Of a DNA stretch of 64,000 nt, positions 1 to 64,000 are shown piece by piece. Origin of the DNA: Dicyema japonicum (taxonomy: Eukaryota > Dicyemida > Rhombozoa > Dicyemidae); contig RDEW01000026.1 of the NCBI GenBank assembly GCA_011109175.1, forward strand, positions 214,761-278,760, in the 5' to 3' direction. Every line of letters begins with the position of its first letter. Positions within the stretch are counted from its first letter, which is position 1. The notes beneath the pieces were generated by a model. It saw nothing but the letters and a program-made list of their open reading frames with translations, was not told where the DNA came from and made no database searches. The position numbers and the translations under genes were made by a program.

Positions 1-41
1 TATTTTTAATTGTATTTTAATTTTATTATAAAAGTAATCAG

Positions 42-270
42 TTAATTTATCCCTAGTAAAGCATATTTAAAACTGCCATCCATCCAAAGTGACCCCGCCG
101 ACATTATCGACGTTGCGTTGCCTCTCACGATTGCAACAGAGATCAACTGGAGTAGCCACCGGGTCTCACGTGCGTCGTGGCTTTTTAGTGTAGCTAAGCG
201 TCCAAGTTTCTTTAGGAAGCGAAGCGATTTTCCACTTATTCCTCCAGTTGTCTCGACCACTATCGGATAA
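42..270 (-). mobile_element. RLE-type LINE, 3'-terminal fragment
   Basis: The minus strand encodes the last ~70 residues of an RLE-type LINE protein (ETTGGISGKSLRFLKKL...RGNA). The same ending recurs at 4070-4250 and 61795-61880, so this is a third copy of one subfamily. Only the end of the ORF is present, as expected for a 5'-truncated target-primed copy, although the window edge cuts the downstream side. No catalytic motif remains. Confidence 0.7.
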
Positions 271-1058
271 AACGCGAATCGGTCGCGTTATCGTATTTTG
301 TATTTTTATGGCATACTTTTTAATTACTTTGGAAGTAATTTAATTTCAACACGACTTATGCTCATTATTTTTTGAGCTTTTCTCATTCAGTTTTTTCTTT
401 AAATCAAATTTGTTGAATAGGATTTAAGTCGGATGCCCTCTAATCATACATTTTTTCTTTCAAAAATTTTATTTCGCCTTCGATGTGTGACAGGGAGTAA
501 AATCCTATTAGAAGTATTTACCTCGATATCTTAAATAAAGGAAACTTGTAGTTAACCAAGAACTTTTTTCTCTGTCTGCTTCATAAGGTTATGTATTCCC
601 GGGTGTATTATGCAAAAACAGATAATAATTGTGGTTTTCTTCCCTCTGCCGATGGAAGTTCGTTTTATCTTGCCTCTTCCAGTCTATAGCATTGAGAAGT
701 GTAGGGTATTAGTGAATACTGTCCAAGGTTGGTGACAGCATATATTAGTTATTTGATTGGCATGTCAATTGTACTACATAGTTGAAATTCTCAGAACTGA
801 GTATTTTGTTATATAAATGTGTTTCGTGATTGTATTTCTCTAAATTAATAATATTACCACAGTGTTACAAAAGGAAAAAGAGGAAAACAATTAGTCATAA
901 TATCACTATTGACGTTCATAATCTGCAAACTATGGAAACATTGAATACAAAAAGTTCCCTGAATACTCAAAAATTCCACATTTGACTGAACGAAGGGTTC
1001 TAGTAATTAAACTGTATAGAACAGGACGTCATTTTAGTAAAGAAAAATGTTAGTAATG
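271..1058. other. intergenic, nothing recognised
   Basis: AT-rich sequence with no convincing ORF, repeat or RNA gene. It is the 3' flank of the minus-strand heat-shock gene and may hold its 3' UTR. Confidence 0.5.
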
Positions 1059-1964
1059 TTAAACGTGGTCAATGTCGATAATATCCCTGGATGGTTGGTA
1101 TTCGTCCAGTAATTTTGACTCAACAATAAGAATGCCCTGTTCGACGTATGCCTGAATACACTCCAAGTCACAATTGTTAGGAATACTGTACTCACGTGTG
1201 TATTCGTTGATTGATTTGCATCCCTCATATATTTCTACATGTTTCGCAAAAAAATTAAGTTTATTTTCACCTTCATTCAATGTTATTTTAATTTCACTAC
1301 TGTCCACTTGTTTAACATTCAGTTTGAGTCTCCAAAGCTTGGTCCCCAGTATGTCAATTACTCCAGGATCGTTTATAGCTCGAAAAACTCCAGGACCACT
1401 TCTTGTCTCAGGCGGTTGTTCGCTAATTCTAGGAGCAGATCTAAATCGACTGTCAGATGCAATCGAAGGTCTGTAATCGGGTGGGTCATTTACGGGACCT
1501 TCAATTGTAAGGATCCCATCACTCGAAAGAGTGCTCACAAGAGCGTCAGAATCCACGTTGTGAGGGATACTTGCTGTCTTTTTGAAAATTTTTTCAGAAA
1601 AGGATCCATCACGTGTTGTCCCCGTTTTATTGGCTTCCACAATAATTAATCCATTCTCGACTTTAGCTGTAATGTCACCAGCTTCAAAATCACCAACATT
1701 CAAGCGAATCTGATACTTTCGAACTCCATCCTCGTCAGAAACAAACGAAGAATCAAACCAAATTGTGGAAGAAAGTCTGCTACTAAACCGCGGACGGAGT
1801 ATTTCCAGCCTCTCCTCATTGAACCGTCTGTCAAATTCTTCAATAAACCGCTTCTGTCTCTCAGAAAAACTTCGGGGATCGTTCTGAACAGGCAGCATAA
1901 AAATTTTCGCCAACCTAGATGATAAAATTGAATTTTCGCATTTCCCACATTTTATCGGACACAA
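1059..1964 (-). CDS. small heat-shock protein with two alpha-crystallin domains
   Basis: A 301-codon frame. It is probably an ATP-independent holdase chaperone that binds unfolding proteins in cytosolic oligomers (family knowledge). Domain 1 covers about residues 65-155 and contains the core text LNVGDFEAGDITAKVENGL followed by VSTLSSDGILTIEGPV, a standard HSP20 pattern. Domain 2 covers about residues 205-290 (LWRLKLNVKQVD...IPNNCD...VEQGILIVES) and is more diverged. The linker is proline-rich. Two-domain sHSPs are known in flatworms. The first in-frame ATG gives an odd Cys-rich leader. The Met at residue 23 (position 1898, MLPVQNDPRSF) is a likelier start, and a CTAG just upstream of it could be an intron acceptor. 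I saw no clear heat-shock element. Single exon from Met23 on, no frameshift. Confidence 0.9.
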   Translation of the reverse strand: MCPIKCGKCENSILSSRLAKIFMLPVQNDPRSFSERQKRFIEEFDRRFNEERLEILRPRFSSRLSSTIWFDSSFVSDEDGVRKYQIRLNVGDFEAGDITAKVENGLIIVEANKTGTTRDGSFSEKIFKKTASIPHNVDSDALVSTLSSDGILTIEGPVNDPPDYRPSIASDSRFRSAPRISEQPPETRSGPGVFRAINDPGVIDILGTKLWRLKLNVKQVDSSEIKITLNEGENKLNFFAKHVEIYEGCKSINEYTREYSIPNNCDLECIQAYVEQGILIVESKLLDEYQPSRDIIDIDHV

Positions 1965-3137
1965 TCGATAACCTCATAATTTACGACAAAAATATTGACT
2001 TTAATTGCTCTATCATATATGATCAATAAATATATATCTAAACTACAGGATATTTATTGTACCACACATTTAATTGACTGTGAAATAATCCTACATTCAC
2101 CATTTTTATGCCTTAAAACCATTCTCGGACAAATGTTGGAAACCACAATTGCTTTTTCCCTTACGAACATTTAGCTAACATTTGTCTGTCAGTCCTTTTC
2201 TTTAATAATTTATATCTTTTTTACAAACCGATTTTTTCAATGAGACATATCTGGTTCACGAACATAGATTCCATATCCTTGATTTAATGTTTATGTTTTT
2301 TTAATGAGCTAATGTTTATGTGGCTCTTTGTAAATTGGGCGTTACTTGTCAGTTTCAACGCCTGTTTTGGGTAAATATCAGTAATAAAGTTTTCAGATCT
2401 TTGGAAAGCTGGACGTGTTCTAATTGTGAACTGGGATTTATAATTTGGTTTCCTCCCACTGGAATAATATCTATCTTATTACCCAAATAGTTTGCAGTTT
2501 TGAATAATCGACAGGGTGATACTAATACATGCCTCTGTCCTGTATTGCAAATAGTTATTCTTGATGGCTTTAAAAAAGATTAGATTATGTTTTTCTATTT
2601 TCCAGTACGAGCACTGGATCTGTAAACAAATTCTCTTGCAAAAACGTCTTTATCAAGTCGAATGAAAGCACACTTGACTACCTTTATTGAATCATTAAGC
2701 ACAAACGCTTGATTAGCTTTATTGAATCACTAAGAGGCCACAAAGTAAATCGATTGAAGGAGATCTAATTTACGTCAGATGACTTCTGTGAAAACGCCTG
2801 TCCCGAACCTAGGAGAGAATATTCCTTCTGCCGATCTTCATGATGCCTTTTATCATCTCGAAGGGGTAGTAGTTGAGTTGATAGACTTAAGACGTACATC
2901 TCACGGACCTTTTATCTGAACCTCCTACATTCTGGAGAATTATGAATCTTGTGAATGGGATACTTTTGGGAATATTTCTGATTTTGGACGTAAAATTCTA
3001 TTTTCTGCAAACTGCTCAAGGAAAGATAATAGAATTCGTTTTATTGCAGTCATCAACGTTTTTCCGGAATGATTGCTTGTCATTCAATAATTAGAAATGT
3101 GCCAATTATCGCTGGCCGTGTGAAGTGAAAATCCGTA
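1965..3137. other. intergenic, AT-rich
   Basis: Upstream flank of the heat-shock gene. Around 2670-2735 a short motif (TTTATTGAATCA(C/T)TAAG) occurs twice. I recognise no gene or mobile-element protein here. Confidence 0.4.
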
Positions 3138-3145
3138 CTGTAAGG
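3138..3145 (+). repeat. left 8-bp target-site duplication of hAT element
   Basis: CTGTAAGG directly precedes the left CAGTCGTTCCC terminus and matches 6182-6189 exactly. Confidence 0.85.
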
Positions 3146-3469
3146 CAGTCGTTCCCAAAGTCCTCGCGGAACCCTTTTGGGCTAATTTTTTGCGGAACCC
3201 TTCCAATTCAATTATTACAATTTCATTTAAACATAATCGTAATAACCAAAAATAAATTTAATGTGAACATTAACTTTTATCATAGTTGTGTAACATTAGG
3301 AACTGTATCCTCATATCGTCAGAAGCATTGAGTTTATATTTTTATTGAAAATCCGGTAAGTCGTTGGAAAAGGTAATAGTGTATTGCCTTTTCTTAAATA
3401 TCAGGATATTTTGAAATGTATGCTCTCCAAAAATTAAAAAGGGATATATCTGATTTATTATTAGCACTT

Positions 3470-3905
3470 TCACGAGAGCCATAATATTTATAGCCCCGCA
3501 TGTGCAGCAAAAATTATAAGAGAATTAGTTAGGTTGCTCCAAGCTCTTCTGTTCTTTGCTAGGTCCCTCAGTGAGTCCAGATCGTCACCAGATGCCAATG
3601 TTTTCTTCACGGCTTTCAGATCGTTTTGTAGAACGACAGGGAGGGTAGTTCTCGGTCTTCCACGAAAGCGTTTTACATTGGAGGAGTCTTCCATTGCGAT
3701 GTTCGGAGGGGATATCGGGTCCAACCTCAGGACATGTCCAAAAAGTCTCCAACGAGAGCTAATGATCTCGTGGCTTAATGGTATACAGTCACACTTATTG
3801 TAGAGTCCATTCCGTGAGATCTTGGATGGCCAGGACATTCCAGTTATGTTTCTTAGATGATTCCTGTGAGATGAGTCTAGCCTCTCCAATTCCTCTTTAG
3901 AGGTG
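3470..3905 (-). mobile_element. RTE/CR1-like LINE, C-terminal and 3'-end fragment
   Basis: The minus strand encodes the C-terminal tail of a LINE polymerase, with ITGMSWPSKISRNGLYN and SSRWRLFGHVLRLDP, a pattern typical of the region after the RT thumb in RTE/CR1-like elements. No RT catalytic motif is present, so the copy is 5'-truncated. About 20 bp after the stop the sequence reads GGGGCTATAAATATTATGG then CTCTCGTGAAA, the same tail that ends the SINEs at 34423-34722 and 59919-60205. A plus-strand relative lies at 53340-54450. Clade is not resolved. Confidence 0.75.
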
Positions 3906-4064
3906 GCCCAGAGTTGTATAGTAGAATTGGTTTGATGAAAGTATCGTATAACATAATCCTTGATTTTTCAGCCTATTTGATGTTGATTCTGATATTCAAT
4001 TGATGTTAGATTTGCTGGTATTACTTTAATTTGAAAATAAAATGTTTAATAATAAAAATAATTA

Positions 4065-4585
4065 ATAATTAACAAAACCATCTATCCAAAGTGGTCCCCC
4101 GACATTATCGACGTTGCGTTGCCTCTCACGATTGCAACAGAGATCAACTGGAGAAACCACCGGGACTCACGTGCTTTTTAGTGTAGCTAGGCGTTTAAGT
4201 TTCTTTAGGAAGCGAAGTGATTTTCCACTTATTCCTCCAGTTGTCTCAACCACAATCTGATAGAACGCGAATCGGTCGCGTAGCGCTTCGTATTTCTTCT
4301 CCATTGCCCTCATCGTTTTTTTCCGCGACATGGAGTGTGTCTACCGCGCTCCAGATAATGTTGGATGGGCAAAGGGGTCGACACAAGTACCATCCCAGAC
4401 CAAAGGTTTCCCTCTTCGAATGGGAAAATTGTGATTCCGTCAGGACTTTTTTCCATCTCCTCTGTCCAGGCAAACAGGTTCAAGTATGGCGGGGTATCCC
4501 GAAGACTCCAGGGCTCGCTTGACAATTCAGTTGATCGCCTTATGTCTTGGAAATCTCTTATGCAATTATTGTTTCTCATTAAAAA
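4065..4585 (-). mobile_element. RLE-type LINE, C-terminal endonuclease fragment
   Basis: Minus-strand text includes LSSEPWSLRDTPPYLNL, then EKSPDGITIFPFEEGNLW, a decayed form of the (K/R)PD...D endonuclease core seen intact in sister copies (KRPDGMTIFPF). The 3' end encodes ETTGGISGKSLRFLKKL, shared with 42-270 and 61795-62080. Reading frame is broken in several places. It lies inside the hAT element at 3146-6181. Confidence 0.75.
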
Positions 4586-4675
4586 TCTTATAAAATTGAC
4601 TAACCCAAAACAGAATCAATGTATAAGCGTGGATGTTTAATATATTTTAATTTTTTGAGAAACAGAACTCGAAAA

Positions 4676-4885
4676 AGTAAAACGAGTAAATTATCTAGTT
4701 AACCGGATTTAATCCAGATTGCTGGTAATCCCTCTACTTCTCTAAAAGAAGATTGTGCCATCAATTCCCAGTTATTCCCCATCTCCAAATCATAGTCAAT
4801 CGAAATATCCCTGTTAAAGTCCAGTGGGATGGCAGTTTCACAAGTTGAGAGGTAGAAGAGGGTTCTCTTCATAAGAAACCTTCAT
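4676..4885 (-). mobile_element. second-clade RLE LINE, 3'-end fragment
   Basis: Nucleotide similarity to 63080-63290 is obvious: both begin GAGTAAATTA and share GGTAATCCCTCT, AGAAGA.TGTGCCAT and AGTTCCACAAGTTG-like blocks. It is therefore the C-terminal and 3' end of the same element type as 63080-63985, minus strand, without the catalytic core. Coding capacity is lost. Confidence 0.65.
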
Positions 4886-4899
4886 CCCGTGTTTCTGTA

Positions 4900-6115
4900 A
4901 TTAAAAACTATTATTAAATAATTTATAATAAATTTCGCTAATAACCTCATGAAAGACTATGTGTCGATCAGCCGCAAGGAATTTTCTCGATCTCTGCATG
5001 TCAAACGAGGTGGTCCACAACAGTCGACATATACGACGTTCTTCACTCCCTACGACGTTCTCATTGAACACTCCAATCCTCAAGCTTGGAAAATCAAAAG
5101 ACATTCCATCCTCTTACTGTCTCCATAACTTGCGCCTTGTCAAAAGTGTTGGAGAAGCTTGTACTAATGTTAATCACCCCTGTTCTACAATTTCCTGATT
5201 TTCAACATGGCTTCAGATCAGGTCGTTCTGCAAAGACGCATTTGGGATCTGTCTCCAAGTTCATCACAGACGGCTTCAACATGAAGAGACTCAATTACGG
5301 ACGGCTCTGGTGTCTATAGATATACAGAAAGCCTTCGAATCGGTTTCGAAAACTCTTCCAACAAAGAAGATCTCCCTCCAGGGCTGTGGCGATGGTTCAG
5401 TCACACCTCAACCAGGTGTGTGATTGGCTATCCATAAATTTGCTGTCTGTGTCTGCATCCAAGTCTCAGTTCACCCTATTTACTACGGACAGAAGATTTA
5501 AAGGTGGACTTGAGATATTCCTCGGAAACATTCCCATCCCTTATACACGAATCCATAAGATCATTATTGTAACCTTCGACTCTCTGATGACGTTCGCCAA
5601 TCATACGGAGGAGGTATTAACCAAGTGTCTTCGAAAATGGAACGTCAGAAAAGCCATCGTAAAGAAGAGTCCCTTCCCTCCTACTGCTTGTATAAGCAAA
5701 GTATATCTCCAAGTTATTGCGCCGACGATTGAATATGCTTGTTCTGCCTGGAGATTCGCTATTCCTTCTACGAGGGTGGAGCGTATAAACTCTCTCAGAC
5801 GGGAGATCATGAAGCATATACAATCAGACTCCACATCCGTCTGCTTTCAGAGGAGGCGACGGTGAGAAATGGCCTAGGCTTTCTACGTATGTGCAATGAG
5901 CTAGAAAACCCATTCAGAGAGAGGGTGGTTCATGCGGAAGAATTCAGATCGGCATTAAAAAGTGCACTCCGATAGAATTCCTCTGCAGAAATAAAAGAAG
6001 ACACTTCAGAAACGCTGTTGGTTCACTGGCGGAGCATTCGAAAAAAATTCGAGAGATGTTGGAGGCTGGAATTTTTTCTTTCTTGGTGGTCGTGGGGTTT
6101 AAAATAAAATAAACT
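4900..6115 (+). mobile_element. APE-type LINE RT fragment with internal deletion
   Basis: Plus-strand pieces encode the start of an RT domain (KVLEKLVL, QHGFRSGRSAKTHL, around 5130-5250). After a jump near 5330-5385 they encode the thumb (CDWLSINLLSVSASKSQFTLF, VYLQVIAPTIEYACSAWRF, up to about 5860). The YADD catalytic box and its surroundings are deleted. The 3' end near 6085 reads GTGGGGTTTAAAATAAAATAA, resembling the tail of the other APE-type copies, although their 3' hairpin is not clear here. The insertion lies at the right end of the hAT element. Confidence 0.75.
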
Positions 6116-6181
6116 AATAATTTAGCGGAACCCTAAAACTGCCTCCGCTGAACCCTGGGGTTCCCTGGTTGGGAACCAGTG

Positions 6182-6189
6182 CTGTAAGG
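6182..6189 (+). repeat. right 8-bp target-site duplication of hAT element
   Basis: CTGTAAGG directly follows the right terminus (...GGGAACCAGTG) and matches 3138-3145 exactly. Confidence 0.85.
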
Positions 6190-6544
6190 GCCTTCGTAAG
6201 GCTATCATCTAAAGCTGAGGAGAACGTCTTTTTTTAATTTGATCAACAAAACGCCTCTAACTCTATGAGAAGAGATATAAGAACACCGAAAATTTATCCT
6301 TTTGTTCATCATTCATATTCTACTCATCCCCCTCGTTTTTGGAAATGAAATTATTACTCAAAACGAGAGTACAACAGGGCGAACATTTGTTCCCCTTTTT
6401 TTCTTTAACGATCGATCACATTGTGTAAGATATTTTTACTGATTAATTTATGACATTTGAACAATTGCATCCTCGGAGGAAGCCTTAAGATTGTTTTCTC
6501 AAAAGTCACATAATTGACAGCTGGTTAGAATCTCGATGCTGTAC

Positions 6545-6720
6545 ATTATGGCTGAAGGTTCAACTCTGTGGTTTGTACAAGGACTCGCACACAAAAAAGA
6601 AGTGAAGAATATTGTTTGGTTTCCTTTCTTAGTTATCATAACTGATCTTTAATTGTCTCCTGTCTAGAGTTATATTGTGGTTCTGCTGTGTATGCCACAA
6701 AATTGAAGTTAACACAAAAG
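6545..6720 (+). repeat. tRNA-derived SINE, degenerate copy
   Basis: The stretch CACACAAAAAAGAAGTGAAGA resembles the SINE middle seen at 34590-34625 (CACACAAGAAA...GAAGTGAAGA). Later text (TGTCTAGAGTTATA, TTCTGCTGTGTATGCC) is weakly similar. Boundaries are approximate. Confidence 0.35.
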
Positions 6721-6879
6721 TAAAATAATTTTAGGCAACCAATAATATATAAACTCATGGATCGTCTTAGTCATGGTGGACCTTTGAGATGGCGGAGGAA
6801 TCTTCTTTAGCATTTTTCGACAGTCAATTACTGTAGAAACAATGTCTTATAAATTTCTTGTTTTGGTTGCAAGGATAGG

Positions 6880-6965
6880 ATTTATTAGTTAAGTAACCCC
6901 AGCCTCACTAACTTGTAAGTGGCCAGCAGCTATTAAGTAGGACGCAGAGGATTTATTAAATCACT
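6880..6965 (-). mobile_element. APE-type LINE, zinc-finger C-terminus fragment
   Basis: Close nucleotide match to 36505-36570 and to the complement of 59640-59700 (AACCCCAGCCTCACTAACTT, GGCCAGCAGCTATTA). In those copies the region encodes the last residues of an APE-type LINE protein (...QVSEAGV-stop), so this is a short terminal piece. Confidence 0.55.
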
Positions 6966-7214
6966 GAAGATGCTTGGTTTCAGGTAATCTTCCAATGTCA
7001 GTGCTCTAAAGGTGTATGCAGGTTGCAATTATCGAGAGCCACATTTTGAGTTTTTTTAGATTTGAATGGGAAACACTGCTGGATTAGCTAAAACTAGCGT
7101 AGTTCAGAGGAGTTCAAAAAACCGTTTGAATATAAAATAAAACTGTTTTTTGTTGTGTCTAACTTTGACATCAGAAACAGCACGGAGAGCGTTGAGTATA
7201 CTTATAGCCTTCAT

Positions 7215-7322
7215 TATGACTAGGGCGATTTTTTTAACCTAAAAAATAAAAAAATTAACATAAAAAATTAACTTTATTAACCTAAAAGCTAAAAAAATTA
7301 ACCCAAAAATTTAACTTTATAA
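7215..7322. repeat. AT-rich repeat beginning ATGACTAGGGCGATTTTTT
   Basis: Tandem-like TTAACcyAAAA blocks follow a start motif, ATGACTAGG(G/C)...ATTTT, that also occurs at about 52677 and 62298. It may be the end of an unidentified mobile element. Confidence 0.35.
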
Positions 7323-7324
7323 CT

Positions 7325-7990
7325 AAGCCATCCCAAATGAAGCTCTGGGCACCATTCTAGATAATGAATGCGTTAGAAGTGGTATCTATCTGCGGCTAGG
7401 ACTGAAAGTATGTGTACCTCACCCGTGCCGATGTGGCGTTCTGATAGACTGCTATGGCCTGCACCCTCTCGTCTGCAAGAGGAGTGCTGGCAGATCTCCA
7501 AGGCACAAGGCTCTGAATGAGATTGTCAAGCGGGCTGTGGATGCTGCTGGATACTCGGCCATTCTTGACCCGGTCGGGTTATGCAGAAGTGACGGGAAAC
7601 GACCGGACGGGATGACCATATTTCTCTTCGAGTCCGGGAAACCATTGGTTTGGGACGTGACATGTACAGACACGTTTGCCCCGAACAATCTTCACGAGTG
7701 CGCTTCAAGGGCCTGCTCTGCAGCCGTCAAGGCGGAGAAGGCTAAACTCTAAAAATACGGCGGCCTTCCCGATAATGTCCAATTTGTTCCGCTTGCTATG
7801 GTGACTTCCGGATCCTACTCCCACTCTACACTAGAGTTTTTCGGACGTCTTGGAAACCGGATCACTTCATGCACTGGAGATCTCCGCGAACGCCGCTGGC
7901 TGTTTGAGCGAATTTCGCTCGCAATTCTGAGAAGGAACAGCCACGCAGTGAGGCTGCAGCTAACTGATGTTTCGTTCTTTTTTTGCTCAT
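7325..7990 (+). mobile_element. RLE-type LINE, C-terminal endonuclease copy
   Basis: 5'-truncated. The plus strand encodes the zinc-knuckle region (CHRPCRCGV-like, broken), then MDAAGYSAILDPVGLCRS, KRPDGMTIFLFESGKPLVWD and SLGNRITS-like C-terminal text, all parallel to the copy at 16645-18960. The PD and downstream Asp of the endonuclease are both kept. An in-frame stop lies after KAEKAKL near 7750, so it is dead. It ends in AT-rich sequence near 7990. Confidence 0.85.
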
Positions 7991-8289
7991 ATATAAATAT
8001 AGTTAAAAATCATTTTAATGATTATTTACTATTATTAAATTTTAATTTTTTAACTTAGTTCGCCCAAATTATGACATAGTAAACGTGGGACGAGAAAGAA
8101 AGGGATTGGGCATAATTCATCTCAAGTATTTTTTTACAGTTTTTTGTTAAAAGGAAAACTTTTCTGAATATCATCACTTCTGGTTGAAGGTTAAAATGCT
8201 GGCAGTAAAAACCGTAATGGTATATTTTGACGGCGGAGTAAGTTGATTGTAGCTATTTTGTTAAAATATCGAGATTTGCTTGTAACCTT

Positions 8290-8465
8290 CACGACTTTAT
8301 TTAAGTAAATAACAGTTATGATAGCTAATCGACGAGGGAGAACCAAGGTGTCTTCTTCACCTCTTTTTCGTTGGACATGAGTCTTTTTATAGACGATCCG
8401 GTTCCGCAATGAGACGTAACTTGTGAAGCAAAGCATCGTAGATGCATGGAACCTTCAGTTTGAAT
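8290..8465 (-). repeat. tRNA-derived SINE, partial
   Basis: Plus-strand text (CTTTATTTAAGTAAATAACAG, GATCCGGTTCCGCAATGAG, CATCGTAGATGCATGGAACC) lines up with the minus-orientation SINE at 59930-60205. The tRNA-like head is missing. Confidence 0.65.
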
Positions 8466-8489
8466 GTATAGCAACGAGATTCTAACTAG

Positions 8490-8990
8490 GCCTCTTGTTA
8501 CATTGTGCCACCGGCTTGGAATCCGATGAAATAATCTTAAAGTTCTATCAAAAGCTTTGGTCATGTCGATAGTGGCGAAAACAGTTCGAAGAAGTGATTT
8601 ATGGTTATTGAATCAATCGGCGATAAAGTCAGTTTAATTAGGTGGACGATAGTGGAATTATGTGGGTTGAATAAATATTTTGATTTTGATAGGTTGGTAA
8701 ATCGTTAGATATGGTTAAGTAAGAGTCTTACAAAATATTAGAAGTGGCAAAAAAAGAGAAACAGGGGAAAGATCCTGGATCACATCCTTGTTTGGTTTCA
8801 GAATAGGAATGATTGTTGACTGTTTCCACAAGAAAAGATAAATCGGGAGTGTAGGGAAGCAGTTAAAATTGCATGTCTCAAACATAAATAGTGACTTGAA
8901 GGAGCGGCTTACCGCCCCCTTATTAGCAGCCAATACGATTTTCTGAGAAAAAAATCCTGTGGGGAAGGATAGGAGATTCAATTTTCACTA
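8490..8990 (-). mobile_element. LINE RT fragment (fingers/palm start)
   Basis: The minus strand encodes WKQSTIIPILKPNKDVIQD then LFLPLLIFCKTL, the canonical start of a LINE RT domain, and after a frame break DMTKAFDRTLRLFHRI, the motif A region. No YADD box is seen. The downstream side abuts the SINE at 8290-8465. Confidence 0.7.
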
Positions 8991-8999
8991 CGAGGATGT

Positions 9000-9863
9000 G
9001 ATTCATGGAAAATTTTAAATTAGTTATTTTTAAGTAAGCTAGTTATTAACCATAACCTCGCTACTTTGGAGGCCAAATGTCCTCAGCTGTACATCATCTA
9101 GTTCTAGACGCTTCCACAGGACTCTGATGTTTACCTGATGTTCAGGGCAGGAGAAAGTTTTTTGAATAATCAATAATAACTGGTCCGGTTGAGAAAGTCG
9201 AGAGCCTGATTCGTCTCTTAGGAGGAATGCCCAGAATGTAATTATACTAGGGACCTCCTTGTTTCTCTGTCGAGGGTAGTCTCCGAGTCATCCATCAGTG
9301 GGGGAAAGGCCTCCAGTAGATCGTTCCGAACCAGGTAGAGATGTGGTCATAAATTGTATATTTTTTATGTATTTATTTATTAACCTAAGACTTGCAATCT
9401 TTGGCAAGCCCAGCACAAACAGTAACAACTAATTAATCAGGGAAGAAAATTTGCTTGCAATCTTCACCAGATGAGTTGGTCAAAGAGAAGGTAAAGAAGA
9501 TTTCTTTCAACTTATGTGTCGTGGCAGAAAAACTCGTCGCCTCAATGGTCGAATCTGTTTGATGAGGATTGACCTTCGCTGAAAACTCAATCTTTTGGAT
9601 TCGAACCCACAGCCTTCAAATAAGATGCAATCAAAAGTTCAGCCAGAAAGTCTAAGTATCAATAAAAAATATTAATATTTAAAATTTAAAATACATTGTA
9701 TTAAAAATAAATATTAAAATTCAAAATTATGTTTTACTGGTTATGATGTTTTGCTTTGCATAAAATATTAATGAATTATTTTGCTATTGCATAAGTTATT
9801 AATTAATTATTATTATAAATGAAATACAAATTAATTAATATATGTAATTATTTCAGATTATTA
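9000..9863. other. intergenic; one tRNA-like B box
   Basis: No gene recognised. On the minus strand near 9590-9610 the text TGTGGGTTCGAATCC is a perfect Pol III B box. The preceding 60 bases do not fold into a good tRNA, so it may be a remnant of a tRNA-derived SINE. From 9660 to 9860 the sequence is extremely AT-rich and probably includes the promoter and leader of the next gene. Confidence 0.4.
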
Positions 9864-12800
9864 ATGGCAAATTTTTCAGTTCTGGAAACAAATAAACGAA
9901 AAAACGACAAGGATCTCCAGGATAGCCAGTCAAAGCGCAAAAGGCACATCCTCAACGTTCTCGATTCTGAATTAAGTCAAAAATTTAAAATATACAACCA
10001 TAACGTGTCTGAGTTGTTTTTAAAACAACAAATGAGAGATACTAGTCCAATTTCTCATTTCGACTTCTTTTCACATTGGAAGCTTGACGATGACTTCTCA
10101 TTCACAGAGAAGGCCCTCTTGGTTCTTCCAAATTGTAATGTCATAGGAGAAGGGAATCATGCTGACTCATCCAAATTTAATGAAACGTATTCACCGCATT
10201 AACTTTTAGAAACGGAAACAATCCCTTCTCAGTTCCAGAGTCCTCACCATGAAGAATCCGATGACCCTAGAAATAACAGAACGTTGAATAATGAGAGTCT
10301 GTCGATCCTAGAACGAGCCAAGAAGGTATATTTAAGGTGGTATTTCTAGGATGCGGCTATTCTGAAAAAGGTGGCCCACTTGAGGAAGACAGGACTCTGG
10401 TCTATCAAACAACTCCCTAAAATACGGGAATCCGACAGAAGCAAGTCCCATTGGGACTACCACCTTGAAGAAATGAGGTGGATGGCTAAGGATTTTAAAA
10501 TTGGTGGGAGATGGAAAATAGCTTCTGCCAGTTTGGTTTGTCTCAATGTTCATTAATCTAGGTATCCAATCTGTGCAAAAAGTGTTACTTAAAGACACAA
10601 TTAGATGAGGAAATGACGTATTCAAAGCTTCTCCAAGTAAAGGATACAAACCAAAATGAGTATATTGAGAATTTGGACACAGTTAACTCCGTATATATGG
10701 TTATTAACGGTAGAATGGGGAATCTGATAATATGTCAACTAATTATGCGATGGATAACAACAACTACTCTCACAAATTGGAAATATCTGATAATAGAGAG
10801 CACGTGGTTGTCTGCCAACTGTCACCAACACAGACACGACTGTATAACAGCCAAATTGACAAAATAAGGTCATTTTATTGCTATTATTATAGAAATATGA
10901 CCTCATCTAGTGATTTCAGTGGATTTAACAGCATCTTGTTAGCTTTAATACAAATTTGTGATCATCCTGACTTGGTAGAACAACATACTGTTAGATTTCC
11001 GTTCAGGTCCCCTCAAATAATCCACCAAACCCCCGAATGATCCCAAATATGTTGAATTCCGTCTCAAAAGAAGTAATATTAGTTTTATTATAGAAACCTG
11101 ATATTATTGGGATATTTGGGGATAACCTCTTAGAGATGTGTAGGTACTCCGTCTATGATTTCGATTCAATCAGAAACATTAGATTTGACTTGCATTTTAT
11201 GTTCACAACTGTAACAGCACCTCCCGTTTTGAAGCACGTGGGTGGAGTTGACTTGAATTTGTTGTTAAATTCCGCCTGTTTGGTAGTTTTGTTTCTCATA
11301 GTTAAGAAAACGTGTTCTCTGGTCCGTCACGGAAAGAATACCAATAGGGGTCATCTCCGTAGAAAGAAAAAGACCCTAAAATTAGTTCCGATCGAGCGAT
11401 TTCGAGGATTTTCTCGTAATTTCAAGAATATATACGTCTCACGTAATAGGGGACTGTGGAAAGTTAGTTAAACTATAATCTCAGTTATCCGTGGTTGAGG
11501 ACTTGAGTGGCAATTGGGATGAAGATAAGACAAAGAGATTATCTGCCTCTAATGATCGCAATCATAACTTACGGATTACTCAGCCAATGTACGGCAGAGA
11601 TCTCCTCTCACTAGTAAATGTGTACACGTCCTCTAAAAATGGTTCTTTATCTGTCACCTGTCTCTCGAATGTGGAGGATCTTAACAGTTGTGAGGTTTAT
11701 TTGTCTACCACAACCACTCTGTGGAATATCATAAAGTCTCCATTGTCTTATAAAAATGTCTCAGTTTATAATCAGTATTCAAAAGTGGTCATTTTAGGCT
11801 ATTTTTTGTTGTGAACAGGTTATCTGCGCTCCCACTATCTTAGAGACATCGGGTCACTGCAGAGTATCCACTCAACTGGTTGGGGATGTATATAAAAGCT
11901 TTAACTGTGAGGATATATCAACTAAATTGGTTCCAATCACTGACAGGAAGAGAGTCAAGTTGGTTTGTGGTGAGCTGTCTGTTCTAAAGGTTAGGAAAAC
12001 TACAAATACTTGATGATATTTTAAAACAATTACAAAAAATTAGCAAAAAGCCAGTAATTATTACAAAAATGCACAAAATGTTGGATTTGCTTGAAGAATT
12101 TTTGACCTCATATTCCTATCGATACATAAGAATTGACAATACAACCTACTACAAACAAGAACTGCTAAACATGTTTTGTTGTGATTCCAACTATTTTGTG
12201 CTTATAATGATTGCCAAACCTGGCTATCTAGACATGTCTAGTCTCAACACTGTCATTTTCTATGATCAAGAATGGAGTGACACCTTTGTTGATGGGATCA
12301 CTGATTTGCCTGAATCACTGAGGAATGCTAATATTTATAGGTATTTAGTTTATTAATTAAGACTGTTTAATAAGAACACTGTCGAGGAATGTTTAATTAA
12401 GGCAGCACATGAAGGACGATTTCAGAGAAACAGAAGTGAGGGAACTCATATATCCATTAATGATCACATTTGTAGAATGCTGCAGATTCCAAGAGTTATG
12501 GATGTGAACATTGGGGACACGGATGATAACATGGTAGTTTAAATTATTATATTTAGAAATTTATTGAAGAATGTAGCCCATCTGTTCAGATGGAAATTCA
12601 AGATGAGTCTTCATTTGATTTTGAAAATGATTTCTTTGATGAACAATTTCAAAAATCAGATCAGAATGATCAAGAGATCTACAGATATGACCAAATTGAC
12701 TCATTTGGTAAAGATTTGTTTGTGAACCCACTAATGGACTATGACCCTCAACCTCAAGAATGGGAGAATTATTTTTTTAATCACAAAGATCAGGTTGTTT

Positions 12801-15061
12801 GTTAATTATGACTTTTAGGAACTTGATTTGAATGAATCGGTGGAATTTGTTCTTATTTTTAGGGATTTTACGAATCCGATGATTATATTTACGGGGAGGA
12901 TATCCCAGAAGTATACTTACCGCCAATAGTCCCGGATTCCATTGTTCCTGTTGAAGTAGAACATACTGAACAGATCTATAGAAGTGATTGTAGTTAATCA
13001 ACTTAATTTAGCTGGTGTTTTTACCCGTCGACCAAAGCGATGTGAGAAACATGAACGGAAATTGTCTACTTTTTTCAATCAAGATGGAATTTTGCCTGGG
13101 AAAATAGAACCAAAGCGACGTGGGGACAGAAAACTCCTTCAGACTGTGGATGCCAAACAAGAATGGCTGATTGACGAAGAATGGTCCATTTTACAGGTAT
13201 TTTGATTTGTTGTATTCCCAGACATCGCGTCGACTCCTCATGAGACCAAACCTTCTAAGTTCTTCAATTGCCTCCAATTGGAATTTGAGTTCACATGCGG
13301 TTGCAATAAGGACGGGGTGTGTGGTGTCCTCGAGACTCATTTCGAGTCGGTTCTACTCCACGATTGGTCCTAGGGAAGAAGGGAAGTACCTGACAGAACT
13401 CAACACTCGTAAGGCAGTCAGAGGGAGATTCATAGTTTGACTTTGTCCTCATTTAGTTTCCGAAAACCAATAAGCAGATAAGGACAGATGAACTTTATGT
13501 CAGAGACGACGGATTTGCCATTCAGGACTCAATGGAGAAGGTTATTTCACTATTCTCTGTGGATTCTTTTGAATACAAACGTTTTAATCTCAACGTGTGT
13601 CCACCACCCAAGAACTATTTCATGCCAAAAAGGTCGCTTTCTGTGGAAAAGGTTGAAGCGCACAAAGTAAAACTCCAATCTATTTATGGGAGGCAAATAA
13701 AATTGATATACTTCAATTATATTTGTCATAAACGTCCCAAAAAAGAGGAGAGTACACCCGAAATACTTCCATTTAAGGTTAATTTACTATTTATGAAAGT
13801 TCCAGAGTCTCTGTTTTTCCATTAAAGATGGAATCCTGTTTTTCAAACGAATTACCAAACGATATAGCTCCATTCCCACAAACTTTGTAAAAGATCAAAG
13901 TTGTCGGATAAGATCAAAGCCATACCTTTTGTATTCTACTGCAGTGGGTTGTCTTTTTTATTATATTAGTAGTGGCTCGCTGTAGGTCTAATGCTATTCG
14001 TATGCTGTACTCCATGCAGTACTGTTACTTCCTTTGTCTTGTGGGTTGCGTACTCCCAAAGCAGCAGAAAGGGACTGCTCATTTGGGTGGAAAGAACTAT
14101 CGGTTTCAATCACGGGTACTTTGTTTATTTACTGAAGTATGAGCAGGAGATGATACTGAAACAGCAGTATAGAAGGCAGGTGGAACAACCAGAACAGAAG
14201 GTGTGCCTTTTTATAATAAAATAGAATCCCCGTCCAGTAATGAACCCCACTGCCTATGTAGATGTACTCCTGCTGAATAATTTTTAGGAATCAAAGTACC
14301 GTCAGTATTACACCAAAACATCCCAGGTTCCAGTTCAGTATGTACAAAACAGTCCCAATATGCGTCCAGTTGTTGTTTGATTATTTACTATAGAGTCCTC
14401 TCTATTCTGGTGGATATTCTATCCCCAACTATGTGCCACAGTCTCCTGTTCCTCATCGATCCCCCTTAGGATATATTCCTCGTAACTCATACGCCCATAA
14501 AATACCCCGACAGATGTCAAATATGTACAGTCAAATGTATGACTCGACTGGGTGTATGACTGGCTCCCCTGTTCGGAGAAATTGTGATTGCTGTGGTAAT
14601 TTTAGTATCCTCAGCTTATTTGGAAGAGCAAAGTCGACGAAATAACCAAATGACGGGTTCTATCCCACAGAGAACACAAATGCCTCGTATTTTTTAGTTA
14701 AACTGTGGTAGAGCAAATAAGATCGAGTAATATCAACTTGGTTGGTAGATCGGGGATCCCTGTCCCTACTCTACAAAGGAGGCCGAATTCCGTCATAAAC
14801 AGACCTACATATGTTGGAATGAGCATGTCTAGTACTCCCACACCTACAATTGTGTCTTCAAGTCAGAGACCGATAAGATTGCAAGTAAGTAATAATAATG
14901 GGAATCTCCGTCTTCCAACCTCTGAACCATCTAATCGTAATCAATTGACTATTTCAGTGACTAATATTGGTGTTACTCTCCCTTCTTCAATTTCTTGGCC
15001 TTCCTCTTCTCATCTGGGTATCAATAATCCCAATCACCCTTATTACAACCAATACAGATGA
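9864..15061 (+). CDS. SRCAP/p400/Domino-like (SWR1-family) remodeler lacking ATPase lobe 1
   Basis: Multi-exon gene with tiny introns. Reconstructed introns include 10122-10146, 10187-10209, 10326-10349, 10536-10561, 10691-10713, 11462-11483, 11970-11994, 12341-12361, 12534-12556 and 13197-13221. Spliced domains in order: an HSA helix (about 10350-10535; KSHWDYHLEEMRWMAKDF), which in the family binds actin and Arp4; the tail of helicase lobe 1 (10780-10975; HVVVCQLSPTQTRLYN, ICDHPDL); the long SWR1-type insertion; lobe 2 (11960-12440; CGKLQILDDILKQLQ, KMHKMLDLLEEFL, NTVIFYDQEWSDT, IYRLFNKNTVEE); and a p400-type SANT-like region (13145-13395; EWLIDEEWSILQ, IGPREEGKYL). The tail is Pro/Ser/Gln-rich. 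No Walker A, DEAH or TGTPLQN lies between the HSA and HVVVC, and the HRIGQ motif is replaced by LPESLRN. Relatives exchange H2A.Z in chromatin; this protein should be unable to hydrolyse ATP. Exons near 13690-14400 are uncertain. Confidence 0.88.
10975..11006 (+). other. ultra-short intron, 17 or 20 nt
   Basis: After CDHPDL the frame must change. Both a 20-nt intron (10975-10994, GTAGAACAACATACTGTTAG) and a 17-nt intron (10990-11006, GTTAGATTTCCGTTCAG) restore the same downstream frame (PSNNPPNPRM). Other introns of this gene are 21-31 nt. Confidence 0.6.
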
Positions 15062-15384
15062 TTTTGTAAAATATTCAATTTGTTTATTTAATGGCTTTTT
15101 ATTAAGAGGAATATAAGCTTAATAAAATAAATTTTTTATTTGAAAAAAGTGGTTAACGGCCTGCGTGGCTATTCCCTCTCCAACACCGCAGGCTCAAGTG
15201 AACTAGATGTCGAAACGGCGAGTAGAACAAACAAGAAATCCTCGTTTAAGACCACATACTTTGCTCGTTTCAACGAACCGGCCTTCTCACCGGCTGAACA
15301 GGCAAATTCCTTGCATTTAGAATAACACAAAACCAACACAAGAACACCTACTCGACAAAAGACAAACCTACATCCCATGATTTC

Positions 15385-16245
15385 TCTTTATGTTCCCCCT
15401 CATCAACTGGACTGTAAAATATGAACTAAGAAGTGATCACAACCTTATCATGATGAAAATCAACACTGAAAATAAATTTATCAGACAGAATTCCACTTTT
15501 TTAAATTTTGAAACTTGTCTAATTACATCGACACAAATATGGAAGTATTTTACACATTGGTATTCTCATCAATTGACCACATGATCAAAACTTTCACGTT
15601 ATACGCAAGAAAATTATTAATTCCAATGCCATCAAGCAAGGAATACCTATTATAATATACATACAAAAACACTTATCAGAAAAAAAAAAATAAATTTAAA
15701 AGGCAAAAGAATTCATCAAATGACGATTTTCAAAAATGAAAACCTTAAATATACAAATTAAACAAGTTACCCAATCTAGAATCAAGAAGCGATGTACATC
15801 ACTTAGAATCAAGAAACCCCTTTCCCAGCTTTGAAATTGTTGTACAAACAATTCATTGAGCCTTCTGTCAGCTATGCCTATGCGTCATGGGGAATCAATC
15901 TGTCCTGGACGAATAAACAAAGAATCCGCGCCTTAACAGCCACTATTTTAGTAATCTCGGGAAACTAGAAAAACTAACCCCCTCATCACTTGAAGAACTT
16001 ATCCGACAAAATGGAAAGTGATTTGCTACACTGTGCAGGCAGTGCAACTCTCAACAATACACAGCCACGATATGTTTTATGAGAAGGGCATAATCATCCC
16101 CTCTCCGATTCCTATTTCCCAAACTCGCCCACAGAGAAGTTGTGTTGGATCCCAGAAGGCGCTCGAAGAGAAAATGAGAAATCTGATAGAGGCCTTCGAG
16201 ATCACTTAATTTAGTAATTAAATTAACTATTGGTGTTCTTGGGTT
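15385..16245 (+). mobile_element. APE-type LINE, heavily deleted copy
   Basis: The plus strand keeps the end of an APE domain (WTVKYELRSDHNLIMMKI near 15415, like WRVKYETMNDHNPIILQI at 45420), then, after large deletions, the RT thumb (FIEPSVSYAYASWGINLSW near 15860), and finally the ORF end FEIT-stop at 16209. The stop overlaps the 3' hairpin at 16198-16240. The tail GGGTTAATAATAA ends the copy. A frame at 15140-15325 just upstream matches nothing I recognise. Confidence 0.7.
16198..16240 (+). other. LINE 3'-terminal stem-loop
   Basis: Arms GAGATCAC and GTGTTCTT pair except at one U-U position. The 5' arm encodes the final Ile-Thr of the ORF and runs into TTAA. Same position and shape as the other hairpins in the window. 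Confidence 0.6.
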
Positions 16246-16644
16246 AATAATAATTTTCATTTGGATTTACATGTGATGAATTGATAGCAAAGAACTGAAA
16301 CCTCATACTGCTTGTCGTATCATTGCTCGGACTATGTTTGGTCATAAATATGAACAAAAATTAATGAAGATACCTTTGTCAGATAACACTGTTTCTCGTC
16401 GGTTCTTTGTCGGAGAATATTAAAAACAATGTCTTATTTTCTATTAATTACAACTTATGAATCCACAGACATTTGAGCAATTGGTCATTTGTTGGCATAT
16501 GATTTGTCTATTTAGGGAAAATTACAATACTTGTAAGCCTCTAAAATTCGTTTATTTTAATATTTTAAAATTTATAAATGACAATAATATTGTTAATTTT
16601 TATTATTTATGTAAATCAAATAAAAAAAGGACGAAACATTAGTT

Positions 16645-18960
16645 AGCTGCCGCCCTCACTGCGTGGCTGTTCCTCTCAGAATTGCGAGCGAAATTCGCTC
16701 AAACAGCCAGCGGCGTTCGCGGAGATCTCTAGTGCATGAAGTGATCCGGTTTCCAAGACGTCCGAAAAATTCTAATGTAGAAAGGGAGTAGGATTCGGAA
16801 GTCTCCATAGCAAGGGGAACAAATTTGAAATTATCGGGAAGGTCGCCGTATTTTTCGAGTTTGGCCTTCTCTGCCTTGACGGCTGCAGAGGAGGCCCTTG
16901 GAGCGCACTCGTAAAGATTGTTCGGGGCGAACGTGTCTGTACATGTCACGTCCCAAACAAGTGGTTTCCCGGCCTTAAAGGGAAATATGGTCATCCCGTC
17001 CGGTCGTTTCCCGTCACTTCTGCATAACCCGACCGGTTCAAAAATGGCCGAGTATCCAGAAGCATCCATAGCCCGCTTGACAATCTCATTCAGAGCCTTG
17101 TACCTTGGATATCTGCCAGCGCTCCTCTTGCAGACTAGAGGGTGCAGGCCATAGCAGTCTATCAGAACACCACATCGACACGGGTGAGGTACACATACTT
17201 TCAGTCCTAGCCGCAGAAGATACCACTTCTAACGCATTCATTATCCAGAAAGGTGCCCAGAGCTCATTTGGGATGGCGTTTAGCCAAGCTCCGCTCTCAT
17301 GGGAAGCCCCGAAAGCAAACAAGCGCGTCGGTGCTGATTGGCTATTCCAGTAAGAGTCCAAATGATTTCCAGCACAATAAATTGTCCAGGTTTCGCTGGC
17401 AGTCTTGTGAAGGTGGCAGGGGGAGGTTGTGGCATTCTAGGCTTCTCGTGCGTGGTTATGTCTTGGTCAATTGAGAATTCGGGTAGGGAGTGTAGAATCC
17501 TCTTGACATGGGAGCTACAGCCCACTAGCGATGATAGGTATGAAGGGAGAGAAAGGTCCACAGGGTTCCGAATTCCAAGTCTTCCGGGTCTCACTGGTAG
17601 CGTGGTTTGCTTCCATGAGTAATCCTCGAACCGGACGTTGAAGATACGTTCTGCTGTCGTACGGAAGATCTCGTTAATCTTCGCGAGTTGGTCATACAGG
17701 GTGAAATAAGGAGCAGTCCTCAGGATATATGCAAGCCTCTGTACGTTGAGACTGTTTTTCAGGAGGAATAATGCTGTGTGCATATCAAGTAGACACAAGC
17801 GGTTCAGAGTCTTGCTTCGAGTGACAGTCGTTTTTCACGTATAGCTCTTCCCATTGCATTTATGGTGATCGGGGATCCGAGAATATAAGTTCTTCATCGG
17901 GTGGAAATACTTCCAGGCAGTAAATTTCCGAAACATGACAAAGCTTTTGAATACTTCTCTGAAAGTCCGCAATTGTAGATTTCGCATTTAGTGTAATTTA
18001 ATTCCGCCTCCAACAATGCAGGAATTATCACTTCCAAATCCCGGAAAACAGTATCCGGGGTCCTCCGAGGACCGCATCATCCAGATACCATAGGTTGAGG
18101 GGCGAGCACGGAAGTTTGGTGATTTTCTCTATTGCACGACAAAACAATAGGGTCCAAGGGGATCTCCCTGTTGCACTCCAGAATACGAATGGATTAGGTA
18201 GTCCCCGAAAAGTAAGGATGAAGGTAGACTGTATGACTGATTCACAAAATTCGAAAATATTAGGGCATTTCTCAACACACGCCTCCAGGATATTGTCCCT
18301 TCTTAGACTATTGAAGGCGTTATTGATGTCCAGTTTGACCAGGACATGTCCCCGGGAATCTTCTATTCTGTGGTTTATGAATGTCCTCACTGAATGGACA
18401 GCGGCCTCGCATCCCAAGTGAATACCGACGCCTACTTGAGGGAGGTTCAAGAATTTTGTGACGAGTGGAATAGAATGTCTGGAGGCAATTTTAGTAGCAA
18501 GTCTTCTGAAGACATAGACGTCAGCAACTGGTCGTACTCACCCGCCCTTCTTATTGAAGGCTATCAAATTGGCGGAGAACAGGACATGGCGCATAACTTT
18601 GGGAAGAATTCCAGACATGATCTGATTCATAAGTGAAGTAATTGAATTTGTAAGACGAAGTACCTGGTCTCCTACAGACAAAGAGTTAGATCCTTCAGGT
18701 AGCCATGTCTCATTCTGTCGAACCCGACACTGCTACTAGAGACAAAATTCCGTATTGCGAGGAGAACTTCATCGTTTGATGTAATCAGGGGACTCACTCC
18801 GGATGAGGGAGCGACTTGGCGTAGGTTTTGGGGTGGCAGTGGATGCTTGTTCAGTAAAATATTGTAGGCGTCTGGAGTCGGTTTTCGTGGTCCACTCGAG
18901 GAAAGTGCCCTGATGGCTACCCACCTTCGATTTTAAAATTTACTATATTATTTGTTTCCG
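16645..18960 (-). mobile_element. RLE-type (R2-like) LINE, longest copy
   Basis: Reading minus: N-terminal RT segment near 18930-18700 (SSGPRKPTPDAYN-like); RT core 18450-18028 with VKLDINNAFNSLRRD (motif A) and LWYLDDAVLGG (catalytic YLDD); thumb 17800-17280 with LPVRPGRLGIRNPVDLSLPS; then CCHC-type knuckle text (CRCGVLIDCYGLHPLVC) near 17190-17140; then the restriction-like endonuclease, KRPDGMTIFPFKAGKPLVWD, at about 17020-16960. The CCHC plus (K/R)PD...D pair is the hallmark of early-branching RLE LINEs such as R2. Stops and frameshifts separate these parts, so the copy is inactive. It ends just after RGTATQ at 16656. Confidence 0.88.
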
Positions 18961-19103
18961 TAAGCGAGTTGTGGCTAAATATCCTCTAGGCGAATTTGGG
19001 GATCACACGACCATCGAAGTGAATATCTTTAATTGACTAGGAAGAAATGGAAATTTAGAAGGTTAAAGTAGATGGAGTAAACCTAAGATGTTAGTATTAA
19101 TTA

Positions 19104-22100
19104 TTATTTAGTAGAGCAGAGAAGAGCAGTGCCTCTGAAAATCCAGTGATAATTTGGTTCCAAACTCTTCAACCGAATTGAGGCAATAAAATTAATTCCA
19201 GATCTTTGGGGATTTTTGTAAATTGGGCAAACATAAAAACTCTCTTTTATAGCATTAATACTGCTAACTGCGAAAAGACGAATAACAGGCATATCCTCGT
19301 AAATAATCTACAAATATTTATTATAAAAACCTTAAATTTAGATTCTTTAAGACGACAGCGTTTCCTATCCCATCCAGCACCTTCAAGAAACAATCCATGA
19401 ATATACACGCCCTCCGACGCCTTCTCAGAGACTTCGTCTTTGAAAAAGTGCATGACTTGATTGTGCAAGACAGCACAGTCCAAATTCCACCCTTTATGGT
19501 CCCTCACAGATTCCTACACTCAACTGAATTCTAACCTGTAGTACAGCTGTTAGAAATCCCTGAGGATTAAAAAACCCAGGAAGCCAAAAAGATATTGGTC
19601 TGCCATTGTTAAGCCAATCAGAGTACTGTGAACTTCTTTTGACCAATTCATTAATCCATAGAGCAAGTGAATGAGTGACCCAAGAAAACTAAATTGATTG
19701 ATGTAATTAACTTTAATCCATATTTTGGAAACTCGTAAATTATAAATATTATTGAAAGTCTCTTTAAGTTCGTCATTCATCACTATTGTTCCATTAATGG
19801 CCAAAATTAAGTTATCCACAGTTTGCTTGATCAAATTGACTAGTCTTTCCATTCGTTCTAGTTCCTGTCTTAAAAATATAATCATTGGTTGGCCAATCCC
19901 GAATTCATGAAGACGTTGATTTACCTAAAATTTATTACCCACTAACTTCGCCGTAGACGGGTAGAATGGAAAGAATCTCTTTACAAAATCTGAGGACAAA
20001 TGCCTCCTTCGACTCACTACTGTACACATTAGTGTCACTAGGCATCACGTTTACAATACTGGAGAGGCAATACTCAGCAGCATTTCGACAGTATCTATTT
20101 TAATGTTCAACAATACGTTATTTCAGCATTATTGTCAAGTCCAAAAACATGAGGGGAGTCATTGTCAGCAAATTCATTAATTTTTGTCAAAATCTCAATT
20201 TTATTACGGTCTTTAGGATATTGGTAATTGTTAATGTTATAATTTGGACGGAAAATGTGATCACCAAAGTATTTGCTGCAAAATGATATCAAAAGTCTCT
20301 TATCAAAGTCATCAGTCACCCGTCCCCCATACATAATTTCCCCAATCATATAGTGGATGCAGTTCCAAGAAATACCCTACAAAATAAGTTATTTGTAACC
20401 CTTTTGGGATCCACATCGTCCAAATAATTAAAAATAAACTGGACACTGCTGTTAAAGTCGGAGGCATTGAATTCATACGGAACATTCCAACCCAATGGAC
20501 CAAACTTCCTCCTCTCCTGCAGAATACTGTGCATGAAGGCTGTCGTAAATATGAGAGGAGTCCACTGAGTGGACGGCATTGATTCAAAAAAGTCTTCATT
20601 GATCGAATGATAGGTTCTCTTCAAGCCAGCTCGAATACCACACGGAGGTTCAGAAGTGTATTTAAGAGAAATCCGTCTAAAACAATAAATATTACTTGGA
20701 GGAAGTTAATAGGGAATTTATCATGATATTCCGTGGTTATCCAAAGACGGAAATCACTGTGAATATAGTGGGATGGATTTATCAAAATTTGGAGAATAGT
20801 TTCCAAAAAGTCAAAATCCAAGTGGCAATTTTGAAGCAAAACCCAGTTTCCATTAAGCATTGCAGATTGTAATTTCTTAATGGCTATGGTTTGTTGTCCC
20901 TGCCCCATACTAACGGAGGACAAATCTGTTTTATTACAAAATAAGCACCTGTCTCATATTTCTTGGACAGAATATCGATAGATTCAGTAGGGTCAGACCC
21001 AATGGCCAGTATTCCTAACAGCGGGATACGTGACGTTGATTCTTTTAACATTTCTTCAAAGTTGAGGACATTCCCCTCCACATATTTGTCTCCCATGCTG
21101 AATGAGACAAAATCTTTGGCACAGGAAAGCATTCGTTCGGGGAGAAAACATCGAATAAGCAATAATTGTTGGAATTTACTAAGAAATTCAGAGTAACCGT
21201 TTGGAAGTGGTTGTGTTTCAGGAGAATTGTGATCATACCACAATTTCCAGGTTTTCTCGTTATCCTTAATAACATTTATAATTCCTGTGAATTTTTGAAG
21301 TTTGGACAATGACAATAAATTGAGCCAAATGTGATCCTGAATCCAACTAAACTTGTTAGGTTCAACAGATCTTAAATCTAGAGAATCCCCACCTACAAAT
21401 AATTACAAGAGAACCTTTAAGGAAGGTAATATATTCCTCTTTACGAATATCTTTAGCTTTCAAGCCAATTTTCATTACTAATAAAAGAATAAACGTGAAT
21501 TTGTCCTTTTCGAGATATCCCCTAACAGCATGGGTGAAGACGTTATATGTCAAGGTATCTATTATAGTCTGCACTCTTTTAGCCGTTAAAATTTCCTTGG
21601 GAGTCCTAAGTAGATAGAAATTGACTACTTTGTTATGGAACTGACAAAAAGGTTCATAAACTGATCAAGGGATATTGCATACATGCAGTTCACCTGGGAC
21701 ATTTCAAATATTGTAAAGTAAAGAATTGCCCCTCGAATTGCCACATGTCTGTATTCCTCCTCAATATTGTAGATTTTGATTTGAGTTTCTTCAGAGACTT
21801 CTAGTTGGTGACTAACAGTGATCTCTGTCTGTTTAGTTTCCTGGAGTACTTGTAGTAATGTTTTATCCTCTACCAGAGATCCCTTATAACTGTTTAGCAT
21901 AAATACCTTTATACTAATTAATCTTGATAGAAGATTATCCTCGAGTTGTTTTATTAGTAATTTATTATTCATTACTTGATGAACTAACGATATTCTTTCT
22001 TTTTCCAACTCCTCCTGTTCATAGTGAATCACTGACTTGAGCAATTGTTCTTCCAAACCTGATTCAGTAACAGTCATGTCGACTATTGAGGTTTTACTGC

Positions 22101-25100
22101 TTATTTGTGCTTTAAAATTAGGATTTGACAGTTTAGATATCAAATACAGACGAAACCCAGGCATTACGTCAACTTCCTTATCACCAACCTTCACCTATTC
22201 AAATTCAGAATTTACACTACCTTATACATACTCCCTAGTCTCACAAAATTTTTTCCAAAATATTATCCAAAATAGGATCAATCTCTTCTTCAACGTTTTC
22301 TATGATCAATGGATGCCCAAAACTCAACGATTCTTCCACTTTCATACGAAAATTTTTATCGTTAAAAGTTGTTTTAATAAATTCATTGTTTTCTTCCATA
22401 TTCTGATAATACAAAATCATACTTTAATCCACCTATGTCCCTGGTCTTGGGGATCAATCAACAAAGGATAACGTAAAGACTTTACAACTATAAGTCCATT
22501 CGAAATTGACAAATTATCACTTGGAAGTCCCTTTAGATTCCAATCTAGAACCTATGAACTCACACAAGTGACTACAGTTGTTGGCAAAACAAGTTTTTCA
22601 ACAATATCCAAGGATAACTCGAGTGGAATTTGATTATTACAAATTTGCGTTATCCAAATATTTTTGAGATAACTTCTAAAGTCATGATTGAATGGTCCAC
22701 AGTAGAAGTAAATGCACTACAGAGAGTAATGTCCCCAATAAGTCTATTTTATTTTATAACCAAACTTTTCAATTTCATCTTCAAAATCCTTTATCTGTTG
22801 AGTCCAACGACCTTTTTCGCCTTCCAGTCCATTAATGAGAATTTGAGCAGTGTTCATTTTATTTCTGCAGTCATTAGCCTCATTAATTAGTCTCTAAACT
22901 ATGAAATAATGATTACTGACCATCTTCTCCCCAACTGCTCTATCATACATTTCTCTAACCACTGCAAGTTCATGTTCCTTCTCGTCCAATTGAGATTGTG
23001 CAGTAGTCAGGTCTTTATTAGCCAATTCCAATCGAGCTTCTTGAATTACTAAATTTTCCTATTATTGGTAATCATTTAATACTTTCAAAGGAAGCACCTC
23101 TTTGTTTATTACGTAAAAATAACACATTGCCTTCGTCCATGACAAAAGTCCGGCCACGTTTCCACACACTTTTCTCGCATTAGTGATGTTATAGTCCTCC
23201 ATTCTCATGTAAGGCTCTAAAAGTTCCACAATTTCATCATTTATTATATCCTTGGCAAAGTTCTGCAGCATTTGAAGTAATGATCCTGCTGACATGAACT
23301 GTACACTATATGACAATTTACCTTCAGGGACTCACTCCATGACAGATTTATGAATTTTTTCTCAGAATTATAGACCACCTGGTTTAATTTCATACGAAAG
23401 AGAATTAAGACACAGTCCATTATTCTCATTATCAAATGTGGAGGTTTTGGAAGTTTTCTGACGGTGGCAATATCTTGAATTTATGGAAAATATAAACCGC
23501 TAGGTTTTATAGTGTTTAAAGCAGCTTCGGCTTCTTCTAATGCAGGCTTTGCTTCTAAAAGCCTCTCTTCTGCTATCTTTCTGTCTTTATCAATACTATC
23601 CACAATATTCTGGGCTTTGTCTTTCACTTTCTGAACTTGAGTCTTGACAACTTCAGCCAATGAAGCTTTTTCTTTAACTTCAATTAAAACCTAAAATTAA
23701 AACAACGATACGTTTTCAGCCTTTTCAGACGCTACAACTAATTCTGCCTCCATTACTTCCAATTCCTTACTTAGAACTTCGATTGCAGATGATGCTTCCA
23801 CTAACTTTTTAATTCCGTCGCTCATTTTTGTTTTTTCGTTTGTGACTTCCCAGAGTTTATCCTTGTACGTTTCTTTAAACAACGTCAAAAAAGAAAAATA
23901 TGATTTTGGAGTCACATGCACTACACGACGAAATCTACATTTTAATAAATTTTAACTTTTTAAAGTATTCTTGTGAACCCTCGACCACCGATTCGTGAAT
24001 AGTACCCATAAGTGAGACCAAATTCTGGAAAGTTTTATTGGAACAGTTTAATTCTTTAAAATCCTTCAAATAACGATTGGCGACAGAAAGCAAGGCATTC
24101 TTGGGCCAACTGTGAAACCAAACAACAGTACATCCGGATATGAGACCGGAGAATCTTAAAGATCTAACTCTCAGAGTGTCCCCAGCCTAATTTGATATCC
24201 AAATTAAAATACAGGAGAAAAGCATAATGCTACATGCAAATTCTTTCTTACTCTGTGCATAAAGTATTCACGAAGGCTATTAAGGGTAGGTACTCTCTTA
24301 GGGAACTCCTTCCTCATTATGTGGGTCAGGTTACTGTTTATTTCTACAACTTCTTCAGATGTGAATAAATCGGAAATCTAAAATTGATAAATTGAAATAT
24401 TTACAGTTCCACAAGATAACATGTTGTTTATTGGCTCTAGAAAAGTCTCGTCTTTAATATCTGTTTCAGAAAAAATGAAAGTGATGCCTCTCCCATCCAA
24501 GCCTGCAACCAGGTAGAGTACTTTCAAGTCTTCCATGAGGTCAGTTAAACCATAAGATCTTAAGTAAAAGGAAAACAGAACCTGGATAGGGAGATTTGAT
24601 AAGTTTTATAACCTGCTATAAACGATGCCAATTTGGTTAAAGACTTTCGCCCAGATCCATCAATTCCGACAAGGAGAATGTGTCCTCTCTCTAGTCTCAT
24701 TATTCTTGATATTTTTATTATATTAGTTATGGCTTCATCAAAGAAAACCAAGTCAAGGCCGGATCCACGAATTGTCTCATTATAACTACACATTTGTATT
24801 TCAAGGTTCTCCCTGAGAATGTTAATATCATAAATCTTAAATTACAGGAATAAATACAGGAATATATGGCAAACATAACTCAGAATCAAGGTCATCATTT
24901 CCCTCATATTCAGAACTAATGTAGAAATAAGAGGATAACTTGATAAAATTAGCAAAATAGACATCATCTACAAGTTTTAGGTCTCCAAACTCGCTGGCAA
25001 TTGCTGATGTCAAAAGATTAGAAAACCATTTGCATTCATCCTTGTTGATAAATCTGTTTTAATATTTTCTATTACCTGTCTGCAAACACTCTCATACATT

Positions 25101-28100
25101 CATGTCTCCACAAAAGTAGTAGATTTTCCTTATTTGTTACAACGTCTGGGGTGGAACAGGTCAATCCTTGCCAAATCCTCGACAAATCACGGAGGTTGAA
25201 CACATAGTGGAATTTAGCAGGGGAAGGAAGCATTTTATTCTAAATTTGAAATCCTCGGATGTACTTTGAGTGATTCCCATACATTTCTAGTCATCACAAT
25301 GACTTTATCGATTGAAGTGAGAATATCCTTAGAAAATTTCCGCCCTTCAGTAAAGTAGGTATTTGCTATCGTTTTAAAAATTTTGTCTATAGACATCTCC
25401 GTTGGTAAACATGCATTAAAGATACAAAACTGTCGTTTCAACCTCTCAGGGATATCATTTCGACCTCCTCCAGGAGAGATCATTGAACATATAAACTATA
25501 TAACAAAATCACCATACCTGAATATCTACAATATTGCAAAATATTCCAGGCTTATCTAAACTGTAGAAGCCACCTGTTTCCATGAGCTGCCGTGTGAGTT
25601 CATTTGTGACTTGATCCCCCCATTCATTAATTGAAGGCATATTGATATCATCTATGAAAAAAGTCATCTTCTTTCCACTGGGAGGGCCATATGTAGTTCC
25701 TACGCGTTTATCGACGTTTGTTTCGATCACTCTCTAAAGTTAAGTTCAAAATTGACAACTTGGAATATTTGAGGCGTTGTATAGTATGAAAAGTTAACTG
25801 TGGTCACAAAATGACTCTCTGGGTCGTGCTTGCTCAAATATGAGTTAATTGTGACTGTTTTGGCTGTTCCTTGGTCCCCAGTTAAGAGAACTCCCTTGCC
25901 TTGAATAGCTATTAGTCCAATCAAATATTCCATTCTAACACTGTCCAGATTGGGAACAAGTATTGAGTTATATTCATTAAAATCAGTCGTCAAAACAATT
26001 TTATTTTCCACAATATTTTCAAAATGCTTCCATTCACACATTTCATTAATAAAATATTCAAAAATTGACGAATCAGACAAATCTAATGTAGGCAAGTCCA
26101 AAGATTTGTAATAATTTTTCATAATAAATTGACTGAGTTTATTTCTGTCCTCGTTATTCAAAAGACTCCCAAAACTCCAAATGATTGAAAAAGTGCATAA
26201 TCGTTTAAATGTCCAGGAAGAGTACATTTTAGTATCCTGTCGAATAAGCAATCCATCAAAGATATCACAAGCCTAAATATTCATGAAAATGACCTGTCGG
26301 AGAATGAAAGACTCGTAAATTGGGATTTTCAAGTGTAGTTGTTTATTCGTATATTCAAAAATTCCATGAAAGCAATCATTAAAACAATCTGCAATAACCT
26401 TATTTTCTATCAAAGTGTTTTTACCAAGCCAACTCTTAAATTTATAATAAATTAAAACCTGAAATTGGGGTTCCCAACCAAGACCTAATGAACTAAAGTA
26501 AACAATTCCATTTCTTGAAACGGTCGCTGGTGAAGCATTATCAATGTTGTGGACTTCAAAAATTAACTTACAATTCGGAGACATTGGAATTCTATCACCA
26601 TTTGCCAATGTTAGTGTCTTGTTGTCATCCAAAACAGAATTAAGGTTCTCGATCCACAACGAATCAACGGGACCATCCAGAATAATCCAAAGATATTCGC
26701 CTTTTTTAATATTGCTAGCTTTTCTCCACAAAGTTGAAAAAATTCCATCAGTCCAGTCATTAGTTGATACATTCAGTTTTCCAAACATCTGAGATGATGT
26801 TATGGCTTTTGGGTTCATTTTATAGTCTCTATAAATATTTCCATTTGTCGACAAAGCCTTCATTAGGACTTCAATACAACTACTCTTTCCTGTTCCACTC
26901 GACCCCAAAGTAATGATCCCATGCCTCACCATTTGAGTCTCATTAAGCTGAGGATAAGACAATTTAAAACCTGAAATATTTTGTTGACCCAAGGTTGGTG
27001 GTAAATATATTTATTATTCGTAATTACCTCTCTGATAGAATTATTTAGGTAAATGTTTTCATTTTCTTCCAGAGTTAACGAAGGGAATAGTCCTGTGATT
27101 AAAGATTTAAAAAGAGGTTCATCAGCATCCACCAATTTGGACAAATTCATATCAACCAATCCTTTCATAACTACAATTTCCTCAGCCTTATCTGGGTTAG
27201 ATCTCTTTGAAGTACCCAAAGTCCGCAGAACTGAAAGCATATTTCTCAACCCAAAATCATAATGGACCTGCATTATTAAGAGACTACTTGTTTAGACAAC
27301 AACTCTTCACATAGTTTGTAAAGAGTGAAAAACTTTCGTGCAAGGTCTATGTTATGGATGAATCCAATTGAGGCCAACTTAACCCGAATTATTATTTGTC
27401 TGTCGGGAATCATCATGGAAATTGTTCGAAATTAATTTTTAGATTTTCTGGGAGTTCCTGTCGACCAGCGTAACCGGGATTCTATAAATAATCAAAATCA
27501 TAAACCATCGTCAAGAAAATTCCAAATTCGTAGTTAAAATTGACAACATCTCCATCTGTGAATATTAACATTTTTTTCCTTTTCTTTTTAAAGTTGAGAA
27601 CCACAGATATTTGTTGGGCAGCCACAGACAACACAGAAAGCTCAATTCTGTTAAACTCATCAAAACAGCCCCAAGTGCCTGACATGGCCAAACCTATAAA
27701 CTATAAAACTAAGTTTAAAAACCTTTAAATATCCTCCCAAGTCCAATATAGTCCATCTGATCAGAACAATTGAACACAACAACGTATTTTCCAATGCAAT
27801 GCCCCATATCTTTGGTTGTTTCAGTTTTCCCAGTTCCAGCAGGTCCAGCGGGGGCAGCACCCATTGAAAGTCTAATTGCCTGTGCGATCGTAATATAACA
27901 TCTTTAATAAAAGAAATCAGAACCTGTCCGTAAGTGGAGTTACTACAAGACGTTCAGTACACCCAAGATATTCATTTTGATAAGTAAAGTTAACATCAGT
28001 TATGGAAATGGAGCATGTCTTTGTGTTGCTATCAAAATAAAAACGAGTCTGTTTAGTCCATTCAAAATCACTAATAGACCTTACATTAGCACGACACTAA

Positions 28101-31100
28101 TAATAATGATATTGTATACCAATCCATCAAAAATATCTTTTTGGTGTACTTGGATAGTGATAAGAGTTTCAAACTTTGTCCTTTCATTCTTGGAAAGATC
28201 TTTTGTGGTTTGTGAAATTAATTCATTCAACAATTCTAGGAAGTATCGATTTGTATTTGACATTATTTTTTTGTCCTGTTTTGATTTATAAATGGAAACA
28301 GCAGAATCCCTTGTCCATATCATTTCAAGTCCGAGCAACCCAACCTACAATTATCAAACAATTACCTGAGAAGGAAACCTTTCCAAAAACTCTAGAATTT
28401 GAAAGTTCGGCTCACTAATAGCATCGTAGGCTGAGGCAATAATCTCCATTATTGTAGAATGTGACACGTTTAAGAGATCCTGGAGCCAATTTTCTACATT
28501 TCCTTCAGCCTTTACATACTTTTTGAGCTTAAAGTAATAAAATTATTTTACCATTACTTCTTCTCCCTCAGAAGAAACAACTCCCAAAATATTGTCATAG
28601 TATTTTTTGCTAAATATTACAGTTTTTGTGTTATCAAAGACGGAGATCAGGTTGTTTTGGATTGTGTGACTGTCACTAGCTTTCCCCAAAATTTCAAGCA
28701 AGAGAGCGTCAGAGACAAAACAAAATCTGGGAAAACTCTTTCGTTTGCTCTCAAGATATCTTTACTCATGCAAATATTTACCCGTACAAAGATTTTCTAC
28801 AAATTTCCAGCTGTTCGGTCATGTGAGTGAACACATCGCCAAGACTTTCATCAAAACAGCAAAACTCCACAACCAATCTTATCTCACGTGCACGTGTCAT
28901 AAGTTTATTCCATGTTTTGTCAACATTGATGAATCTCTTGGACTCCTATTAATGATTTCAAATGACTTTACTCACAATTGGTAGCTGCCTTGCAATATCT
29001 CCCCCAATAAACACGGATTCAAGGTACAACCACAAATTTTGAAGATTAAGCCATTTATCGAGCAATTCAGAAACCTGATTTAAATCCTTCTGCCACTTTT
29101 CACATTTTTGTTTGAATGGTTCATTATACCTTCAAAATTAAATAACTCAAACCTGTTAGTGACTAATGAGTTAAGAATCAATAGGGTGTCCTCGAGTGAT
29201 TCAGTAATCTCATCTGTAGTCTCACCTTTTAGGAGTAGTTCTCCACGTGACTTAAATTTGTTAAATTCAAATTCTTTGAGATTCCATTCTAATATAATCT
29301 TTTTCAGTTTTGTGTCGATTTCTTTCTCCTTTTCAGCAGCAACGTAAATGTCCTAAGCTTTATTTAAAGAAGACTTGTATTGTTTCTTTGTACATGTTAA
29401 TATTCAAGTCGATTAAAGTTTTTATCACAAATTCTTCATCTTTAGGATCCAGATTAGTGCCCAATGTCGTTGATATCTTCTCCCAATGTCGTTTTAATAA
29501 AGCTTTGCTCGACATCATTTCTATCAACGGCAGGATTTCGTTGAGATCATCTATCCTCTTTTTAATTTCAACATATGCATCACAGTCCTTAGCTCCAAAG
29601 GGAAGACGTCGAAGCCTAAATAATTATTTAAACTCACCTGACTTGAAATTCCTGTATTGTGTCCAATATCATGGCTGGTTTCAACTCCTTCCACCGGATG
29701 TTGTTTAGATGATAAATATAATTATTCACGTCATTGTATAATGTAAATATTTTCTCTAGCATAGAAAGTTCTTTCTTTATTTTTTCCAATTTTGGACGTT
29801 CTGACTTTTCTATACCAAATAATTCCTGTTCTCCACAATAAATGCTGTGTCGACGATAAATAGATTCAAAGTTAGACAGAACCAAAATTAAGATATCAGA
29901 CACTTCAGTGGGGGTCTTGCCTTTAGTCATAGGGCCATTCTTAAAATTAGTCAGACTTTAACCTTTTCGTAAGACTCGTAAAATTTATCACATTCACTTT
30001 CAAGCAATGAGATATTTTTGTTTAACTTTTGATGGAAAATGGGGGCTGCTTCTAATAAGCGGTCAGTCGTCGATTGTTCAAGTTCCTTTAATTTGATCCA
30101 AAGATATCTTAGTCCTTCAACCATTTCCATTTCATGGTGGGGTATTGCGAGATTCTTGCTCAACATAGAGTAAGCCTCCTTGAAGTAAAGCTACAACAGT
30201 AATGCCTCAATGGGTCCTATGGTCAGCTCTATATACGATTCCTTTTCTCTGATGAGGGCCATTCTTCTCATTATTGAACGAATATCATCGACCTCTTTGA
30301 ATGAAAGAGACAAAATTTTGATTGAACTGTTAAAAAAGATAGAAAATTCTTCAGCCATTGACTTGAACTTTTTGTAGAATTTTGAGCACAAAAGCAATGA
30401 CTTGTCGCCCATATATTCATTCAATTGTATTTTAAGGAAATCTAATATTACAATAAAATTACAATTATCAATTTCAAAAGGAAAACTCAGAATTGTGTCG
30501 GGAATACAACAAATTGTGTGTTTTATTTCATCTATTCTGCACATATTTGTATGTAATTCGTGATGTAGTAAGTTTTCTCCACTCATTTCCTCATTGAAAG
30601 TGGTTATTATTTGAGTAATAAAGTCATCCTCAAATTGTTTAATGTAATCTCCCAAAACCTACAAATAAGTTTAAGCTAACGTTTGCTGATTTGTGTATGT
30701 TATTCTGAAATTCGTGAGTAATCTTGTTCATGTCCTTGTGGTTTTTTACATAATAGTAGCATGTAGATATATCTTTCACGTCAATCCCACTTTCAAACGC
30801 GTATTCAGGCTAAACTTTAAATTCTAAGTACGCTAATTTTATCAAAGAATTTCCAAGTATCTATATTCTGTAAACTTTCCACAATTTCATACACAATTGA
30901 TATCAGGGAAGACTTTATAGTCTGAAAATTCGAAGAGGGGACAACTCTCCCTTCTTCCAGTCTGAGTTCTAACAAAATTAGTGGAGATTTTTCAAGATCT
31001 TCTAAATTCCTAATACTTTGGCCTGATTTATAATCTTGTCTGATGTAATGTTTCACATATTCTAGAGACTGCTTAAAGGACTTGAACAAGCACTCCATGG

Positions 31101-34100
31101 TTCTTCTATGAAAGTGAACCATAATCATTGTCCTTTCAAAATTTACTTCTTCCTTTTTCTTGTTGTTTTTCTTTACGTCCACCAAAGGTTTGATAACACA
31201 GTCGCAGTAATTATCAATAAACTCCATCAAAGTTGTACCAACAGACTCGTACTTTATTTTGAACAGATTTATGACATTCACCAGGTTTTTCTCGCAAATA
31301 AATGAAAATTACCTTAAATTTATTTTTAAACTCCGAGAGTGTCAAAGTCTCCTTCAAGTTAATGTTTATGAATAAGGTTGAGAGAATACTGTCCAAGTTA
31401 TTGCAAATTCTGTGCTGATTGATACAAGTAACATCATTTATTAAGTTTAGAAATTGATTGATCACATAATCAACCTCATTAAGATAACTAAATACAGGGA
31501 ATTATATACTTTTGCAGATTTAGAGAATTCCAGAATATTGAAGTGATTCCCTTTTCGATGACTTTGTCGACAATCTCAAAGTTCCAGAAACCGAAAAAAC
31601 GGTAAAACTTTGGAATCTTCATGCAGCAATTATTATAGCAGTCCACCAGCAACTACAATTGACTTATTAGGCTGACCTTCACACGGTAAGATTCCTCATG
31701 TACCATTTCCGATGATTTAAATGCGTTATAAACAAACAATGGGAGATCAGAATATATTTTGGTCATAAAATTGTAGTCCTTGAATATTTCCCAGTTTTGT
31801 TGATTAAAATTTAAGTAAAGTCTTTTGTCTTCCTGATCTCTATAGAATATTGTCGATGAATCCATTTGAGAGACTGACTCAACCTGCAAATCAAAACAAA
31901 CCCCGACCATTGTGAGCCACTTTTGTTGATAATAACACTCATAATCTGCTAGAACTTTCATCAAATAGTTGTGTCTCGATATTATAGAGTTGTATTCCTG
32001 TAACGTAAAATATTCTTTTGTTAAGATTATGGCTTGGATGGAATTCTCTGTTTTATTTAATAGATTTCGGACCCAAATAATTCGACCTGAAAATGAAAAA
32101 TCAACAAACCTGTGAAAAACGAAGAAAGTCGATCCAAATTTGGGTTTTTGTTTTCATTTTTGTAGACATTTTCGACGTATTTGAGTATGTCTTGCACTAC
32201 GCTTAGAATTTTGCCCTTTGCCTTTTCAATGTTCAAGTTGGGTAAGTTAAGGGACGAAAATACAGTCAAATAGTGAATAATCTGTTCCACAGACTTGCAT
32301 TTGTCAAGAATACTTACGGCCGCCTGGGAAAACGAGTCCTTTAATAAATCATGGATTTACGTCGAAAATTAAAATATTTTTCTTGAGGACTGAAAAGTTG
32401 GTCTCAAACTGTTTATCACGGAAATTTAGAGGTGATGAATTTGACCGTTTGAAACTATTTACAGTTCCATACAGGTTTTCTGTGATTCCAGCGAATCCTA
32501 GGCTTCCAAATAAGAATTACCATCTAATTTTATATCCGCCAATTTAGCATAATTCTGTATAATTTCGATCACTTGGGTGATCATTTCCACTCGTCGGTTA
32601 AGAGAGTCGATTTTTGTGAAAATTTCATTCTCTGAAAAGGTAGGAGAAAATAAAAGAAACTAAAATTTATGTAAAGGCTACTTGTAATTTTACTTTATTA
32701 AATGATTCCCGGTAATTTATAAATACTTTTCTACATTTATCCAATTTTAAGAGCAAATCCTTATTTTTGTGGTTCCAAATAGATTCGTCACAGTCTGTAA
32801 GCAAATAGTCTTTTAATGATGAAATGGTTTGATTTGTGACCTAAAATTAATTTTAATTTAAAAATATTTTATTAAAAATAATTTTACTTTAATTAAAATA
32901 GAATTAATATTTGTCTTATAATACTCCGAAGCCGTTTGAGTGTTGACAAGGGCATTCATTAAAGGTTCATATTGTGTCATGAATTTGTCCTTTAAATAAA
33001 ATAACATAATTTTACAATATTTTTAGAATATAAAAAATTAAAATATTTGTCCAGAGCCTGCAAAAACTGAATATTATTGTTTGCTAAGGAAATTTGCTTT
33101 GAAATGTCGTAATAAATGTTTTTCCATTTCTTAACATAAAATTTAAAATACTTTCAATATTTGTGATTTTGATGAATGTAATGCTTGTATTGCTCCTGAT
33201 ATTTTTGGGTCTTCAATGAACTCAAAAACAGTCGAAAATTTGCAATAAAACTTCATCCAAAAAAAAATTTCATCCTTTGGGCCAAATTCGTCGTTTTCTT
33301 GCCTGATTTGCTGAAAAAGATTCAAAATCTAATTTCCATCAAAATTTACTTGTTTAATTTTAGTGATCCATCTAAGCACATTTTTTTCTACACGAGTGAG
33401 TAGTTGCTGATCAACAAAACGTGAGTAATCGATTTTAAGGTCATTTAAAGATTCATCAAAATTCAATTGGAATCTTTCATTTAGGTAGACCTTGGCGTCT
33501 AAACTGACTATGATATTTCACTTTTTAAGCATGTTAATGTTAGATCAACTGAGGAAAGCATTTGGTCAGTGATTTCTGACTTATCTCCCCCAAAGTAATC
33601 AGTGGTTATGTTTCCTATTATGGGGACTTTGTAGACTTGCTCAAAGATCTGTTGTAATTCATCTAATGATTCCCCTCCTTCGTGCATATTTGCGAGTGTA
33701 ACCATGAAAACGATCTAAATTGACAGAATATTTAATGACATTTGTAAAATATTTTAAAATTACCTTCATAATATTATCAGAATTCAAAGGAACGGAGAGA
33801 TCCCTTCGAATGAAGCAAATGCACTCGCTCTGTCTTATGTTTTTATCAAATATTGAAATTTTTTTGGTTTCTACACTTACTGAATAACGTCGTGGAAAGT
33901 TAGTGCTTGAATCAATACCACCTATCGATCACGGTAAAATTAAAACTTAGTTCATCTTGAACTGAGTCATCGTGGTTGTAACTGACAAAAAGAGATCTTT
34001 GACCTCCGTCTATGAATCTGTTCAGATTTGTGAGCTATGATACCTTAAAGTCTAAAATACCTCAATGTCAAAACAAAATGCATTTTTCACCACAGAAAGG

Positions 34101-34275
34101 TCGACTTGGAAGAAAAAGGCTATCAAATTCATAAAATGGCAGTGAATGTCAGTAAAGGAAGAAAGTCTTTCATTTCTGATTTCTTTAAACTACTGTTTAG
34201 ACATTAAATTACCCTTTCGAGATTCAGTAGGCTTGACCTGTTTATAAGTCCATGGCGAGGTTGCAAGTTAGCCAT
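19104..34275 (-). CDS. DNAH5: axonemal outer-arm dynein heavy chain (gamma class, DNAH5/8-like)
   Basis: A ~15-kb gene in dozens of short exons separated by introns of about 21-30 nt (e.g. 26273-26293, 21 nt; 25496-25517, 22 nt, joining NIVDIQ to [14 protein letters not shown]). It is the ATP-driven microtubule motor of motile cilia. Likely start ATG at 34275; stop at 19104. Tail domain 28.3-34.2 kb. AAA1: [18 protein letters not shown], then P-loop [15 protein letters not shown] (~27815-27855) and [16 protein letters not shown]2 P-loop GSSGTGKSS (~26880-26915); AAA3 GDQGTAKT (~25860-25895); AAA4 [14 protein letters not shown] (~24640-24680). Stalk coiled coil and microtubule-binding tip about 22.9-23.9 kb. 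AAA5-6 and the C-terminal domain end with [16 protein letters not shown] and [31 protein letters not shown] and [15 protein letters not shown] place it nearest DNAH5/8. I found no break in the parts I joined; not every junction was checked. Confidence 0.93.
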
Positions 34276-34422
34276 TTCAAAACTAATAATTAAATTTTTT
34301 AAGGTTGATTTAAAAATTTATTTATAAAAATTTTAATATTTTAATAATTAAATTATTATTAAAATCTTTTATAATTTTTCTTACTTTACATGCCTAATTA
34401 GTTTTTTATGGTCAATTAATCT

Positions 34423-34722
34423 TAGCCCGGTGGCATAGTGGTTAGGTGTCGGGCTAAAGTGGCTTAAGTTATAGGTTCTGTTCTCGCTGCTGTTCACCTG
34501 GTGGAGGGTTCCACGCATCTACGATGCTAAAAGGGTTTGACGAGTGACACCGTAATTAGTGGATACTCACTGAGGAACTGATTGTCTAGAAAGGACCCAC
34601 ACAAGAAAAAAAAGAAGTGAAGATCATTCCTTGGTTCTACGATTAGTTAAAATTAACTGTTCTTACTTAAAGTGTGTGTCCTGCCTATGCGGAGCTATAA
34701 ATATTATGTATCTCATGAAAAG
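34423..34722 (+). repeat. tRNA-derived SINE, near full length
   Basis: Head AGCCCGGTGGCATAGTGGTTAGG contains a Pol III A-box-like run, and TAGGTTCTGTTCTC marks a decayed B box (the sister at 60160 keeps GATTCGGTTCCC on its own strand). The body runs GACGAGTGACACCGTAATTA, CTGAGGAACTGATTGTCTAG and CACACAAGAAA. The tail GCGGAGCTATAAATATTATG matches the LINE 3' end at 3470-3508. Confidence 0.75.
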
Positions 34723-35690
34723 GCTATTATATATATAATCTTTGGTGGGACACATGTCTTTTTGCCGAGTTATGATTTATATTTTTAATAGCTATATTAG
34801 TAGCAATCATACTAGTTTCCTTTTAGGATCAAGAAAATGGAAACATACTACGTAGTTTGTGGGAAAATAAATCAGCAGCACTACATTTTGTTTAATATTG
34901 TTGGTTTTGTGGTAATAAATAATTTATTTTTGAATACTTACCCTATATTTTGGTATGATTTTAAGGAATTAAAAATATCTCGCCAATGCTTCATTCTATT
35001 TTTATTGACTTGTATAAACAATCAGAAATACTACTTAGTTTATGAATGCTTTTTGGTTTACTTTTCATAAATCATAATTTACTAATAATCTTCTACTTTG
35101 ATTCGTTGAAAACCAATTATCAGAGTTCCAATATTTTTAATTTGTCTAATTCATTAATTCTTTAGGATTTTACTAACTAATGAATAATTTCTGGCCAATC
35201 TCAAATTCTAAGCATATGAGGGACGTATTCTCAGCTTTTGGCTGATGATCAGGATTGCAACAGAGAGTATTCCTAGTGGTTGGTGCAATGGTCTTAACAT
35301 AGTGAACAGTGTTGTTACAAATCATGATTTTTATGAATTATGATTTTTATTCGGCGAAACAAAGTAAAATAAAAACAATAGAAATCGTATTTATTTAAAA
35401 GCTTGTAAACAGACAAGTTTGGCAGCTTTTTCAATTCCAAGCCTATTTCGTACATTTGAATGTAAGAATCCAAAAGTCGAAAAAATTCGTTATATTTTAC
35501 CTGTGGAAAAAACTGCGATTTTTTTGCAGAGTGAAATTACTTCAGAAGGTAATTGGTAAGAGTTCGACTCCTACCAAGCTAAGGTGATACTTTGTTCAAT
35601 AAATTCGGAGCGAACATGTATAGTTTGGATGGATCAGCTTTTGCTCTGAAATTAATCAGAGTCGGAAGATCATATTCATAATGTTCAGCA
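34723..35690. other. intergenic, AT-rich
   Basis: A 77-codon plus-strand frame (34837-35070) rich in aromatic and hydrophobic residues matches no family I know and has the composition of chance AT-rich sequence. A B-box-like AGTTCGACTCC sits near 35555 inside a short hairpin (TTGGTA...TACCAA). Confidence 0.35.
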
Positions 35691-35697
35691 CAATACT

Positions 35698-36500
35698 TCA
35701 AGGCAAGGTCAATCTCAGCAGTTGAAAGAGATCTCCCAAACGTGTTGGGTCAATTAGATTCGCAAGTAAGTGGAAAGATGTTAATGCTTGATGCACTCGA
35801 GTTTTCACTTTATCTAAAATAGCTGTACATTCATAGTCAATATAAGTCTGTTCAAGTTCTTTCCAAATTGCAGAGGCTACAGCAACAGATTGAAGATACT
35901 CCGTGGTGTGGCTATATCCAGAGGTGTCCACAGTGTCAATTAGATAGTTTTCTCCGTCCGATGTTACAACTGACACACAAATAACAGGTTCATTATGAAT
36001 GTTACTCCACCCGTCCAACATCATAGACACTGTCTTGTCCTGGAGTCTTTGCCGACAGTCTTCATGTATTTGGTCGTACACACGATCGAGCAATGGACCA
36101 CCAATTTGATGACGAGAGGGTAAACGATACCCAGGAAGAAGCATTTGGACGAATTTGACAAATTCCGGATGTTCTACAGCTGCAAAAAGAGTGTTACTGG
36201 AATATATGTATCTAGCGAGTTGCACATCAATCAATTTTTTTTCGATGACGTCGTCGTAACGCAATTGATTAAAAACTGGTCCCTCATCCTTGGGAGGAAT
36301 TCGCTGATCAAATCAGGTTTCGACGGATTTTCTAGAATATCAATATTAGTTCAACATAACAAATGATGCTACCTCATCCGAGATACGAGACCTTGTACCT
36401 CCTTCCCGCAATTACGGCATCTGGCTCGACTCCCGGTCTTTCCAGGAATAATACGTTTATCGAAGTGAATCCACAAGGCATCACGCTTTCTTCCAGACAT
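35698..36500 (-). pseudogene. hAT-family transposase, broken
   Basis: Starts at ATG 36500 with a BED-type zinc-finger pattern: a WIHFDKRI aromatic signature, then CRNC, with the H...C half (HHLLC) after an in-frame stop. A second frame from about 36290 encodes the DUF659-like part of a hAT transposase (LQDKTVSMMLDGWSNIHNEP, VDTSGYSHTTEYL), ending at 35698. Stops near 36370 and 36315 separate the parts, and the C-terminal dimerisation domain is absent. It is not clear whether it once mobilised the hAT element at 3146-6181. Confidence 0.75.
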
Positions 36501-37784
36501 TAGTTAGTTAACCCCAGCTTCACTAACTTGTAGGAGGCCAGCAGCTATTATGTAGGGCGCAGCAGATGTTGGTCGCTCCCATAGATCGGTCAGTTCCGGC
36601 ATTGTGGAGAAATGTTGTGCCAATTCATGACATTGAAATAGGTGATTTGTTGTCAGCACGTGGAGGTTGCAAAAGGGGCAGAGTACATCATATGTTGGTA
36701 GATATGGGTGGTAGACGAGCCAGGTTTACTCGCACGTCCCTTGAAAGAGAGGATTCTGATTGGTATATTCAAAAAGAGGGTCGCTGTAATATTTTATTGT
36801 CTCTCGAGGGATGTTCTAGACTGTAGGCTTGGAAGAGGAACTGCAGGGTTCTCATTTCCAGATGGTCTCAAATTGAAATAATCTTTGACTCCCAATGTAG
36901 ATAATCGACAGGAGTTGATCTGAAACATCCAGTAATTATCCTGAGCGCAATGTTTTGTACTTTTTGTAGTTTGTCAATAGAAGTAAGAAAGGCAGAGATT
37001 GACCAGCAAGGGCATCCATCGTTAATAGTTGTTCGAATGATTTGTTTATGATGGTTAAGGTTTCTTTGCTTTGGCCAAAGGAATGGCCTGACACAGCTTT
37101 AAATATGTTGATCTTGTGAGAAGTCTTTTTACATTGTTCCTCCACATGTTTAGAGAAAGTTAGTAGTTGGTCATAAATAACTCCAAGTATTTTGGGATGT
37201 TTCGTAACGGTGAGTGGTTAAAATTGGTTAAAAATTTAGTTGGCGGCGGTTGGGCGTGAATACAGTGACGGTGGATTTCGATGGAGAGGGGGATAGGTGG
37301 TTTGTTCCAAGCCACTCTTTAAGAGTGTTCAAATGGATCTAAACATCCTTCGTTGCTTCGTTGACGTCTGTCTTTAGAGGCAGCAATCATGTCATCCGCA
37401 TACAATAAGAGAAGTGTCTTGGAATTGATTGGAGGTGTAAGTTGAATAAGGTGGGTGATAAAACGGAGCCTTGGGGAACTCCATTTGGAAAGAGTCTGTA
37501 ATGAGAAAGACATGACATAATTTCAGCCCACCAATTCTTCCAGAGAGGAAATTTGTTAACCAATTCTGAAGACATGGAGATATTCCAAATACAAGAATTT
37601 TGTTACTTAGCACGCACCTTGATGTTCGATCGAACGCCTTGGTTAGGTTGATCGATGCGAGGATAGTCCGTTTGGGAGAATTATAATTGTTAAAAACATC
37701 AGCGATATATTGAGTTAGGGTAGAGAGATGTGTTAATTTTGAGTATTGTGGACGAAAGCCATGTTGAAAATCAGGGAAGGAAAG

Positions 37785-38215
37785 ATTTTATTTATTTTAA
37801 TAACCCCGGGAACACTGAGAGAGAAAGACAAAAGAGTCAAACAGTTAGGTGATCCCAGTCCTCGCAATCAATTGTGCCATTCGGCGTCTGTGATCTTCCA
37901 TCGTCCCCACTACTTTCCGGAAGAGCCTTCTCTCGGTCTTGCAGAGGAATCCGATCGGGGAGGGGAATTTCTTATCCAATCGGTTTTCTCTTGCCGTGGA
38001 AAATTTCCATCTTCCTCACAGACGCGAAGAAATCCGGAGCCACGACTACGGATCTTATCTTCCATGAGTAGTGGGTCGACTGTTGATCCATTACGTGGGC
38101 AAAGCATACTGATTGTTTTCCGGTGTATCGAGTTGATTCTTTGGACCATAGACTCCGATAGCGAGAATCTCCATGCAACGGAGGCATACTCAACGGCAGA
38201 TATTAGTTTCAATAC
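37785..38215 (-). mobile_element. nested APE-type LINE 3' fragment
   Basis: An RT thumb/C-terminus (KLISAVEYASVAWRFSLSES then GSGFLRVCEEDG) sits between two halves of the host LINE's RT, out of order for one element. It ends with GGGATCACCTAA (Gly-Ile-Thr-stop), the 3' hairpin at 37808-37856, and the tail GGGGTTATTAAAATAAATAAA at 37785. Host RT resumes on both sides (ILAS...TLTQYIADVF below; VERVVL above). Confidence 0.75.
37808..37856 (-). other. LINE 3'-terminal stem-loop
   Basis: Minus-strand arms GGGATCAC and GTGTTCCC; seven of eight positions pair. The 5' arm is the Gly-Ile-Thr end of the ORF. Confidence 0.65.
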
Positions 38216-40014
38216 AACACGTTCAACAATTTTCGATACTACAGATAGTAGTTAAATTAATCTGAAAAATCCCGGATCCGAAGGATCTTTCTTGGGCTTC
38301 AGGATTGGATTATTTTGTATTTTTTCCATAGTGCAGGAATTCTCCAGGTGTTGATGGACACAGAAATTATGTCTGTTATTGCTTTGAATCCTTGCATTCC
38401 CAGTTGCTTTAAATAAGATTCCATCAAGCCCTTTGACAGGAAAGTTTTTGGCGTTTTTATGAGTTTTTCGACATTCGACGTACTGATTTCAATCGGTTTT
38501 CCTTGAGGAGTTAACGTTTTTCAATTTGCATGGACGAGAGCATTTGTTCATATCTATGTGATCACTTTTGCGTAGTGGTCCATTATGACATCTGCCTGAT
38601 GAGTGAAATCACGTGGTGTTTTATTCTTGTCAATACTGGTGGCGTGGGTTGTCTCCATTCTATTTTGTTTCGACTGAATTTCACGTAAAGTGCCCCAAAA
38701 TTCCTTTAGTTTTGTTCGGTGGTTAATTTTTGTGATGAAATTGTTCCAACGGTCCAATTTCCTCTTGTTGATTAATTCTGTAATTTCGCTATGAAGGTTG
38801 GATAGTTCGGCAGTATAAATTCTTGATTTTTTGAGTCGACGTCTTGTATGAATCTTTTCGATAATTTCCTTAGTGAAATTGGGATTATAGTCTGCAATGA
38901 GTCCTCTTGGAATGTATTTCTTGTCGGCACTGAGGATGACTTAATTAAAAAATTTCATTGCGGCGTCAAGCGATTTGAAATTCTCAACGGAAAAGTCGGA
39001 TAGAAATTTTTCTGTTTCTTCTCTGAATGAATCCCATTTTGCACGTTTGTAATTTGTTATAGTTTTCCGATGCCTAACAATAGGCGAGAGTAGTTCGATT
39101 GACAGTAAAATTGGATTATGCTCCGATTGTAGGTAATGTACAATTCTCCAAGATATCTTCGAAGATATTGATGGTTAACAAAATGTGAGGTCAGGTGATG
39201 TATCGAAGTGTCCAGGTCTGGAAGCTGTTCTATCTGATTTTCTGTCATTGAGGATAACTTATTGTTCTAGTTGAGAGAGGACCTGAAACCCCCTCTCATT
39301 ACTCTTTTGGCCGATTAGCCAGAGAGGATCTTTTGCATTTAAGTCTCCGCAGATTATCACATTTTCAATCTTTACCAATTCGGTTAGTTTTGGGTAGTAA
39401 TGTTTCATACTTGGTGGCGGGATGTAAATAATTACAAATGTATACCTTGTGCGGTTTATTTTCACCAAGACAGAAGTATGCTCGATGTGATCGTCATCTT
39501 CAAACAGAGCTTGTGTCTGAGCGGAAGTATCGGAGAATGGAATAGATTTGTGTATGAGTATGAGAACACCGCCTCCTCTGTTTGAATTCGGTCGATCACG
39601 GCGGACAATTGAGTAGTCTTTGTAGTGTGGAAGCGTTGACTCTCTTGATAGTTTCGTTTCCTGTAGCATGGCATTATCAATTTTGTGGGAGGTTAAAAAT
39701 GCAAAAAGTTCTTTAATTTGTGTGTAAAACCGTTTATGTTGAATTGCATGATATTGAGGAATTTCCCGTTCTTATAGGGCCCGGAGTTCTGTTCAATGTC
39801 CCCAGCAAAAAGTAGCCAATCCGATCTTTGGGAGCGAAAGCTACGCGCCCGCTCAATAGCCGCCATCATCCAGTCCGACTTCCCAGAGGTCGTTGAAAAG
39901 GTTGACAAAGGAATAATTGTGGTTCTTTTAGTTGCCAGATTGATGTTGCCAGATTGATACTGGTATCCAATTTTCTCGACGTGAAGGTGAACCACATCGA
40001 AAATTTCCAGACAT

Positions 40015-40105
40015 TAAAAAATTTAAATGATTTTTTTGATTTTTTTAATGATTTAAATCATTGATTTTTTTTGTTGATTAAAATCAAATGATTTAAATCT
40101 AACAA
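40015..40105. repeat. ATTTAAAT-rich palindromic repeat
   Basis: Repeated (A)TGATTTAAATCA-like units on both strands, e.g. ATGATTTAAATCATTGATTT then AAATGATTTAAATC. It lies just beyond the 5' end of the APE-type LINE. Possibly the end of a DNA transposon; no protein is attached. Confidence 0.45.
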
Positions 40106-40194
40106 TCCTGATAGTGAAGCATCCCAGAAGGTTATCAAAATAATTTCTTACATTATGACGTCATCAACTTTTTAATTGCTATAATTCATTATAT

Positions 40195-40345
40195 CGCACT
40201 GTAACGAGTGCCGGGCAAAAGGCCTGATAGTCCATAGTACGAATCTCGCTACTGTACATTTCGACTAACGTTCCACGCTACGATGTTTTGGCTTGACGAG
40301 TGACGTCGTCATTAGTGAAAATTTCACTGCGGAACCGGATCGTTT
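40195..40345 (+). repeat. tRNA-derived SINE, 3'-truncated
   Basis: Shares GTTCCACGCTACGATG, TTGACGAGTGACGTCGTCATTAGTG and CACTGCGGAACCGGATCGTTTATA with the other SINE copies. The head (GAGTGCCGGGCAAAAGGCC) is diverged and the shared LINE-like tail is lacking. Confidence 0.6.
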
Positions 40346-40374
40346 ATAAAAGGATTCACTATCAAAAAAAATTA

Positions 40375-40868
40375 AAAACAAGTTATATGCCCATAAGTCT
40401 CATACCAAAGATCTCAAGAGTTATGGAAAGAATTGTATTTAACAGACCCTCTGAAAATATAGAACATAATGATATATTATTAGTGGTGATTTCGAAAAAT
40501 CGCTTTTGTGAAGATTGTTTGTACAGCGTTAACGCGTCAATTGTGAAGCCTTTGAAACTAAAAGATGCTTGACACAATCTGCCTTGATATATCCAAAGTT
40601 TTTGACAGTGTGTGACATCTTGGACTTGTTATTTGTCTTGCAAAATGTGGTAATGAAAAGGAACTTTATTTTTGGATACGAAGTTTGCTCTCGGACGGTC
40701 AATTGTTAATTTTTTAAACTATGAGTCTCGTGAAATTTGGCTGAGAAGTGACTTCAGGGTTCAGTGCTCAGTCCTTTATTATTCAACATTGTAATGAGTG
40801 AATTGCCGTCCAGAAAACCCAGGTACAGAAATATTGATATACGCTGATGACATTATAATTTATGATAA
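40375..40868 (+). mobile_element. LINE RT fragment ending at YADD
   Basis: Encodes MPISLIPKISRVMERIVFN (RT start), a broken palm, and near 40835 ILIYADDIIIYDKG (catalytic YADD). It stops exactly where RLE-type sequence begins, so it was truncated by that insertion. It does not closely resemble the other RTs here. Confidence 0.65.
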
Positions 40869-41375
40869 GGGCTGCACCCGCTCTTGTGCAAAAGGAGTGC
40901 GGGCAGAGCACCCCGCCATGTTGCTATGAACAACATTGTCATGCGAGTTCTTGGCAGTACTGGAGCCTGTGGGATTGGACCGCGGATATGGGAAAAGACT
41001 GGATGGATTAACTATCCTTCCGTTCACTGAGGGAAAATCGGTCGTATGGGACTGCACTGTTCTTTCTCGAACTCGATGATACTCAGCTCGGCGCAGTCCG
41101 CTGGATTGACAGCCGATCTGGCCGAGAAAATCAAGATTAAAAAATATAGCGAAGTTGGAGACCGCTACCGTAGTGTACCGGTAGCAATCGAGACGTCTGG
41201 TGCGGCCGGAAGTATTACAGCCTCTTTCCTAAAGGAAATCTGAGGAAAATTGGCCCACCGCAGGAAAGACGTGCGGGAAGCGGACTGGCTGAGGCAACGA
41301 ATTGATATCGCAGTTGTCCGCGGAAACGCTTACTCCGTGATGTCAGCAGCCGCTCTCCCTCATAGTTAATAAATT
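40865..41375 (+). mobile_element. RLE-type LINE, endonuclease end (subfamily 2)
   Basis: Plus-strand text [19 protein letters not shown] then [18 protein letters not shown] is the endonuclease core, with the usual KRPDG changed to KRLDG. It continues to LRQRIDIAVVRGNA-like text before 41370. Closest relative is the minus-strand copy at 58515-59395. Multiple stops. Confidence 0.75.
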
Positions 41376-41389
41376 ATTATTATTATTAA

Positions 41390-42375
41390 AAACCAAAAAT
41401 CACAGACAAATTAATTAACTACATAGCCGTCAGGTGATTCCGGCCGCCTCGAGTAGCCATCTCATTCTTGCTCGGTGTTCTCCCGGGTTCCAACGCATTT
41501 CCGGATTGGGCGGGGTTTCTAATTTTTTGGAGGGTAGTAAAGCTCCGGTTTTCCCACTAATTCCTCAAAAGGTGTAGGGTTTAGAAGTGTCTAAGAAAAC
41601 CTATTGCAAAGCCTTACTGGCCATTTTTTGGAAGATATTGATTTTTTTATATTCCTGTTTGATAGGTTGGTTCCCCATGCCGCACACCCGTAAGTTAGAG
41701 ACGGTTGAATATACTGCACGTAGAGCGAGTCCAAATTTGAGTTGAAACACCCATTATATTGTCCAAGGAGTGTTTTAACAAAATTTAGCATTCGTTGTGC
41801 CGAAAAGATGACGTTGTCGATGTATTTGCTGAAGGTCAAGAGTGGGTCGTAAGTTACGCCCAGTATCTTGACCGAGTTGGTCGTGGGGATTGAGTTTCCA
41901 TTTATGGTTACACATGGAGCGGAGTTTGTCAATCTTCTGTTTGTTGTGAAAATTGTTGTGTAAGACTTTTCGGGACTTGTATGAAGAATGTTCTTAACGA
42001 GCCAACAGTTCAGATCGTCCAATGAAGTTTGTATCCAGTAAACAGCAGTATTAACGTACAGATCTTTGACTGTGACGATTATATCATCCGCATATGTCAG
42101 AACCAGAGTATCGTCACTGGTAAGGGAGGGCATATCATTTAGGAATAGGTTGAACATGTGTGGTGACAGTGGAGATCCTTGAGGGACCCCATTTGGAAGG
42201 AACTTGGTCACTGATCTAGTTTTTCCAGCAGTCACTCTTCCTCTTCTTCCATTTAGGAAATTAGCGATCCAGATTTTCAGGTTGTTTGGAATTTTTGACG
42301 TAAAGATCTTACTTGTCAAAAGCTTTCTTGGGACAGTATCAAAAGCCTTTTCTATATAGATGGAGCATAACAAAG
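41390..42375 (-). mobile_element. APE-type LINE, 5'-truncated RT copy with best-kept ORF
   Basis: A 260-codon open frame (42373-41591) spans RT motifs: YIEKAFDTVPRKLL (motif A, usual Asp replaced: SIYIEKAF versus SIDIEKAF in the sister), NGVPQGSPLSP (motif B), VLTYADDIIVTVKD (catalytic motif C), and the thumb SVKILGVTYDPLLTF. It then frameshifts, and the element ends with GGAATCACCTGA (Gly-Ile-Thr-stop) at about 41440 followed by the 3' hairpin. Sister copy: 54785-56085. The 3' end abuts the RLE-type copy at 40865-41375. Confidence 0.88.
41396..41441 (-). other. LINE 3'-terminal stem-loop
   Basis: Minus-strand arms GGAATCAC and GTGATTTT pair at all eight positions with two G-U pairs. The 5' arm encodes Gly-Ile-Thr before TGA. 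Confidence 0.65.
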
Positions 42376-42949
42376 ACTAATATTTTATTGTTAATAAATG
42401 TGACCGGTTGACAAAGATTTCAATCGATTTTACGGATCGTTCTCAACCTGGAGTCGTTGTCAACTTGTCACAATAAATTTTTCACATTTACTAAGATTGC
42501 ACTTTTTTGCAATTTTAAATTGAAAAAATAACTAAATTAATTATTATTCACTACTTTATTATTTATCTAAACTTTTATTAAATTATATTTAATTGCGAAT
42601 TATTGCAATTGATTGTCTTAATTATTAATAAAAATGACCCTTGCCCGAAAAATAGAATTTTATGGCAAAAAACTCCCTACTCACGATAAAGCATTTGCAG
42701 AAACTAACAACATAGTCATTTTCCTCCACTTGCCTGTCATATCAAGCTCCTAGTACATCCATAACCTCTACTTCACTTAGACGTTTCCCAATCTTTTGGA
42801 GGTTCCCGCTGAGGACCATCGGGAGAGTGTTCCATGGTCTTCATTGAATCAGGAAGCATCAGAAGCGAAAAAGTTTTTAGTGGATACATTAGGTCTATTC
42901 TCAGAATATTTTCAAAAAGCCTCCTTCTAAATTTGTGATTTTGATCAAC
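42376..42949. other. no gene recognised
   Basis: AT-rich spacer between two LINE copies. No repeat or coding signal that I can support. Confidence 0.4.
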
Positions 42950-43385
42950 TTGTATAGTTAGGTCAATCGATGCAATGATATAAGTTGGAGAGGATTGGAG
43001 TTATTGAACCTATCAGCGATATACTGAGTTAGGGTAGAGGTCCGTTTATGTTAAGGACGAAGATCATGTGTGAATCTGAAAAAAGCAGATACTCGGGTAT
43101 TAATTTAAATACAACACGTTCAACAATTTTGAACACTACTAACAAAATCGACGGAAGGATCCGGATGGTCTTTTTGGGGCTTTAGGATTATTTATGTTAA
43201 TGTCCCAGCGAGGCTTAGGAGTTGCTAATCCGATCCTTGGGAAAAATGCTTTGCGCCATCATCCAGTCCGACATTCTGAGGTCTTTGAACAGGTTGACAT
43301 GGGAGTAATTGAGGTTCTTTTAGTTGCCAGATTGAAACTGGAATCCAACTTTCTCCACGTGAAGGTGAACCACATATAAAATTAA
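42950..43385 (-). mobile_element. APE-type LINE, internally deleted copy
   Basis: 43200-43378 matches the 5' end of the LINE at 39800-40000 (GCCATCATCCAGTCCGAC, TTTTAGTTGCCAGATTGA, GTGAAGGTGAACCACAT). 42950-43180 matches its RT region at 37640-37740 and 38210-38290 (AATACAACACGTTCAACAAT). The 2A-like, APE and most RT sequence between them is missing, while the 5' end is kept. Confidence 0.65.
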
Positions 43386-43394
43386 CATTATTAT

Positions 43395-46165
43395 TATTAC
43401 CTCCAGGATCACTGGGTCAAAGAAAAGAAATAAAAGGTTCTCAACTAACTAAGTGATCCCAGACCCACAAGGGAGAGGACGAGTAGGTGGGGTCGAGAAT
43501 CTGAACAGCTTTTCTCATTGACATGGCATCGGCTCAAAATTTATGCATGATTGTAGATATTTCGAGTGTATGGAATAGAGGGCACCTCGGTAAAATAGCC
43601 TCCTTTAAGAATTTCCGTTGTAATTCGATTAATATATTTTTAATAGGCTGGATTTTGTGTTCTGGTCCAATTATCCTTATTGCGGTCTCCTCGATTGCGG
43701 ATAGTTTCAATGAGGAGGATCGTGAAATTACCCATAAAAGACTTGCAAACGTCATCGTGGGTCGGATAAATTCTTCATAAATCGTGGCAAGGCCACCAGT
43801 TTGCTCTCTAAGTGTTTTGAGAGCATTTTTTTAAATTCTCATTTTCCTTAGAGCAGAAGTTATTATGTTCTCAACATGTCGGATAAAGTGAGTCTCTGAT
43901 CAAAGGTGACTCTCAGAATCTTCGGTGTTTTGTTAATAGGAATAGCCTCGTTCTTCATAAAGAATTTTGGTTCGACACAGAGCTGTCTTTTGTAAGTGGT
44001 AAACAACGTGACAGAGGACTTTGTTGCTGATGCGTCGAGTCTCCGCTTCGAGAGCCATAGTTCCAGCTTGTCAAGCATTTGTTGAGCGGACTGAGTAGCT
44101 GATTAAATCTTCTACCCTTGGAGGCAAGAATGATATCGTCGGCATAGGAGAGGATTAGGCAGTTTTCATTACAGGTTTGTGGCATGTCGTTTATGTAGAG
44201 ATTGTAAAGGGCTGGAGATAGTAGGGATCTTTGAAAGACTCCATTTGGTATGAGACGGGATTTTGACTTTATGTTATTGCAAATCACTTGTCCACGTCTC
44301 CCACTTAAGAAGTAGGCAATCCATAGTTTTATGTTTGGGTGGATGCATGTATCGTAAATTTTCTCAGTAAGGAGTTTTCTTGAGACTGTGTCGAAAGCCT
44401 TTGTTATATCAACAGAGACCAAGACTGTTCGTTGGTGTGGTTTAGTGGAATTGAATCCCTCCGCAATGAACTGGCACAGGGACGTTAGGTATGTTGATGT
44501 GGAGTGTTTAGCCCGGAATCCATGTTGGAAAGGAGAGAGTGGGATGCAATCTTTGATATTTTCAAGAACTAATCTCTCGAGTGTTCGGGAAGTGAACATA
44601 GGATTGAGATTGTTTTGTAAAAAGAGGGTCATTTTCGGATTTTCCTGGCTTCAAGATCGGTTTGATGTATGATCTCTTCCAGACATCCGGAACAGTGTTC
44701 ATATTTATTGATATGTGTGTATATGTAAGCAATTAAATCTAAAGCAAGAGGTCCTAGGTGATTTAGTTCTGTTGTAGAAATATTGACTGGACCTCGGGCT
44801 TTGGAGTATCGGGCCTTTGATATTGTTCACGGATTTCTTTCGCCGTAAATATGGTCAACACGTATGATCCTTTCGGTTTTATTCTGTTTAAGAGTACTAG
44901 GTCTTCTTTGTAGTGGTTTTTATGTGCTATGGAAGCATAGTATTTCATTAATGTGTTTGGTTGTATTGATATCCCATTTTGCGGTTCATCAAAAGACCTT
45001 TTGATAGACTTGATTTTGTTTTAGACCTTCTGTAATGACGGATTTTCTGTTAGGATTTTTGATAGTTCTGTCCAGCGTTTCTCATTTGTTTTACTGATAT
45101 ATTTGTTAATCTCCTTGTTTAGTGTACGAATTCTTATTACATCCTCCTTCGACGGTATGTTCTTTTTCTTTAGTTTTTTTCTTTGACTAAATGTTGGCTG
45201 TTGAATTAAATCGCCTGTTTGTCTTTCCATTGGAATAAATAATTTTTAGCTTCTTGAATGAACGAAGAGAACTGCTTTATAATATTGTTTAGTGATGAGG
45301 CAGCATGTAGTTTTGATAACTTGATCTGCATGTCAATATAGAAAATCGTGTCAGTCAGCAAGGTTATATCAAAGTAGTGACCTTCTGATCTTGTTTTTAT
45401 TTGTAAAATGATCGGATTATGATCATTCATAGTTTCGTATTTCACTCTCCATGAAATTAAAGAAGCCAGAAGGGGAGACGCGATTGAAACGTCAGGGGAT
45501 GATGGTTTATCATTTTGTCTTGAGGGGGTTCTTGTGCGAAAGTTAGGGTCGTTAGGATGCAAAAGGTTCCCAAGTCTTCTGTTAGCATGTCTCACCGTCT
45601 GTTTGACGTCTGACCTCTCAACCAGAGCGGGTGTTTTGTATTTAGGTAACCGCAAATAAGAACGTTTATTAGTGAGCTGATGGACGAAAGTTTTGGGCAA
45701 GTGGCTGATGATGAAGGAGGTAGATATGAATTGATCAGAGTAAGACGTAACCTTGGGAGTTGGATTTATTTGACCAGAATTTCGATACTTTCATGGTTTT
45801 GGAGGCGGTTGTAGACGTATTTGGTGATATCTTCATAAGGGATCCCGTTTCGTATGATAGCTAGTAAGCCTCCCCCAAGTTTTCCAAATCTATCTTTGCG
45901 GATAACTGAGTATCTAGGAAAAATTAGAGTTGTGTTCACAATTCGATATTTTTCCATAAGTACGATAATCTTACATTTGATCCAGTTTATATTTATTTGC
46001 ATGATCTTTAGGGGTCCGAGGTTCGATTCGACGTCCCCACACAAAGACAGTCCGTCCTTGTCAGTCCATCCGTGTAGGATAGGCAGTGTAACTCTTTTCT
46101 TTAAAATGTCTCCAGTTTGGTTAGTTACACATTCAACCAATCGTAAACGTAAAGGTAATACTTTT
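43395..46165 (-). mobile_element. APE-type LINE, near full length
   Basis: Reading minus: leader ending LSLCGDVESNLGP (2A-like, near 46020), then LKIMQININWIKCK and APE text (KLGGGLLAIIRNGIPYED); APE end 45700-45400 (WRVKYETMNDHNPIILQIK); linker KRWTELSKIL; RT 44632-43955 with FQHGFRAKHSTSTYL, VSVDITKAFDTVSRKLL and LSYADDIILASKGRR; thumb and C-terminus to 43534; stop within GGGATCACTTAG; 3' hairpin 43405-43460. The frame is interrupted at several places and the APE centre is eroded. Confidence 0.87.
43405..43460 (-). other. LINE 3'-terminal stem-loop
   Basis: Minus-strand arms GGGATCAC and GTGATCCT pair fully with one G-U pair. The 5' arm encodes Gly-Ile-Thr before TAG. Confidence 0.65.
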
Positions 46166-46234
46166 TAAAATTAACAAAAAATAAAATTTTCATTTGTAAA
46201 ATTTTATTCAAAAATCTAATAAATAATTAAATAA

Positions 46235-46492
<258 letters not shown>

Positions 46493-46639
46493 AATTTTGG
46501 ATCTTTATTACTTTGGTTAACTTTGTTCTTTCATTTACTGTTGTTTATTAGATTTGATATCTACTTTTGATTTTTTCAGAATGTAGTTTTTCCTTAAATA
46601 TAATAAGTGTTACACTTTTTATTCAAATTGGGTTTTAGT

Positions 46640-47900
46640 TCCGGGATTTGGAGGTGAAAATTATAGCCCTGTTGGAAGTTGAATAGGAATTAAATTACAC
46701 TAAATGCGAAATCTACAATTGCGAACTTTCAAAGGAAGAAGTATTCAAAAGCTTTGTCATCTTTCGGGAATTTACTACCTGGAAGTATTTCCACACCCGA
46801 TAAAGACCTAGTATTCTTCGGATCTCCATATATGCAATGGGGATAGCTATTCGTGAAAAACGACTGTTACTTGGATAGACTCTAGACCCCTTGTGTCTAC
46901 TAGACATGCATACATCATTATTTTTTCTAAAAAACAGTCTCAACGTACAGGAGGTTTGCATATGTTCTGAGGACTGCTACCTATTTCACCCTGTATAACC
47001 AACTCGCACAGATTAACGAGATCTTCCGTAAGACAGCGGAGCTTATCTTCAAAATTCGGTTCGAGGATTACTCATGGAAGCAAGCCACGCTCCCAGTGGG
47101 ACTCATGGGCTTGGAATTCGAAACCCTTAGACCTTTCTCTCCATACATGTCTGTCGTCGCTAATGGCCTATAACACTCTGGTCAAGAGGATTCTAAACTC
47201 CCTTCATGAATTCTCTATTGACAAGGACGCCGGACATACTCGTGAAGCCTGGAGCCATACTTATCAGCTTTCCCTGTCTAACCCGTTCTCTCAGCGGGGC
47301 CTAGACGATGCTATATGCTGGAATTCTTTCGAAGATTTTCTAGTGTCATCTAGCCAACATCGCCGTGCTTTTTTGTTGTCGGAGGCATCTTCCGAGAGCA
47401 GTGCCTGGCTCAACGCCATTCGAATAGAGTTTTGGATACCTTCCTGGATGATGAATGCGTCCGTTTTGGTATCTCATTACGACTGGGATTAAAAGTCTGT
47501 ATTCCACTTCCATGCCGATGCAGAGACCAGATCGACTGTTTTGGCCTACACTCTCTCTCCTGCAGGAAGAGTGCATGCAGATTTCCTAGACACGTGGCCT
47601 TGAACGAAGTCGTTAGGCGAGTTTGGACGCCGCCGGACACCCCTCCATGCTTGAACCTGTCGGTCTTTGCAGGGGGTACAGGAAACGACCAGATGGGATG
47701 ACAATCTTCCCTTTAGAAGGAAGGAAACCTCTTGTCTGAGACGTCACCTGCATCGACACATTTTTTTCTTGCAACCTTCTCCAGAGTGGTTCTAGAACCT
47801 GAAGGCCGAGAAGTTGAAACGGCAAAAGTATGGGGTCCTACCCATGGATTTTTTGTTCGTTCCACTCGCCGTTAAACACGCTATAATTCTTGAGTCGTTT
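46640..47900 (+). mobile_element. RLE-type LINE, RT thumb to endonuclease
   Basis: Plus strand: palm/thumb junction matching 17870-18060 (AATTAAATTACACTAAATGC; GGGAATTTACTACCTGGAAG), then YNQLAQINEIFRKTAELIF and EDYSWKQATLPV, a knuckle region (PCRCRDQIDCFGLHSLSC), and endonuclease MTIFPLEGRKPLV near 47700. The PD half is lost in a frame change (NDQMG in place of RPDGM). Decayed. Confidence 0.8.
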
Positions 47901-48108
47901 AGGGAATCATCGCTATACGATCAGGAAACTCTTGTGGGCGCTGCTGGATCTTTGGGATTTTCTGAACGGGACCACATCCTTGTTAGGTTTTAAAACGACC
48001 GTTCGTCTTCCCAGTCTCTTGTCTGTAGTAAAGAGAGTTGTGACGAACTTCTCAGTGTTGGTAAAACAAGCGATTCTTCAATAACAATTTTTTAATACCC
48101 TCTGATCT

Positions 48109-48830
48109 TCAAATGACTGGCAGTATTGTCGCTTCTTGAGTTGTAAGTGAAGACCAGGTCGATATTGCTTCCAAGCTGGGAGAAAAAAGCGTAATGTCTA
48201 GAGAAGCTAGTTGGTCTGACTCCCTGAAGGGGGTTCCCATATGTTTTGACTGGTCATTCATGATCATGAAAAGACCTGTCTGAGATAGTAGTTCATTCTT
48301 CTTTGAATCGGATGGTTGACTTTCCAAACGTAGAGGGTATTTCGCGTATACCAATAATCACGTCGTTCGAGGAGCCAAAGTGGATAAATTAGTCGGGCGA
48401 GAACTAGGCGGAGGCACGTAGATGTACACAAAGGTTCCATTTGTTGTTCCAAGTGAGATGATTTAGGTAACATCATCATTATTCTTTACCACTAAATTTA
48501 AAGCCTTTCCAATATAAAATAAGTAGTACACTACCCCCACTTCTTCCAGTTAGTCTGTATTGACTTGTATCCAGGGAACAGCGAGGTAGGACTGTTTAAT
48601 GGTAGTTTCGTCTTTTGAATCAAAGCAACGACGGCCAAGAGAGACTCAGTCCCAATATTTTGCTTTACGTTGTAAACTATGGTCCATTTCGTGCAGTGTG
48701 CTAGGGGTTCACTCCTGGTAGTTGAAGCTGAAAGTGCGTGCTGCCAGGGAGAAAGTATTTTTAGAGGTAAATGTTTAATGATTCTCTTTAGAGAAACATT
48801 AAGTGACCTCCGGACGTTACCAATACTTAT
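48109..48830 (-). mobile_element. APE-type LINE, endonuclease-domain remnant
   Basis: Minus-strand text LIQKTKLPLNSPTSLFPGYK (48640-48580) is the start of an APE domain. It is followed by a catalytic-loop-like LARLIYPLWLLERRD region and, at 48330-48150, LLSQTGLFMIMNDQSKHMGT then LASLDITLFSP, the APE end. No RT follows, so the 3' half is missing. Confidence 0.65.
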
Positions 48831-48834
48831 TTTT

Positions 48835-49965
48835 TTTACCCCAAGATCACCGGATTAGAAAAAGTTAAAAGCTAACTACTAACTAAGTGATCCCGGTTTT
48901 CTGGGTTCTGGCTCTCGTTCGGGGTCCTCGAAGATCCAACAGAATTGGTAGAAACGAGGACGGTCTCATTCTCCATAGATTTCCCGCATTTTTTCTAAAT
49001 AGTCAGATATAGAGGTGAAAGCGGACAGCCGGTTTTTATTGCCCACTGAAGAAATGACTTCACTCTCCACCTTAGGTGTTCTTTAACATTCAATACGTTA
49101 TCCACAGTTTTCTTATTTATTATTTTCAAGGCAGCAAGTTGTGCGGCTTATAATTTTTGAGACGACGATTCAGAAATCATCGAGCTCCAGGAGGGATATG
49201 CATATCCGATTACTGGCAGTATGTATTGTCTGTAAATTTCCTGTAGTTAGAAGGTGTTGTGCTCGATTGGTGATCGGGACAAAATTTTCAATATGTTGGT
49301 CCTCCTCCTGACTTTGGTAATAACGTCATTGACATGAATGTCAGGAGAGTATCCAACTTTAATCCTAGTATTGTTGGAGACTTTTGATTTTGGTAGAGTA
49401 TAATGATCTTCTATATGTAGAGAAAATTGTTATAAACGACTTTCCTGTAGGAACTTCCAGTCGATTTGATGTGAGCCAATGTTCCAACATACTAATATAA
49501 CTTTGAAGTTTTATCTCTGCCTTCTCATAGTTAGAGTCTCTCGTTGAAAGAACAATGTCATCTGCGTATGAGAGTATCAATGTATCGGGATCGTCATTGG
49601 TGGGAAGGTCATTGGTGTACAGGTTGAAGAGCAGGGGAGAGAGAGGTGAACCTTGAGGGACACCATTCGGCAATAAACGGGATATAGATTTTCTGTTGTC
49701 TGACATCACTTATCCTCTTCTTTCACTTAAAAAGTTCGACAGCCATCTTTTAATGTTTGGATTTATAAGAGTGTTAGAAATTTTCTCTATAAGCAGCGTC
49801 CGGGAAACGGAGTCGAATGCTTTCTTCAAGTCTATTGAAGCCATTATGGTCCTTTTATGTGGTTTGGAGTTAATTTTGTTAAATGAGTCGTAGTAGAATG
49901 ATTTTCACGGAATCCATGCTTGAAACCAAGACTTATAGAATTGGTGAACCACATAACGCCACTCT
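48835..49965 (-). mobile_element. APE-type LINE, RT portion
   Basis: RT motifs NGVPQGSPLSPLLFNLY and LILSYADDIVLSTRD (49709-49365), preceded by motif A text (MASIDLKKAFDSVSRTLL-like, 49850-49800). Near 49950 it joins directly to GTGAACCACAT, the LINE 5'-end sequence, implying an internal deletion. The 3' end carries the hairpin 48843-48894 and GGGATCACTTAG. Confidence 0.8.
48843..48894 (-). other. LINE 3'-terminal stem-loop
   Basis: Minus-strand arms GGGATCAC and GTGATCTT pair fully with two G-U pairs. The 5' arm encodes Gly-Ile-Thr before TAG. Confidence 0.65.
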
Positions 49966-49984
49966 AAAAATTTATTAATAAACG

Positions 49985-52715
49985 AAGGGATTTATTTATT
50001 AGAACCCCGGGATCACCGAGAAAAACAGAAAAAAAATCAGACAGTTAAGTAATCCCAGTTCCCACAATCAAACAAGACATCCAACGTCTGTGGTCTCCCA
50101 TTATTCCCGCTACTTTGCGAAAGAGCCTTCTCTCTTCCCTGCAGAGGAATCAGATTGGAGAAAAGAACTTTCTAACCGATCGATTTTCTTTTGCCTTGGA
50201 AAAAGACAGGCTAAGCGGGTTTCCGCCCTCCTTACAGACTGAAGGAATCCGGTTCCGCGACTACAGGTAGTGGGTTAACTGTTGATCAAAAGTGAGGGCC
50301 CTCAGATATAGTTTTCCGGAATATTGAATTGATTATGTGGAGCGTAGTCTCTGATAACGCGAATCTCCATGCAACATAGGCATACTCCACAGCCTGGGAA
50401 TTTCCGGACTAGCGCGCGTATAATATTCAACTTCAGTCCTTTGGCGAGGACTGTCCCATCATGTAAGTTAAAGTTCAATAGCCTGTGAACAATAGCCCAA
50501 GAATTGAAGGAAACCTTGTCACCGGTATCTGGACAAGACAAATAAAAATTCTTGGATCCTCTTTTGAACGACGATCTAAAGTTAAAAGTGCACATATTGA
50601 ATTTTTGGCAGAAATAGTTAGTCTGTTAGCAGTCAGTCAATCATAGACGGTGTTCACTCTCGCCTGAGCATTTGATGTTGCAACTTGCGCTGATCGGTTA
50701 GGTCGTGGAAGAAAAAAATGAAAAGGGTCGGAGAAAGCGGAGAACCTTGGGGTTAGTCATTAGGTAGTAGTCGTGATCTCGATCTAAGTTGCCTACATAC
50801 GACTCTCCCACGTCGACCAGAGAGTAAGTTGGTCAACCACAGCTTTAGGTTTGGACGAACTTTCGAATCAAAAATTTTCCCAATAAGAAGCTTCCTTGGG
50901 ATTGTGTCGAAAGCCTTGTTTAAGTCGATGGAGACAATTGTAGTTTGCACGTGTGGTGGGATGGCATTTAATCTATTGGCTATGAATTGGGATAGTGTGG
51001 TTAAAATTGGTGGTGGCGGACATTCCAGGACGAAAGCCATATTGAAAAGCTGCTTGAGGGATGTCCAGAATAATGGCAGATAGTACCAGTTTTTCAAGAA
51101 GTTTTGATAATGTGCTGGTTAAGGAGATTGTCCTGTATGAAGCAGGTTCTCTTTCCGGTTTTCCAGCCTTCAAAACTGGTTTTATAACAGTTCTTCCAAA
51201 TCTTGGAAATAATATTGTAGTTAATAGATTAAATACTTGCGTGAGGTAGCTAATTACGTATTTGCCTAAGTGTTTCATTGAAGATACTTGTAAGGACTAC
51301 ATACCCGTGAGTTTTTTAATCCTACGATAACCTCTGATATTTGGTTATCTGAGAATAGTTATAAATAAGGTTTATTTTTTGGTTTACGGGCACATACTTT
51401 TATATCCGGTTTTGTAGAGCTGATCACAGCGTAGTTTTTCATAAGTATGTTTGGGTGTATATGACCAATGTGATCTAGAGAAAGGTTACCGGTTCTATTT
51501 GCATCTTCCAATTTTAATTTGTTTTAGTGTTTTCCAAAATTGATGAGATGAACTTTTACCGTTGAGGCGATTGACCAGGTGACGCACCTCTGATCCTGAT
51601 GGTCTTTTATGCTCTGGTTGATACTTTTATTTAGTTGTCTAATGGATTTCAACGCATCTTTGCATTTGATTTCTTCGTCTTGAGTGTAATTGTCGGGAAT
51701 TGAAGGTATAAAATTCGTGTATGATGAGAGAGGAATAAATATGTTGTCAGCCTTTTGAATTTATTTATTATTTATTTTAATTTATTTAGCCTTTTGAATG
51801 ACCACACTGATGATTTTTGCGACTTCATCTATCGAACGAATATGGGATAATAGTCCTTTGACCAATTCCAGGTCAACCAAGTCCCAGAAGCCAGACTAAT
51901 CAACCTCTTATAATTATTGAAACTTTTCACTTCAATCTGTCCGGCGTATTCAAAATTCTCTTAACATAAGAAGGATGGTATTATGGTCGCTGAAAAAACC
52001 ATAATTCACATCCCATGTCGTGATTCCTGCTAAAGGAGGTAAACATAAGGTTAAATCAGTGCTTCTTAAACGAGTTCTTGTATGTAAATTATGATTATTC
52101 AGGAAAATCATATCAATAAGACCGCCATGAACTCTCATCAGCTGTCAGAGGACTGTGAAGCAAGCCAAACTGAGTGTCGGGTATTTAGGTGGCCGCATGT
52201 TAGAGCGTTCTTTAGAACTGAGAGGCAGGGTATATTTGGAGTGTAGGATTTTGGGCAGGATCCTTGTGGTGAAATATATAGGTTAATCAAGATGATCCAA
52301 AAAGACGGGTACCGCTCCATTTTGATGGTGATCTGATGCATGGTATCGTCTGACTCCAAAAGGTCTGAAGTTTGTCGACTCACATCAATGAAAGGTATAC
52401 CGTTCTTTATAATTGTGAGTAGTCCTCCACCTGGTCTTCCCTGACGGTCCTTACGGATAACTGTGTATCCCATTAAGGAAGGTGTTGGCATGGAGGATGA
52501 GAGCTTGGATTCCTGGATGAGAGCAAGGTCAGCTCGATTTACGGAAAGGAAAGCTGGAAGTTCCAGAACCTTCTTGTTTAATTCCATTAGTATTTAGTTG
52601 TAAAATTACTAAGTCTCCGCATGAACCAGGGTTTGTTTCAATGTCGTCACATATCAGGATCAATAGTCTAGAACAATGATGACTAGGCCCATTTTTTGTT
52701 AATAAAGTCAAAAAT
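49985..52715 (-). mobile_element. APE-type LINE, near full length
   Basis: Reading minus: 2A-like ILICDDIETNPGS (about 52640), leader VILQLNTNGIKQ; APE 52587-52138 (LIQESKLSSSMPTP, GRPGGGLLTIIKNGIPF, CGHLNTRHSVW) and 52138-51950 (DMIFLNNHNLHTRT, WDVNYGFFSDHN); RT 51278-50753 with GKPEREPASYRTISL and VSIDLNKAFDTIPRKLL. The YADD region is missing; thumb text follows at 50595-50302. The 3' hairpin is 50009-50056, then a tail of GGGGTTCTAATAAATAAATCC. Inactive. Confidence 0.87.
50009..50056 (-). other. LINE 3'-terminal stem-loop
   Basis: Minus-strand arms GGGATTAC and GTGATCCC. All eight positions pair, one as U-G where other copies have C-G. Confidence 0.65.
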
Positions 52716-53340
52716 TCATGTTTTTTAAAATTATTTAAAACTTATAAAAATGTAATTTTTAATCAAAAATATTGTATAAATCAAAAGTTATAAAGTCAAA
52801 AAAAGTCAAAATTTTGGGTAATGTCAAAAAACTCAAAATTTAATTTTTTAGGTCAATAAAGTCAAAATTTTATATATTTTTATTTATTATTTTTTCAAGG
52901 ATTTGAATAAAATACTAATGTTTCGTCAACCTCTTTCAATCAGAAAGGTCGTTGAAAATGTTAAGATTATTATTAGAAAATATCCTGCTGAATATTCTAA
53001 AAAAACCCCAGCTTTTTGTTGAATCTTATATGAAACATTTCAAACTAACAGGTCTTTGATTTTTATTACTATTTCACAGGTGCTAATGTAAAAATGGGAA
53101 AGGCTAATTAAGAGGATTGTTAAGACGCGGCACGAATAGAATTATAGTTTATATGATTCTATGTAGTTGCTTATAATAATATAATAATAATGTAAAAATA
53201 TCTGATTTTCTAATTCCATCTACTCTAGGCTCAATGAAATCACTAATGCTTACTCGGATGTGATTTTCTTTGCATAAGTTGAACATTAAAGTTTACAAAC
53301 TTGTATAGATATCTTCTGATGTTTATGAATTTTTGTCGCC
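52716..53340 (+). repeat. AT-rich module shared with 62300-62940
   Basis: 52740-52900 repeats AAAGTCAAAA-type words. 52915-53315 matches the complement of 62650-62950: AGAAAATATCCTG, AACAG|GT...TTACTATTT(C/T)ACAG and TTTTCTTTGCATAAGTTGAAC. The second match contains an intron-like 27-28-nt GT...AG segment at the same place in both copies. The encoded text (VENVKIIIRKYPAEYS) matches no family I know. Confidence 0.5.
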
Positions 53341-54450
53341 TGGACAGAATGGGACGCTCGACCGCAGATGATGTTTAGTCTCACAAGTGGATATGTGCCA
53401 TGTGTCAACGATACAAAAGTGATTTTAAAATTTTGGGACTGGACATGTTTAGCGCCTTTGACACTGTCAACAGAAAAACATTGTTGTTGAAAGTTTCCTT
53501 GACGAGGATAACAGAAGACTTATTCGTTTCCTATTCGTTTCCTACTATCTAATACTAAAATAGTTGTATAGGTTGGGAACACGACATATGCCTTTCGGGA
53601 CAACAGTTGGAATACCTCAAGGAGACTCTATATCTCCGGTTTTATTCGTCGTATATCTGAAGGCGCCTCTGAGAACTCTTAGAACAAAAGTGAAAGATGT
53701 ATGCCGATGGAGATGCAGATGACATAGTTTTTGTGTCAGAAAATGATCAGGGACTTGTTTTAGAGAAAATCCCTGAAGAATTTAAGAATTGGTCTCTGCG
53801 ACAAACATATAGGAATCACAATAGAATTAAAATATATTGATGAAAGTTGGAGAAAAAATGGAAATAGGAATCCTTACTTGGTGATAGTGAGGACATGATG
53901 TATAAAAGAGTTCTAGACACTTCTATGTATAAGAAATGCAGAAGACATGGAGTCGACATAAACTAAGAACAAACCTAAAAATAAGACTATACAACTCATA
54001 AATAAAGCCGTTGTTTATGTAAAACTCTGGTACATGGGGGTCACAGATGTAAAGCTAAAGAAAATGGATATTTTTCATCGAAAACAATTACGCAATTTAC
54101 TGGGCCTAGGTTGGCCCAAGAAGATTTCAAATAAGAAATTATACTCTGTGGCACAATCCATGCAATAAGCATCGACATTATAGAATCAAAATGGAGATTG
54201 TTTGGGCTCGTGCTTAGAATGGACATAAACGCCCCTGTGAATATAATAATGGAAAATTACTTTAACAATGAGAACAAACCATCGTAGCTATAAACAAGGA
54301 ACTTAATTAAATTGGAAGAAAATTTAAATCTGCAGAAAACCTAGATCTACGGACAGATGTACAAAGCAGAGGGCGATGGAGAGGCCTAGTGAAACAAATT
54401 TCGAAACGTGTGGCACAAACAGGACCTTAGTTAATATAACGTTCTTTGGT
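53340..54450 (+). mobile_element. RTE/CR1-like LINE, RT copy
   Basis: Broken plus-strand frames encode GLDMFSAFDTVNRKTLLLK (motif A), VGIPQGDSISPVLF-like text (motif B), YADGDADDIVFVSEND (motif C region, with a small insertion) and a C-terminus (SKWRLFGLVLRMDINAPVNI, near 54195) parallel to the minus-strand fragment at 3470-3905. The 3' end near 54460 (GTTCTGTGAAAGTAATTTTT) is a diverged form of the tail shared with the SINE. Confidence 0.75.
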
Positions 54451-54539
54451 TCTGTGAAAGTAATTTTTAATAATAATAAAAATTATGTCAATCTGGTTAT
54501 AAATAATAACACCCCTTCTCACAAGAAGTAATAATTATT

Positions 54540-54780
54540 ATTATAGTGGCGTCATGTGATCCACCTGTCTAGGTGGCCCAGTGCCAGGCTTGCACGAAAA
54601 AGGATCATTTGCTCTCCCCACTGGAGGGGTTTCCACAACTGCATGTAATGGACGTCTTACCTTTTATGCTGATTCCGGATGGACTCTGTTTCTGTATAAG
54701 TGGAAACTGGATACACTTAATTAGTTTTTTACTTTAACTTCATTCTCGGTGTATCCGGGGTTAATAAATAAAAAAAATTA
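54540..54780 (+). mobile_element. APE-type LINE, 3'-end fragment
   Basis: Only the last ~240 bp of a plus-strand copy. It ends with a Gly-Tyr-Thr-stop-like GGATACACTTAA, the hairpin 54709-54756 and the tail CCGGGGTTAATAAATAAAAA. It meets the 3' end of the minus-strand copy at 54785 tail to tail. Confidence 0.55.
54709..54756 (+). other. LINE 3'-terminal stem-loop (compensated variant)
   Basis: Arms GGATACAC and GTGTATCC are perfectly complementary. Relative to GGGATCAC/GTGATCCC, internal positions of both arms have changed together, preserving the pairing. Confidence 0.65.
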
Positions 54781-54784
54781 AAAA

Positions 54785-56085
54785 CCAAAAATCACCGACA
54801 AATAAAATAACTACACAGCCGTCAGGTGATTCCGGCCGCCTCGAATAGCCATCTCATTCTTACTCAGTGATCCTCCCAGGTTCCAACGCATTTCCGGATT
54901 GGGCGTGGGTCTCTGACTTTTTTGGGGGTAGTAAGGCTCCAGTTTTCCTCACTAATTCCTCAAATAGTGTAGGGTTTAGTGTTGTCTGGGAAATCCTTTG
55001 CAGAGCCTTATTGGCCATTTTTTGGAATGTATTAATTTTTTCCATATTCGCGTTTGATAGTTTGGTTCCCCATGGAGCACACCCATAAGTTAGAACGGTT
55101 AAATATACTGCACGCAGAGCGAGTCTAATTTTGATTTAAAACACTCATTAAATTGTCCAAGGAGTGTTTTAACAAAATTTAGTTTCCGTTGTGCCGAGGA
55201 GATGACGTTGTCGATGTGTTTGCTGAAGTGAGTCTTATATTACGCCCAGTATCTTGACCGAGTTGGTCGTGGGGATTGAGTCTCCATTTATGGCTACACA
55301 TGGAGCGGAGTTTGTCACTCTTCTGTTTGCTGTGAAAATTGTTGTATAAGACTTTTCGGGACTTGTATGTAGAATGTTCTTAACGAGCCAACAGTTCAGA
55401 TCGTCCAATGAAGCTTGTAGCCGGTATACAGAAGTATGAAAGTACTGGTCTTTGACTGCGACGATTATATCATCCGCATATGTCAGAACCAGAGTATCGT
55501 CACTGGTAAGGGAGGGCATATCATTTAAGAATAGGTTAAACATGTGTGGTGACAGTGGAGATCCTTGAGGAAAGAAACTTGGTCACTGACCTAGTTTTTC
55601 CAGCAGTCACTTTTCCTCTTCTTCCATTTAGGAAATTAGCAATCCAGACTTTCAGGTTGTTTGAGATTTTTGACGTAAAGATCTTCCTTATCAAAAGCTT
55701 TCTTGGGACAGTGTCGAAAGCTTTTTCTATATCGATGGAGCATATCAATGACTTCTGATGAAGTTTGAGTTTTAGGCCATCATTGATGAAATTTGTAAGT
55801 CATGTAAAATGCGTTACTGTGAATTGCCCTTTTCTGCATCCGTGTTAAAAAGGTGCATCAGGAAAGTATGGTTTGATTAGTTCAAGAATCAGCTTTTCCA
55901 AGATTTTTGATGTAACACATAAAAGAGATATTGGTCTGTATGTGGCTGGTGATCACTTTGGTCGCCCGGGTTTCAAAATTGGTCGTATGTTTGATAGCTT
56001 CCATATGGAAGAAATGCAATTTTCGTTGATGGAAAAGTTGAAAATTTTGGTGAGTGATTGCATGGAGGCCTAACTAATGTTACCA
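54785..56085 (-). mobile_element. APE-type LINE, 5'-truncated, sister of 41390-42375
   Basis: RT text from WKLSNIRPILKPGRPK (near 55990) through CSIDIEKAFDTVPRKLL (motif A), LVLTYADDIIVAVKDQ (motif C) and SVKILGVI; motif B is disrupted by a small deletion at about 55570. It shares long near-identical blocks with 41390-42375. The ORF end GGAATCACCTGA and hairpin 54788-54833 close the copy. Confidence 0.87.
54788..54833 (-). other. LINE 3'-terminal stem-loop
   Basis: Minus-strand arms GGAATCAC and GTGATTTT pair fully with G-U pairs. Identical in design to 41396-41441. Confidence 0.65.
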
Positions 56086-56104
56086 GTACTTAACCCTAAA
56101 ATTA

Positions 56105-56350
56105 GGCACAACTCTAACTTTATTTAACAAGTAAAGAAGAATTATGATAATTAATCTAAGACACTGGAAATGTTATTGACTTTTCTTTTTTGCTTGTGTG
56201 TGAGTCCAACAAGACAATCCGGTTCTGCAGTGACGAATAACTGATGAAGACGTCACTCGTCAAACCAGAAGGAATCTTCAGCCTAATGGACAGCAGTTAG
56301 ATTCGATATTGGCCCGGAACTTATTACACTGAGCCATCGACCTGTTGTGT
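56105..56350 (-). repeat. tRNA-derived SINE
   Basis: Plus-strand text CAATCCGGTTCTGCAGTGACG, GACGTCACTCGTCAAACC and ATTCGATATTGGCCCGG is the complement of the SINE body and head. The 3' tail shared with the LINE is eroded. Confidence 0.65.
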
Positions 56351-56455
56351 TTGGATGCAAGGATGAATAGACATATCAATAAAATAATAAAATAAATAAT
56401 ACAAATAATTTAAATATTTACAAAAATCTTAAATTTTAGTTTATTTTTGTGGGGA

Positions 56456-57421
56456 ATGAATTTAATAAATTCAACGAATCACTTACGCAAACTGGAGAAT
56501 GAACATGCTGGAATAATGGACGTCTGGCAGTCGAATGTGGATAAGGAATTTAACCGACTTCAAGAAATAACCCAGAACTACAACTACATAGCCATTGTAT
56601 GAGAATGAATGCCCTTACTTAAGGACACTGAGTTCCCTGGTTGCATAGAGCAGGTAGATCACAGAATAGTAAAATATTTTGGGTACCAAAACGTTGTAGC
56701 CAACCTCAAGCATTTAAATGTAATTCAAATTGGCCTTTCTTTTTTCACTGAAGATGGACATAACCCTCCAGGACTTCACACGTGGCAATTCAACTTTAAA
56801 TACAACATAAAGTAAATCATGGATCCAATTAGAACTTAAAAATTCATTGAGAGTTATACTGGGGTTCTCCAAAACTCAGGGATTAAATTTGAGGAATATG
56901 AGAAGTATAGGATCGCTCCAGAGTATTTTGGGGCGCTTCTTTATGTGTCTGGGATAATCCTCCGTCGAAGGAAAATCTTTGTGGGTTTTCATTGGTTTGA
57001 TTTGTTGTGACTTTAGTGCGTTTGACTTTGCCTATTTAGTGAAAGTCCTCAAGTGTGGATATATTCCATCGTCAGAATCAAAATTCTTTATATATTTGAC
57101 TAAACTGTTTCCGACTATATATGACTTTAAATATGTTATTAAGTTTTGTACGACAATACGAGGAGGACTACAGGATATTGCTAACTATTTTAAGGTGAGA
57201 TATGGCTAATTGGTAGATAAGGAGTGTAGGGATTCAACATCAGGCTGGAAGTGATGCTTGGGTTACTGGGATGTGTTTCTTTAGAATAAGAGATGTTGCA
57301 TGTACTTATATTTTAGTCTTTCTTTGCTAATCAACTGTCTGAGCAACAGTACTGCAATCTGCTACATTTTTTGGGGGGAGAAAAACATAAAGAAGAGTCG
57401 GAGGATGTCAAGGATATGTGA
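56456..57421 (+). CDS. CNOT7: CAF1/CNOT7-type poly(A) deadenylase
   Basis: A DEDD-family 3'-5' exonuclease that shortens mRNA poly(A) tails in the CCR4-NOT complex. Tiny introns: 56597-56623 (27 nt), one beginning at 56812, 56995-57016, 57195-57216 and 57295-57316 (22 nt each). Spliced text: VWQSNVDKEFNRLQEI, NYIAIDTEFPG (catalytic Asp and Glu), LNVIQIGLSFFTEDG, PPGLHTWQFNFKYN, GFHCAFDFAYLVKVL (catalytic Asp), LFPTIYDFKYVIKFC, GGLQDIANYF, IQHQAGSDAWVTGMCFF (catalytic His and Asp). All catalytic residues are kept. The second intron is problematic: a 21-nt splice leaves an in-frame TAA, whereas a 42-nt splice (56812-56853) keeps the frame but drops about ten residues present in relatives. The C-terminus is short and acidic, ending KDM-stop. 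Probably functional, with one unresolved junction. Confidence 0.92.
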
Positions 57422-58510
57422 TGTTTTATTTTCATTTTTTTGATTTTCTTTTAAGTCTCGAAAGAATAGTATTTCCCCAAGGATCACTTCAGAAAGGGGG
57501 TGGAAATTTTGTAGAAAGGTTTCTTAATATATTTAGCGAAATTCTGGGGTCGTCTAATTACCACATTGAAACATTATTGTCCCAGGATCGCTTGGTTAAA
57601 AGAGAAGACTGACACTGAGGCGGTTGGAGTGGTTCGTTTGATCTCCTAACTATGAAAATTACCATCTATTCTTGAAAACATATCGGATATGGGATTTTTC
57701 TCAATAAATAGATGAGTATTAGTAGATATTTAAATGTGTCTTTGAGAAACAAAAACTAAAAGATATCCAAGTAATGACAAAGAAAATCTAAGTATTAAAT
57801 TGGTACCTCGTAACTCATCCGCATAAGAATCATATGATGTTCTTGTACTCATACTAGAGAGGACTATCTGTTAACCTAAAAAAGTGAATTGTAGTTCGTT
57901 AAACAACTAAGAAAACTATAGTGGTAGTCAAAAGGAAATTGAAGACAGAAACGAGCGAGGCAGTATAAACATAAAAATGAAAGTGCTAAATGTCAGAAAA
58001 ACTGACACAAAATGGGTAATATGTGCTGCAAATGGAAGAATATAGATTCAATTAATATAGACTCATCTAACATTCTCAATTATGTTTACAAAAACATAAC
58101 AAAGTGGGGTTACTAACTCCACTTAACTCAGTGCAAATAATATGATCTGAGATTATAACGATTCATGGAAACTGATACTGGAACAGAAAAAATGGCACAC
58201 AGTGAAGTCTCTCTAATTGGGCAATTTATGCCTAAATGTTAAAAAAACCAATTTTTCTAGAATTTGGCCAATTCTCAAATTTTTGATAAAAAGGTTCCAA
58301 TTCAAAATTGACTCCAATTAATTTTTTCAAGTTCATAAATAAACATCACGAGATTTTTTACAATGTGATTGACATCCTAATGTGAAAGGTCATCTTTTTT
58401 AAATTTTATAAAATTGATTTAATGGGTATGAAAACCTCTCGAATCCACCACACTTTTAAAAATAATTTTTTTAATTTTCTTAACTTTTTAATTTTAAAAC
58501 ACGTTTTATT
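57422..58510. other. no gene recognised
   Basis: A 64-codon frame (57418-57612) follows the deadenylase stop, but it is not clearly a gene. The rest is AT-rich; I see no RT, transposase or RNA signal. Confidence 0.4.
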
Positions 58511-58514
58511 TAAC

Positions 58515-59395
58515 AATAAAATATGTCACATCGCGCTGAAATTACGGAGAAAGCGTTTCTGCGGACAACCGACCTCTTCCCGCACGTCTTTCTTACGATG
58601 GGCCAATTTCCCCCCGATTTCCATCAAAAAAGAGGCTGTGATACTTCCCGCAGCACCAGAGTTTCGATTGCCACCGGTACAAAACGAAAGCGATCTTAAA
58701 TTTCGACATATTTTTTAATCTTGATTTTCTCGGCCAGATCGGCTGCCGATCCAGCATACAGCGCCGATCTGAGTATCATCGAGTTCGAGAAAAAATCACA
58801 ACAGTGCAGTCACATACGAGTGATTTTCCCTCAGTAAACGGAAAGATTGTTAAACCATCCGGTCTTTTCCCGTCTCCGCGGTCAGATCCCACGGGCTCCA
58901 GCACTGCCAGGAAACATGCAGCTTCAAGAGCACGCATGACAATGTTGTTTATAGCAGCATGGAGGGTGCTCTGACCGCACTCCATTTGCACGAAACCGGA
59001 TGCAGCCTTTTGACATCGACAATCCCTCCACAACGAAATTCGTGTTCGACGCATACATCAACTCCCAAGCGTTGTGCGATCCCAATCCGAATACAGTCAT
59101 CGTCCAACAGGGTCCCCAGGGAGTAACATGGGAGTGCATCCAGCCATGCTCCGCTCCCATGTTTGGCTGCGGACACGAGGCATGCAAGACGATGCTGGCT
59201 GGCCTCAAACTTTAGCACGTCGAAGATATTCTTGAAGTAGATATCATCCCATTCTCGTTGCATCGAAGGATTTTTCGGCGCATCCAAACCAGTTTCACAC
59301 GATTCGCGACGAGCTTCGTCGAAGACTCTTTCCCTAGAAAGTCTGGTTGGAAGACGTAGGATATCTTGGACCAAATGGCTTACACTTGAGAGCGA
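58515..59395 (-). mobile_element. RLE-type LINE, C-terminal half (subfamily 2)
   Basis: Minus strand: MVQDILRLPTRLSRERVFDE (thumb), FEASQHRLACLVSAAKHGSG, a knuckle region (CRCGGIVDVKRLHPVSC, frame-shifted), then SDRGDGKRPDGLTIFPF and FTEGKSLVCDCTV (endonuclease, PD kept; the WD usually found downstream is CD). It ends near 58515 with text matching the complement of 41250-41330. Its probable N-terminal part lies at 60655-61090, separated by other repeats. Confidence 0.8.
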
Positions 59396-59399
59396 TGAA

Positions 59400-59895
59400 A
59401 GACAGAGAATGCATTAATGGTAAAGAACAAAAGAATGAACAAGTTGTTTTAGACTACGATGCAGTGAATGCTGTTACATGTGGTCACCACCCCTCTACCA
59501 ACGTACGATGTCCTCTGTCACTTTTGCAACCTCTTCGTGTTGACAACAAATTACCTATTTGATTGGCATGAATTAGGACAACGTTCGTTTACAATGCCGG
59601 GACTGACAGATCTATGGGAGCGACCGTCATTTGCTGCGCCCTATTTAATATCAGCGGACTTCCTACAAGTTAGTGAGGCAGGGGTTACTTAACTGGCTAA
59701 CTAACATGTTACTCAAACAAAAACACTTAAGAACAAACTGGAAATATGAAAAATTTATCCGACCCACAATGACGTATGCAAATTCTTCGTGGGCAATGAA
59801 GATTTCACGCTCTTCGTCTTTGAAACTATTCGCAATCCAGGGGACTGATGTAAAGTTGATTTGACCAGAATACAAGGTCCATTGAAAATCTTTTA
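59400..59895 (+). mobile_element. APE-type LINE, C-terminal fragments
   Basis: 59468-59692 encodes TYDVLCHFCNLFVLTTNYLF then GLTDLWERPSFAAPYL, a Cys-x2-Cys C-terminal finger that ends EAGVT-stop. The same region closes the LINE at 36505. The next ~200 bp (LRTNWKYEKFIRPTMTYANS, RSSSLKLFAI) is an RT thumb piece like 43755-43534, placed out of order, so two fragments are fused. Confidence 0.65.
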
Positions 59896-59918
59896 ATTGA
59901 ATAATAATAACAATTTTT

Positions 59919-60205
59919 TCACGAGAGCCATAATATTTATAGCTCCGCATAAGCAGGACACACACTTTATTTAAGTAAAGAACAGTTAATTTTAACTAAT
60001 CGTAAAATGATCTTCACTTCTTTCTTTCTTTTTCTTGTGTGTGGGTCCTTTCTAGACAATCTAGTTCCGCAGTGAGTATCCACTGATGACGGCGTCAATC
60101 GTCAAACCCTTTTGGCATCGTAGATGCGTAGAACCTTCCACAGCAGCGGGAACCGAATCCGTAACCTAAATCACTTTAGCCCGACACCTAACCACTATCC
60201 GACTT
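59919..60205 (-). repeat. tRNA-derived SINE, near full length
   Basis: Complement of the 34423-34722 copy over its whole length. It reads, on its own strand, from a tRNA-like head (TTAGGTGTCGGGCTAAAGTG; B box GATTCGGTTCCC) through AGTGAGTATCCACTG-complement text to CTCCGCATAAGCAG and the tail AGCTATAAATATTATGGCTC shared with the LINE at 3470. Confidence 0.78.
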
Positions 60206-60250
60206 CTATTGAAAATTCTTAAAATGGGCCAGTCAACCGAGCTGCCCCCT

Positions 60251-60649
60251 GTTATTTTTAATTCATTTGAATTGTGACAAAATCACACATTTTACCCATT
60301 TCCAACAATTGAAGCATTTTTTTTCATTCTATCACTTACATTTTTCCACATTATCGATTCCTGATAAAATTTAGATTTGATGTATTGATACTGAACTAAA
60401 AAATTAGTATATTTTAATTGATCTGTTTAGTGTCAAAATCACCTATTTGACAAATTTCCGAACATTTAAGTATCTTTTAAATATATAATAGTTACATTTG
60501 TCAATCATCCATTCCTGTTAAGATTTTAGCTATTATCTTTTGATACTGAACTAGGAAATTCGTTTATTTTTAATTCATTTAATTGTTGGAAAATTCATCA
60601 TTTTCAAAATTTTCGTCAATTTGAAACATCATTTTTCATTCCATTACCT
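60251..60649. repeat. tandem repeat, unit about 155 bp, 2.6 copies
   Basis: Units begin at about 60252, 60408 and 60562. Shared landmarks: TATTTTTAATTCATTTGAAT, CAAAATCACnnATTT, CATT(C/T)CTGnTAAnATTT and TTTGATACTGAACTAnnAAATT. The copies have diverged substantially. The array lies between the SINE and the RLE-type N-terminal fragment. Confidence 0.7.
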
Positions 60650-60654
60650 GTTTT

Positions 60655-61090
60655 TCGACATGACCGCGATGGGGGCGGACCCCACCTTCGAGTTTTTTGA
60701 AGGCCTTGAAAAGAAGCTCCCTTGCGTGAAGAAGAATATCTCCGTTCAAAATACGCATAACCAGTTTTGTAATTGATTTGACAAGGTTGCAGCCAGTCTC
60801 TGCAGTAGCCCCCGCCGTAAAATCCTTGATGTGACCTGGCCGCAAGCCATCGAAACCACCACTGCTACTCGCCGTAAACGATGAAATATCGCGAGCACTT
60901 CGCATTTGGTGACGGTCGCCCTTGGCAAATTTCCCGGAAGCACGAATGGGCGGTAGTCTGCTGAAAAAAATGGATGTTTTCGTCTGAGTAGTTCAAACAC
61001 CTCAAGCGTCGTAGCCATGAAAGCATCGTCGCTGGAAATGGCGCCTTCAAAAAGTTTACGATTTTCTCTCTCCAAGTTTGTCCGGGCCAT
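60655..61090 (-). mobile_element. RLE-type LINE, N-terminal RT fragment
   Basis: Minus strand: MARTNLERENRKLFEGAIS, DYRPFVLPGNLPRATVTKCE, then in another frame TASSSGGFDGLRPGHIKDF, ARELLFKAFKKLEGGVRP. SGGFDGLRPxH and KKxGGVRP are typical of the start of the RT region in this LINE type. It breaks at GGVRP where the RT palm should follow. This end is normally lost by 5' truncation. Confidence 0.75.
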
Positions 61091-61651
61091 TCAAAAAAAC
61101 TGGAGGATTGGAATCAGGATGTTTGGTTTCATGACTTCTTTCTTGGTGAGAGACTGGAAATAGAAAATCTGGATGTTCTTTTTCAGGTTTGAGGAAAGGG
61201 AGTTGGGATCCTGATTTGAATCTTCCTGGCTTTCCTTAGATCCGACAAGAAGAGCAAGAGGTGTCCATATCATTGAAGTCTAGAAGCTCATTCGGTTAGA
61301 CGTGTCGTTTGGAATGATCGTCTGAGTTTTCCGACAGGTGTCCATGCAGACACTGCAGTTCCACAGGCAGAGCGAGCATGCAGCCCGCAGAGACATCTTT
61401 ATGCATCCGAGGTGGAAAAAGTCAGAAAAGTCCATATTTGCGTGCATTAGTATAACCGCATGAAGAGCATGTAGTGTCCAGTCTCTTGGGTGTAATATGT
61501 GTTGCTCCATTATATAAACGACGCTCCATGACGAGACAATTACGCACCACAAGACAACCACGTTAATAACTTATTAACACATTTAATTTATTTAATTAAA
61601 AAATGAGTAAAATATTATATTCATCTTCCATTAGGATAAATTCCTTTTAAA
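61091..61651 (-). other. possible upstream part of the RLE-type LINE
   Basis: Minus-strand frames (61561-61280, with several Cys/His; 61273-61091) match nothing I recognise. The Cys-rich text could be an N-terminal zinc-finger region of the LINE, but no standard finger spacing is evident. Confidence 0.25.
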
Positions 61652-61733
61652 GCCAACATGGCCGAGCGGTCTAAGGCGGCAGCTTAAGGTGCTGTTATCT
61701 TCGGATGCGTGGGTTCGAATCCCACTGTTGGTA
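61652..61733 (+). tRNA. tRNA-Leu (anticodon AAG)
   Basis: An 82-nt tRNA with a long variable arm. Acceptor arms GCCAACA and TGTTGGT pair; A box TGGCCGAGCGGTCTAAGG; anticodon loop TTAAGGT closed by GCAGC/GCTGT, giving anticodon AAG (reads CUU, and CUC if A34 is modified); B box GGTTCGAATCC. No intron. A T-run (61734-61741) follows as Pol III terminator. Confidence 0.95.
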
Positions 61734-61741
61734 TTTTTTTT
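61734..61741 (+). terminator. Pol III T-run terminator
   Basis: Run of T immediately after the tRNA-Leu discriminator base. Confidence 0.75.
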
Positions 61742-61794
61742 CTTTTGATCATAGATTTAAAAATTAAATTCGTCGATAAATAACAATTGTAAGA

Positions 61795-62080
61795 TATCAG
61801 CTTTTTTGAGTGTATCAGAAGTCGCAGTTTCTTGATGAAACGAAACGATTTCCTCACTTATTCCTCCTATTGTCTCAACCATTATGCTGAACCAGTCTAA
61901 ACACTTTAATATTCTTCCTTTGTCTTTGTCAGCTTTTCCTCGGAGTACAGCGTGTCTACCGAGCGCGCTCGATGATGTTGGAAATACAAAGGGAGTAAAT
62001 GTAAGTAGCAACACATACCAATGTCTTTTCCGTCCGGCTGTTTTCCGTCTCCTCTGATCAGTCCGACTCGTTACAATATG
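61795..62080 (-). mobile_element. RLE-type LINE, 3'-end fragment
   Basis: Minus strand includes RRRKTAGRKRHWYVLLLT, VLRGKADKDKGRILKCLDWF and VETIGGISEEIVSF, parallel to 4070-4440 and 42-270. Begins about 60 bp after the tRNA gene. The PD endonuclease core is lost. Confidence 0.65.
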
Positions 62081-62289
62081 AAGCGGTACGATCACAAATC
62101 CGTGTAAATTTATAATAATTATAATGAAAAAAATTTTATTATCGAAAAATAACAAACCAGGTTACTTATACCTTCCTTAGTGAAGATCCTGTTTGATATT
62201 ATTCTCTACACTTAAAGTTGCACCAAAGTAAAAGTCATCAATATGTTCGCTAGTCTTATATTTTGCATCACGAAGTACATGTTATTACT

Positions 62290-62945
62290 TATGTGATGAC
62301 TAGGGAGATTTATTTTGACTTTATAAATACGAATTTTAGAAAAATGATTTATTGACTTTAAAAATTAAAAATTTCGACCATTTTTGATGAAAAATTTTTT
62401 TAGAAAATTTTTTTAATATAAAAGCTCCTAATCAAAAAATTTATTAAAATATAGAATAATGTAATTGAAAACCTTTTCAGATTAAAATTTCGGTCTAGAT
62501 TTCAGATACTTCTTAATTCCACATAAATCGATACAGATATACAATTTTTCAATATGCTAGCAGCGTCTTATACGGTTAAACGCATACCTTTGGCATAAAT
62601 TTTCTACACTTTTATATAGAAGGAAGTCGATGTGCAATACACAAACAAGTTTGTAAAGTTTAATGTTCAACTTATGCAAAGAAAATCATATTCGAGTGAA
62701 CATTAGTGGCCTCATTAATCCTATGGTTAATAGATGGAATGAAAATCACACTGACATCTGTAAAATAGTAATAAAATGATAAACCTGCTAATTTGAAAAT
62801 TTTTAGACGAACATTTTAATAAAAAAAGTAAAAAGTCTCCAGGATATTTTCTAACAACAGTCATCACAATTTTAAAGAGCTCCCAGGTTGAACGATACAT
62901 GACAGTTGATGACATGTCAGTATTTTTACAAAAACTCTAAATATA
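62290..62945 (-). repeat. AT-rich module shared with 52716-53340
   Basis: Complement of the module described at 52716-53340, including a 27-nt GT...ACAG intron-like segment near 62760-62790. The minus-strand frame 62915-62727 (STWELFKIVMTVVRKYPGDF) is the counterpart of VENVKIIIRKYPAEYS. Begins ATGACTAGGGAGATTT, like 7218 and about 52677. Confidence 0.5.
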
Positions 62946-63079
62946 ATACAAAATTATAATCAATTTTTTGAAACTTTATCATTGATCTTAGCAATCCACA
63001 TTGGAAATATAATCTTAACTTTTAGCATTAACTTTGTCATTAAAACGATAAAGTAAATGAATTTAAAATAATAATAACG

Positions 63080-63985
63080 AGTAAATTAACTAATTAAGCG
63101 TATTTTGATCCAGATTGTTGGTAATCCCTCTTCTCTTAGAAGAAGAGTGTGCCATAACCTCCCTGTTACTCCGCATCTCCAAATCAGATTCTTCAAAATA
63201 TCTCCGTTAGATTCCAGTGGGCTGTCCTCACGGCATGCCAGTTCCACAAGTTGGGAGGTAGCAGAGGCGTACTCTTCATTGTATACCCTCATCCTATGCT
63301 TATGTTCAATGAGCATACTTTCGAGCGTTCTCTTCAGCACAACCGATTGGATGTAAGTCCTCGTTGATTCCAATGATTTTTGAAGCATCTTGAGACAACT
63401 CCATCCCATGTCAAAACCACTGGAATAATCTTCACTTGGCATTCATAGAGCAGCGAAAGTTCATTTGCTAGCAAGTCATATTTGTGAAGTTTCTCAACTT
63501 CAACTTGCTTTAGTCGGTCTTGTGAGGTAATCCACACTTCAATTAAAGTTATTTCCTTCTTTGTTTTGTCATACACAAAAATATCAGGTTTATTGTATTG
63601 GACTTTTGTTTCTGTCAAAATCGACGTGTCAACTCTAATTTCGACATTTTGATTGGTCAATATTGACTGAACCGAATGTCTTTTCAATTTCCTGCTTCTT
63701 TTGATTCCATAAATTCGACAAAGATGAAGATGGATGCACTTTACCACTTCATTATGTCTTCGGAGATAATCACTATTTAGCATTTTTCCACACTGAGTGG
63801 CCAAATGATCGACAGTTTTCTGCTTTTTTGCAATGGTTGCAAAATGACCACGTGTGTGCAAAAAACAAATTCCTATCTTGCAAAAGACAGTACAATGCTT
63901 CGCTCCGTGGGCCGTTATTTCCTTTGGATACCCATTCTGAGGAAGTATATAGGTCGACATTTGTTTCATCAATACATTTGAACAT
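63080..63985 (-). mobile_element. RLE-type LINE of a second clade, C-terminal endonuclease
   Basis: Minus frame 63972-63334: HTRGHFATIAKK, VDHLATQCGKMLNSDYLRRH (the H...C end of a CCHC knuckle and its helix), QYNKPDIFVYDKTKKEITLI followed by Glu (the (K/R)PD-x14-E core) and KYDLLANELSLLYECQVKII. This is a restriction-like endonuclease quite unlike the KRPDGMTIF family elsewhere in the window. A frameshift near 63400 moves the C-terminus into another frame (SLESTRTYIQSVVLKRTLES). The RT would lie beyond the window edge. A 3'-end relative is at 4676-4885. Confidence 0.78.
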
Positions 63986-64000
63986 AATTGAGTGTAGTGT

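What the first reader, a model, noticed from the sequence alone, without database searches (positions are those of the whole stretch)
9864..13395. SWR1-family remodeler (SRCAP/p400/Domino-like) with ATPase lobe 1 missing and lobe 2 motifs lost
Splicing tiny introns gives a continuous frame from the HSA domain (HLEEMRWMAKDF) through only ~75 residues to the end of lobe 1 (HVVVCQLSPTQTRLYN), then lobe 2 and a p400-type SANT-like region. In the family roughly 300 or more residues holding Walker A, DEAH and TGTPLQN stand between HSA and that point; 10562-10790 has no room for them. In lobe 2, SGGxGxNL is replaced by KPGYLDMSSL and HRIGQ by LPESLRN. Losing both halves of the ATP site while keeping HSA, SANT and an open frame suggests a scaffold pseudo-ATPase, or a very recently dying gene.
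Basis: partly seen in the sequence, partly recalled or inferred. Interest (0 to 1): 0.88.

Follow-up and report, generated by a model that had tools for sequence, protein, structure and literature searches.

The report
Chromatin remodeler stripped of its motor
In a genome that is probably from a dicyemid (a tiny parasite of octopuses), one of two sister chromatin-remodelling genes has lost its ATP-driven motor but can still be read from end to end and keeps domains that its relatives use for docking, so it likely serves as a scaffold for a histone-acetylating complex while the sister gene keeps the motor motifs.

Summary
It has an HSA domain, an SWR1-family insertion, a remnant lobe 2, an EP400-type SANT-like region and a Ser/Pro-rich tail. 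ATPase lobe 1 is absent: HSA to lobe-1 end is 105 residues, against at least 452 in 86 of 86 relatives. Motifs V and VI are lost (2 of 25 conserved positions kept, 46 of 100 elsewhere in lobe 2).

A second SWR1-family gene (contig C152) keeps all ATPase motifs and shows no SANT. The two are each other's closest match in the insertion and share four intron sites: in-lineage duplicates. Four of five SANT-bearing mollusc Domino records also hold the ATPase, so the ancestor probably did. I read the window gene as an Eaf1-like, ATPase-free platform for TIP60/NuA4.

Against this: three EP400-TRRAP contact residues are lost, expression and dN/dS are untested, and C152's HSA has two in-frame stops, possibly from gene conversion.

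The parts
9864..15061 (+). whole gene model: 26 exons, 25 GT-AG introns of 17-31 nt, 1,535-aa open frame, stop TGA
   Evidence: chance control; single copy in the genome
9864..10325 (+). exons 1-3, N-terminal and pre-HSA region; FSHWKLDDDF segment shared with the C152 paralogue (FSHWKLEDDF)
   Evidence: blastp 2e-26 over N-terminus and HSA
10350..10535 (+). exon 4, HSA domain (Pfam PF07529 positions 5-54 of 71; C-terminal part missing or unrecognisable); keeps the R/K/H triad equivalent to EP400 R807, K809, H811
   Evidence: (9e-10)
10536..10794 (+). site of the lobe-1 loss: 26-nt intron, linker exon 10562-10690, 23-nt intron, linker up to aa 270; no lobe-1 sequence found
10795..10989 (+). end of lobe 1 / start of lobe 2 (REHVVVCQLSPTQTRLYN ... 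ICDHPDL)
11007..11969 (+). SWR1-family lobe-2 insertion; much closer to C152 than to 24 other family members
11995..12533 (+). lobe-2 remnant (aa 632-804), hydrophobic core kept; the exon-11 model matches SRCAP, INO80 and SWR1 lobe 2
12216..12245 (+). degenerate motif V (KPGYLDMSSL in place of SGG.G.NL)
12306..12326 (+). degenerate motif VI (LPESLRN in place of HRIGQ)
12557..13154 (+). post-motor region and linker, weakly similar to mollusc Domino
   Evidence: aa 804-1135 vs Crassostrea Domino, 9e-16, SANT included
13155..13395 (+). EP400/DOM-A-type SANT-like domain (EWLIDEEWSILQ ... PREEGK), split by the intron 13197-13221
13457..13777 (+). region after the SANT, aligned with the mollusc post-SANT region (position of the EP400 hydrophobic domain)
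14225..15061 (+). Ser/Pro/Asn/Gln-rich tail (P 12.2%, S 14.2%, N 10.2%, Q 7.3%)

Best explanation
This gene encodes a Domino/EP400-type protein that lacks ATPase lobe 1 and the lobe-2 ATP motifs, and it likely works as an Eaf1-like scaffold that holds a TIP60/NuA4-type acetyltransferase complex together without remodelling nucleosomes itself. Shown: domain order, missing lobe 1, lost motifs V and VI, the open frame, single copy, and a closest-kin gene in the same genome (C152) that keeps the full set of ATPase motifs. Inferred: an ancestral Domino gene with ATPase and SANT in one protein was duplicated in this lineage; C152 kept the ATPase (DOM-B/SRCAP role), while this copy kept the pre-HSA/HSA dock for the ARP module, the insertion and the SANT tail, and lost the motor. 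Predicted, untested: it binds actin/ARP/DMAP1 through its HSA and RUVBL1/2 through its insertion, tethers the acetyltransferase and perhaps TRRAP, and binds no ATP.
For: EP400 is the top PDB match of the first 1,145 aa (1.7e-39), with HSA, lobe-1 end, lobe 2 and SANT in order. Lobe 1 absent. Motifs V+VI keep 2 of 25 conserved positions against 46 of 100 elsewhere in lobe 2 (p = 2.3e-4), while C152 keeps 24 of 25 and 85 of 100. C152 has Walker A, TGTPLQN, AGG.GVNL and HRIGQ and matches SRCAP at 1.6e-302; no SANT found at its locus. The window insertion scores 246 with C152 and at most 75 with 24 other family members. Four introns match C152's in position and phase. Four of five SANT-bearing mollusc Domino records also hold Walker A, motifs V and VI, two of them HSA too. 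The pre-HSA triad R/K/H that contacts DMAP1 and the post-motor domain in human TIP60 (PMC11995519, passages) is kept. Members of EPL1, MOZ/SAS, TIP49/RUVBL, YL1, DMAP1-SANT and TRRAP families are in the genome. Published: Drosophila DOM-A acetylates H4K12 without its ATPase activity, and yeast Eaf1 is an HSA-SANT protein (PMC7239659, passages).
Against: No expression data and no dN/dS. Of five EP400 SANT residues reported to contact TRRAP, the three I could place (H2397, D2406, R2413) are not kept. The HSA match covers only Pfam positions 5-54 of 71. The whole protein evolves very fast: a tree gave it a branch of 10 changes per column and could not place it. Pfam calls no SANT, EP400_N or ATPase domain above cut-off. 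At the 28 most conserved HSA positions the window keeps no more than C152 (19 each). TRRAP evidence is one match over cut-off (1.3e-10) and one below it. Which MOZ/SAS gene is KAT5 and which EPL1 hit is EPC was not worked out.
Confidence: 0.62

Rival explanations
1. The gene is a decaying paralogue (pseudogene in progress): constraint was lost after duplication and the frame happens to be open still.
For: Very fast evolution, loss of TRRAP-contact residues, and the genome contains decayed fragments of the sister gene (C146, C117, C120).
Against: No stop or frameshift over 1,535 codons in the model, while the C146 fragment, only 7-8% diverged from C152, already lacks most of lobe 1 and has gained stops and small gaps. 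Losses in lobe 2 concentrate at ATP motifs.
Confidence: 0.2
2. Split remodeler: the window protein supplies HSA/SANT and C152 supplies the motor, and the two polypeptides together make one functional enzyme or complex, because C152's own HSA is broken.
For: C152's HSA has an in-frame TAA and TAG (read from the sequence; one search reports the TAG). The window HSA is closer to relatives than C152's in 72 of 86 comparisons (46.0% vs 38.7% median) and C152's lobe 2 is closer in 86 of 86.
Against: The C152 stretch with the stops is almost identical to the fragment C146 although the flanks differ by about 7%, so gene conversion or a polishing artefact could have put them there. At the 28 most conserved HSA positions both keep 19.
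Confidence: 0.1
3. Assembly artefact: about 1 kb holding lobe 1 is missing from the contig.
For: No reads were available to check.
Against: Motifs V and VI are lost outside the gap; the gap is bridged by two standard-looking introns and an open linker exon; no N in the window; no orphan SWR1-type lobe 1 among the lobe-1 matches of the genome.
Confidence: 0.03
4. A regulatory decoy that competes with C152 for shared subunits (DMAP1, RUVBL, YL1), damping H2A.Z exchange rather than building an acetyltransferase complex.
For: It keeps regions that dock subunits shared by both complexes in relatives, and its TRRAP contacts are altered.
Against: It also keeps an EP400-type SANT-like domain and tail, which a decoy would not need.
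Confidence: 0.05

Closest known systems
Domino isoform A (DOM-A) of insects, mollusc Domino, vertebrate EP400
   Same: HSA, SWR1-type insertion, lobe 2 order, SANT with PREEGK, low-complexity tail; sequence matches to EP400 and Crassostrea Domino in order.
   Different: The relatives keep the ATPase; here lobe 1 and motifs V/VI are gone. Human EP400 has its own motif changes (IDSPLHN, SRTTGINL, DRIGR) but keeps both lobes.
Yeast Eaf1/Vid21 (NuA4 platform; also AtEAF1 of plants)
   Same: HSA and SANT with no working ATPase between them (Eaf1 architecture from PMC7239659, passages; AtEAF1 from the title and abstract start of PMC4358907 in the listing).
   Different: The window protein keeps a lobe-2 remnant and the insertion, so it was probably reached from a full Domino ATPase by loss, not inherited from Eaf1.
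SRCAP / Swr1 / DOM-B
   Same: Shared HSA, insertion and lobe 2; the C152 paralogue belongs here by sequence.
   Different: These are H2A.Z-exchange ATPases; the window gene lacks all of lobe 1.
HDA2/HDA3-type SNF2-like lobes (Pfam PF11496)
   Same: A lobe-2-like domain without catalysis (that statement is recalled); below-cut-off Pfam match 1.5e-4.
   Different: A full Domino protein hits the same model (P0044, 7.9e-4), so this is similarity of the lobe, not membership.

Membership tests
SWR1/INO80-family ATPase (SNF2 superfamily) | ATPase lobe 1 with Walker A and DEAx box | tested here: not met
   105 residues between HSA and lobe-1-end anchors vs at least 452 in 86 relatives; no lobe-1 match in the gap
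SWR1/INO80-family ATPase (SNF2 superfamily) | lobe-2 motifs V (SGG.G.NL) and VI (HRIGQ) | tested here: not met
   2 of 25 conserved positions kept
SWR1/INO80-family ATPase (SNF2 superfamily) | long insertion in lobe 2 | tested here: met
   about 290-residue insertion homologous to C152's
DOM-A / EP400 | HSA domain before the motor | tested here: met
   Pfam HSA 9e-10, positions 5-54 of 71
DOM-A / EP400 | SANT domain after the motor with the PREEGK end | tested here: met
   (EP400 1709-1783, i-Evalue 1.9e-4 for this stretch)
DOM-A / EP400 | complete ATPase | tested here: not met
DOM-A / EP400 | TRRAP-contact residues in the SANT | tested here: not met
   H2397, D2406, R2413 equivalents differ; H2464 and K2469 not placed
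DOM-A / EP400 | pre-HSA residues contacting DMAP1 and post-motor domain | tested here: met
   R, K, H triad kept; same in 86 of 87 relatives
Eaf1-type platform | HSA and SANT without an ATPase | tested here: met
   but a lobe-2 remnant and insertion remain
Eaf1-type platform | assembles NuA4/TIP60 subunits | not testable with these tools
   needs purification; six partner families found in the genome
pseudogene | stops, frameshifts or broken splice sites | tested here: not met
pseudogene | no expression, neutral dN/dS | not testable with these tools
   no RNA data; no sister-species orthologue found

The most novel reading that the evidence does not exclude
A fused Domino remodeler was split back into two genes: one keeps only the motor (C152, HSA interrupted), the other only the scaffold (this gene). 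Together they re-create the yeast Swr1/Eaf1 division in an animal and work as complementary halves.
Probability: 0.13. Interest if true: 0.88.

Novelty: new variant of a known kind. Interest (0 to 1): 0.68.

Why it matters
In Drosophila the DOM-A isoform builds a NuA4-type acetyltransferase complex that does not need its own ATPase activity, and the authors say the principle might be conserved across metazoans (PMC7239659, passages). A lineage that duplicated Domino and deleted the motor from the SANT-bearing copy would be evolution's own test of that idea. It would be a convergent return to the yeast Eaf1 layout, and would make separable what the EP400 ATPase and the EP400 scaffold do. In five targeted paper searches (listed titles and abstract starts only) I saw no animal EP400/Domino protein without an ATPase.

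Tried and rejected
A phylogeny of lobe 2 plus insertion (26 rows) could not place the window gene (branch length 10, no supported group); a first attempt at its input kept only 6 of 24 chosen relatives and was replaced. I used direct similarity of the insertion and shared intron sites instead. A protein database search with the window protein (residues 1-1060) gave 15 hits among 4,745 candidates, mostly CHD proteins and a few HSA/SNF2 proteins, and no orthologue; the database only compares proteins of similar length, so long EP400 proteins and other motorless homologues could be missed. I considered a strict reciprocal decay (window HSA conserved, C152 HSA decayed): median identities point that way, but the 28 most conserved HSA positions do not (19 kept in each), so I do not claim it. 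A post-motor motif test was uninformative (1 of 87 relatives matched my pattern). The structure model of one lobe-2 exon has modest confidence (mean pLDDT 65.9) and was made with its relatives in the alignment, so its PDB matches (SRCAP, INO80, SWR1) are weak support. An rRNA search to help name the organism did not complete and was not repeated; the dicyemid label rests on genome size, GC and intron length only.
Full report
WHAT WAS CHECKED. The window lies on contig C111 of a 64.67-Mb, 191-contig eukaryotic genome. Reading 9864-15061 with GT-AG introns of 17-31 nt gives a single open frame of 1,535 aa in 26 exons ending in TGA. Introns are more A+T-rich (72%) than exons (61%). The species itself was not identified.

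IS THE OPEN FRAME REAL? Because tiny introns can hide stops, I asked whether any 5,195-nt sequence can be opened with introns of 17-32 nt. None of 200 dinucleotide shuffles could (median reach 152 nt), nor any of three antisense frames. The forward frame shifted by 1 could (an early intron restores the frame), shifted by 2 could not; 3 of 96 other readings (48 window chunks, both strands), which may hold other genes, could. An automatic model with a codon score recovers 15 of my 25 introns exactly and opens the same stretch, so the gene is firm and some single junctions are not.

WHAT IT IS. Against solved structures, human EP400 is the best match of the first 1,145 aa (1.7e-39), with HSA (aa 117-217), the end of lobe 1 (266-344, weak), lobe 2 (616-778) and SANT (979-1050) in the same order; SRCAP follows at 7.5e-38. 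Pfam finds HSA over its cut-off (9e-10) and lobe 2 only below cut-off. Against Crassostrea Domino the matches are HSA 2e-22, insertion plus lobe 2 2e-27, and post-motor plus SANT region 9e-16.

WHAT IS MISSING. From HSA 'HWD' to the anchor at the end of lobe 1 there are 105 residues; in the 86 relatives that carry all anchors (of 120 listed of 3,519 hits; 34 dropped) the minimum is 452 and the median 622.5. Lobe 1 of C152 or Crassostrea finds nothing in the gap. In lobe 2, 125 columns are at least 90% conserved in those 86 relatives. In motifs V and VI the window keeps 2 of 25 such positions, elsewhere 46 of 100 (Fisher one-sided p = 2.3e-4); C152 keeps 24 of 25 and 85 of 100. Constraint was thus lost preferentially at the ATP site. 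A model of one lobe-2 exon (114 aa, mean pLDDT 65.9, built with relatives in the alignment) has SRCAP, INO80 and SWR1 chains as its best PDB matches (3.8e-4 to 8.4e-4).

THE SISTER GENE. At E up to 0.05 the genome has four HSA places: the window, C152, C146 and one on C181, the last a BRM-like gene by my reading. C152 encodes a complete SWR1-type ATPase, matching SRCAP at 1.6e-302. The window SANT finds nothing there (best E 5.5) in L025 and L039, but L025 reaches only 2.8 kb past the C152 stop, so a distant or very divergent SANT exon is not excluded. C146, C117 and C120 hold fragments of the C152 gene, 92-94% identical (one short piece 83%); the C146 fragment is decayed and lacks most of lobe 1. 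The window gene itself has no second copy. A search with Crassostrea Domino shows no further intact Domino (22 matches, 21 of 64 candidates scored). The other SNF2 loci read, by eye, as CHD, ISWI, INO80, RAD54, BTAF1, ATRX and similar genes.

WINDOW AND C152 ARE IN-LINEAGE DUPLICATES. The window insertion aligns with C152's at score 246 (35 s.d. over shuffles); the next best of 24 other family members scores 75. C152's own next best is the metagenome protein P0034 at 205. They share an N-terminal segment (blastp 2e-26) and four intron positions with phase, one of them offset by three columns at a small gap, among 11 window introns in the compared part. Mollusc Domino proteins show the likely starting point: of five mollusc records with a SANT (P0018, P0025, P0042, P0044, P0052), four also hold Walker A with motifs V and VI, and two of these (P0025, P0044) HSA as well; the records that lack a part may be incomplete. 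In all, 10 of 120 listed proteins matched my SANT patterns. The inferred history is duplication of a full Domino gene, then loss of the motor in one copy and of the SANT tail in the other. The tree could neither confirm nor reject this.

LIKELY MECHANISM. In human TIP60, EP400 is the scaffold: pre-HSA and part of HSA bind DMAP1, actin and BAF53a; the insertion and motor make up the BASE module with the RUVBL1/2 ring; SANT and the hydrophobic domain bind TRRAP (PMC11995519, passages). Drosophila DOM-A forms a NuA4-type complex whose H4K12 acetylation does not need its ATPase, and placing the DOM ATPase between the HSA and SANT of yeast Eaf1 does not affect its function (PMC7239659, passages). 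The window protein keeps the R/K/H triad of EP400 R807, K809 and H811 (numbering from the offset between the EP400 chains). All seven partner families that I searched have members in the genome: EPL1, MOZ/SAS acetyltransferases at four places, two TIP49/RUVBL genes plus fragments, YL1, DMAP1, TRRAP and zf-HIT (a broad family, and ZNHIT1 belongs to SRCAP rather than TIP60). These are family matches; single orthologues were not sorted out, and I did not test H2A.Z. So the best reading is an ATPase-free platform of the Eaf1 kind.

AGAINST IT. The SANT equivalents of H2397, D2406 and R2413, which touch TRRAP in the human complex, are not kept, so TRRAP docking may be altered or lost. The HSA match stops at Pfam position 54 of 71. 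The protein evolves too fast for tree placement. There are no transcripts and no orthologue for dN/dS. C152 carries two in-frame stops in its HSA, in about 310 bases that differ from the C146 fragment at two places while the flanks differ by about 7%. Whether this is gene conversion, an assembly error or a real loss of HSA from the ATPase copy is open, and it decides between a simple division of labour and a split enzyme.

VERDICT. Observation confirmed; gene boundary corrected to 15061; interpretation partly supported and made specific. New variant of a known kind: an animal DOM-A/EP400-type paralogue without a motor.

Noticed in passing
G000:C152:41040-41300 (L025), outside the window: The HSA of the ATPase-bearing paralogue carries an in-frame TAA and TAG, inside about 310 bases that differ from the fragment copy C146 at only two places although the flanks differ by about 7%: gene conversion from a pseudogene, or an assembly/polishing artefact.
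   Followed up: partly
G000:C146:194130-197123, C117:294447-295873, C120:13310-13723: Partial copies (mostly 92-94% identical) of the C152 SWR1-type gene; the C146 copy lacks most of lobe 1 but keeps HSA and lobe-2 pieces.
   Followed up: partly
protein P0034 (metagenome contig of 5,448 bases): A 1,631-aa SWR1-type protein encoded on a 5.4-kb contig whose insertion is the second-closest to C152 (score 205, after the window's 246); its source organism is unknown.
   Followed up: no
window 7327-7752 (+) and 16659-17228 (-): Two similar open stretches (CRCGVLIDCYGLHPLVCKRSAGR...) that look by eye like the end of a mobile-element reverse transcriptase, one on each side of the gene.
   Followed up: no
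window 20887-27010 (-): Open stretches that look by eye like a dynein heavy chain gene (P-loop [10 protein letters not shown] and stalk-region segments).
   Followed up: no
G000:C111:160454-164161 (L007) and C126:68644-72363 (L008): Two related SNF2-type loci that read by eye as ERCC6/ERCC6L-like; both show stops in the family match, which may be tiny introns or decay.
   Followed up: partly
window 61652-61733 (+): A tRNA gene (Rfam RF00005, 54.5 bits).
   Followed up: no
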